This document shows, piece after piece, positions 1-35,688 of a stretch of DNA of 35,688 nt. The stretch comes from Candidatus Cryptobacteroides equifaecalis. Its GTDB lineage: Bacteria; Bacteroidota; Bacteroidia; Bacteroidales; UBA932. The stretch covers positions 1 to 35,688 of the forward strand of contig JAGHUW010000148.1 of NCBI GenBank assembly GCA_018064625.1, read 5' to 3'. Under the pieces are notes generated by a model. It was not told the origin of the DNA, ran no database searches, and was given only the letters and a program-made list of their open reading frames with translations. Position numbers and translations under genes: made by a program. Every line of letters begins with the position of its first letter. Positions within the stretch are counted from its first letter, which is position 1.

Positions 1-21
1 TTTTTCAGTTGTTTTTCTCCA

Positions 22-141
22 AACGGCCGAGAAATCAATCATTTTTCGGCAGCCAAAGGCAGTTTGGCCGAGAATCGGTCATTTTTTCGGCCAAATGTCA
101 AAAAAAACGCAGTTTCGCCGAAAAATCAACGATATTTCGGC
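22..141. repeat. Three tandem imperfect hairpin repeats
   Basis: Three units resembling GGCCGAgaaatcaatc...TTCGGC occur at about 25-50, 66-92 and 117-141. Each has complementary ends (GGCCGA with TCGGCC, or GCCGAAA with TTTCGGC), so each can fold into a short hairpin with an AT-rich loop. Two units are preceded by AGTTT. Two track ORFs cross the area (9-263 and 95-475), but they follow the repeats and look like chance. I see no gene in 1-335. Function is unknown; a host intergenic repeat family is the simplest reading. Confidence 0.55.
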
Positions 142-335
142 CGCTTGGCTCAAAATGTCCGGAAAAGCGCCTGTTTTTCGGCTGCGAAATCTCATTGATT
201 TGCCAATCCGTACAGGATTTTGTTATTTTCTGTCTGAAACAGTATTCCGCCAAAGCAGTATGATGATTCTTTGCGATTGGAATTATTGGTTAAGTTCAAA
301 AACTGGTTATCTTTGTATGAGAAGAATCAATTGCT

Positions 336-533
336 ATGAAACTCGGTCGCAGTCAAAAAAGAATTATCATTTCCGCTCTGGTTTTTCTGGTAGCCCTTCC
401 GGTGGCAGCATATCTGATTTGCTTGATGGCAGGCAGGCCAATGGACGCTGCATTGCCTGCAATCGCCGCCTGTGAACTCTGTACCCTCTTCTTTGCAATC
501 ATCTGTTTTGTCATCTCTTATATACGAAAATAG
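336..533 (+). CDS. Small two-TM membrane protein, host-like
   Basis: This 65-residue protein starts with a basic stretch (MKLGRSQKR). It then has two hydrophobic segments, roughly residues 11-30 and 42-62, separated by a short polar loop, and ends in a basic tail (IRK). It is probably an inner-membrane protein. It is followed after 5 bases by another 65-residue membrane protein and then by a secreted protein, so the three may be one transcript. I do not recognise the family. Base composition is AT-rich like the rest of 1-1712 and unlike the phage operons, which fits a host-chromosome origin. Confidence 0.55.
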   Translation: MKLGRSQKRIIISALVFLVALPVAAYLICLMAGRPMDAALPAIAACELCTLFFAIICFVISYIRK

Positions 534-538
534 CTTCT

Positions 539-736
539 ATGTTCAGATATAACAGGTCAACGACTATAGTTGCCATATTGGTGCTGCTCATTTCAATGCT
601 TCATCTTGCTGTATTTGCGGACAGTGCAGATGAAAAACAATTGGATGAAATATCAATAGGATTGGGTCTGCTGGGATTGTTGTATGAAATTTGGATTCTT
701 GTCAAGGATAAACGGCGTAAATCAGATAAACATTAA
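539..736 (+). CDS. Small membrane protein, host-like
   Basis: This 65-residue protein has an N-terminal hydrophobic segment (about residues 9-27, rich in V, I and L), an acidic middle (ADSADEKQLDE) and a second hydrophobic segment (about 42-55) before a very basic end (KDKRRKSDKH). The topology suggests a small two-pass inner-membrane protein. It sits 5 bases after the preceding small membrane gene and 4 bases before the aspartyl-protease-like gene at 741. No family is recognised. Confidence 0.5.
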   Translation: MFRYNRSTTIVAILVLLISMLHLAVFADSADEKQLDEISIGLGLLGLLYEIWILVKDKRRKSDKH

Positions 737-740
737 TTAT

Positions 741-1712
741 ATGAAGAAATTGCTGATTGTCATAGGCTTGATGTTCCTGTTTTGCTTTCTGTGCGGGACG
801 CAAGCTTCAGCGAAATCCGAAGGAAAGAAGGAGTTGTGGGAAAGAGCCATGGATGCATTCAAGCATCGAAGGATACAGGAGAGCGATTCAATATTTTCCA
901 AACTTATTGATTCAGGAAAGCTTTCCAGGAAGAAGATAGATGAAGCTTATTTCGGGATGGAACTTAATGCCCGCTTCGCAGGGAATTTTACAAGAGCATA
1001 TCAGATCCGTCAGCACAGTCTCAGAGATGGACAGGATGACACATTGCAGACAAATTACAAAACATTGTCAACTCTTCCACCAGCGATGGTGAAAAGACCG
1101 TCCGAAGACATTGAAGTGAAATATATCCTTGACAGCACGAAAGCTTCCGGTGGCGAGGGGGGACTGATTAGAATCCCTGTAACTATCGCAGGTAAAGAGG
1201 AATATTGCATTTTAGACAATGGATGCTCTGAATTTGGAGCTGTAGATTCATCTTTTGCAAAGGAGCATAATATACGTCCAACAGGAGCTCTAGCAAACGT
1301 TTATGGCATTGTGGGAACCGAGCAAGCGGAAATTGGAATAGCTGATTCACTTTCAATCGGTGGCATGAAACTGTATAACCTTTTATTTGCCATAATTCCG
1401 GATATGCCACAGATGGATACCATCATGAGACTTGACGCTGTCTTGGGCGCCAACTTTTTCAGGCTGGTTGGTGAGGTTGATTTCTATGGCAAGGAAGGAA
1501 AGCTGGTGTTTCCCTCACGTCAGCAGCAATGTGAGTCTAACATCTGTTTGCACACCAGCGGACAATGTTATATTGAGGAAATGAAGGTTAATGGCAAGTA
1601 TTGTCCTATGTGCTTGGATCTGGGAGCAGACAGAACGCGCCTTAACAGCAATTATTACACAGTGTATAAGTCCAGAATAAAGTACGGGCATAAAAACGAG
1701 ATGTACAATTAG
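741..1712 (+). CDS. Secreted retropepsin-like aspartyl protease, C-terminus apparently truncated
   Basis: The track starts at 684, but the ATG at 741 gives a clean signal peptide (MKKLLIVIGLMFLFCFLCGTQASA), so I choose it; the product is 323 aa. A helical N-terminal region (to about 125) is followed by a retropepsin-type fold. The usual D-T/S-G active-site loop appears as ILDNGCSE, then come IGGMKLYNLLFAIIP and DAVLGANFF, typical of the bacterial aspartyl-protease family. A second loop, CLDLGADRT, begins near residue 288, but the ORF ends about 35 residues later with an out-of-character tail (GHKNEMYN). The Asn in the first loop makes catalysis uncertain. The early end coincides with the start of prophage-like sequence, so the gene was probably interrupted by phage insertion. 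Confidence 0.6.
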   Translation: MKKLLIVIGLMFLFCFLCGTQASAKSEGKKELWERAMDAFKHRRIQESDSIFSKLIDSGKLSRKKIDEAYFGMELNARFAGNFTRAYQIRQHSLRDGQDDTLQTNYKTLSTLPPAMVKRPSEDIEVKYILDSTKASGGEGGLIRIPVTIAGKEEYCILDNGCSEFGAVDSSFAKEHNIRPTGALANVYGIVGTEQAEIGIADSLSIGGMKLYNLLFAIIPDMPQMDTIMRLDAVLGANFFRLVGEVDFYGKEGKLVFPSRQQQCESNICLHTSGQCYIEEMKVNGKYCPMCLDLGADRTRLNSNYYTVYKSRIKYGHKNEMYN

Positions 1713-1837
1713 AGAGAGGTTGGTTTGAGGTTGTATTTGGTTAGTTGATAGGTTGTTATGAGAATTTGAGCCGCTATTTATTGAAAAAACTACTTGTGCA
1801 AAAAGTTTACATTGCTTGACATTCGGTTTACAGTTTG

Positions 1838-1860
1838 GCCCCTTCTGGGGCTTTATTTTT
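1838..1860 (+). terminator. Rho-independent terminator
   Basis: GCCCC-TTCT-GGGGC is a 5-bp GC stem with a four-base loop, followed directly by TTTATTTTT. This is a textbook intrinsic terminator on the plus strand. It would stop transcription from the host side before the phage immunity genes. Confidence 0.7.
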
Positions 1861-2071
1861 GCCCGCATCTTTACATTGAGTTTATATTGCTTTAATATAC
1901 GTCATATTTGAGGCCTATTTGGCCGATATAGGGCGTTCTAGAGGGGTTTTGAGCCATTGGCGCAGGGTTTTCCGATCGTGCGTCAAAAGGGCCCGGAACC
2001 CTTTCTTTTCATACCGTTTGAACGCCGCTTAACCGGTGGTCAACTGAGGCGGGAAAAGGTGGAAAAAATCA

Positions 2072-2106
2072 ATGGAGGGACAAATGGGGGGACAATGGGG
2101 GGACAA
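2072..2106. repeat. Triple 11-12 bp G-rich direct repeat
   Basis: ATGGAGGGACAA, ATGGGGGGACAA and TGGGGGGACAA follow one another without gaps. The array lies in the gene-free left region of the prophage. The G6 runs make it prone to slippage. It could be a protein-binding array such as transposase or host-factor sites, or simply a microsatellite-like expansion. Confidence 0.6.
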
Positions 2107-2206
2107 AACGATTCCTCAAAAATGGCTTTCAAACGGCACAAATTGCCACCAAACAAGTTTCAAAGTGCCAAATTTGGCGGATAGACCCCCACATAATCCA
2201 CTGAAA

Positions 2207-2246
2207 AAGCCGTTAAAACGGTACTTAAAATCCATTTAAACGGCTT
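2207..2246. repeat. Inverted repeat AAGCCGTT...AACGGCTT
   Basis: AAGCCGTT (2207-2214) and AACGGCTT (2239-2246) are perfect 8-bp inverted copies separated by 24 bp. The left arm overlaps a second small palindrome, CCGTTAAAACGG (2210-2221). The elements lie just before the promoter of the 2330 gene, in the presumed phage left end. They may be transposase or regulator sites, or a weak hairpin. Confidence 0.4.
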
Positions 2247-2298
2247 AAAATCAATCAAATAAAGTTCAAATACTGTTGGAAAAGTGTGTGCGGTGGCT

Positions 2299-2307
2299 TA
2301 TATTTGC
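2299..2307 (+). promoter_or_regulatory. Bacteroides-type -7 box, promoter of the 2330 gene
   Basis: TATATTTGC matches the Bacteroidota -7 consensus TAnnTTTG exactly and lies 22 bases before the ATG at 2330. A TTGG about 20 bases upstream is a weak -33 match. It supports choosing 2330 rather than the track's upstream start at 2276, which would precede the promoter. It also implies this gene is transcribed independently, as expected for one expressed from the prophage. Confidence 0.65.
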
Positions 2308-2329
2308 GGAAACGCTACGAAATACAGCC

Positions 2330-2890
2330 ATGAAAGAGGAAGACATTTATAAAATTTATGCCGGCACTTCCGATGAGATAATCAAGGAAGGATATGAGGG
2401 TACAAAGCTGGAAAAGAAACGCCAGAGAGAGAGGTTTGACCGCCTTGACTCAAAGGCCACAACGCTCGTTGAAAGGATGGCAGTGGTTGCCCTAGCGCTC
2501 ACAGGTACACTATATATGTATATGAACTCGGCAAGTCCAAGCCTGTGGCCGCTGCTGGCAATGGCGATTGTCCTTGCCGCCACGGTAGTATCCGGATGCA
2601 TTCTGATATTCGGTGTGCTCTCGGGCCGAAGTTTCATCTCTGACGGCATCAATCCGGATCTGTACTACAACAACGAGGTTGTTGAGTGGTGCTCGGAATG
2701 CGATAAGAATAAAAGGACAAGTCTATTCAGGCTGTACCGTACATTGGTTCTGAAGAAAGAGATATCCCTCAACGAAGCCGAACTGCAGCGCATGGCAAAA
2801 CGTCACCGATGGAGCATACGAATATGGTGTGCAGGCGGTGGCTTGGGTATTGTCATTTGTATTCTTTGGGGTCTGAGTTCTGCAGTATAG
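2330..2890 (+). CDS. Three-TM membrane protein, SLATT/Pycsar-effector-like topology
   Basis: I start at ATG 2330 (186 aa), just after a consensus promoter. The layout is a charged helix (residues 1-45, ending RFDRLDSKATTLVERM), two close hydrophobic segments (about 48-66 and 71-95), a soluble stretch with two cysteines (WCSECDKNK), an amphipathic helix, and a final TM (about 165-185). The R-x-D-x-KA-x-L motif just before paired TMs resembles SLATT and Pycsar-type 2TM effector families, but similarity is by pattern only. Its place beside the repressor with a private promoter suggests a lysogeny-expressed gene, for instance for superinfection exclusion or defence. That role is inference. Confidence 0.6.
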   Translation: MKEEDIYKIYAGTSDEIIKEGYEGTKLEKKRQRERFDRLDSKATTLVERMAVVALALTGTLYMYMNSASPSLWPLLAMAIVLAATVVSGCILIFGVLSGRSFISDGINPDLYYNNEVVEWCSECDKNKRTSLFRLYRTLVLKKEISLNEAELQRMAKRHRWSIRIWCAGGGLGIVICILWGLSSAV

Positions 2891-2979
2891 GCTTATCTGC
2901 AGCTCTATCTGCAGGTGGAATTGAAGGCGGTAGCTTGGGTTTCTTTTCAGTTTGTTTCACTAACTTGACTTTATTCTTC

Positions 2980-3207
2980 ATGACTGATATAAGATTAACT
3001 GAATACTTGATGGAAAAAGGCTATGTGGCAGATTTGAGGAAAGGAGGTATAGTCCCCGTTGCCAAAGCTGAGCATGCCATTCCTCTTATCATTAACGGTA
3101 AATGCGTAGATGGTGACTTACTTGGATACGATGGCATGTCTCTTGAGGAGTTTATTGAGTGGGAGTCTCAGAATCAAAAAATCTTTTTAGCGGCTCCGAG
3201 GACTTGA
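2980..3207 (+). CDS. Small acidic hypothetical protein converging on the repressor
   Basis: The ORF is open from 2809, but the ATG at 2980 (MTDIRLTEYLMEKGYVADLR) gives a compact, protein-like 75-aa product. It has alternating hydrophobic and charged residues, a likely beta-rich centre (IPLIINGKCVDGDLL) and an acidic helix (LEEFIEWESQ). No family is recognised. It lies 89 bases after the membrane-protein gene, so the two may be co-transcribed. Its last 34 bases overlap the 3' end of the convergent repressor gene, so expression of either could affect the other. Confidence 0.5.
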   Translation: MTDIRLTEYLMEKGYVADLRKGGIVPVAKAEHAIPLIINGKCVDGDLLGYDGMSLEEFIEWESQNQKIFLAAPRT

Positions 3208-3830
3208 TACACGGCGATGACAGCAGACATAGGTATGTCCTGCTGGTCGTAGTCCGGATTCTCTGGCACAAGGCGCAGATAGCCTTCTTGTGCGGACTTG
3301 CGCACGCGTTTCACCGTGCGGTACTGCCTGGTCACCAGCGCATATACTTCGCCATACAATATATTGGTGGGCCAGTCTTCGACATGTTTCAGCGCTATGA
3401 TGTCTCCTGATGAGATAAGGGGTTCCATTGATTTGCCGGATATGTCCACCCAGCATTCCGCATCACGGAACACGGGGAAGCTCACGAACGCTGCCGGTAC
3501 TGCGGTCTGGTCGTTCATTACCAGGTCGAAGCCTCCGATGAAATCCACCGCATAATATGGCGCTCCCTTTGCCTGATACTCTACAGGCTTGGGTCCTTCG
3601 GTCGCATTGTCTTTTCTGAACATTTCCCCCTCGCCGGTAAGGAGCCAAGTTGAATTATACTGGGGATAATTTTCAACGATATTCTCTATCCATTTAGCTT
3701 GTATATCTGTATTATTTTGAATCGCACGTGAAACTACTCCTTTACTTGCTCCAATAATACGCTCAAGCTTTCCAATGCTAATACCTTCATGCTTGGCAAT
3801 CTCAGCTATTCTTTCTAGTAATGTCCCCAT
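3174..3830 (-). CDS. Phage repressor, HTH plus S24/LexA-like domain
   Basis: Starting at ATG 3830 gives 218 aa; the track's longer frame reads through the operator region. Residues 1-66 form a lambda-repressor-like HTH (IAKHEGISIGKLERIIGASKGVVSRAI) with the WLLTGEGEMF ending common in Bacteroidales prophage regulators. Residues 85-218 are an S24 domain: catalytic Ser134 in GKSMEP and Lys174 in RTVKRV, the Ser/Lys dyad of LexA/CI proteins. KGAPYYAVDF lies in the linker where these proteins often self-cleave. It is transcribed away from the early operon and should repress the early promoter and itself, with possible induction by DNA damage. The identification is firm; the cleavage site is inferred. 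Confidence 0.9.
   Translation of the reverse strand: MGTLLERIAEIAKHEGISIGKLERIIGASKGVVSRAIQNNTDIQAKWIENIVENYPQYNSTWLLTGEGEMFRKDNATEGPKPVEYQAKGAPYYAVDFIGGFDLVMNDQTAVPAAFVSFPVFRDAECWVDISGKSMEPLISSGDIIALKHVEDWPTNILYGEVYALVTRQYRTVKRVRKSAQEGYLRLVPENPDYDQQDIPMSAVIAVYQVLGAAKKIF
3663..3683. promoter_or_regulatory. Operator-like copy inside the repressor gene
   Basis: The 21 bases beginning GGGATAATTTTCAACGATAT are the exact reverse complement of 3836-3856, next to the repressor start. They encode the end of the HTH domain (residues NIVENYP). A 21-base identity in inverse orientation only 153 bp away is unlikely by chance and suggests a third repressor site that could support looping. Confidence 0.55.
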
Positions 3831-3835
3831 TTTAT

Positions 3836-3856
3836 AATATCGTTGAAAATTATCCC
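3836..3856. promoter_or_regulatory. Operator at the repressor promoter
   Basis: On the minus strand this reads GGGATAATTTTCAACGATAT plus one base and starts 6 bases upstream of the repressor ATG. It contains the half-site GGGATAAT shared with the perfect palindrome at 3873-3886, and TAATTTTC, one mismatch from the TAnnTTTG -7 box in the repressor's direction. Repressor binding here would autoregulate its own gene. Confidence 0.6.
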
Positions 3857-3863
3857 AATAAAA

Positions 3864-3895
3864 TTTGCAAATGGGATAATTATCCCTATATTTGC
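3864..3895 (+). promoter_or_regulatory. Early promoter with palindromic operator in the spacer
   Basis: TTTG (3864-3867), a 19-base spacer and TATATTTG (3887-3894) match the Bacteroidota promoter consensus exactly. The spacer contains a perfect 14-bp palindrome, GGGATAATTATCCC (3873-3886), directly abutting the -7 box. A repressor bound there would block RNA polymerase. The promoter points into the Ner-like gene and the transposition operon, making it the lytic early promoter. Confidence 0.85.
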
Positions 3896-3945
3896 AGTGT
3901 TGTTCCAAATGGAATACGCTAACAAAGATAAAAAAACAAATTGAA

Positions 3946-4119
3946 ATGAAAGTAATCCTTACCAAACACGGGGAGATAAACAAGATAGCCGCAATGCTTG
4001 GCGTGTCGAGGCTTGCGGTCAGGAACGCCCTCAAGTTCCGCTTCAACACCGAACTGTGCCAGCGCATACGCAAGGTTGCGCTTGAGCGAGGCGGAAAGGT
4101 CACCGAGTACTGCGACTGA
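3946..4119 (+). CDS. Small HTH protein, Ner/Cro-like
   Basis: The ATG at 3946 gives a 57-aa protein; the track's start at 3892 lies within the promoter. Residues 5-35 (TKHGEINKIAAMLGVSRLAVRNALKF) form a clear helix-turn-helix, and the rest is basic. It is the first gene downstream of the early promoter and faces away from the repressor, the position of Ner in Mu and Cro in lambdoid phages. By position it would turn down the repressor and early promoters once the lytic cycle starts. The HTH is seen; the Ner/Cro role is inferred from location and size. Confidence 0.7.
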   Translation: MKVILTKHGEINKIAAMLGVSRLAVRNALKFRFNTELCQRIRKVALERGGKVTEYCD

Positions 4120-4152
4120 ACAGAGAACGGAAATCAATAATTACATACAGAT

Positions 4153-4344
4153 ATGAAAAATACAATCAAGATCTACCTCATGGCATTATGGTTCACGGCT
4201 GCGTTAGTACTGCTTGGTTCCGGTACCGGAGAATTCAGCTGGACAAATGGAATCGGACTGGCATTGTTCGTTGCTTTTGCATTGTTCACACGAATCGCCG
4301 ATAAGAAAGGCTGGGTCAAGCTTAACGAAACAAACGAAGCATAG
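4153..4344 (+). CDS. Small two-TM membrane protein
   Basis: This 63-aa protein has hydrophobic segments at about residues 5-23 (IYLMALWFTAALVLLGSG) and 31-47 (NGIGLALFVAFALF), then a charged C-terminal tail (IADKKGWVKLNETNEA). It begins 33 bases after the HTH gene, with an A-rich leader typical of this group's translation starts, and is followed by a tRNA-like element. No family is recognised. A role in superinfection or host membrane change would be a guess. Confidence 0.6.
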   Translation: MKNTIKIYLMALWFTAALVLLGSGTGEFSWTNGIGLALFVAFALFTRIADKKGWVKLNETNEA

Positions 4345-4365
4345 AATAGCAGCATAGCAAGCGCA

Positions 4366-4465
4366 CCCCCGTAGTTCAACGGACAGAACAGTTCCATAGG
4401 GTTACTATACTTACCATGGACAGGAAGATGGAGCAGATGCGGGTTCGAATCCCGCCGGGGGACCA
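4366..4465 (+). ncRNA. tRNA-like element 1 (with encoded CCA, oversized anticodon arm)
   Basis: A 6-bp acceptor stem CCCCCG/CGGGGG (4366-4371 with 4456-4461), D-arm GTTC-AACGGACA-GAAC (4374-4389) and T-arm GCGGG-TTCGAAT-CCCGC (4439-4455) are all perfect, and A-CCA follows. Between the D and T arms are 49 nt, more than even a long-variable-arm tRNA needs. No 5-bp/7-nt anticodon arm fits. The best hairpin is TCCAT/ATGGA (4393-4397 with 4416-4420) closing an 18-nt loop. It is probably a tRNA mimic, a degenerate tRNA or an RNase P-processed spacer, not a decoding tRNA. Gene finders may call it a tRNA of uncertain identity. Confidence 0.6.
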
Positions 4466-4488
4466 AAATAAATCAAAAACTGACCGCA

Positions 4489-4890
4489 ATGTTAAAGGCG
4501 AATGATAAAAGGCTCGTTGCCGTCCTGGTGAAACTGGACGGGCATTTTGACGACGGTACCGTCAGCCAGTACCGTCACAGGTTCATCGGACCGGGCAGTG
4601 ACGCCCAGATCCTACGCTTCAAGGATGACGTCTCTGTCGGTGAGACCTGTCTCCTTTTTGAGCTTTACAACAGGGACGCCTCGCCTGTATATAAGTGCGG
4701 CTACCTGGCGCGCAAATTCCTTGCAGCAGCACTTGGTTATCTCGGCTTCCGTGACATCCTCGTTTCTGTCATAATCGCAGGAGACCCGGACCGCTTTCCG
4801 GTGCACGGGGCGTTTCAGCCCGCGAAGAGTCTTCCCGAGGCTCTCGGCCTGTTCCGCAAGGCCAGGTTCACAGACGTTTCGGAGCAGTAA
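4489..4890 (+). CDS. Hypothetical early phage protein
   Basis: This 133-aa protein starts at ATG 4489, 23 bases after the tRNA-like element, and ends 19 bases before the transposase gene. It looks like a soluble mixed alpha/beta protein (LVAVLVKLDGHFDDGT; ILVSVIIAGDPDRFPVHG) with a basic C-terminal helix. Composition and codon use (GC-rich, CTC/GTC-rich) match the following transposase, so it belongs to the phage early operon. The family is not recognised. In Mu-like phages the gene just before A is usually a small regulator or unknown. Confidence 0.6.
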   Translation: MLKANDKRLVAVLVKLDGHFDDGTVSQYRHRFIGPGSDAQILRFKDDVSVGETCLLFELYNRDASPVYKCGYLARKFLAAALGYLGFRDILVSVIIAGDPDRFPVHGAFQPAKSLPEALGLFRKARFTDVSEQ

Positions 4891-4909
4891 CGGATCAACA
4901 TAGCAAACA

Positions 4910-6943
4910 ATGGAGATAATCAACGATAGAGTATGCGTCACAGCTGGCGAACTTGATGGAATCATAGGTTATGAGACAATCAAGAAACTTGCCCAGCGTG
5001 GTCAGGCGGAACGCGCCCAGCGCGGCTGCAAGGACCGTGCATCCCTGTTCTACGTTGATTCCCTCCCGTACAAGTACCGCACCGAGGTGCACAGGAGGTT
5101 TCCGGACCTTGAGTCCCGTGCGGAGAGCAGGCCTTTCACCGAGTCGGTGGAGCCGGACGGTGAGGCGTACGCCTTCTACGAGGGCTACACCTTCGCCAAC
5201 GGAAGCCATCTCACCCCGGAGAAGATAGAGGAGTACAGCAACAACGCTGCCGTGCTCAACTCGTTCCGCCGCTGGCTGGAAGTGTCGAACGGCATGAGGA
5301 GCAAGACCGGGCACAGGAAGGTAAGGAAGGGCGAGTTCTGGGCCATGGCGGCCAAGGCCGTGGAGAAGATGGCGGACACGTTCCCCAACACCCTCCCGTC
5401 CAGCGAGAGGAGGCTCCAGGAGAAGTTCAACGACTACGAGAGGGACGGCTACGTTGCGCTCATCAGCGGCAAGCACGGCAACAGCAACGCCGCCAAGGTG
5501 GAGACGGAGGCCCAGAAGGCCGCCATCAGCGCGCTGTGCGCCATACCTAACGGACTGAGCAACGCCTTCGTGGCAAGGCAGTACAACGACGTCATGAAGA
5601 GGACCGGAGGCGAGACCATCACCGCCGGCACCGTGGGGAGGCTCCGCAAGGAGAACGGCCTTGCCATTGACGCCATGCGCCACGGCAGCAGCCATTTCTC
5701 CAACACCCGCGCCATGCAGGTGTCACGCACCAGGCCTACGGCGGCCATGCTGCTGTGGTCCCTGGACGGATGGGATGCGGAGCTCTACTACCAGAAGCGC
5801 AACGCCAAAGGCGTGGTCACGTACAACAACAGGAAGGTGCTGGAGGTGGTGCTTGACGCATGCTGCGACTATCCGATAGGCTACGCAATAGGCGACCAGG
5901 AGGATTCGCAGCTCATAGCCGAGGCTCTGAGGAATGCGGCCAACCACACGAGGGAGCTGTTCGGATCGCGCTACATGACATGCCAGATCCAGAGCGACCA
6001 CTACGCATTGAAGACAATGACGCCGTACTACTCCACCGTTGCCGACAAGGTGACTCCGGCCAGGGTGCGCAACGCCAAGAGCAAGCCGGTCGAGAGATAT
6101 TTCCTTGACATCAATGAAAGATACTGCAAGACGCAGCAGAACTGGAGCGGTTACGGCATCACGGCAAAGAAGGAGCACCAGCCGAACACGGAGTACCACA
6201 ATCTCGTGAAGAAGAACTTCCCGGACGAGGAGGGAGTGATCAGGCAGATTGAAGAGATCATAGCCGTTGAGCGTGCGAGCAAGCTGGAGGAGTACATGAA
6301 GTTCTGGGAGCTCACACCTGCCGACAGGCGGCTTCCTCTTCCGGACGAACGCTTCCTGCTCAGGTTCGGCAGGAGCAGCGGCCACACCAACGTGCTTCAG
6401 GGGCAGGGAATGTGCCCAAGGATAGGCGGAGTCAGACGCCAGTACGAGTGCTTTGACATAAGCTTCAGGGACAAGGCGTACCTGCGCTGGGACATCAGAT
6501 ATGATGAGAGCGACCTGAGCCATGTCCTTGCCGTGAGCGAGGACGGCAAGTACAGGTACATGCTGGAGGAGAAGTATCTGCAGCCAATGGCCCTTGCCGA
6601 CAGGAAGGAGGGTGACGCACTGCAGCTGGAGAGGGTGCGCGACTACAACAGGGCGCTGACCGACCACACGAGCGAGATGTTCCTTCAGATCAGCGAGCAT
6701 GCCAGGCCGCTGATCAGCGGAATGGCCGCCGAGGCGCTGGAGAGCCCGGACGCACACAACGTGCTTGCCAAGGAGCTGCTGACTGACAGCCGCGGGCAGC
6801 ACAAGAGCCGCAGGGCCGGCGAAAGGCGCAGGCTCGCCGCCGCGGCAGCGGATGCGGAGGACATCCAGCCCGTTGCGGTTCCGGTGGTTGTTGAGAACGC
6901 TCCTGCAGGAGAGAACAGGGTGAACACGTTCGACCTTTATTGA
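4910..6943 (+). CDS. Mu-type DDE transposase (MuA-like)
   Basis: A 677-aa protein, close in size to MuA (663). The N-terminal 60 residues (CVTAGELDGI...RTEVHRRFP) form the Mu-type winged-helix domain that recognises sites in the element. The catalytic core carries the DDE triad in family context: D286 in WSLDGW, D363 in QSDHY and E395 in KPVERYF. The YDESDLSHVLAV segment begins the C-terminal beta-barrel, and the end is Ala/Arg-rich, as in MuA's regions for MuB contact. It cuts and joins phage ends for integration and replicative transposition. It is followed by the target-selecting ATPase, the standard A-B order. Confidence 0.95.
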   Translation: MEIINDRVCVTAGELDGIIGYETIKKLAQRGQAERAQRGCKDRASLFYVDSLPYKYRTEVHRRFPDLESRAESRPFTESVEPDGEAYAFYEGYTFANGSHLTPEKIEEYSNNAAVLNSFRRWLEVSNGMRSKTGHRKVRKGEFWAMAAKAVEKMADTFPNTLPSSERRLQEKFNDYERDGYVALISGKHGNSNAAKVETEAQKAAISALCAIPNGLSNAFVARQYNDVMKRTGGETITAGTVGRLRKENGLAIDAMRHGSSHFSNTRAMQVSRTRPTAAMLLWSLDGWDAELYYQKRNAKGVVTYNNRKVLEVVLDACCDYPIGYAIGDQEDSQLIAEALRNAANHTRELFGSRYMTCQIQSDHYALKTMTPYYSTVADKVTPARVRNAKSKPVERYFLDINERYCKTQQNWSGYGITAKKEHQPNTEYHNLVKKNFPDEEGVIRQIEEIIAVERASKLEEYMKFWELTPADRRLPLPDERFLLRFGRSSGHTNVLQGQGMCPRIGGVRRQYECFDISFRDKAYLRWDIRYDESDLSHVLAVSEDGKYRYMLEEKYLQPMALADRKEGDALQLERVRDYNRALTDHTSEMFLQISEHARPLISGMAAEALESPDAHNVLAKELLTDSRGQHKSRRAGERRRLAAAAADAEDIQPVAVPVVVENAPAGENRVNTFDLY

Positions 6944-6984
6944 CGACAGAATGCAATATACATAATACTTAAAAACCAAAAGAC

Positions 6985-7842
6985 ATGAAAAAATCAGAAA
7001 AACAGGCGATAGCCGACAACCTCAGGACGTTCTGCGCCATCAAGGGGTCCCAGAACGCAGCGGCGCGCTCCATCAGCGGTGTGAGCAGCGCAACCATTTC
7101 ACAGATCCTCACCGGGCAGTGGGACCTGATCAGCGACGAGATGTGGCGCAGCGTTGCGTCGCAGACCGGATATGACAGGCACGGGTGGAACGTGGTGAGG
7201 ACCCGGGGCTTCCAGCGCATAAGCGAGATACTTGCGGACGCAAAGGACAAGTCGCTGGTGATGGCCCTGACGGGCGAGGCCGGATGCGGCAAGAGCGAGA
7301 GCATAAAGGTCTTCGCCAGGAACAACAGGAACGTCTACCACGTGGTCTGCCAGGAGTACTGGAACAGGAGGAACTTCATGACCGAGATGCTTGCGCAGCT
7401 GTCCATATCGAGCGCCGGCTGCACCGTGAGCGAGATGATGACGGACATAATATCGGCGATAAAGAAGAGGGAGAGGCCTCTGATCATCCTTGACGAGGCC
7501 GACAAGCTCAGCGACCAGGTGCTGTATTTCTTCATTTCCCTGTACAATTCGCTTGAGGATGACTGCGGCATCATACTGTGCGCCACCAACTACCTGGAGA
7601 AGCGCATAGCAAAGGGCGTGAGGATAAACCGCAAGGGATACAACGAGATCTTCTCGCGCATCGGACGCAAGTTCATCCCGATAGAGCAGGTGAACGGCGA
7701 CGACGTGGAGGCGGTCTGCAGGGCCAACGGCATCACCGATGACGGCGTGATAGATGAGATAATAGAGAACTGCGACTATGATCTGCGCAGGGTGCGCAGG
7801 CTTGTGCACGCGGCCATCAAGCGCATGGAGGCAAGGTCATGA
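6985..7842 (+). CDS. MuB-like AAA ATPase, transposition target selector
   Basis: This 285-aa protein has an N-terminal HTH (about residues 22-60, QNAAARSISGVSSATISQIL), as MuB has. An AAA+ core follows with Walker A GEAGCGKS (97-104), Walker B LIILDEAD and sensor-1 IILCATNY. A small C-terminal helical domain (DYDLRRVRRLVHAAIKRM) ends it. MuB-family proteins form ATP-dependent filaments on target DNA, stimulate the transposase and give target immunity. It starts 41 bases after the transposase gene. Its stop overlaps the next start (ATGA), implying translational coupling with the second ATPase. Confidence 0.93.
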   Translation: MKKSEKQAIADNLRTFCAIKGSQNAAARSISGVSSATISQILTGQWDLISDEMWRSVASQTGYDRHGWNVVRTRGFQRISEILADAKDKSLVMALTGEAGCGKSESIKVFARNNRNVYHVVCQEYWNRRNFMTEMLAQLSISSAGCTVSEMMTDIISAIKKRERPLIILDEADKLSDQVLYFFISLYNSLEDDCGIILCATNYLEKRIAKGVRINRKGYNEIFSRIGRKFIPIEQVNGDDVEAVCRANGITDDGVIDEIIENCDYDLRRVRRLVHAAIKRMEARS

Positions 7843-8480
7843 AGAGGCTACTGAGCAACAGTGACGTTACCAGGGCGAGCTTTGACGCCGCTCCTTTCGA
7901 GGGCAGGTGGCTGGCGAGCTTCGGCAGGCCGGAGCTGAAGGGCACATGGATAATCTTCGGCACCAGCGGCAGCGGCAAGACCACCTTCGGCCTCATGCTG
8001 GCCAAGTATCTCTCACGCTTCCGCCGCACCATGTACGATTCCCTGGAGCAGGGGCTGAGCTATTCGATGCAGATGGCATGGGACAGGACGGGAATGAAAG
8101 AGGCGGGAAGAGGCGTGGTGTTCGGGGACAGGATATATCTGGACGAACTCAAGGAGAAGCTTGCCAGGCCCAAGAGCCCGCAGATAGTGGTGATTGACTC
8201 GATCACGGCGATGACCGGGTTCAGGAAGAGCGATTATTCCGAACTGGTTGCGGCGTTCCCGGGCAAGCTGTTCATCTTCATCGCGCACGAGAAGAACGGG
8301 GCGGCGCATCCGTCGGTCGCCGAGCACATACGCAAGCTCAGCGACATCAAGATATATGTCGAGGGCTACCTCGCACGGATAGTGTCCAGGTACGCCAACG
8401 GGACCGCAGGCGAAGGCGGCGAGGACTTCGTCATATGGGAGGAGAAGGCCGCCCAGTACTGGCCTGAAAAAATACTTTAG
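7839..8480 (+). CDS. RecA-like P-loop ATPase (Sak4-like)
   Basis: This 213-aa protein has Walker A GTSGSGKTT (residues 41-49) and a Walker B-like strand IVVIDSI (about 113-119). The architecture is a short RecA-core NTPase without the full RecA DNA-binding parts, as in phage Sak4-type single-strand annealing helpers and the AAA proteins common in Bacteroidales phages. It overlaps the MuB-like gene by 4 bases and precedes a GemA-like gene, so it sits within the replication/transposition block. It may help recombination or strand handling during replicative transposition. The ATPase is certain; the exact role is inferred. Confidence 0.8.
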   Translation: MKRLLSNSDVTRASFDAAPFEGRWLASFGRPELKGTWIIFGTSGSGKTTFGLMLAKYLSRFRRTMYDSLEQGLSYSMQMAWDRTGMKEAGRGVVFGDRIYLDELKEKLARPKSPQIVVIDSITAMTGFRKSDYSELVAAFPGKLFIFIAHEKNGAAHPSVAEHIRKLSDIKIYVEGYLARIVSRYANGTAGEGGEDFVIWEEKAAQYWPEKIL

Positions 8481-8483
8481 GAT

Positions 8484-8966
8484 ATGGCAAGGAAAGATGC
8501 AATGAATGACATCCATTCAAAGATTCTGAGAAAGTTCCACACGCTGTGCGGCGTCTGCGGGCTGAGCCAGGACGAAAAATCCGCCATAGTCGAGTCCTAT
8601 GGTGTGAGCAGCAGCAGGGACATAGGCACGCATGATCTGATTGACATCTGCGAGAAGCTGTCGGTGCGTGCCGGACAGGGCGCCGGCTCCGAGAGGGACC
8701 AGCTGCGCAAGAGAGTGATGGCCGCCATAGGCGGTTATCTGAAAAAGATAGGCAGGGATTCAAACGCCGAACTGATAAAGACAATAGCATGCAGGAGCAC
8801 CGGTTATCCCGACTTCAACAGAATACCGATGGAGAGGCTGCGCAACTGCTACTACGCCTTCCTTAACAAACAGAAGGATGTTGACAGTGCGGAGCACGTC
8901 GCCACTGCCATGCTTGCCGCACAGGCGCAGTGTTCGAACAGGGTTCAAACGGTGCTCAAAAGCTGA
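8484..8966 (+). CDS. GemA-like regulatory protein (DUF1018, Mu gp16 family)
   Basis: This 160-aa protein shows the two-part DUF1018 pattern. The first half reads LRKFHTLCGVCGLSQDEKSAIVESYGVSSSRDIGTHDLIDICEKL, in which the H-x-L, GL and YGV-x-S spacing is typical. The second half begins LRKRVMAAIGGYLKKIGRD and continues to ERLRNCYYAFL, the family's C-terminal module. In Mu, GemA modulates host gene expression and DNA topology. It starts 3 bases after the ATPase gene and is part of the same early operon. The assignment is from motif pattern without a search. Confidence 0.75.
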   Translation: MARKDAMNDIHSKILRKFHTLCGVCGLSQDEKSAIVESYGVSSSRDIGTHDLIDICEKLSVRAGQGAGSERDQLRKRVMAAIGGYLKKIGRDSNAELIKTIACRSTGYPDFNRIPMERLRNCYYAFLNKQKDVDSAEHVATAMLAAQAQCSNRVQTVLKS

Positions 8967-8969
8967 CGT

Positions 8970-9170
8970 ATGGCGGAACACAGGACAGGGAACGGCGAGT
9001 ACTGGTACGTGTTCATCAGCTGCGGCGTGGCCGTTGTGGCCAGCCACCTGAGCCTGAACACCCCGTACGAGAAGAGGCGCAGGAGAGCCGGCAACTGGTT
9101 TGCGGACAGCGCGAGCGCGCAGATGGTTGCGGATGAGATAAACTGCATTTTCAAACAAAAAAAACACTGA
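8970..9170 (+). CDS. Small hypothetical protein
   Basis: A 66-aa protein starting 3 bases after the GemA-like gene. It reads as a small alpha/beta protein. The beta-rich start (EYWYVFISCGVAVVASHLSL) might be mistaken for a membrane segment but is punctuated by polar residues. A basic patch (YEKRRRRAGNWF) follows, then an amphipathic helix (SASAQMVADEINCIFKQKKH). It is co-transcribed with its neighbours by spacing. No family recognised; nucleic-acid contact through the basic patch is possible. Confidence 0.6.
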   Translation: MAEHRTGNGEYWYVFISCGVAVVASHLSLNTPYEKRRRRAGNWFADSASAQMVADEINCIFKQKKH

Positions 9171-9172
9171 AT

Positions 9173-9373
9173 ATGGATATTTCATCAACGAGAAAAGTAA
9201 TTGCCGCAGGGTTCCGCATCATCAGATGCGATGATTACCCCTCAATCCGGATTAAGGAACGCACGGGTCAGAACGCGGCTTGGGTGACGCTGGAGAGCGG
9301 CTTCCAGTCAAAGGCGGCCAGGGACCGCCGCTTCAAGGAGCTTCTTAAGGATCAAAGGATAATCGAGGACTGA
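9173..9373 (+). CDS. Small basic hypothetical protein
   Basis: A 66-aa protein whose first half looks like beta strands (FRIIRCDDYPSIRIKERTGQNAAWVTLES) and whose second half is a basic helix (SKAARDRRFKELLKDQRIIED). It starts 2 bases after the previous stop and ends 2 bases before the HAD gene, so it is an embedded operon gene. The compact single-domain layout resembles the many unassigned early proteins of transposable phages; the function is unknown. Confidence 0.6.
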   Translation: MDISSTRKVIAAGFRIIRCDDYPSIRIKERTGQNAAWVTLESGFQSKAARDRRFKELLKDQRIIED

Positions 9374-9375
9374 AC

Positions 9376-9720
9376 ATGATAATTGCAGTTGATTTTGACG
9401 GGACGCTCCACGACGGGGAGTACCCGAACATAGGCGAGCCGCTGAAGGATGCGGTCACGGTGATGAGGCAGCTTCACGATGAGGGGCACACGCTGATAAT
9501 ATGGTCCTGCAGGGCCGGTGCGGCGTACGATGACATGATACGCTGGCTGGAGGGGATGGAGATACCCTTCGACTGCGTGAACGAGCAGGATCCGGACAAC
9601 ATGGCCGCCTACGGCAACGACACCAGGAAGGTGTATGCGGACGTGTACATTGACGACCACAACATCGGCGGCATACCTCCGTGGAGGACCATATACAGGA
9701 AGATACGCGGGATGGCATAG
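9376..9720 (+). CDS. HAD-superfamily phosphatase, BT0820-like
   Basis: This 114-aa protein carries the HAD signature at its extreme N-terminus: AVDFDGTL with nucleophile D6 and acid/base D8. Motif II is IIWSCRAG, and the acidic motif DVYIDDHNIGG lies near residues 91-101. Length and the ending (WRTIYRKIRG) resemble small cap-less HAD hydrolases found in Bacteroidales phages. The substrate cannot be told from sequence; nucleotide or sugar phosphates are typical. It precedes the second tRNA-like element by 12 bases, which raises the possibility of 5'- or 3'-phosphate processing of nucleic acids, but that is speculation. Confidence 0.85.
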   Translation: MIIAVDFDGTLHDGEYPNIGEPLKDAVTVMRQLHDEGHTLIIWSCRAGAAYDDMIRWLEGMEIPFDCVNEQDPDNMAAYGNDTRKVYADVYIDDHNIGGIPPWRTIYRKIRGMA

Positions 9721-9732
9721 CATTGCCGCGGG

Positions 9733-9828
9733 GGCGGTGAAAGCCGGACAAGAGGTGCAAGCCGGCGAGGGTTTTTGTATTGGTTATTTCCCTGTATTTG
9801 AGCCCGGGTTCGAATCCCGGCACCGCCG
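9733..9828 (+). ncRNA. tRNA-like element 2 (oversized D and anticodon loops)
   Basis: A perfect 7-bp acceptor stem GGCGGTG/CACCGCC (9733-9739 with 9821-9827) and a canonical T-arm CCGGG-TTCGAAT-CCCGG (9804-9820) are present. Where a D-arm belongs, GCCGG/CCGGC closes a 14-nt loop. Where the anticodon arm belongs, only AGGG/CCCT (9768-9771 with 9790-9793) pair, closing an 18-nt U-rich loop. CCA is not encoded. Like element 1, it keeps the tRNA top half but lacks a usable anticodon arm. It lies between co-directional early genes and could be a tRNA mimic or RNase P/Z processing signal. Confidence 0.6.
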
Positions 9829-9869
9829 CTGGAGACAGACATTATTAACCACATTAAATTTTTTGAACC

Positions 9870-10538
9870 ATGGAAGAAAAACAGATCAGAATGAGCGAGG
9901 AGGAACTCAGGGAGTTCCAGGCCTTCAGAGCCGAGAAGGCCAGGAAGGAGGAGGAAGCCAGGCGCAGGAGCGAGAGGGACAGCTACAGGGAGATGGTGGA
10001 TGCGGAGATTGCCGCCGCCATCCCGGAGCTCAGGAACATCAGCGGCGACCTCAAGGCGGTCAAGGACAAGGTGTATGAGAACTTCAGGGCCATCCTTGAG
10101 ATGAAAGCGGACATGTTCCGCAGGAACAGGGGCGAGGAGATGGGCAACTTCAGCCACACCTTCACCAGCAGCGACGGGCGCATGTGCATAGTCCTTGGCA
10201 GCAACGCCTGCGAGGGCTACCTCGACACTGCGGAGGACGGCGTTGCCATGGTGAGGGAGTACATCGAGTCACTGGCGATGGACGAGAAGAGCAGGGCCCT
10301 CGTGTCCATGGTGCTCAAGCTGCTTGCCCGCGACGCCAAGGGGACGCTCAAGGCCCAGCGCATAGTGCAGCTGCACAAGCTTGCCGACGAGTCCGGGAAC
10401 GCCAAGTTCCAGGAGGGCGTGAGGATAATTGAGGAGGCATACGTCCCGAGCCGCACCAGCACCTACATCAAGGCAAGGGTGAAGGACGACGACGGCGTGT
10501 GGAGGAACATCCCTCTCAGCATGACGGACGTGAACTGA
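9870..10538 (+). CDS. DUF3164 family protein
   Basis: This 222-aa protein begins with a highly charged helical region (residues 1-60, EELREFQAFRAEKARKEEEARRR). The conserved DUF3164 core follows, including the segments ALVSMVLKLLARDAKGTLKAQRI and a C-terminal YIKARVKDDDGVWRNIPL. DUF3164 proteins are characteristic of the early region of Mu-like phages; the biochemical role is not established. It follows the second tRNA-like element after about 41 bases. The family call is by pattern. Confidence 0.78.
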   Translation: MEEKQIRMSEEELREFQAFRAEKARKEEEARRRSERDSYREMVDAEIAAAIPELRNISGDLKAVKDKVYENFRAILEMKADMFRRNRGEEMGNFSHTFTSSDGRMCIVLGSNACEGYLDTAEDGVAMVREYIESLAMDEKSRALVSMVLKLLARDAKGTLKAQRIVQLHKLADESGNAKFQEGVRIIEEAYVPSRTSTYIKARVKDDDGVWRNIPLSMTDVN

Positions 10539-10568
10539 TTGTTTAACCATCGGCAGTGAAAAGATATC

Positions 10569-10826
10569 ATGAAGAAACCTGGAATAGATGAGATCTGCGG
10601 CATGCTGGTGCAGGCCGTGGCGGATGACGCAAGGCTTCCGGAGGAGGCCAGGGAGAACAGGCAGTCGGTGGTGTGCTCCGACAGGGATGGCGAGTGCTTC
10701 CTTGTGGTGAACGGCAGCGGCGGCGGGATGAGGGAGTGCTTCCGGAAGCTGCTCGGTCAGAGGCCTGACCTGAGGCAGGTGATGCAGGAGGCGATGAACG
10801 GGTTGTACGTTAACGGTATTTATTGA
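10569..10826 (+). CDS. Small hypothetical protein
   Basis: An 85-aa acidic protein beginning MKKPGIDEICGMLVQAVADDARL, with a central strand-rich part (SVVCSDRDGECFLVVNGSGGGMRECF) and a C-terminal helix (RQVMQEAMNGLYVNG). It starts 30 bases after the DUF3164 gene, and a further small gene starts 15 bases downstream. The gene has the GC-rich codon pattern of the early operon. No family recognised. Confidence 0.6.
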   Translation: MKKPGIDEICGMLVQAVADDARLPEEARENRQSVVCSDRDGECFLVVNGSGGGMRECFRKLLGQRPDLRQVMQEAMNGLYVNGIY

Positions 10827-10841
10827 TAAAGGAGTTTCAAT

Positions 10842-11081
10842 ATGGGAAGACGGCGCAGAATCAAAGGCAACAGCTACAGGGCGAGGGTGCGTGAGGTGAA
10901 CCGCATATACGATGAACATCTCAACTCGGGGCTGAGCAACCGGGAGATACTGCGCCGTTACATATACCCCGTTTATCCGATAAGCGAGTCGACGCTGTAC
11001 AACATGCTCAAGGCCGAGTTCCGGCTCCAGATGGACCGGGACGAAGGGCCTACGCTTTTCGACAACGAACAATTAAATTGA
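10842..11081 (+). CDS. Small basic HTH-like protein, candidate middle/late regulator
   Basis: This 79-aa protein has a very basic start (MGRRRRIKGNSYRARVREVN), a helix (RIYDEHLNSG) and a likely helix-turn-helix, LSNREILRRYIYPVYPISESTLYNML, in which SESTLYNML would be the recognition helix. It is near the end of the compact early operon, where Mu carries its middle-gene activator Mor, but it shows no clear Mor/C similarity. It could regulate the late genes, whose shared promoter region has twin palindromes (22399-22440). That link is inference. Confidence 0.6.
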   Translation: MGRRRRIKGNSYRARVREVNRIYDEHLNSGLSNREILRRYIYPVYPISESTLYNMLKAEFRLQMDRDEGPTLFDNEQLN

Positions 11082-11092
11082 AGATAACTGAA

Positions 11093-11545
11093 ATGGAAAA
11101 ACTTTACAACGAACTAATGGCCTATCTCCAGAGTCATGCGGAAGATCTGGGCATCAGCTCCATTGATGAGGACTGGGGGCAGCTGGAGGCGCTGCTCAAC
11201 GGAGAGGACACATATCCGGTAACATTCCCGTGCCTGCTCATATCGTTCAGCGAGACCCAGTGGAGCGACCTCCAGTCCGCCGCCGCGAAGCAGAGGGGCG
11301 ATATGAGGATAACCACCAGGCTCGCTTTCGACTGCTGGGACGACACGCACGCCGGATCGGAGCAGCAGTGCTACGGGGCGGTCAGGCACCATGTGGCCGG
11401 TGAGCTCCACAATCTCCTGCAGGGAAAGAGGCCGGAATCGGTGAACGGCGCAAGCGCACTCAGCAGAGCGGCATCACGCACGATATCCCTGCCTCACGGC
11501 ATCAAGGTGTACGAAACGGATTACAGACTGAGGCTCAACGGCTAG
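11093..11545 (+). CDS. Hypothetical phage protein, tail-terminator-like pattern
   Basis: I take ATG 11093 (MEKLYNELMAYLQ), not the TTG start at 11078 in the track; 150 aa. A helical start (about 25 residues) is followed by PCLLISFSETQWSDL, strands (MRITTRLAFDCWDD), a helix of about 25 residues and a final strand pair ending KVYETDYRLRL. This order resembles small head-tail joining or tail-terminator proteins (DUF3168/Mu gp37-type). Its place among early genes, far from the structural operons, is odd for such a role. The assignment is tentative. Confidence 0.55.
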   Translation: MEKLYNELMAYLQSHAEDLGISSIDEDWGQLEALLNGEDTYPVTFPCLLISFSETQWSDLQSAAAKQRGDMRITTRLAFDCWDDTHAGSEQQCYGAVRHHVAGELHNLLQGKRPESVNGASALSRAASRTISLPHGIKVYETDYRLRLNG

Positions 11546-11576
11546 GATATGGAGAAAGATAACAGGCTTGGGAGTT

Positions 11577-12719
11577 ATGACTAAAGAAAGACAGATAATG
11601 CTCGCAAACTTCATGGAAAGAAGATTCCTTGGCGCAGCTAACGCCAATGCGTCCGCAATGCATTATGATATGTCCTTCCCTGAGCTCTTGCGCTATCTGA
11701 ACGAGGCGGAGACGTTGGGCATGAAAAGTTACAAGGCATATTTTGTGAGCCACGGTGCAGAGATCCTTATGAAGTCAAAGCCACATGAACAGCAGAGCAA
11801 GGCACTGATATGCGATTTCCTTTCAGCAAACAACCTGATAAAGTTGAGGAAACGCAGCTCGCAAAAGCAATGCGGCCAACCTGTAGTCAAGCTGGAGAGG
11901 CTGAACGATGCCGAAGTGAAAAAACTCAATACGTTCCTTGTATGGCTGCAGAATCACTATGACTATTCACAGCACTCATTGCAATCCTACATGTATTCAC
12001 TGGCAGACTTTTTCAGCTATTTCCAGAATTTCAGTGAGGCGAATGTCAGAGCTTATATCAACGACATGGAGGCAAACAGAAAATATAAGCCTTCCACCGT
12101 TGCATTGCGAATGACTGCCTTGAAGATGTACGCGCAGTCCTTGGGAAAGGCCATATCCATCAAGAGGAGAAAGATGTCGCGAAATCTTAACACCGAGAAT
12201 GTGCCGTCTGAAAGGGAGTACAGAAAGCTGCTTGATTACTTGAGAAATAGAAGTATTAAGGATTATCTCATTGTTAGAGTTTTGGCGACAACTGGTGCCA
12301 GGCACTCAGAGTTGCTGATGATGAGGTGGGAAGACATTCTCAAGGGTGAGTTGGTGCTGAAAGGCAAAGGTGCTAAGTTCAGGCGTTTCTTCTTCACCAG
12401 AGAGTTGATTCAGGAGGTTCAGGCTTCACAATTACATGGATATATAGAGGCTAGCCGGTTTTCGCCCGGAGGAGTTCGATCAGACAGGTGCCTGGGGGAG
12501 CACATGAAACAATGGGCGGACGCCTGCGGAATTGACAGGAGCAAGTTGCACCCTCACGCTTTCCGCCATTTTTTCGCCAAAATGTATCTCAAGAGCAACA
12601 AGGATGTTGTTCAGCTCGCTGAATTGCTAGGACATGAGAGTATCGATACAACAAGAATATATTTACAAAAGACAAAAGATGAACAACAAAGAGACTTTAA
12701 TAAGACAGTTGCTTGGTAA
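11577..12719 (+). CDS. Tyrosine recombinase
   Basis: ATG 11577 is preferred to the TTG at 11568; 380 aa. An unrecognised N-terminal region (1-110) precedes a SAM-like core-binding domain (about 120-205) and a catalytic domain with a complete tyrosine-recombinase set: R242 in GARHSEL, a Lys in the GKGAKFRR hairpin, H327-x-x-R330 in HPHAFRHFF, H353 in LLGHES and nucleophile Y362. It should do site-specific inversion, excision or dimer resolution. The gene is markedly AT-richer than its upstream neighbours and looks acquired. It overlaps the methylase gene by 41 bases. A transposable phage does not need it for integration. Confidence 0.9.
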   Translation: MTKERQIMLANFMERRFLGAANANASAMHYDMSFPELLRYLNEAETLGMKSYKAYFVSHGAEILMKSKPHEQQSKALICDFLSANNLIKLRKRSSQKQCGQPVVKLERLNDAEVKKLNTFLVWLQNHYDYSQHSLQSYMYSLADFFSYFQNFSEANVRAYINDMEANRKYKPSTVALRMTALKMYAQSLGKAISIKRRKMSRNLNTENVPSEREYRKLLDYLRNRSIKDYLIVRVLATTGARHSELLMMRWEDILKGELVLKGKGAKFRRFFFTRELIQEVQASQLHGYIEASRFSPGGVRSDRCLGEHMKQWADACGIDRSKLHPHAFRHFFAKMYLKSNKDVVQLAELLGHESIDTTRIYLQKTKDEQQRDFNKTVAW

Positions 12720-13692
12720 CATTGAATCCCTGAAGGACACTGCCAAGTTATTCGATGATGAAACCTTGTCGATATATACTGAGACCGGGCACGTTGACTG
12801 TGATTTTCTTACAAGGTTTCTGGAAACATTATCAATGCTCGCAGATGTTCAGGTATATTTTCAGAAAAGATTGAACAAATTTCTGGGAATAACTGATGAG
12901 CCTGTGAACAGGAAGGCTCTTAAAAAAACATCAGGCATAAAGATGACACCTGAGGAAGTTTTCAGAGCGTGCAGATTCGAGGATAATATAGTACATCTTC
13001 CTGACATCCAGCTTGAGAAAAAGACTTACGAAGAAGTCAAGAACCGCATAGAACAAGCAGGTGGCTCCTGGACTGGCGGCAAGGTGCAGGGATTCACATT
13101 CCCGTTCAACGCTGAGAGAGTGTGGAGCATCCTCAAGACCGGGGGAAAATGCAATCTTCAGCAGGAATTCCAGTTCTTCGAGACTCCTGATGAAATTGCG
13201 GACTGGCTTGTTTCTCTTGCCGGAGAAATCATGGAAACAGACAGAGTTCTTGAACCATCAGCCGGTCGTGGTTCCTTAATAAGGGCGATCGGGCGGCAAT
13301 GCCCTGGTAAATCGGTTGATTGTTATGAGCTCATGCCTGAGAATCAAGAACTGCTTGCCCAAATTAATACGGCAAATATCATCGGAAACGACTTCATGCT
13401 TGAATGCCAGGGCGAATATGACAAGATAATTGCGAATCCGCCTTTTTCCGGCAATCAGGATATCAAACATGTCAGACGAATGTATGAGCTGCTTGCTGAT
13501 GGTGGCACGCTGGCGGCCATCACATCAAGGCACTGGATTTTTGGGGAGGAGTCAGTTTGTTCTGAATTCAGAACATGGCTTGATTCTGTGAATGGGAACA
13601 GGTATGATATAGAGCAGGGAGCCTTCAAAAATTCAGGTACTCAGATAGGTACAGCGGCTGTTGTTGTAACAAAAAAGAAGAAACAGCCATGA
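12679..13692 (+). CDS. N6-adenine DNA methyltransferase
   Basis: ATG 12679 (MNNKETLIRQLL) gives 337 aa; the track's upstream start would lie deeper in the recombinase gene. An N-terminal region of about 165 residues includes EEVKNRIEQAGGSWTGGKVQGF, a target-handling-like domain seen in phage methylases. The Rossmann core follows with motif I VLEPSAGRG and motif IV IIANPPFSG (NPPF, the N6-adenine class). It probably modifies phage or host DNA against restriction. It overlaps the recombinase by 41 bases and the HNH gene by 4, so the three appear translationally linked. No cognate restriction gene is evident apart from the HNH protein. Confidence 0.85.
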   Translation: MNNKETLIRQLLGNIESLKDTAKLFDDETLSIYTETGHVDCDFLTRFLETLSMLADVQVYFQKRLNKFLGITDEPVNRKALKKTSGIKMTPEEVFRACRFEDNIVHLPDIQLEKKTYEEVKNRIEQAGGSWTGGKVQGFTFPFNAERVWSILKTGGKCNLQQEFQFFETPDEIADWLVSLAGEIMETDRVLEPSAGRGSLIRAIGRQCPGKSVDCYELMPENQELLAQINTANIIGNDFMLECQGEYDKIIANPPFSGNQDIKHVRRMYELLADGGTLAAITSRHWIFGEESVCSEFRTWLDSVNGNRYDIEQGAFKNSGTQIGTAAVVVTKKKKQP

Positions 13693-14327
13693 GCGGGAGA
13701 TTGTGGACGCCATACGAGGACGAGGTGCTAAGGACCATGTACCCGGACCATTTCGCAGGCGAGATAAGCGGGGTTCTGGGCAGAACCGTGCGCTCCATAT
13801 ACACCAGAGTCAGGATGCTGGGATTGAAGTCCCCAAGGGAAAAGATAGTGAGGTCAGGGAAGATGTCATGCGAGGATCCGAGGGTGAAGGCTGCACGGTT
13901 CAGGAAAGGGCATGTGCCGGTGAACAAGGGAAAGAGAATGAGCCCGGAGCTGTACGCCAAGTGCGCCACCACAATGTTCAGGAAGGGCAACAGGCCGGTG
14001 AACCATCGCCAGGTGGGAAGCGAGAGAGTGAATGTGGAGGGATATGTGGAGGTGAAGGTCTCGGAGCCCAACAAGTGGCGCCTGAAGCACCGGGTGGTCT
14101 GGGAGCAGGCCAACGGCCCGATACCTCCGGGACACAACGTGCAGTTCAGGGACGGGAACAGGCGGAACTGCGGGCTTGACAACCTTTACCTCATAAGCCG
14201 CGCCGACCAGCTGAGGAACGAGAACAGCATGGAGGCCAGGTACCCGGAGGAGCTGCGCAGCGTGATCAGGCTCAGGGGGACACTTATAAGACAAATAACC
14301 ATTCACAACAGAAAACAAAGACAATGA
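13689..14327 (+). CDS. HNH endonuclease with N-terminal HTH
   Basis: This 212-aa protein has an N-terminal SANT/Myb-like HTH (residues 1-45, LWTPYEDEVLRTMYPDH...TVRSIYTRVRMLGLK). A basic linker with repeated KG motifs (FRKGHVPVNKGKR, FRKGNRPVNHRQ) follows, then an HNH_3 nuclease: LKHRVVWEQANGPIPPGHNVQFRDGNRRNCGLDNLYLIS. It could be a free-standing homing-type endonuclease or a packaging-associated HNH protein. GC-rich codon use returns here, unlike the two preceding genes. Overlaps of 4 bases occur on both sides. Confidence 0.88.
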   Translation: MSGRLWTPYEDEVLRTMYPDHFAGEISGVLGRTVRSIYTRVRMLGLKSPREKIVRSGKMSCEDPRVKAARFRKGHVPVNKGKRMSPELYAKCATTMFRKGNRPVNHRQVGSERVNVEGYVEVKVSEPNKWRLKHRVVWEQANGPIPPGHNVQFRDGNRRNCGLDNLYLISRADQLRNENSMEARYPEELRSVIRLRGTLIRQITIHNRKQRQ

Positions 14328-14620
14328 GCAAAAGGAATTTATCACTCGATGCGCTGAAGTCGCATCTTTTTGAAGCCATAGAGAGCGTCAAGAACATCAA
14401 TGACAGCGAGGCTTCCGAGAACGAGAAACTGAGCCTGGACCAGGCAAGGACAATCGTTGACCTCTCCGGGAGGATAATCGAGGTCTACAAGGTCCAGGTG
14501 GACGCCTTCAAGACCATTGAAAGGATGTCCGACGTTGGCAAGGCGCAGATATTTCTGGGCAATGCCGGAATAATCGATGCCGACACCATGGTAGACGGCA
14601 CAAAGAGACTGCAGCAGTGA
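14324..14620 (+). CDS. Small helical hypothetical protein
   Basis: This 98-aa protein is predominantly helical: LDALKSHLFEAIESVKNI, then LSLDQARTIVDLSGRIIEVYKVQVDAFKTIERM, which has heptad-like spacing. It overlaps the HNH gene by 4 bases and precedes the next gene by 7. The pattern resembles small early proteins of Mu-like phages of unknown function, often adjacent to DNA-handling genes. No motif allows a role to be given. Confidence 0.6.
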   Translation: MSKRNLSLDALKSHLFEAIESVKNINDSEASENEKLSLDQARTIVDLSGRIIEVYKVQVDAFKTIERMSDVGKAQIFLGNAGIIDADTMVDGTKRLQQ

Positions 14621-14627
14621 AAAACCA

Positions 14628-15140
14628 ATGAGCAAGGGAACCATGAAAACGAATCTGTCGGCCAGGGAGAAGGCCGAGGCCAGAAAGGCCATGAAGAAGG
14701 AGATATTCCAGCACATAGCCGGAACATCCGTTCCGAACATGATGAAGCTTGTCTTCGTGCTGGCCAAGACGCTGGAGCTGCTTGATGAGCAGACGTTCCA
14801 GATGATCAGGGGCATATTCAGGGCCCACGGCTATATCGTGCAGGAGAATGACATCCTCTCCGGAATAGCCGACTACTGCAGGAAGCGCAGGCAGGCCAGC
14901 GCGAGCTTCGAGGACAGGTACGAGCAGATGATTGCCAGCACCACCTTCAATGCCGGAGGCGTGGAGATGTACGACCATTTCAACGAGGACTGCAACGAGA
15001 TCCTGCGCCTTGTGATGCTCTACCTCGACAGGTGTGCCGGCAGCGACTCCGCCCACCTGCAGGTGTTCGGACTGCTGGAGGGTATGCCGTCATCCGGACT
15101 GTTCACCCCGGAGGACATTCAGAGGTTTGTGATGAGATAG
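14628..15140 (+). CDS. Helical hypothetical protein
   Basis: A 170-aa protein; an alternative ATG lies at 14643 (MKTNLSAREKAEARKAM). It begins with a charged helix and continues with mostly alpha-helical sequence, including LVFVLAKTLELLDEQTFQMIRGIFRAHG and DHFNEDCNEILRLVMLYLDRC. It has no obvious metal or nucleotide motif, TM or signal peptide. It lies 7 bases after the preceding small gene with matched codon use, so it belongs to the same transcript. Family not recognised. Confidence 0.6.
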   Translation: MSKGTMKTNLSAREKAEARKAMKKEIFQHIAGTSVPNMMKLVFVLAKTLELLDEQTFQMIRGIFRAHGYIVQENDILSGIADYCRKRRQASASFEDRYEQMIASTTFNAGGVEMYDHFNEDCNEILRLVMLYLDRCAGSDSAHLQVFGLLEGMPSSGLFTPEDIQRFVMR

Positions 15141-15144
15141 AGAT

Positions 15145-15441
15145 ATGCCACCGAAGAATATGCACATTGACTTTTCTGACTTCAAGCTGAAGCTTGTTTC
15201 CCCCACTGGACAGGTACTTGACTTAAATCCAATGCAACGAACTGTGTCCTTATGCCCGGAAAAGGCAACTGAGACGAAAAGATATGGAACGGGACGGATA
15301 GAGTGCAAATTTAAAATTACGACTGCGAGCAGGAGGACGATAATTCGCTTGAAGCAAATGGCCGGTATGATGAAGAAGCCGACAACCTCATACATAACTC
15401 TGAGGAGGAACTGCGCCAAACGCAACAAATTAATAAACTAA
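15145..15441 (+). CDS. Small hypothetical protein, possibly frameshifted
   Basis: A 98-aa frame starting 4 bases after its neighbour. Residues 1-57 look natural (HIDFSDFKLKLVSPTGQVLDL...GRIECKFK), but the rest is strongly basic and low in structure. In the -1 frame the same DNA encodes an acidic, protein-like tail beginning NYDCEQEDDNSLEANGRYDEE and ending NKLNFYTRL, with its stop at the ATG of the next gene. Adding one A to the AAAA run near 15313 would join both parts (KFKNYDCEQEDD). The gene may therefore be disrupted, or decoded by a frameshift. Function unknown. Confidence 0.5.
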   Translation: MPPKNMHIDFSDFKLKLVSPTGQVLDLNPMQRTVSLCPEKATETKRYGTGRIECKFKITTASRRTIIRLKQMAGMMKKPTTSYITLRRNCAKRNKLIN

Positions 15442-15457
15442 ATTTTTATACAAGATT

Positions 15458-15961
15458 ATGAAAACACTACTGTTTCTGTCATTTCTGACATTCGTCGCCG
15501 GACTTGCAAGGTTCATGCAAGAGTACGGCATTGTTGAATCATATTCCCGCTACGGCCTCAACTGTGAGAGGTCCAGGATGAACAGGAATGCAAACTGGTG
15601 GAGTGTGAGCACCATCGCAAGTGCAATACTGCTGATTCCGGTATGCCTGGAGATTGGCGAGGGGAGCCTGCTGCAGTGCATCTGCTTCATCACACCGCTC
15701 ACGCTGCTGGTGATAGGCTTCACTCCGGATTTTGAAAAGGATCATACGACATACGTTGTCCATCATGTTGCAGGCTATTTATGTGGAGCTCTGACCGTGG
15801 TTCTGGCCGTGTTCGTGTTCTGCAACTGGCTTGCGTTGATGCTTGCCATTGTTACCATGGTAACGATTGGTCTGGTAACACGCAGCATCAGGAAATGCTA
15901 TTGCCTGTGGCTCGAGCTCAGCATGTACATGTATGTTTACATAACGCTTCTGATGGCATGA
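15458..15961 (+). CDS. Multi-pass membrane protein
   Basis: This 167-aa protein has about five hydrophobic segments: residues 2-16 (LLFLSFLTFVAGLA), 48-63, 72-87, 104-127 (HHVAGYLCGALTVVLAVFVFCNWLALML) and 152-166. The first loop contains a charged stretch, CERSRMNRNANWW. The C-terminal region has a hydrophobic, Tyr-rich end (YMYVYITLLMA). No signal-peptide cleavage site is apparent. It ends in an ATGA overlap with the next gene. A host-membrane or exclusion function is possible, but the family is not recognised. Confidence 0.65.
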   Translation: MKTLLFLSFLTFVAGLARFMQEYGIVESYSRYGLNCERSRMNRNANWWSVSTIASAILLIPVCLEIGEGSLLQCICFITPLTLLVIGFTPDFEKDHTTYVVHHVAGYLCGALTVVLAVFVFCNWLALMLAIVTMVTIGLVTRSIRKCYCLWLELSMYMYVYITLLMA

Positions 15962-16263
15962 GAAAGCCTGGCGGTATAATAGTTGAAAATGCCGGTGTGG
16001 TTTTGCCGCAGCCGGAAGTGGTACGTCCGCTTAAAGCCATGGAGTCATTGATGAAGACGCCAAAGGACGACAACAAGGACATTCCGGGCTTTTATGACCA
16101 GCCCTTGGTTACAGCGGAAGTTGAATCGATAAGGATAGCCAGAAGCGGAGCATACGGCGTGCCGGAGCAGAACTTCAAGATTTATCCCGAACTTTCCTGC
16201 AGGATCATCGGCCTTGTCATTGAGAGGCTCGCGGAGCTCGATAGGGAGTTCGAACGGCTGTAG
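15958..16263 (+). CDS. Hypothetical protein, last gene of the early operon
   Basis: The track frame starts at 15781, but the ATG at 15958 overlaps the preceding stop (ATGA) and begins a convincing 101-aa protein: MRKPGGIIVENAGVVLPQPEVV. It includes RPLKAMESLMKTP, an acidic Lys/Asp loop and a final helix rich in Leu, Arg and Glu (IIGLVIERLAELDREFERL). It is the last rightward gene before a terminator and the convergent head operon. Family not recognised. Confidence 0.6.
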   Translation: MRKPGGIIVENAGVVLPQPEVVRPLKAMESLMKTPKDDNKDIPGFYDQPLVTAEVESIRIARSGAYGVPEQNFKIYPELSCRIIGLVIERLAELDREFERL

Positions 16264-16327
16264 CAGCGGGAAAAAGAACTGTCACGGCAAGATCATATAC
16301 AATCAATAGCGTATTCCTGCAGTTGAG

Positions 16328-16360
16328 CGGCTGCTGTCTGGTAACAGGCGGCAGCCGTTT
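16328..16360. terminator. Hairpin terminator between convergent operons
   Basis: CGGCTGC (16328-16334) pairs perfectly with GCAGCCG (16351-16357). Inside the stem TGT and ACA can also pair, and TTT with a T-rich stretch follows on the plus strand. It sits between the end of the early operon (16263) and the end of the convergent leftward head operon (16360), overlapping the latter's stop, and could terminate the rightward transcript. Confidence 0.65.
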
Positions 16361-16953
16361 CATTTCAGGTCCAGGACCTTCATCACTTCGGTTTCGATTA
16401 TTGTCCTTGCGGACTGCGTAAGATCCCCGGACTCTCCCATGAACTGGCGTCTGGGTATGCTGGCCCTTACCGTGAGCGACGTCTTCTTCGTGAGGGCGAG
16501 ACCTTTCCACATTTCGGCCTCCTTGGAGTCACCGCCCTGCTTTTTCCTGCCCCCTCCGGATTTGTAGTACATGGCCCATGCGAATCGGCGCATCTTCTGT
16601 GACACCTTGGGGTGTGTGGTCACGGTGCCTCCCTCGTTGTGTATCCCGGCATAGACGATGTTGGAGAATATGGTTACCGAACCCCGTCCGGGCGTGTATC
16701 CTATGGAATTGTACAGCACCTTGCGGCTGGACAGCAGCGGTCCTCTCCTGGAGTCGGCGCCGTTGCCTAGCAGCTGTCTCCGGGTCTTCTGCCATGCGTG
16801 CAGGCCTCCGTCCTGGAACCCTCCCTTGCGGAAGTTCTCCTGAAACAGCGACTTCGCCCTGGCTCCTATCTTTATGGGGAGCGTGCGGTTCATCAGCCTC
16901 TCGAACTCCGGGCCGATACGTTTGAGGTGGTCGAAGAACTCCTTTTCCGTCAT
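16360..16953 (-). CDS. Virion morphogenesis protein, Mu gpG-like
   Basis: This 197-aa protein matches the phage virion morphogenesis family (PF05069, Mu gpG/tail-completion type). It has an N-terminal helix, then FQENFRKGGFQDGGLHAWQKT, LLSSRKVLYNSIGYTP, the strand VTIFSNIVYAGIHNEGG and the RRQFMGES segment near the C-terminus. A family-typical Gly/Lys-rich loop follows KMRRFAWAMYYK. In Mu it joins head and tail assembly. It is the last gene of the leftward operon and overlaps the gp49-like gene by 4 bases. Confidence 0.88.
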   Translation of the reverse strand: MTEKEFFDHLKRIGPEFERLMNRTLPIKIGARAKSLFQENFRKGGFQDGGLHAWQKTRRQLLGNGADSRRGPLLSSRKVLYNSIGYTPGRGSVTIFSNIVYAGIHNEGGTVTTHPKVSQKMRRFAWAMYYKSGGGRKKQGGDSKEAEMWKGLALTKKTSLTVRASIPRRQFMGESGDLTQSARTIIETEVMKVLDLK

Positions 16954-17222
16954 TTTCTTCCTGCCTGATAAAGGTTCTCCTGAAGGAGGAATCCGAGGAG
17001 GTACCAGATGCGGTCTTCAATCTTCCTGAGACAGATTTCAAGGCCGATCTTTTCGTCATAGGCTGACGGATCCACGCAGGTGGTGGACTCGCGGAGGGTG
17101 AAGCCGTTCTTCATCCGGACTGTCACGCAGCACACCGGCTTGTCGAACTCCATCTCGGTGCGGCACACGACATCCTGCATGTTCTCGGCGACCTGTTCCT
17201 TTGTTACAGAAATTTGTGGCAT
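16950..17222 (-). CDS. Gp49-like phage protein (PF13876 type)
   Basis: This 90-aa protein has the pattern of the small phage Gp49/gp66 family: VTVRMKNGFTLRESTTCVDPSAYDEKIGLEICLRKIEDRIWYLLGFLL. In that family a beta hairpin is followed by the CVDP-x-x-x-D-x-x-x-G motif and a helix ending in W-x-x-x-G. These small proteins occur among structural and accessory genes of many prophages; their function is unknown. It lies 120 bases after the MuF-toxin gene and overlaps the gpG-like gene by 4 bases. Confidence 0.75.
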   Translation of the reverse strand: MPQISVTKEQVAENMQDVVCRTEMEFDKPVCCVTVRMKNGFTLRESTTCVDPSAYDEKIGLEICLRKIEDRIWYLLGFLLQENLYQAGRK

Positions 17223-17248
17223 AAGTGCTTGGATTTAAAAATTGTTTG

Positions 17249-17350
17249 TATATTTGCAGTGATTCCTTTTATGGAAGTGAGCGTCCCGCAAGGGTCGCAC
17301 AGCTTGTCCGGCCTCAGAGTCTTCTCTGGGGCCGCCCCATTTTTATATGG
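17249..17350 (+). ncRNA. Candidate structured small RNA, antisense to the head-operon mRNA
   Basis: On the plus strand, opposite to all surrounding genes, a consensus -7 box TATATTTGC (17249-17257) is followed by two hairpins. GCGTCCC-GCAA-GGGTCGC (17281-17298) has a GNRA tetraloop and one internal T-T mismatch. GGCCTCAGAG-TCTT-CTCTGGGGCC (17310-17333) is a 10-bp stem with one G-U pair. TTTTT (17340-17344) follows, a plausible terminator. The predicted RNA, about 85 nt from 17264, ends at the toxin-MuF stop codon and is complementary to the leftward mRNA's intergenic region. No ORF fits. Confidence 0.55.
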
Positions 17351-18647
17351 TGTATATATTATCTTCTCGCCCTGAGAAATAATACAATATGTGTTTGCCT
17401 TCCATTTTGTATTTTCTGAGTTTGCTATATACATCCTTGTTTTCTTCCTCAAATTCAATCAGCACCAGTTCCGCTTTCTGGTCTCTTAGTGCGTGATCAA
17501 CATAATGGTCAAGGTTGTTGACACTGCGCGTCTTTTTCAAATCTGCAGGTTTCCCATCACAAAGAACATCATACAATCCTTCACGCTCTCGCAGATGAAC
17601 CATTCTGTGTCCTGCGTTGGCAAAGTTTGCACACATAGTGTGCTCCTTAAGGTACTTTTCCCATTCGTTGCCGGTCTTTTTTGCTGGTATACGAGTGCTT
17701 TCAGTGACCAGGTATCCGTCTCCTCTCCTGAACTCCTGTATCCAGCCCTCCCCGAAATATTCATATTTTTCCGGTATGCCGGATATCTCAACCTTGTTTG
17801 ACTGAAGAATTTTTTCAATGTACTTGCAGTTGCCGCAGTCCTTCACCTTGTTGGTGGGCGCGGCGGACTGCTGTCTGCCGTAGAACGGACAGCTCTGGCA
17901 GTCGTCCGGGAAATACGGGTGCGTATCTGAAAACAGCCTGCCGTCCTTGCCGGGGTTGTTGTCAAGGCCCGGGGCAGCCCGGTAACCTGCAGTGGGCGAA
18001 GGTGTCACCGGATCGTCCGTCGCCTCCAGCGAGCACTGGCATCCCCACCTGTCGCCCGGGCGGTGTGCACTCCAGAACGGGTGGTCAACCGGCAGCACGG
18101 TGTTCCACAGGGACATGTGCACGGCCTCCGGTGTGGCCGCCGTTGACGGAACCCACCTGAGGTTGGGCAGGACGTCCTTCTCCCTCTCGAACCTCTGCCA
18201 GTCGGCCGCCAGCGAGGCCCTCTTCACCGCCGTGTCGTACTCGGTCCTGAGCCATCTGCCGCACTGGTGCGATGTGATATCCTTTATGTCTTCCTTGAAG
18301 CGCGCGAATGTCTTGAGGTTGCCCTCGTCGTCAAGCAGCCTCGATGCGATGTCCTGCTGCATGCGGTGCGCCTTGAACGCACTGAACACCTCATTGCTGC
18401 GGACCACCCTCATCCTGAACTCTGGCGTGAGCTCCTCCGCATCCCCGAACCCTTTGGCGGCGGCCAGGTCGAACGTGTCCGCGAAGCCCCTGAACAGTTC
18501 CGGATGAATCTCAGTGTAGGGGTTGATCCGTTTGGAGTATATATCCTTGAGCGCCTTTTGAACGGCGTTTGAAAGGTCTATGGGAGTGGCGGCCACATTG
18601 ACCGGCATGAATGAATCGGGACCGTAATACAGGTCATTCATCACCAT
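17343..18647 (-). CDS. MuF head protein fused to a C-terminal nuclease-like toxin domain
   Basis: 434 aa. Residues 1-250 are a Mu gpF-like minor head protein: helical start, AVKRASLAADWQRF, and the signature HPFWSAHRPGDRWGCQCSL followed by DGRLFSDTHPYF. A Cys-rich bridge (CQSC, CGNC, 250-275) leads to an unrelated C-terminal domain (about 295-434) containing ANFANAGHRMVHL, LYDVLCDGKPADLKKT (D360, D369, K371) and a final beta/helix unit. This resembles CdiA-CT-type nuclease toxins (PD-(D/E)xK- or BECR-like) and the known MuF polymorphic-toxin architecture. The 3' part is AT-richer than the 5' part, suggesting domain exchange. An alternative start is ATG 18641. No immunity gene is seen next to it. 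Confidence 0.82.
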   Translation of the reverse strand: MVMNDLYYGPDSFMPVNVAATPIDLSNAVQKALKDIYSKRINPYTEIHPELFRGFADTFDLAAAKGFGDAEELTPEFRMRVVRSNEVFSAFKAHRMQQDIASRLLDDEGNLKTFARFKEDIKDITSHQCGRWLRTEYDTAVKRASLAADWQRFEREKDVLPNLRWVPSTAATPEAVHMSLWNTVLPVDHPFWSAHRPGDRWGCQCSLEATDDPVTPSPTAGYRAAPGLDNNPGKDGRLFSDTHPYFPDDCQSCPFYGRQQSAAPTNKVKDCGNCKYIEKILQSNKVEISGIPEKYEYFGEGWIQEFRRGDGYLVTESTRIPAKKTGNEWEKYLKEHTMCANFANAGHRMVHLREREGLYDVLCDGKPADLKKTRSVNNLDHYVDHALRDQKAELVLIEFEEENKDVYSKLRKYKMEGKHILYYFSGREDNIYTI

Positions 18648-19954
18648 TCTGAAGCCCCGTCTCCCGCCGGGGCCTCCCCGAAAAAACGTCTCGCCCTGTT
18701 CTGCGGGCTGTCCTGTGTTCCGCGCAGCGTCTCCAGCTGCCTCTGCCTGCGCTCGTTCTCCATGTCCTTGAGGGCCTTGTAATCGTCCGGCTTCTCTATG
18801 CCCAGCTGCTCGTACATGTAGTCGTCGGATATCGGGAGCCCCATGTCCAGGGCCTTCCTGAACAGGTCGGCCTTCTCGGCCGCCGACATCCTTTCCGGCT
18901 CCACGAAGACGAACTCGCCTCCGGACGTGTCCATGCCCAGGTTGCGGAATATGTCGGCCATCTCGTAGTTCAGCACGTTGAGCACGAACACCCTGTCATC
19001 GGCGGCCAGCTCCTCCTCCACCTCCCTGTGCACGGTTCCGAGAGCCTGCGTTCCGGTGTCCGAGGCTTCCGTGGTCAGCGTGTTGCACAGTATGGCCTTG
19101 GACAGCTCGGCGTTGCACCGCTCCACCAGCCTGTCGTACACGTCTGCGCTTCCGGACTTGTTGCCGGACTCCTGGAACCTGAGGCTGCTGCCCTCGGGAT
19201 GTATGTACACACCGTTGCTTCCAAGGGACTGGGCGTCCTCCATGGTGCGTCTTCTGGCCTCGTCATCGGCCGCATCGTATATGTACTCCCTTATCGGCAT
19301 GCCGAACACCTCGGAGTACTCGGACCAGTCGCCCATCGTGCCGGTCTTGTATATGACGTACGGGGCGCAGCGGGCCAGTGCGCCCAGCGGTTCCGGCCCC
19401 TCTATGAGAAGGAGGTTGCCGTATTCGTCGAACGGTATGCCGAGCACGTCGCTCTGCCTGCGGCGTATGAGGCGCAGCTGCGGGTCCACATGCTTGCGGG
19501 GCACCATGGTGTAGTCGATCCAGCCCTTTTCGTTGATGAAGAACTGCACGAGGGTGAGACCCCAGAACTTAGCGTCCAGCACGTCGCCTATGAAGCGGTA
19601 GAACCATGGGGACCTGATGTTGTCATTGATCCTGTCGTCCGGCACGCCGCGCCTCCTGAACTCTATAGGCGAGCCCAGTATGGCGGCCTTCCTCTTCTGA
19701 ATGACCGAGCCCAGGTGCGGATCCATGAGAATGTTGGAGTAGATGTCGTACAGCCTGGTCCTTCTGGTGTAGTCAACGTTCTCCGCACCGGACACCGCCG
19801 CCTTGTAGTCCCCTATGTCGATACCGAACCTCGCCGGCTGCTGCAGTATGATGGTTGCCCCCGGACGGGATATCTGTCCTCCGGCGGTGATGACCGGCTC
19901 CCTTGTCGTTTGAGCCTTGTCCTTTGTTCTGTTGAAGAAAGTAAGCAGTTTCAT
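18641..19954 (-). CDS. Portal protein, DUF935 / Mu gp29 family
   Basis: This 437-aa protein is typical of DUF935 portals: YDIYSNILMDPHLGSVIQKRKAAILGSPIEF near residues 68-98, then WFYRFIGDVLDAKFWGLTLVQF, FDEYGNLLL and the conserved end region GLPISDDYMYEQLGI. Portals form the dodecameric DNA gate at one head vertex. The length is a little under Mu gp29. The gene overlaps the MuF gene by 7 bases and follows the DUF1320 gene by 12. The terminase-portal-MuF order is the Mu arrangement apart from the position of DUF1320. Confidence 0.93.
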   Translation of the reverse strand: MKLLTFFNRTKDKAQTTREPVITAGGQISRPGATIILQQPARFGIDIGDYKAAVSGAENVDYTRRTRLYDIYSNILMDPHLGSVIQKRKAAILGSPIEFRRRGVPDDRINDNIRSPWFYRFIGDVLDAKFWGLTLVQFFINEKGWIDYTMVPRKHVDPQLRLIRRRQSDVLGIPFDEYGNLLLIEGPEPLGALARCAPYVIYKTGTMGDWSEYSEVFGMPIREYIYDAADDEARRRTMEDAQSLGSNGVYIHPEGSSLRFQESGNKSGSADVYDRLVERCNAELSKAILCNTLTTEASDTGTQALGTVHREVEEELAADDRVFVLNVLNYEMADIFRNLGMDTSGGEFVFVEPERMSAAEKADLFRKALDMGLPISDDYMYEQLGIEKPDDYKALKDMENERRQRQLETLRGTQDSPQNRARRFFGEAPAGDGASEW

Positions 19955-19966
19955 TTCGTTCCGTGT

Positions 19967-20392
19967 TTATAGGTGTTGTTCACGCTTCCTGTTCGATGAT
20001 GTGAGTGACACTGCGTTCTGCCTGCGCGTGTCTTCCGGCAGCAGCGGTGCGTCCGGTATGGATATCTTTGATGCGGCCACGGCCTTGAGCCACTCCACGG
20101 CCCTGTTGTAGCGGTCCACCCTCATCTGCGAGAGCTTCTGCGGATTGTGTATGCAGAATATGTGGTACACCGATATGTCAATGGCCATCATCAGTATGAG
20201 ATTGTTGCGGGCCTGGCCGCGCGCCGCGAATATGGCGTCGCAGTCATAGCGCGTCCCGAGGTAGGACTTCATCTCATCCACGGCCCTGTCCTCGCATATC
20301 TCGACCACCGATGCGTCCTGACGCGTGACCGCTGCCAGAATCTCCGGGTGCACCGATGCGTCATAATCCTCAATGTCAATGAACATGCTCAT
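19967..20392 (-). CDS. DUF1320 protein, Mu gp36-like head completion
   Basis: This 141-aa protein has the DUF1320 pattern. An N-terminal helix contains the acidic stretch VEICEDRAVDEMKSYLGTRYD. ARNNLILMMAIDISVYHIFCIHNP and the helix YNRAVEWLKAVAASKI follow, with a polar tail. Mu gp36-type proteins are head-tail connector or completion proteins. It overlaps the large terminase gene by 4 bases. In Mu the equivalent follows the capsid gene, so its location between terminase and portal here is a rearrangement. Confidence 0.85.
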   Translation of the reverse strand: MSMFIDIEDYDASVHPEILAAVTRQDASVVEICEDRAVDEMKSYLGTRYDCDAIFAARGQARNNLILMMAIDISVYHIFCIHNPQKLSQMRVDRYNRAVEWLKAVAASKISIPDAPLLPEDTRRQNAVSLTSSNRKREQHL

Positions 20393-21903
20393 AGTTTCCT
20401 GTCTGATTTCTTTCTCGGAAGAGATATTGCCGGCTCCTCCACCCGGACTCTGTTTCGTATTATCCTGTACGCCCCCTCCACCTGGTCCGGTCCGTCGGCC
20501 GGATACTTGAGCGCGGAGGTGAACAGCGTGAACTGCTCGGCCAGACGCTTCATGTGCGGGTTGTCCGCCTCTGCCTGGTTGAGCACCATGCGTCCGTCAC
20601 GGTTGAGAGGCTCCAGGTTGGCCTCTATTCTGGTGGCCTTGTCCGTCTTGCGCTGTTCGTCGCCCTTGATGGACAGCATGCGCCCTCTCCTGCGGCACTC
20701 CTCCTGGACGAGCGGCTTGAACACCTGCTGGAAGAAAGGATCCTGCAGGGAGTTGTTCTCCATGTAGAGGAACAGCGGAGCCTTTTCACCGACATAGTCC
20801 GCCATCTCGAAGTACCATCTGATGAACTCGGCGTTCAGCGCATGGTCCAGGAAGCACTTGATGACATAGAGCATGCCCGAATGCATCCCTACGAGGCACA
20901 CGCCCTTGGTGGAGGAGCCTTTCCTTCCCTTCTCCCCGGGGGCCGGGTCTCCGTAGGCCACGAGGAACTTGAACTTCGAGAGCGCCGGCACCCTGCCCCA
21001 CCGCAGTTCCTTGAACACTTCGCCCTCTGACACGGGGTTGTTGTAGTACTCCTTCTGCTGCGAGGCGGTGGATATCTTGGAGAGGGTGGTGTCGATATGC
21101 TCCTCGGTGTTCTTCTCCGGCCATGTGCTGCGGCCCGATGCGTCCCTTATGTTCACTATGTCATGGTGGTTGGCGTAGGCGGCGGCCCTTAGCACGCAGC
21201 AGTCCTTGGCTATTATGTTGCCGCACCATACGATGAGCGTGGGTTCGGAAATGGACCTGGTGGCGTAGAACGCCTGCTCGTACCACTGCCATTTCTTCTC
21301 TATGATGTCCGGATTGCGGCATTCCTCGTCAGTGTCGAAGTCGTCCACCAGCAGGATGTCCGGGCGCACCTCGTCGTTCCTGGATCCTCGCGGGGCGTTG
21401 CCGGCTCCCACGGCCCTGAATGCGGCTCCTCCCTTGGTGATGAACTCCCTGTCGGTCCAGCTTCCCATGTTCACCTGCTCCCCGTAGAACATCCTTATCC
21501 TTGCGTTAGCCTCCAGGTTGGCTCTGTACGGGGCAAGCAGCCTGATTGCGGCGTCCTGCGTGGAGGAGGCGAGCATGACGTTCCTCTTGCGCCCCGTGAG
21601 GGTGAGGAGCATGACGCAGAACATGATGACGGTGCTCTTGGCCAGCTCCCTGCTCCAGGAAAGCACCTCGTACCATTCGTCATGTCCGAGTATCCTGTCA
21701 ATGGCCCTGAGTTGGAAGGCGGCGAAAGGGTACTTGGCGTACTTCGGAAAGAAGTATTGTATCCATTCCACCGGATGCGATTCGAGATGTTTCCTCTTCG
21801 CCACCAGCTCGGCGTGCGAGAGCGATTCCGCAGGTATCTCCCTGCGGATGGAATCCAGATATTCGGCCCAAAGCCTGCGGGCCTCAAGTTCCGACTGCTT
21901 CAT
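20389..21903 (-). CDS. Terminase large subunit, Mu gp28-like
   Basis: Starting at ATG 21903 (504 aa; the track adds a GTG codon). An ATPase half has a Walker A-like SWSRELAKST (about 82-91) and Walker B ILLVDDFDTDE. A C-terminal RNase H-like nuclease half has the first metal-binding Asp in AYGDPAPGEKG and further acidic residues downstream (LYMENN). It powers headful DNA packaging and cuts phage DNA from flanking host DNA in Mu-like phages. The upstream small-terminase gene ends in TGATG, so the stop overlaps this start by one base. Confidence 0.93.
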   Translation of the reverse strand: MKQSELEARRLWAEYLDSIRREIPAESLSHAELVAKRKHLESHPVEWIQYFFPKYAKYPFAAFQLRAIDRILGHDEWYEVLSWSRELAKSTVIMFCVMLLTLTGRKRNVMLASSTQDAAIRLLAPYRANLEANARIRMFYGEQVNMGSWTDREFITKGGAAFRAVGAGNAPRGSRNDEVRPDILLVDDFDTDEECRNPDIIEKKWQWYEQAFYATRSISEPTLIVWCGNIIAKDCCVLRAAAYANHHDIVNIRDASGRSTWPEKNTEEHIDTTLSKISTASQQKEYYNNPVSEGEVFKELRWGRVPALSKFKFLVAYGDPAPGEKGRKGSSTKGVCLVGMHSGMLYVIKCFLDHALNAEFIRWYFEMADYVGEKAPLFLYMENNSLQDPFFQQVFKPLVQEECRRRGRMLSIKGDEQRKTDKATRIEANLEPLNRDGRMVLNQAEADNPHMKRLAEQFTLFTSALKYPADGPDQVEGAYRIIRNRVRVEEPAISLPRKKSDRKL

Positions 21904-22346
21904 CACATCTGGTCTTTAATGAACATGTCCCAGTACTCCGCGAACTCCCTGGCCCTGTCAGAATCGGCCTTCCGCATCCATTCAAGAAATTTTATCCCGA
22001 CGGATATCATGTCGGCGATGCCGGTGTCGCTCTCCATCTTCCTTATGGCTGCGGAAAGCTTGCCTATCGTGTCGGCTTCCGAGGCCGATGCGAAGCGCTG
22101 TCCGTCCTCCCTCTCCAGGATGGCCCTGTTCAGCTCGCCCACCTGGCGGTAAAGGTTCTTGATCTGTTCCTCCTTGGTGAGCGTGAGCCCCGCCTTCAGC
22201 TCCTCCCACTTGCCCTCGCTTATCCACTTGTTCACGGACTGTCTGGAGCTGCCGACCTTCTCGGCTATCTCCTTCTGGGTCAGGTTCTCCTTGACATAGA
22301 GCATCCTCGCCCATTCTCTTTTCTGTTTGCTTGTGAGTTGTGCCAT
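21903..22346 (-). CDS. Small terminase-like HTH protein, Mu gp27 / DUF1804-like
   Basis: ATG 22346 (MAQLTSKQKREWARMLYVKE) is chosen; the track's longer frame reads the twin palindromes. The 147-aa product has an HTH at residues 17-42 (ENLTQKEIAEKVGSSRQSVNKWI), a helical middle (IKNLYRQVGELNRAILERE) and a final helical region. This is the usual build of Mu-type small terminases (DUF1804), which recognise the packaging start. It is the first gene of the leftward head operon. GCAAAGATG (22364-22372) gives a -7-like box, CATCTTTGC, in its direction, 18 bases before the ATG. Confidence 0.82.
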   Translation of the reverse strand: MAQLTSKQKREWARMLYVKENLTQKEIAEKVGSSRQSVNKWISEGKWEELKAGLTLTKEEQIKNLYRQVGELNRAILEREDGQRFASASEADTIGKLSAAIRKMESDTGIADMISVGIKFLEWMRKADSDRAREFAEYWDMFIKDQM

Positions 22347-22398
22347 ATCTGTAAGCGTTTGACGCAAAGATGGGGCATGCGGCGGTATTTTGCACGAA

Positions 22399-22440
22399 AG
22401 TGTCCAATGCTTGGATAACAGTGTCCAACGCTTGGACACT
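22399..22440. promoter_or_regulatory. Twin palindromes in the divergent late-promoter region
   Basis: GTGTCCAACGCTTGGACAC (22421-22439) is a perfect inverted repeat that extends one further pair on each side. A near copy, GTGTCCAATGCTTGGATAA, starts at 22400. The centres are exactly 21 bp apart, two helical turns, so two dimers would bind the same DNA face. The pair lies between the divergent head operons, upstream of a -7-like box facing left. A T7 run follows the perfect copy, so a terminator hairpin is possible, but the phased pairing favours an activator or repressor site. Confidence 0.7.
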
Positions 22441-22490
22441 TTTTTTGAATTGAGCTCTCCGTGGGCCAACTTGCGGAAAAATTCAAGGAA

Positions 22491-23543
22491 ATGGAATCAT
22501 CAAACACAATAGTCAACGGCCGTGAAGCTGACCTTCTCCTATACGGAGAAGTGGTGGAGAACTCATGCGGGGACGAGAACGTGGTCTGCAGCAAGAGCGT
22601 GGTCAAGGACCTGCTCACTCTTGAGAACAGGTGCGACAAGGTCCGGGTCCGCATCAACTCACAGGGAGGCGAGGTCTATTCCGGCATAGCAATATTCAAC
22701 GCCCTGCGCCATGCGAAGTGCGACATAGCCATATATACAGACGGTATAGCCGCAAGCATAGCCGGTGTGATAGCCATGTGCGGCAGGCCCCATTACATGA
22801 GCAGGTACTCCAGGCTCATGATACATTCGGTGTCCGGAGGCGTTTACGGAAACAAGACGGAACTTGCCCGGATGATAGAGGAGATAAGCTCGCTTGAGGA
22901 GACGATAGGACAGATAATTGCCGGCAGGATGGGCTGCACTCCCCGGGAGGTCAGGGACAGGTACTTCGACGGCGAGGACCACTGGTTCACTGCGGAGCAG
23001 GCTGTGGAGGCAGGACTTGCGGACGGCATATATGACTGCGGGATAGACGGTCTGGACGGCGCATCAAACGAGCGCGACATTTACAACAGGATACTTAACA
23101 ACAGGCTTGCGTTCGTCAGGCCCCAAACAACAAACAATATGGACTTAGAGAAAATCAAGACAATTCCGAAGTTCGCCAATGTGGCTTCGGAAGAGGAGGC
23201 CGTGGCCGGCATAGCCGCCATGGCGTCCGAGAACGAGGCCCTGAAGCAGGAGAAGGCCAGGCTTCAGGAAGAGAAGGATGGCCTGGAAACCAGGATGCGC
23301 GAGGAGGAGGACCAGAGGGTTGACGAAATACTCTCCCAGGCCGTTTCTGACGGCAGAATCCAGGAGGGGCAGAAGGAGACCTACCGCAACCTGCTGAAAG
23401 CTGACAGGGCGAGCGCACAGAAGGTGCTCAACTCCCTGAAAAAAGGCCGCAGCGTGGCGGCGGATCTGAACAACAACCAGGATCAGTTTGACGGAGCATG
23501 GGACAGGAGACAGCAGGAGATCCGCAATTCCAGGAGACGATGA
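22491..23543 (+). CDS. ClpP-like prohead protease fused to scaffold
   Basis: ATG 22491 gives 350 aa; the track's GTG at 22461 is less likely. Residues 8-200 are an S14/ClpP-like protease: oxyanion-strand motif NSQGGEVYSG, nucleophile S89 in GIAASIAG, H112 in MIHSVSG and D178 in GLADG. Residues 217-350 are a charged coiled-coil scaffold (LKQEKARLQEEKDGLETRMREEEDQ). It should assemble and then digest the scaffold during capsid maturation, like Mu gpI. It is the first gene of the rightward late operon, transcribed divergently from the packaging genes. Confidence 0.9.
   Translation: MESSNTIVNGREADLLLYGEVVENSCGDENVVCSKSVVKDLLTLENRCDKVRVRINSQGGEVYSGIAIFNALRHAKCDIAIYTDGIAASIAGVIAMCGRPHYMSRYSRLMIHSVSGGVYGNKTELARMIEEISSLEETIGQIIAGRMGCTPREVRDRYFDGEDHWFTAEQAVEAGLADGIYDCGIDGLDGASNERDIYNRILNNRLAFVRPQTTNNMDLEKIKTIPKFANVASEEEAVAGIAAMASENEALKQEKARLQEEKDGLETRMREEEDQRVDEILSQAVSDGRIQEGQKETYRNLLKADRASAQKVLNSLKKGRSVAADLNNNQDQFDGAWDRRQQEIRNSRRR
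23139..23543 (+). CDS. Nested in-frame scaffold protein
   Basis: An in-frame ATG (codon 217 of the protease gene) follows an A-rich, G-poor leader, CAAACAACAAACAAT, that resembles the leaders of real starts in this window such as 3946 and 6985. It falls exactly at the junction between protease and scaffold domains. Its product, MDLEKIKTIPKF..., would be a 134-aa free scaffold, as with lambda C/Nu3 and Mu I/Z. This is inference from position and leader sequence. Confidence 0.5.
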   Translation: MDLEKIKTIPKFANVASEEEAVAGIAAMASENEALKQEKARLQEEKDGLETRMREEEDQRVDEILSQAVSDGRIQEGQKETYRNLLKADRASAQKVLNSLKKGRSVAADLNNNQDQFDGAWDRRQQEIRNSRRR

Positions 23544-23647
23544 ACGCGCAGGCACCTAAACCGCCTAGACAGGGCGTTGGCGGAACGTCCGAGAGCCGTC
23601 CGTCATCAAGGGTGTCCATCAAGAAGAGGGGGACCCTGCACATTTGA
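23540..23647 (+). CDS. 35-residue basic peptide gene
   Basis: This ORF is below the track cutoff. ATG 23540 overlaps the protease/scaffold stop (ATGA) and encodes a 35-aa peptide that is Pro/Ser/Arg-rich with a basic end (SSRVSIKKRGTLHI). It fills the gap before the capsid gene, leaving 29 bases. The start-stop overlap and good fit suggest translation, but the sequence is low-complexity and unrecognised; it could be non-functional. Confidence 0.4.
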   Translation: MNAQAPKPPRQGVGGTSESRPSSRVSIKKRGTLHI

Positions 23648-23676
23648 CAGTTGACAATTACTAACATCATTTTACA

Positions 23677-24894
23677 ATGGGACTGAACATTCAGAATTCA
23701 AACTACAACGGTGAGGTGCTTGAGCAGCTGCTCACTCTCGCCGCAACAGGCAACGAGCTCGTCGAGAAGGGGCTCATCCGTGTCGAGCCTAACATCGGCT
23801 ACAAATTCAGCATTCCGCGTCTCAAGAGCGGAACCATGCTTCAGAAAAGAAAGGAGCAGCCTAGCGACTCCGATTCCAAGGGCGATTTCGATTACTCCGA
23901 GAGGGTTCTCAAGCCTGAGGAGTTCATGGCTTTCACCACATTCAACCCGCGTTCGTTCGAGAGGGTATGGCGCAAATGGCAGCCCAAGGGGCCGCTCGTG
24001 TTCGCACAGCTCCCTGCAGAGGCCCAGAACGCCCTCCTGGCTGAACTGGCCAAGCAGGTGAAGTTCGAGCTCGGCGACCATTTCATCAACGGCGTGTACG
24101 AGGAGGGAACGGATGACGACAAGCTCTTCAACGGCATCATCTACAGAATGGAGCATGCGGAGAACAAGATTGTGGTGAACACGGACCAGACCACCATGAT
24201 AGGGAAGCTCAAGGCCCTCAAGGCGCGCATCCCTCAGACCATGAGAAGCAATCCGGACCTGTGCATCATCATGAGCGTGACAGACTTCGACCAGTACGAC
24301 GATGAGCTCTCGGCACAGCAGAGCAAGGGTGCGGACTATACCGACATGAACCCTGAAAGGTTCAAGGGCATAGCCATCTCGCCTCTTTCCCTGTGGCCTG
24401 ACGGCCTTATCGTGGCCACAATCGCCTCACCTGAGGTCACATCAAACCTCTGGGCCGGCGTTGACTTCCTTGATGACGAGAACGTCATCCAGATTGACAA
24501 GCTCACCAATGCCGGGGAGAAGTACTTCTTCAAGATGCTTCTCAAGGCCGACACCTGCATAGCGTTCGACGAGGAGGTCGTATGGCTTGACCACAGGGAC
24601 TATGAAGGACCTGTAATCACAGGCGCCGAGCTCATCGACGATTTCGCCGCAACATCCGGCAGCAAGCAGAGGACATACGCCACAAGCAACGGCGAGCCTG
24701 TCACAGCGCAGAGCAATGCGGACTGGATCACAGCCACCGTGGGCTCGGACGGTCACAAGGTGACATTCGCGGTGACTGCATACGCACATGCCGAGTCAGG
24801 TGACGACCCTAGGGTGGGCACCGTGACACTGGCCATTGCCGGCACAAGCGCCACCAAGACCGTGACCATCAAGCAGGCCATGGCCGAGGAATAA
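23677..24894 (+). CDS. Major capsid protein with C-terminal BACON domain
   Basis: 405 aa. Residues 1-320 have the layout of an HK97-fold capsid protein: a helical/beta start, KFELGDHFINGVYEEG, a central DLCIIMSVTDFDQYDDEL, and late strands LWAGVDFLDDENVIQIDK. It lies after the protease/scaffold and before lysis and tail genes. Residues about 325-405 read as a BACON domain: TYATSNGEPVTAQSNADWI, VTFAVTAYAHAES, RVGTVTLAIAGTSATKTVTI. BACON domains are Ig-like and often bind glycans or mucin. Such a domain would be displayed on the capsid surface. The domain call is from pattern. Confidence 0.87.
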   Translation: MGLNIQNSNYNGEVLEQLLTLAATGNELVEKGLIRVEPNIGYKFSIPRLKSGTMLQKRKEQPSDSDSKGDFDYSERVLKPEEFMAFTTFNPRSFERVWRKWQPKGPLVFAQLPAEAQNALLAELAKQVKFELGDHFINGVYEEGTDDDKLFNGIIYRMEHAENKIVVNTDQTTMIGKLKALKARIPQTMRSNPDLCIIMSVTDFDQYDDELSAQQSKGADYTDMNPERFKGIAISPLSLWPDGLIVATIASPEVTSNLWAGVDFLDDENVIQIDKLTNAGEKYFFKMLLKADTCIAFDEEVVWLDHRDYEGPVITGAELIDDFAATSGSKQRTYATSNGEPVTAQSNADWITATVGSDGHKVTFAVTAYAHAESGDDPRVGTVTLAIAGTSATKTVTIKQAMAEE

Positions 24895-24922
24895 CTGACT
24901 CATCTCCCTGATTGCCGTCCGT

Positions 24923-25411
24923 ATGAAGAGACTGAAGTATCTGATGATCCACTGCACCGCCACCCCGGAAGGCCGCGAGGTAAGCAGCGATGAGCTGCGC
25001 TGCTGGCATACAGGCCCTGTGAACAAGGGCGGGCGCGGCTGGAGGCAGGTGGGATACACGGACATGATACATACGGACGGCAGCGTGGAGAGGCTTGTTT
25101 GGAACAACGGGGATGACTGGGTGGACTCCTGCGAGATAACCAACGGGGCCGTGGGGTACAACGGAGTGACCAGGCACATCGTGTATGTCGGCGGTCTCGC
25201 CGCCGATTGCAGAACGCCGAGGGACACCAGGACAGCCGCACAGCTGGCCGCCATGGAGAAGTACGTGAGGGAGTTCGTTGCCAGGCATCCGCAAGTGAAA
25301 GTGATAGGCCACAACCAGGTGGCCGCAAAGGCCTGCCCGTCATTCAGCGTGCCGGACTGGCTGAAATCATTGAAAATGGAGAATTATGGAACAGTACAGG
25401 TGGATGGTTGA
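24923..25411 (+). CDS. Endolysin, N-acetylmuramoyl-L-alanine amidase (amidase_2)
   Basis: 162 aa with the T7-lysozyme/PGRP-type zinc amidase fold. The first zinc ligand is in LMIHCTATPEG, and the last two, His and Cys, are in VIGHNQVAAKACPSF. GWRQVGYTDMIHTDGS is the substrate-binding loop. It cleaves the bond between muramic acid and the stem peptide of peptidoglycan. No signal peptide is seen, so release depends on a holin, for which the next gene is a candidate. It overlaps that gene by 26 bases. The position between capsid and tail genes is typical of Bacteroidales phages. Confidence 0.93.
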   Translation: MKRLKYLMIHCTATPEGREVSSDELRCWHTGPVNKGGRGWRQVGYTDMIHTDGSVERLVWNNGDDWVDSCEITNGAVGYNGVTRHIVYVGGLAADCRTPRDTRTAAQLAAMEKYVREFVARHPQVKVIGHNQVAAKACPSFSVPDWLKSLKMENYGTVQVDG

Positions 25412-25748
25412 GATAGCCGTTGGTCTGGTCACATCGGTGGCCGGATGGATGGTTGGGCGCAGACAGAGGAACAACGCCTTCCTCGGCGAGCTGCAGGGAT
25501 CGATAGACGCCCTGGCGGCCAAGAACGCCGAGCAGATGAACGAGATACTCAATCTGCGCGAGGAGGTGGTCAACCTGAGGTATGAGAACCTTGAACAGAG
25601 CAAGGAGATAACCGCCCTGCGCGATGAGAACGCCAGGCTGAACACCCAGATAGCCGCACTGCGCGAGGACAACAGAAAACTCTCGACGCAGGTTACGGCG
25701 CTTACAGAGCAACTGTCCGGTGTGCGGACCATAACCAAAAGCAAGTGA
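25386..25748 (+). CDS. Holin-like protein, one TM plus coiled coil
   Basis: 120 aa with a single N-terminal hydrophobic segment (residues 8-22, VEIAVGLVTSVAGWMVG) and a long coiled coil (about 30-110; repeated LREE, LRDENARL, LREDNRKL, LTEQL heptads). It overlaps the endolysin gene by 26 bases and precedes the lipoprotein-type spanin by 1 base, the usual place of a holin or inner-membrane spanin. A one-TM holin with a cytoplasmic coiled coil is possible. If the next protein acts alone as a spanin, this is more likely the holin. Confidence 0.65.
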   Translation: MEQYRWMVEIAVGLVTSVAGWMVGRRQRNNAFLGELQGSIDALAAKNAEQMNEILNLREEVVNLRYENLEQSKEITALRDENARLNTQIAALREDNRKLSTQVTALTEQLSGVRTITKSK

Positions 25749-25749
25749 T

Positions 25750-26310
25750 ATGAAAAAAACAAGTTCTTTGATTGCATTGCTGACGCTTGCGGCGGCCGTT
25801 GCCGGCGGATGCGCCACCTGCAGGAACGCCATCGAGAGTGAAAGAACGCTGACCAGGACGGACAGCGTGAGGATTGTCACCCGCACGGTGATGGTTCCGG
25901 TGAAGGTGTCCGTTGACGTGCCTCCGATAAGGGAGCTGCGCAGGGGCCTGAGGGACTCTGTGTCGGTGCTGGAGAACGAGTTCGCCGTATCGACGGTTGT
26001 GCTGCATCCGGACGGATCGTTCGACCACGGACTGGAGACAAGGCCGCACAGGATCGAGCGGCAGACCGAGGTGCCGGTGCAGTCCAGCGACACCATGGCG
26101 GTCTCAAAAACCGCCGAGGAGTCGGTCAGGACCGAAACCAGGGTGGTTGAGACCAACGTGCTGCGATGGTACCAGAAGGCCCTGATATGGGCCGGTGCGG
26201 CGGCGTTGTGCGCATTGGCGGCGGTACTGGCATACAGACTGTTCAAACACCGTTTGAAAGGCGTTTTCACGGCAATCAAGTTGCTTGACAGACAAAACGA
26301 ACAAAAATAA
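25750..26310 (+). CDS. One-piece (u-)spanin candidate: lipoprotein with C-terminal TM
   Basis: 186 aa. The N-terminus is a lipoprotein signal, MKKTSSLIALLTLAAAVAGGC, with C21 as the lipidated residue. A periplasmic region (about 22-140) is polar and beta-rich with a Pro-rich start. A single TM (about 144-165, ALIWAGAAALCALAAVLAYRLF) and a basic tail end it. Outer-membrane anchoring at one end and inner-membrane at the other is the architecture of the T1 gp11 u-spanin, which fuses the two membranes at lysis. It follows endolysin and holin-like genes. Family similarity is unproven. Confidence 0.72.
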   Translation: MKKTSSLIALLTLAAAVAGGCATCRNAIESERTLTRTDSVRIVTRTVMVPVKVSVDVPPIRELRRGLRDSVSVLENEFAVSTVVLHPDGSFDHGLETRPHRIERQTEVPVQSSDTMAVSKTAEESVRTETRVVETNVLRWYQKALIWAGAAALCALAAVLAYRLFKHRLKGVFTAIKLLDRQNEQK

Positions 26311-26321
26311 AACAGAACATT

Positions 26322-26822
26322 ATGCAGAACGGAGATACAATCAACGGAAATGACCTGCTGGTGAAGTTCGATTCCGGGGCGACCGGACACAGCACGACAC
26401 ACACCACCACATTCAACACCGAGACCAAGGACGTGGCGGTGAAGCCTGTGGCTTCTGCGGCTCAGTCCTCCGCAGGACTTTACAAGAAGAAAAGGGTGAC
26501 AGGTCTGAGCGTGCAGATCAAGTGCGAGGGCCTTGCCGTGTACGGTGAGACCGAGAGCGGCCTTCAGGCCTTCCTGGCCAAATGGAAGGTCGGAGCGAGC
26601 GTGGCATGCCAGGGATTCTCAAGACCGGCCACAGCCAGCCAGACGGCACCCGCACCTTACCTGAGCGGAAACTTCATCATCACATCGCTGGAGAACACCG
26701 CGCCTGCAGGCGAGGATGCCACATACAGCATCACCCTGGACAACGACGGTCCTGTGACCATCGATGAGACCAAGATAGCCGCCGGCACAACACCTTCGGG
26801 CGGATCGGGAGAACAGAGCTAA
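26322..26822 (+). CDS. Major tail (tube) protein
   Basis: 166 aa, mostly beta-rich, with Thr/Ser-rich strands (ATGHSTTHTTTFNTETKDVAVKPV) and a second half containing LSGNFIITSLENTAPAGEDATYSITLDNDG, characteristic of siphovirus tail-tube proteins. It is followed by two overlapping-frame chaperone ORFs and a tape measure, the standard tail-gene order. No sheath-like gene precedes it, so the tail is probably non-contractile, unlike Mu. Confidence 0.85.
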   Translation: MQNGDTINGNDLLVKFDSGATGHSTTHTTTFNTETKDVAVKPVASAAQSSAGLYKKKRVTGLSVQIKCEGLAVYGETESGLQAFLAKWKVGASVACQGFSRPATASQTAPAPYLSGNFIITSLENTAPAGEDATYSITLDNDGPVTIDETKIAAGTTPSGGSGEQS

Positions 26823-26829
26823 GCATGTT

Positions 26830-27132
26830 ATGGAAAGCAAGGAAGTCAAGATTGTGATTGACGGCAGGGAATATCCCTGCAGGGTGACGATGGGCGCGCT
26901 CATGCGCTACAACGACGTCACCGGGAAGGAGGCCAGCGAGATTGCAAGCAATGACATGCGTTCACTGGTGACATTCATCTGGTGCTGCACGGTGTCCGCC
27001 TGCAGACATGACAGAATCGAGTTCGAGATGTCCCTGGAGGATTTTGCGGACTCCCTGTCTCCTGCCCAGCTCAGCGGGTTCTACAGCAATGTAGGGACGT
27101 CGGAAAAAAAAACGGTGAGCAGCCCGGCATAA
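26830..27132 (+). CDS. Tail assembly chaperone, short form (gpG-like)
   Basis: 100 aa. KIVIDGREYPCRVTMGALMRYNDVTGKEASEI and SLEDFADSLSPAQL are typical of small phage tail chaperones. It lies between tail tube and tape measure. Near its end GAAAAAAAAAACG-type sequence, read gA-AAA-AAA (27105-27111), is a classic -1 slippery heptamer. The non-shifted product ends 7 codons later. The short and extended products coat the tape measure during tail assembly in lambda-type phages. Confidence 0.85.
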   Translation: MESKEVKIVIDGREYPCRVTMGALMRYNDVTGKEASEIASNDMRSLVTFIWCCTVSACRHDRIEFEMSLEDFADSLSPAQLSGFYSNVGTSEKKTVSSPA

Positions 27133-27437
27133 CACAGCTGCTCGGATTTGCGCTGGGGTGTATTGGGATGGGTTATGATGACTTCTGCCGGTGCACCCCG
27201 CGTGAGTTCAATGCCGTGGTGGAGAACTGGGACCGGACCCGGCAGCAGGAATTCAGGAACGGATGGGAGCGGACACGTTTCCTGGCGACGGCGATACTGC
27301 AGCCTTACAGCAAGAAACGGCTCAGGCCGAAAGACATAGCGGTGTTCGAATGGGAGAAGGCGCAGACGCACAAAGTGGAGAAGAGCACCAGGGAGAGAAT
27401 GGAGTATGTGAAAGGGCTGCTCAAGAAGTCAGAGTGA
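27111..27437 (+). CDS. Tail assembly chaperone, -1 frameshift extension (gpGT-like)
   Basis: After a -1 shift on A-AAA-AAA, translation continues in an open frame (NGEQPGITQLLGFALGCIGMGYDDFCRCTPREF...) to 27437 and makes a fusion of about 202 aa with the upstream chaperone. The track shows only the internal ORF from ATG 27168. The frame is open from the slippery site with no stop, and LLGFALG-x-IGMGYDDF reads as conserved protein. Internal initiation at 27168 is the alternative. The extension ends at the start of the tape-measure leader. Confidence 0.82.
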   Translation, partial: NGEQPGITQLLGFALGCIGMGYDDFCRCTPREFNAVVENWDRTRQQEFRNGWERTRFLATAILQPYSKKRLRPKDIAVFEWEKAQTHKVEKSTRERMEYVKGLLKKSE

Positions 27438-27593
27438 TTTCTTTGCTCCGTTAAGTTCCCTGTCGATAGCAGAACAGAGTTTAATCAATGCAACTGTGCA
27501 AAGAACAAGGAAGACCATTCCGACAGGATAGTCCAGGAAAAGATTCCAGACGCTGGTCAGTATATCGGATATGTTGTTGAAGGATTGGTACAT
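27429..27593 (-). CDS. Antisense micro-gene: 54-residue single-TM protein
   Basis: This ORF is below the track cutoff. On the minus strand it runs from ATG 27593 to 27429, filling the gap between the chaperone and tape-measure genes. MYQSFNNISDILTSVWNLFL is followed by a TM (YPVGMVFLVLCTVALIKL) and a charged end (SAIDRELNGAKKSL). A consensus -7 box lies just upstream (27600-27608). A private promoter facing against the late operon suggests expression in the lysogen, for example an exclusion or moron protein. Family unknown. Confidence 0.65.
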   Translation of the reverse strand: MYQSFNNISDILTSVWNLFLDYPVGMVFLVLCTVALIKLCSAIDRELNGAKKSL

Positions 27594-27599
27594 AACGAT

Positions 27600-27608
27600 G
27601 CAAATATA
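27600..27608 (-). promoter_or_regulatory. Bacteroides-type -7 box for the antisense micro-gene
   Basis: On the minus strand this reads TATATTTGC, an exact TAnnTTTG match, 6 bases before the ATG at 27593. A TTTG lies upstream, at a shorter spacing than the usual 19 bases. The box is at the start of the tape-measure leader, so leftward transcription from it would collide with the rightward late operon. Confidence 0.6.
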
Positions 27609-27616
27609 ACGAAAAT

Positions 27617-30352
27617 ATGTCGCAAACGGTAGAGCTCAACATAAAAATCAACGGCAACGTGCAGAAAGTGGCCGTAGAGGCGGAAGAACTCGGCAGGGCC
27701 ATGAAGCAGGCCGGAGATGCCGTGGACGGACTGAAGACAAATCTTGTGAACCTGTCCTCAACAGTCCAGATACTTGAGGGCATCGGTGATGCCATCAGCC
27801 AGCTGAACGGCATATTTTCAGAGCTGTCGGATGCATACGGTGTCCAGATTGCCGCAGAGACAAGACTTGCGCAGGCCATGCGCAATACAATGGATGCGAC
27901 TGATGCGGATGTCGCATCCATAAAGCAGCTTTGTGCTGCACAGCAGGCCCTGGGAATCATCGGGGATGAGGTGCAGCTGACCGGTGCCCAGGAGCTTGCC
28001 ACATATCTGGAGAAGAAGTCATCGCTCGAACAGCTCATACCTGTGATGAACGACATGCTGGCTCAGCAGTACGGATATAACGCCAGCTGCGAGAGCGCAG
28101 CACAGATTGCGTCCATGCTCGGCAAGGTGATGAACGGTCAGACCGAAGCGCTGAGCCGCTACGGATACAAGTTCGACGAAGCTCAGAAGAAGGTGCTGCA
28201 GTTCGGAACGGAGAGCGAAAGAGCGGCCGTGCTTGCCCGGGTGGTGGAGGAATCGGTCGGCGGCATGAATGAGAAAATGGCTCAGACTGATTCCGGCAGA
28301 ATGGCTCAGCTGAGCAATGCCATAGGTGACATCAAGGAACAAATAGGCCAGGCCATTCAATCTGCAATGCCGTTTGTGACTGTTTTTTCTCAGACTACCA
28401 CTGCAGTTCTCGGCATGGCGAGACTGGCACAGGCGGTAAAGTTGCTCAACGTAGAAACAGGTTTGGCCAGAATCAAGTCCATGGGGCTGGCCGCAGCACA
28501 CGGACTGCAGTCTTCCGCCGCCAGAATACTGGGTGTGTCAGAAATGACGGCTGCGACTGCCACAGGTGCTTTGAAGGTTCAGATAGTAGCGCTGGAGGCC
28601 GCAATGACAATGGGTCTGTCGGTGGCCATAACTGCTGTGGTATCATTGCTCGGCAGGCTGATGAACAGAAACGGAGAAGCAGCCGATGCGGCTGAAGATG
28701 CCGCAAGAAAACAGAAGGACTCGATGGATGCGATACGTGAAAGCGTGTCCGAGTCATCCGGCAAGATCATTGGACGATACAGGGATCTGCAGAGCGAATG
28801 GAAGAAGCTAGGCAGCGACATGGAGAGCAGGAACAAGTTCATCAAGGACAACAAGGAGGCGTTCAGCCAGCTTGGTGTGTCGGTGGGCAGTGTCACGGAG
28901 GCTGAGAACCTTTTCGTGTCAAACGAGGCGGCGTTCATAGCTTCGGTCAAGAACAGGGCGATGGCCGCAGCCACCATGGAGCTCGCCTCCAGGAAATACC
29001 AGGAATCGGTAAGCAGGATGATGGAGGCCGAAAACCTGCAGCCATCATCGGAACAGAACAAGGCCGCTCACGAGTATGCGACGTCGGAATATCTCAGACA
29101 GCTTAACGGCGCCAAGGGTACCGAAAGATACAGGGTTGTTGCTGATCAGGCAAAGATATATGCAGCTGCTTACAAGGAATACATAGACAAGATAAAGGGT
29201 GAGATCAGAGCCGAGGCGCAGGCTCTGCAGGACGAGGGTGACAGGATATTCAAGGTCGGAGAAGATGCCAGCAGGAACTACAGGGAAGAAATGTCCAAGG
29301 CCGGCTTCAAGGAAGCGTCCGAAGAGGTAGCGGTTGCAAACGGCAAACAGGCGGATTCCATATCGGCGTTAGCCGGCGACATTGAGAATTACCGCAGGAG
29401 CGTGCAGGCCGCCGTTGATGTGGAGAACACGTTCGGGAAACTGCACAGCGAGGATGCGGCAAGGCTTTCCGCAATGCATTCCGGAATCGAGCAGCTCATA
29501 CGCAAGTACGGCCTTGAGAATGCTCAGGTGCAGGAACTCATAAAAGAATATAAGGATTTACGTAACGCCAAGATGGGGGCGGTGCTGCCAGCCGCTCCGG
29601 AACTCAAGATACCTCTTGCGTCTCCTGCCAATTCACTTGATGACTCATCCAAGGAGCAGATAGAAGACTACGTCAACGTACTCAAGAAAAGTGATGTCAC
29701 ATTCGGCAATATGTGGGGCAACATCAGGAAGATAGGTGGAGGGATGAGCAGCCTGACATCTGTCCTCGACAGCAATGGCGGCGTATGGGAAAGGCTATGC
29801 AGCATCATAGACGCTGGATTGTCCATTTTCGATGGAGTGGCTTCTGCAATGTCCCTAATAAAGTCTGTCACGGGTGCGACTACTGTCGCAACAACAGAAA
29901 ATACAGCCGCTACGATAGCGCAGACATCGGCTGAAGCAGCCAACGGGGCTGCTGCCGTTGCCACATCCAAGACTGTGACACCGGCACTTGCACTGGAAAC
30001 AACAGCATGGGAAGCACTTGCATCCGCAAAGATATTCGCAGCACATGCAGCAATTCCATTCGCCGGAGTACCAATCGCAGCCGGATTCATTACCACAATG
30101 GAAGGAATAATGGCTACAATAAGATTGCCGAAATTCGCCAAGGGAGCCATAGCATACGGACCTACGCTGGGTCTGTTCGGCGAGTACGCAGGTGCTGCGC
30201 ACAACCCCGAGGTGGTTGCTCCTCTCTCGGATCTGACAAGGCTGATAGCTCCGGTTCAGGCCTCGGCCGGACCGTCCGAGTTCAGGATAAAGGGCCGCAC
30301 GCTGGTGGCTCTGAAGGAGAAGATGGACAGGTTCAATACAAGGACAAGATAA
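27617..30352 (+). CDS. Tail tape measure protein
   Basis: 911 aa. The start MSQTVELNIKINGNVQKVAVE and long helical, Ala-rich regions (about 1-700) are typical. Hydrophobic segments occur around 240-350 and again around 745-830 (Ala/Thr-rich), followed by the conserved ending FAKGAIAYGPTLGLFGEYAGAAHNPEVVAPLSDL found in many tape-measure proteins. It fixes tail length and helps channel DNA into the cell; 911 residues would imply a tail over 100 nm. It follows the frameshifted chaperone. Confidence 0.93.
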   Translation: MSQTVELNIKINGNVQKVAVEAEELGRAMKQAGDAVDGLKTNLVNLSSTVQILEGIGDAISQLNGIFSELSDAYGVQIAAETRLAQAMRNTMDATDADVASIKQLCAAQQALGIIGDEVQLTGAQELATYLEKKSSLEQLIPVMNDMLAQQYGYNASCESAAQIASMLGKVMNGQTEALSRYGYKFDEAQKKVLQFGTESERAAVLARVVEESVGGMNEKMAQTDSGRMAQLSNAIGDIKEQIGQAIQSAMPFVTVFSQTTTAVLGMARLAQAVKLLNVETGLARIKSMGLAAAHGLQSSAARILGVSEMTAATATGALKVQIVALEAAMTMGLSVAITAVVSLLGRLMNRNGEAADAAEDAARKQKDSMDAIRESVSESSGKIIGRYRDLQSEWKKLGSDMESRNKFIKDNKEAFSQLGVSVGSVTEAENLFVSNEAAFIASVKNRAMAAATMELASRKYQESVSRMMEAENLQPSSEQNKAAHEYATSEYLRQLNGAKGTERYRVVADQAKIYAAAYKEYIDKIKGEIRAEAQALQDEGDRIFKVGEDASRNYREEMSKAGFKEASEEVAVANGKQADSISALAGDIENYRRSVQAAVDVENTFGKLHSEDAARLSAMHSGIEQLIRKYGLENAQVQELIKEYKDLRNAKMGAVLPAAPELKIPLASPANSLDDSSKEQIEDYVNVLKKSDVTFGNMWGNIRKIGGGMSSLTSVLDSNGGVWERLCSIIDAGLSIFDGVASAMSLIKSVTGATTVATTENTAATIAQTSAEAANGAAAVATSKTVTPALALETTAWEALASAKIFAAHAAIPFAGVPIAAGFITTMEGIMATIRLPKFAKGAIAYGPTLGLFGEYAGAAHNPEVVAPLSDLTRLIAPVQASAGPSEFRIKGRTLVALKEKMDRFNTRTR

Positions 30353-30368
30353 GTACAAGATAAGGACG

Positions 30369-32573
30369 ATGAGCGAGACAGTGAACATACTGGCCGATGT
30401 GAACGGGAACCCGCTGCTTACGGCTGAGGGAGCGGAGCTCGAGCTTGATCTTGAAGCTGCTCCAATATATACGGGCTTGTTCCTCTCCGTCAAGGGCAAC
30501 ACCTGGACCGTCAAGATATTCAGGGACGGCTTCTCGGGACCGACCACCGAAATCGAGTTCCCGCAAGACAGGCCGCTTGAGATAGCATGGGAGGAGACCG
30601 ACAAGCTGGAGCCTCTGGTATGCTCCAGCGCAACCCTCAAGATAATAAGCGACACTGACAGGGAGTTCATAGACCTTTACACGGTCCAGCCCGGCAGCGT
30701 GCGCCTGGAGGTGTACAGGAACGGCAGCTTCTACTGGAGCGGATGCCTGGACACCGAGCTGTATGAGGAACCGTACTCCCGCGGCGACGGGTATGACGTG
30801 ACCCTCACGTTCTCTGACTTTGCGGTACTGGACAGGTATGTGTGGCAGAACAGGGGGACCAGGTCCATGGAAGATATCATAAATGACTGCATAGACCGGG
30901 CGAACCTCAAGCCGGGCCTGACTCTGACCAGATACATAAGCACCGAGAAGGACGGCTCTCCTGTTGACCTGTCGGATCTCATCCTCTCGCAGGACAACTT
31001 CTTTGACGAGGACGACGAACCGATGAGCGTGCGGGAGGTGCTGGAGGGCGTGCTCAGGCCGTTCGCGCTCAGGCTGCAGCAGAAGGCCGGAGGAATCTAC
31101 ATCTATGACATCAACGCACTGTGCGAGTTCGAGCCGAAGCAGGTTGTCTGGGACGATGACGGCTCCAATCTCTCGATGGACAGGGTGTACAACAATGTGG
31201 AGCTCACGTACTCACCATACGCCGACACCAAGGCTGTTGAGGGCAAGGTGGAGAGGGACAAGGAACTGGAGAGCGGATACGATTTCCGGGTGGACTATGC
31301 CAGGGACAGCCAGGGGCGGCCCACATCGCTGGAAGGCTTCACCATCTGTCTGTCCGATGAGATGAAGAGCAATCTGCAGCTGTCCAACGGTGCAACATTT
31401 TTTCAGATAAATCCTGAATACTCAGGCAGCGAGGAACAAGGCGTAATCTATTCCTTGAGAGCCGGCCTTGGTTCAACCAGGGAGACCGGGAAGACAACTC
31501 AGGTTCTGAACAACCCCAAGAGTTGCACCAGGGCGGCCGCAGGCGTAAGCACTGTCATAACCATGCCGAGACTGTTCCTTGCCAAGCCGGCGGGCATGAC
31601 ATCAATGCTGAGGCTCAATCTTGACCTGCTCTTTGATACAAGATACAATCCATACGAGGAAGCCAGCGATGACAACGAGGCGGGCAAGTACGACCTGCTC
31701 AAGAAGTATAATCTGATGTATGTGCCCATCAAGCTTACGCTTGAGGATGAAGACGGCAATGCGCTCTATCACTATCACAACTGTGCAGTCCTTGATGCCA
31801 ACGACGCCGAACATACCGGCAGGGTAACATGGTCGGCGGGTGCGGCCAGCTGGGGAGACTGCTGGCTTGCGTGGTATGATAACAGCGACCTGAGCAAGCC
31901 GTGCGCGGGAGGCTGGCAGACAAACAACAATACAATCCCGATGGCATATGCAGCATTCGGAGCAATCTTCAACAGAGGCATACCGAGCAACTGGAAGAAG
32001 ATGGACAAGGGAGAATACGTGCCGCTTCCGCCGGTAGCTGGATTCCTTAAACTGGAGATAGGTGACAGCCAGTTTGTCTATAACCAGAGCGGGCTGTTCC
32101 AATGGATCCGCTGGGTGGCATACAGGAATCCGGCAATCAGCATCTGCAAGGCCAACGGCAGGCCGTTGGAAACTGAAGACATCATAGATAAGGCATATAT
32201 CAACAGAGATGCCAAAGAAGATCTGAGCATTGAAACGATAGTAGGCACGCTGCCGGCCGACAAGGTAGTGAGCAGCGCAAAGGGGCTTGTCTATGACAGC
32301 TCAATGCAGATTATCAACACATTCAGTCGTGCGGGCGTGACCGACAGGCTGGAGAGGCTTCTGATAGGCACGGCGTACAGCCATTACGGAACCAGACATT
32401 TCGCCCTCACCGGCGGCATGGAGCTCGAGCGCGCATTCAACATATACAGCGACGCCGCCACGGAGGGCATCTTCATGGCGCTGCAGGAGATACAGGACAT
32501 AATCCAGGAGACCGAGGAGATGATGATGGTTCAGATAAACGAAGACAATTACGAAGGGATAGACTATGAATGA
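30369..32573 (+). CDS. Distal tail / tail-tip structural protein
   Basis: This 734-aa protein immediately follows the tape measure, the usual slot for distal tail and baseplate hub proteins. The N-terminal region is beta-rich (NILADVNGNPLLTAEGAELELDL) with a FRDGFSGPTTEIEFPQDRPLEI stretch. Other segments are RLEVYRNGSFYWSGCLD, GGIYIYDINALCEFEPKQVVW and a C-terminal region ending in acidic helices. The pattern resembles the large tail proteins after the tape measure in Bacteroidales phages. Enzyme motifs were not seen. It overlaps the next gene by 8 bases. Confidence 0.75.
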   Translation: MSETVNILADVNGNPLLTAEGAELELDLEAAPIYTGLFLSVKGNTWTVKIFRDGFSGPTTEIEFPQDRPLEIAWEETDKLEPLVCSSATLKIISDTDREFIDLYTVQPGSVRLEVYRNGSFYWSGCLDTELYEEPYSRGDGYDVTLTFSDFAVLDRYVWQNRGTRSMEDIINDCIDRANLKPGLTLTRYISTEKDGSPVDLSDLILSQDNFFDEDDEPMSVREVLEGVLRPFALRLQQKAGGIYIYDINALCEFEPKQVVWDDDGSNLSMDRVYNNVELTYSPYADTKAVEGKVERDKELESGYDFRVDYARDSQGRPTSLEGFTICLSDEMKSNLQLSNGATFFQINPEYSGSEEQGVIYSLRAGLGSTRETGKTTQVLNNPKSCTRAAAGVSTVITMPRLFLAKPAGMTSMLRLNLDLLFDTRYNPYEEASDDNEAGKYDLLKKYNLMYVPIKLTLEDEDGNALYHYHNCAVLDANDAEHTGRVTWSAGAASWGDCWLAWYDNSDLSKPCAGGWQTNNNTIPMAYAAFGAIFNRGIPSNWKKMDKGEYVPLPPVAGFLKLEIGDSQFVYNQSGLFQWIRWVAYRNPAISICKANGRPLETEDIIDKAYINRDAKEDLSIETIVGTLPADKVVSSAKGLVYDSSMQIINTFSRAGVTDRLERLLIGTAYSHYGTRHFALTGGMELERAFNIYSDAATEGIFMALQEIQDIIQETEEMMMVQINEDNYEGIDYE

Positions 32574-32898
32574 GTACAGGGTTAAGACAATGTCCAGGAC
32601 AGCGCAGCCCAGAAGCAGGAGACGCAGGGCTGAATCTGTATCCGCGGCCGTAGCGAGCGGCAATTCCGGCACGTCCGGCAATGTTCCGGGCAACGACTGG
32701 TTCGAGCTCAGGATGGTGGAGGGGACAGATGACAGCCCCCGGTATTATCTCATCACAAGATACGGCATAATGTCCGAGCAGTTCATCACGTCCGGGGGCA
32801 ACGCTCCGGCCTCGCTGCTGGCGGATTACAGGGAAAGAATAGAGGCTCTTGAAAGCGAAGTCGAGGAACTTAAACAGCGTTTGAATGGCGTTCAATGA
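32566..32898 (+). CDS. Small tail-associated protein with coiled coil
   Basis: 110 aa. A basic, Arg-rich start (SRTAQPRSRRRRAESV) is followed by a Ser/Gly-rich linker, a beta-rich central part (WFELRMVEGTDDSPRYYLITRYGIMSEQFITSGG) and a C-terminal leucine/glutamate coiled coil (RIEALESEVEELKQRL) suitable for trimerisation. Overlaps of 8 bases upstream and 14 bases downstream place it in the tail operon. It could be a linker or fibre-base protein; family unrecognised. Confidence 0.6.
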   Translation: MNEYRVKTMSRTAQPRSRRRRAESVSAAVASGNSGTSGNVPGNDWFELRMVEGTDDSPRYYLITRYGIMSEQFITSGGNAPASLLADYRERIEALESEVEELKQRLNGVQ

Positions 32899-34576
32899 CC
32901 ATAAGATAAGCAAGCCTGTCATGCTGCATCCGACACTGGGCGATGTGCAGCGGGCCCTGGGCATCGGCAGCGGGGACCTTGCCACATGCTGCCACGGAGG
33001 CGACAATGCAAGCCCACGTGACGGGGCCGTGAACCAGATGTCCTGGCGCAAGCCCGTGTCCTACCCGTCGCCGGTGGAAATGACCGATGCGATGAGGCGC
33101 AGCGTCAACTGGGGATGGAGCAACCTGCAGGGAAGCATCGGCGCAGCACTGTATCAGGTTCTCAACGCCAAGGGAGCCGGGCAGACCTGGCTTTGGGCTT
33201 ATCCTGTCGGGGGTTCCTCATCGCCTTACAGGCTGCTCGATTTCGACGGCTATGACCACAATGCCGGAGAGCCGATGAAGCCAGAGCTTGATCAGCCGGA
33301 ATACGGTGTGAGGAATGTCGCCAGACTGCACTTCGGCGATTTCGAGGAGATGCTCCATCGCCTGTGTGAGTGGGGAGACATGGACTGTGACGTGCGCTAC
33401 ATGGGACTGGGAGTGGCTTTCGCCTCCAGCGCATCCAAGACCAACTGGAGGGAGGATGATGCATGGTACCTGCTTGCGGGCTATAATCTGGAGAATTCCT
33501 GGGAGGACATGGACAACGAGAAGGTGCCGTTCATTCCTTCAGACGTTCTTTCCGAACTCGGAAGCGGAAGCTGGTACTGCTATCCGTTCGTGGTGAAGGA
33601 CACGAGAGACATACAGGAACGTAAGGTCGTATCAATGAGCAGGACGGACTGCATCATGTTCTACGGACAGCCCGTGGCCTTCAGCATCACGCAGACGGAT
33701 CCTTATTCCGGACTGACCTTCAACCTTGGAGGAACATGCGACGGCGATGCCAGGAACGGGTCGTACTCAGACATACAGGCCTGCCTGCAAATCGTTGCCG
33801 GCAGTGAGGTTGAAGCGATATCCGCTCTGAACGTCACGCTGTACATGGAACATTGCGGATTGCAGCCGGGACAGGACAATACAATAGAACTGGGCCGGGC
33901 AAGACTCACGGACGTGCAGCCCGGCGCCACATACGATGTGCCGGTAAGCTTCACCGGTACGCTGTATCCTCTGAATTACGATCCGAGCGGTGAGGGGCGC
34001 GTGGCGGTCAAGGCGGAAGTGTCCTGCACGGTGTCCGGGGACAGTTATACGAAGACAATAGCCGGACAGATCAGCATCCAGGAAGAGAGTCATGTCACCT
34101 TGCTGATCAGGAACAGCACAGCGGTGGCAGTCAGCGTTTCAATAAGCGGGGATGTATCTGATGAAATGACCCTGGCAAGCGGTGCAAGCACTGCATTGAC
34201 CGTGCCTTACGGCTCATCAATCAGCTATACGGCCAGCGCATCGGGCTATGTGACAAAGAGCGGAACGCTGAGCAACATTGCGGCTGACACCAGTGTTGTC
34301 ATTAATCTGCTTCCGGAGAGCGTGACCGTGGACGTACCCGTCAGGATCACGTTCATGGACGGGCAGATGTTCCACGATGCCGTTGATTTCAGATACAGGT
34401 ACGGATATGAAACCGTGTATCAAAGCAAGTACATGTATGCCGGAAGCAACGTTCTGCCAGGCATGACAGTGGGCAACAGTATGCAGTGGGAGGCTGTATA
34501 TATGGGCGAAGTAAAGGCGAGCGGTACATACAGCATTTCATCACCTCCATTGGTGCTGCCGGTAAATATCAGATAA
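32885..34576 (+). CDS. Tail protein with PEGA-like Ig-type domain
   Basis: 563 aa. The N-terminal half (about 1-270) has Trp/Tyr-rich segments (WSNLQGSIGAALYQVLNAKGAGQTWLWAYPVGG) and MRRSVNWGW. The C-terminal part contains repeated beta domains, including LLIRNSTAVAVSVSISGD...LTVPYGSSISYTASASGYVTKSGTL, a PEGA-like fold. The end (FRYRYGYETVYQSKYMYAGS) is probably another beta domain. Ig-type surface domains in tail proteins often aid host or glycan binding. It sits between a small tail protein and the fibre region; receptor-binding or tip function is inferred. Confidence 0.65.
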   Translation: MAFNDHKISKPVMLHPTLGDVQRALGIGSGDLATCCHGGDNASPRDGAVNQMSWRKPVSYPSPVEMTDAMRRSVNWGWSNLQGSIGAALYQVLNAKGAGQTWLWAYPVGGSSSPYRLLDFDGYDHNAGEPMKPELDQPEYGVRNVARLHFGDFEEMLHRLCEWGDMDCDVRYMGLGVAFASSASKTNWREDDAWYLLAGYNLENSWEDMDNEKVPFIPSDVLSELGSGSWYCYPFVVKDTRDIQERKVVSMSRTDCIMFYGQPVAFSITQTDPYSGLTFNLGGTCDGDARNGSYSDIQACLQIVAGSEVEAISALNVTLYMEHCGLQPGQDNTIELGRARLTDVQPGATYDVPVSFTGTLYPLNYDPSGEGRVAVKAEVSCTVSGDSYTKTIAGQISIQEESHVTLLIRNSTAVAVSVSISGDVSDEMTLASGASTALTVPYGSSISYTASASGYVTKSGTLSNIAADTSVVINLLPESVTVDVPVRITFMDGQMFHDAVDFRYRYGYETVYQSKYMYAGSNVLPGMTVGNSMQWEAVYMGEVKASGTYSISSPPLVLPVNIR

Positions 34577-34604
34577 AAGGCTAATAACGTAAAGACTGAA
34601 TATA

Positions 34605-35092
34605 ATGAGCGAAGAAATTACTAGAATCAGCATGGATGAGCTGCCTGAGGAGACAGGCTCCAGGGACGGTTCTATGCCGTAGGCTACAAGATGTCGGGTG
34701 GTCAGAAGGCAAGCAAACGCTTCAATCTGGGCAGCATAGGTGAAGGTATATCGGACGCACCGGAAGACGGGATGCTCTATCTGAGAAAAAATGGGGAATG
34801 AGTCAAGTATGGCACTCCTATAGCGGATGAAATTCCTGATGCCGGGCTGTTGTCCAATGTAGCGTACGAGCTGGGCGAGCTGGATGCGGATCTTGATGTG
34901 ACACTCCAGGAGCCTGCGGATGCAACCATCAGAAATGAATATATGCTTTCGTTCAGCCTGGGTGCTACGGCACATACCGTAACTTTCCCCGAGACCCTAG
35001 CCTGGGCAGGGGGAACATCCCCGGCCTTTGAGGCTAATAAAAGCTACGAGGTTTCCATTGTCGAAGGCAAGGGACTTTGTGTATCCTTTTAG
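34605..35092 (+). pseudogene. Broken tail-region gene (frameshift and nonsense)
   Basis: The ATG at 34605 begins MSEEITRISMDELPEETGSRDGS but stops at TAG 34680-34682. Removing one lesion, a likely lost T in GGTTCTAT near 34670, restores DGFYAVGYKMSGGQKASKRF. That frame then meets a second lesion, TGA at 34799-34801 (NGE*VKYG, probably once Trp), and continues to the TAG at 35092 (QEPADATIRNEYMLSF...). The short track ORF 34850-35092 is its remnant. It looks like a degraded structural or fibre-adaptor protein. Confidence 0.75.
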
Positions 35093-35131
35093 AAATTTTT
35101 GAACAACGTTTAATCATAATTTTGATGAAGT

Positions 35132-35446
35132 ATGAAAACAAGAAAATTCGTTAAGAAAGGCTGCTGCTTCCAGGTAAGCGTGCCACATGCAAGCGGCCCG
35201 GTCGCATGTGCAATCTCGGAAACGCAGTCCGGTTACACTCTTTATGAGTCCGTTGAATGCCCTGACATAGACAAGGGCCGTGAGCAGTGGGAGAACCTTG
35301 AAACCGGCCAGGAATGTCCTGCAGGGTGGAAGCAGTGCTCTGATGAAATACCGTCAGACACCCAGCACAAAGTCTTTGACATAGTCAACGACACCATCTT
35401 CCATCTGAAAGGCTGCACTGATGAAATTGTATATCTCAGATTTTAA
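35132..35446 (+). CDS. Small Cys-containing hypothetical protein
   Basis: This 104-aa protein has several cysteines in a beta-rich context (KKGCCFQVSV, GPVACAISETQ, SVECPDIDKG, GQECPAGWKQC, HLKGCTDEIVYLRF). It begins with a basic stretch (MKTRKFVKKG). A -7-like TAATTTTG (35117-35124) precedes the ATG, so it may have its own promoter. It is between a pseudogene and a fibre gene. No family is recognised; fibre chaperone or adaptor would be a guess. Confidence 0.55.
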   Translation: MKTRKFVKKGCCFQVSVPHASGPVACAISETQSGYTLYESVECPDIDKGREQWENLETGQECPAGWKQCSDEIPSDTQHKVFDIVNDTIFHLKGCTDEIVYLRF

Positions 35447-35458
35447 TGCATAACAGTC

Positions 35459-35688
35459 ATGAATACGGAAATTATCAATGGCATAGCCATAACACACCTC
35501 AAACCGCAGAGCGGAGGTGGCACGGGTAGTTACTCTGGCCTCACGAATAAGCCTCAAATCAACGGAACAACGCTGGAAGGCAACAAGACGGGCAGGGACT
35601 TGGGTTTGGAGCATCCCTATATCTCACTTGAAAGATTAAGAAAATACCTGTATAGAGTGACCTTTGACACTCTGCCGGAGGACAACGG
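35459..35688 (+). CDS. Tail fibre protein, N-terminal part (runs off the window)
   Basis: ATG 35459 begins an ORF open to the window edge (76 codons visible): MNTEIINGIAITHLKPQSGG followed by GSYSGLTNKPQINGTTLEGNKTGRDLGL, the short repeat common at the base of Bacteroidales and other phage tail fibres (L-x-NKPQING-x-x-L-x-GNKT). It then has a polar YISLERLRKYLY segment. It should attach to the tail and present the receptor-binding region that lies beyond the window. The start is 13 bases after the preceding gene. Confidence 0.8.
   Translation, partial: MNTEIINGIAITHLKPQSGGGTGSYSGLTNKPQINGTTLEGNKTGRDLGLEHPYISLERLRKYLYRVTFDTLPEDN

What the first reader, a model, noticed from the sequence alone, without database searches (positions are those of the whole stretch)
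17343..18647. MuF head protein carrying a C-terminal nuclease-like toxin domain, without a visible immunity gene
Residues 1-250 are MuF; residues about 295-434 are a different, AT-richer domain with a D-x8-D-x-K signature (LYDVLCDGKPADLKKT) resembling contact-dependent-inhibition nucleases. MuF polymorphic toxins of temperate phages are known, but here no small immunity ORF lies beside it; the downstream gap holds only the RNA candidate. The toxin could be packaged in virions and delivered with DNA, and protection might come from RNA or a remote gene.
Basis: partly seen in the sequence, partly recalled or inferred. Interest (0 to 1): 0.75.

Follow-up and report, generated by a model that had tools for sequence, protein, structure and literature searches.

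The report
Phage toxin paired with convergent small RNA
A phage head protein carries a bacterial tRNA-cutting-type toxin at its end, and where the gene for a protective protein would normally sit there is instead a tiny RNA gene pointing back at it, which suggests that an RNA rather than a protein protects the phage's own host from the toxin.

Summary
Residues 1-250 are MuF. Residues ~285-434 are an exchangeable nuclease domain of the CdiA_C kind (Pfam CdiA_C hits 27 of 37 homologs, best 3.9e-9; the AlphaFold model, pLDDT 90, has one significant PDB match, the CdiA-CT of 4g6v, Z 10.7). It sits on at least two unrelated MuF backbones and in stand-alone genes. No immunity protein gene lies beside it. 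The 120-nt downstream gap holds a convergent small-RNA gene on the opposite strand: a Bacteroidetes-type promoter, a covarying hairpin with a GNRA loop, and an intrinsic terminator ending on the toxin's stop codon. This arrangement recurs at nearly every relative: antisense -7 box in 35 of 39 against 5 expected; covariance-model hits in 386 genomes fall on these toxins 7 times of 8; RNA subtype follows toxin subtype across backbones. MuF toxins with a glutamine-deamidase domain carry a convergent small protein gene at the same spot. Best reading: the RNA is the immunity factor, a type III-like antitoxin for a virion-borne polymorphic toxin. Transcription, binding, neutralisation and toxicity are untested.

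The parts
17343..18647 (-). MuF minor head protein with C-terminal nuclease toxin domain (434 aa)
   Evidence: portal gene 18641-19954 overlaps its start, terminase at 20389-21906
17898..18647 (-). MuF part, residues 1-250
   Evidence: Pfam PF04233 residues 117-207 E 2.8e-7; phage relatives align over 1-247
17346..17795 (-). CdiA_C-type PD-(D/E)XK nuclease toxin domain, residues 285-434
   Evidence: A9 alignment of 37, Pfam CdiA_C in 27 of 37, AF2 pLDDT 90, 4g6v E 2.8e-5, Z 10.7
17535..17570 (-). catalytic signature D360-x8-D369-x-K371 (helix Glu E335 at 17643-17645)
   Evidence: D360, K371, E335 invariant and 369 D/E in 37 homologs
17228..17256 (+). predicted Bacteroidetes-type promoter of the sRNA: -7 TATATTTG at 17249-17256, imperfect -33 (CTTG) at 17228-17231
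   Evidence: antisense -7 in 35/39 relatives; consensus from PMC7366714
17259..17345 (+). predicted convergent small RNA (candidate RNA immunity factor), about 85 nt; start inferred from the promoter
   Evidence: model R1 hit 17278-17345, E 1.2e-4; only significant hit in the genome
17278..17301 (+). P2 hairpin of the sRNA, UG-A-GCG-U-CCC-[GCAA]-GGG-U-CGC-A-CA
   Evidence: covariation 7 of 8 pairs, 0/500 shuffles
17309..17345 (+). terminator hairpin and U-run of the sRNA; its end is the complement of the toxin stop codon
   Evidence: folding; sequence CGGCCUCAGAG UCUU CUCUGGGGCCG CCCCA UUUUUA
16950..17222 (-). next gene downstream, common phage protein, not an immunity gene
   Evidence: phrog_9467/phrog_322; 362 phage records of unrelated hosts

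Best explanation
The gene is a MuF polymorphic toxin: a minor head protein that, by analogy with SPP1 gp7, would sit at the portal inside the capsid, with a C-terminal CdiA_C-type (PD-(D/E)XK) nuclease that probably cuts tRNA in a cell into which it is injected. Its immunity factor is not a protein but a ~60-110 nt structured RNA made from a convergent gene directly behind the toxin, with its own housekeeping-type promoter and its own terminator. Expressed in the lysogen, this RNA would bind and block the nuclease, as in type III toxin-antitoxin systems, and so protect the lysogen from its own and from incoming particles. Shown computationally: domain identity, exchange, sRNA gene anatomy, covariation, co-travel with the toxin, subtype matching. 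Inferred: nuclease activity and target, packaging, RNA expression, RNA-protein binding, neutralisation.
For: Domain: CdiA_C in 27/37 homologs; only significant Foldseek hit 4g6v CdiA-CT/CdiI, Z 10.7 against 6.4 for the next. Mobility: same domain on two unrelated MuF lineages and in stand-alone genes. RNA gene: antisense -7 box in 35/39 toxin genes (5.3 in shuffles), strict promoter in 21/39 (0.34 in shuffles, 0 on the sense strand); 285 other ORFs in the same loci give 7 strict promoters, 5 of them behind other MuF toxins. Structure: 7 of 8 P2 pairs covary, 88% paired, 0/500 shuffles, slid versions at most 46%; the antisense strand folds better in 26/34 (p 1.6e-5). Linkage: a blind 21-nt search of 2.9 million viral contigs gave 12 loci, 10 with this nuclease just upstream; the model hits 36 of 37 times at toxin ends in 478 kb, about 15 of them not in training; 7 of 8 hits in 386 genomes are at these toxins. 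RNA subtype follows toxin subtype (14/14 and 16/17) across backbones. Orphan RNA copies without a toxin exist in a transposable phage (two in tandem) and in genome G434, as orphan immunity genes do. The same slot holds a convergent small protein gene, with a -7 box, behind MuF toxins with a papain-fold (glutamine-deamidase) domain. 20 of 34 sRNAs have no ATG frame of 15 codons or more, and the frames that exist share no peptide.
Against: No expression, binding or toxicity data. RNA subtypes and toxin subtypes may go back to few evolutionary events, so the subtype match counts sequences, not events. In the window itself the -33 box is imperfect and the model E-value is moderate (3.9e-4 per genome). 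Orphan copies could be remnants of deleted toxin genes. Convergent sRNA-like elements also occur behind MuF toxins with other C-termini, so part of the arrangement could serve a general purpose such as insulation of a toxin cassette.
Confidence: 0.6

Rival explanations
1. The convergent RNA is a cis-antisense regulator or source of transcriptional interference that keeps the MuF-toxin message low in the lysogen, like DonS-type RNAs of Bacteroides; protection comes from lack of expression, not from toxin binding.
For: Convergent position and perfect complementarity to the 3' end; cis-antisense sRNAs are common in Bacteroides (PMC7366714).
Against: The RNA terminates at the stop codon and does not enter the toxin coding sequence; P2 is structured and covaries across phages; its subtype tracks the protein subtype; orphan copies have no sense partner; interference would not protect against toxin injected from outside.
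Confidence: 0.15
2. The element is a bidirectional terminator and insulator, or a cassette boundary at which toxin C-termini are exchanged, with no function of the RNA product.
For: It marks the 3' end of exchanged C-termini; the terminator hairpin is present; other MuF toxin ends carry analogous elements.
Against: A full promoter pointing at the gene is not needed for this (21/39 strict); the covarying GNRA hairpin upstream of the terminator is not needed either; only the window copy is found in its genome, so it is not a generic terminator.
Confidence: 0.13
3. The RNA is a substrate, cofactor or guide that works with the nuclease (for example packaged with it), not an inhibitor.
For: Nuclease with a tightly linked structured RNA directly 3', as in OMEGA-type systems (own knowledge); subtype matching.
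Against: No variable guide segment: conserved stems plus terminator; separate promoter on the opposite strand; the fold is that of a small CDI toxin that needs no RNA; the slot holds a protein gene in papain-fold MuFs.
Confidence: 0.07
4. The C-terminal domain is not a toxin but acts on phage or competitor DNA during packaging or entry, so no immunity is needed.
For: PD-(D/E)XK folds include DNases and resolvases (weak matches to Hjc, XisH and FokI).
Against: Best match by far is a CDI toxin; the domain is swapped among heads, occurs alone, and is nearly always followed by the sRNA.
Confidence: 0.05

Closest known systems
MuF polymorphic toxins of temperate phages (Jamet 2017, PMC5576092) and Bxa-type MuF toxins of Bacteroidales (Alexei 2024, PMC11699363)
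   Same: MuF N-terminus, exchangeable C-terminal toxin, temperate phage late region; CdiA-type nuclease domains were reported among MuF toxins.
   Different: There the toxin is said to be followed by a small immunity ORF (89.4% of cases in 2017; every case in 2024); here the adjacent slot holds a convergent sRNA gene and no immunity ORF.
CdiA-CT of Burkholderia pseudomallei 1026b (4g6v; Pfam CdiA_C PF18451)
   Same: Fold and D-x8-(D/E)-x-K type core; the only significant PDB match.
   Different: Delivered by CDI and neutralised by the protein CdiI; the window domain itself gives no Pfam match, though its relatives reach 3.9e-9.
Type III toxin-antitoxin systems (ToxIN, TenpIN, CptIN) and AbiF-RCd22 of C. 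difficile (PMC12373285)
   Same: Protein toxin with a structured RNA partner from the same locus; RNA-based neutralisation is the proposed mechanism here.
   Different: There the RNA is a repeat array upstream and co-directional with the toxin; here a single convergent RNA downstream with its own promoter; the toxin has an unrelated PD-(D/E)XK fold and is part of a virion protein.
Convergent small protein genes behind glutamine-deamidase-type MuF genes (Bacteroides phage p00 'Hankyphage', BKO1-TP4, genome G066)
   Same: Same position, orientation and -7 promoter box, convergent with MuF.
   Different: They encode 73-100 aa proteins; the nuclease MuFs have a noncoding RNA there.

Membership tests
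MuF polymorphic toxin | MuF domain at the N-terminus of a phage head protein next to portal and terminase | tested here: met
   PF04233 E 2.8e-7; portal and terminase upstream
MuF polymorphic toxin | C-terminal toxin domain exchanged between backbones | tested here: met
   two MuF lineages and stand-alone copies; sibling MuFs carry other C-termini
MuF polymorphic toxin | small immunity ORF directly downstream (usual, not universal: 89.4% in PMC5576092) | tested here: not met
   gap holds no co-directional ORF; next ORF is a common phage protein; the literature figure is
CdiA_C nuclease (PF18451) | profile match of the family | tested here: met
   27 of 37 homologs at E 0.01 or better, best 3.9e-9; the window member alone gives no match
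CdiA_C nuclease (PF18451) | CdiA-CT fold | tested here: met
   AF2 model to 4g6v: Foldseek E 2.8e-5, Z 10.7 over 121 residues
CdiA_C nuclease (PF18451) | tRNase activity | not testable with these tools
   needs a biochemical assay
Type III toxin-antitoxin system | structured RNA gene tightly linked to the toxin | tested here: met
Type III toxin-antitoxin system | antitoxin RNA repeats upstream of and co-transcribed with the toxin | tested here: not met
   single element, downstream, opposite strand
Type III toxin-antitoxin system | direct RNA-protein neutralisation | not testable with these tools
   only indirect: subtype matching, orphan RNA copies
Known RNA families (Rfam 15) | match to a described family | tested here: not met
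   no match to the element at gathering or relaxed threshold

The most novel reading that the evidence does not exclude
RNA immunity of polymorphic toxins: in Bacteroidota phages, MuF toxins with nuclease C-termini carry a convergent sRNA that binds and inactivates the toxin, in the slot where other MuF toxins keep an immunity protein gene. Toxin and RNA move together as one cassette and phages collect orphan RNAs as protection, a kind of immunity not described for polymorphic toxins in the literature that could be searched here.
Probability: 0.55. Interest if true: 0.92.

Novelty: new variant of a known kind. Interest (0 to 1): 0.84.

Why it matters
Immunity to polymorphic toxins has been taken to be a protein encoded beside the toxin. 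If an RNA does this work for phage-borne nucleases, surveys that look for immunity ORFs miss it, type III-like RNA inhibition extends to a new toxin fold and to virion-delivered toxins, and the missing-immunity problem of MuF toxins becomes testable. Elizabethkingia phage TCUEAP3 shows a related arrangement in a cultured phage, and Bacteroides Hankyphage shows the protein version of the same slot.

Tried and rejected
1) Sense-strand reading of the 3' element: alifold on the sense alignment gave almost no structure; no U-run after the hairpin; C-A mismatches become G-U pairs on the other strand; dropped. 2) Programmed readthrough or frameshift at the stop codon: several relatives have a second in-frame stop within a few codons; dropped. 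3) Integron attC-like site: noted as an idea only; no consistent core sites seen by eye, not formally tested. 4) Small immunity peptide in the antisense transcript: 20 of 34 have no ATG frame of 15 codons or more, no shared peptide. 5) Immunity role of the 90-aa downstream ORF: rejected. 6) Generic Bacteroidales terminator: rejected, one significant hit in the host genome and 8 in 386 genomes. 7) CTD search in cultured phages and plasmids at E 0.01: nothing; the full protein found Elizabethkingia phage TCUEAP3 at 22% identity, with a related but different nuclease-like C-terminus. 8) First viral-contig scan with the window protein: nothing. 9) A match in L008 and one in L025 were chance (shadow ORF; housekeeping enzyme). 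10) L046 has the toxin but no clear sRNA promoter; L070, L071 and L076 have a longer element without the -7 box within 170 nt.

Full report
OBSERVATION. The ORF is at 17343-18647 on the minus strand, 434 aa, between a portal gene (18641-19954) and a 90-aa gene (16950-17222). Pfam finds Phage_Mu_F at residues 117-207 (E 2.8e-7) and phage relatives align over residues 1-247 only. The last 150 residues are AT-rich. The window domain alone gives no Pfam, NCBIfam or PDB match, but phrog_23416 is a MuF protein with the same C-terminus.

WHAT THE DOMAIN IS. Whole-genome and viral searches gave homologs of the domain in Bacteroidota. Pfam CdiA_C hits 27 of the 37 (best 3.9e-9). The AlphaFold model has pLDDT 90 and pTM 0.84; the only Foldseek match below 0.001 is 4g6v, CdiA-CT/CdiI (E 2.8e-5), at Z 10.7 over 121 residues with the next row at 6.4. 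Jamet et al. (PMC5576092) describe CdiA-type tRNase domains as MuF toxins, so this part is a new, divergent member of a known kind. tRNA cleavage is inferred.

EXCHANGE. The domain ends proteins of two MuF lineages that do not match each other at E 1e-10 (a Mu-gp30-like group with the window, and an SPP1-gp7-like group) and forms stand-alone genes of ~155-250 aa. Sibling MuF proteins in related genomes carry other C-termini: Gln_amidase, weaker CdiA_C matches, metallopeptidase-like HELGH motifs.

NO IMMUNITY PROTEIN. The next ORF (90 aa) has relatives in 362 phage records of unrelated hosts, so it is an ordinary phage protein. Immunity elsewhere in the genome was not excluded.

THE RNA. Directly behind the stop codon of nearly every homolog there is a two-hairpin element. 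A blind exact search for 21 nt of one version in 2.9 million viral contigs gave 12 loci; in nine the toxin ORF ends 41-48 nt upstream, a tenth (L055) is the cut end of the toxin, and two (L056, L057, near-identical at this spot) carry tandem copies without a toxin nearby. The element makes sense on the opposite strand: a Bacteroides promoter (consensus in PMC7366714) points at the toxin gene, with -7 TAnnTTTG in 35 of 39 cases (5.3 in shuffles) and the strict two-box form in 21 (0.34 in shuffles, none on the sense strand). Then comes hairpin P2, often with a GAAA or GCAA loop, then a hairpin with a U-run that ends on the complement of the stop codon. P2 covaries at 7 of 8 pairs; 88% of cells pair, 0 of 500 shuffles reach this, and slid controls reach at most 46% (P2 was read from the fold of single members, so the slid control leans its way). 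The antisense strand folds better in 26 of 34 (p 1.6e-5; related sequences, so p is optimistic). In the window the promoter's -33 box is imperfect; the predicted RNA is + strand ~17259-17345.

LINKAGE. The covariance model R1 has 37 matches with E up to 1 in 478 kb; all but one lie at the end of a MuF or stand-alone toxin gene on the opposite strand, about 15 of them not used to build it, and one (L017, weak, E 0.77) behind a MuF toxin of a different CdiA_C type. In the host genome only the window copy is significant. In 386 Bacteroidales genomes 8 matches have E up to 0.01, 7 of them at these toxins and one orphan. Toxins with an SS(P/S)D-type insertion before D360 have the long P2 (14 of 14), those without have the short one (16 of 17) (the classes were defined after inspection and count sequences, not events). 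Each class occurs on both backbones and alone. Mantel correlation of toxin and P2 distances is 0.40, none of 5000 permutations as high.

CONTROLS AND THE SLOT. Among 285 other ORFs in the same loci only 7 have a strict antisense promoter behind them, and 5 of these are MuF toxins with other C-termini; all nine such MuFs examined have the antisense -7 box 61-112 nt behind the stop. Two MuFs, one without a toxin domain and one ending in a metallopeptidase-like domain (L005, L004), lack it. Elizabethkingia phage TCUEAP3 has a strict promoter, hairpin and terminator behind a MuF with a related nuclease-like C-terminus. In Bacteroides phage p00 (Hankyphage), BKO1-TP4 and genome G066, MuF proteins with a papain-fold C-terminus (Gln_amidase by Pfam in G066; the others resemble it by eye) have a convergent small protein gene with a -7 box in exactly this position. 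Alexei et al. (PMC11699363) regard small ORFs next to such toxins as immunity genes. So the convergent position looks like an immunity slot, filled by a protein for deamidases and by an RNA for nucleases.

MECHANISM. Most likely the RNA is made in the lysogen and inhibits the nuclease by binding, as ToxI does for ToxN and RCd22 for AbiF (PMC12373285). This explains the missing immunity ORF, the separate promoter, subtype matching and orphan copies. Antisense control of toxin expression, a cassette boundary, and an RNA cofactor are the main rivals. No paper in the library joins polymorphic toxins with RNA antitoxins in this way, but the library is incomplete.

LIMITS. All evidence is from sequence. 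Expression, toxicity, binding and packaging are untested, and independent evolutionary events were not counted.

Noticed in passing
L002, L003, L006, L007, L008, L010, L011, L016, L017 (MuF gene ends): MuF toxins with other C-terminal domains in Bacteroidales also carry a convergent promoter box and mostly hairpins behind the stop codon, without a matching small ORF seen; these RNAs look like different families.
   Followed up: partly
L104 4923-5222 -, L106 4923-5174 -, L107 2606-2827 +: Convergent small protein genes (73-100 aa) behind glutamine-deamidase-type MuF genes, including in Hankyphage p00; likely immunity proteins, annotated only as hypothetical.
   Followed up: partly
L056 5990-6330; L057 same region: Two tandem copies of the sRNA without a toxin, beside the major head protein gene of a Mu-like transposable phage; possible orphan RNA immunity.
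   Followed up: partly
L101 5355-5418 -: Orphan copy of the sRNA in a Bacteroidales genome with no toxin gene next to it.
   Followed up: partly
L029, L031, L034: Stand-alone chromosomal copies of the nuclease; second degenerate RNA copies next to L029 and L034, and a broken second toxin with its own RNA in L031 (7399-7667).
   Followed up: no
L070, L071, L076: Homologs with a longer, different RNA element behind the toxin, without the usual -7 box within 170 nt.
   Followed up: no
window 23677-24894: Major-head-like gene whose C-terminus looks like a BACON-type carbohydrate-binding domain (from reading the sequence, not searched).
   Followed up: no
window 4365-4463: tRNA gene in the phage window found by Rfam.
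   Followed up: no
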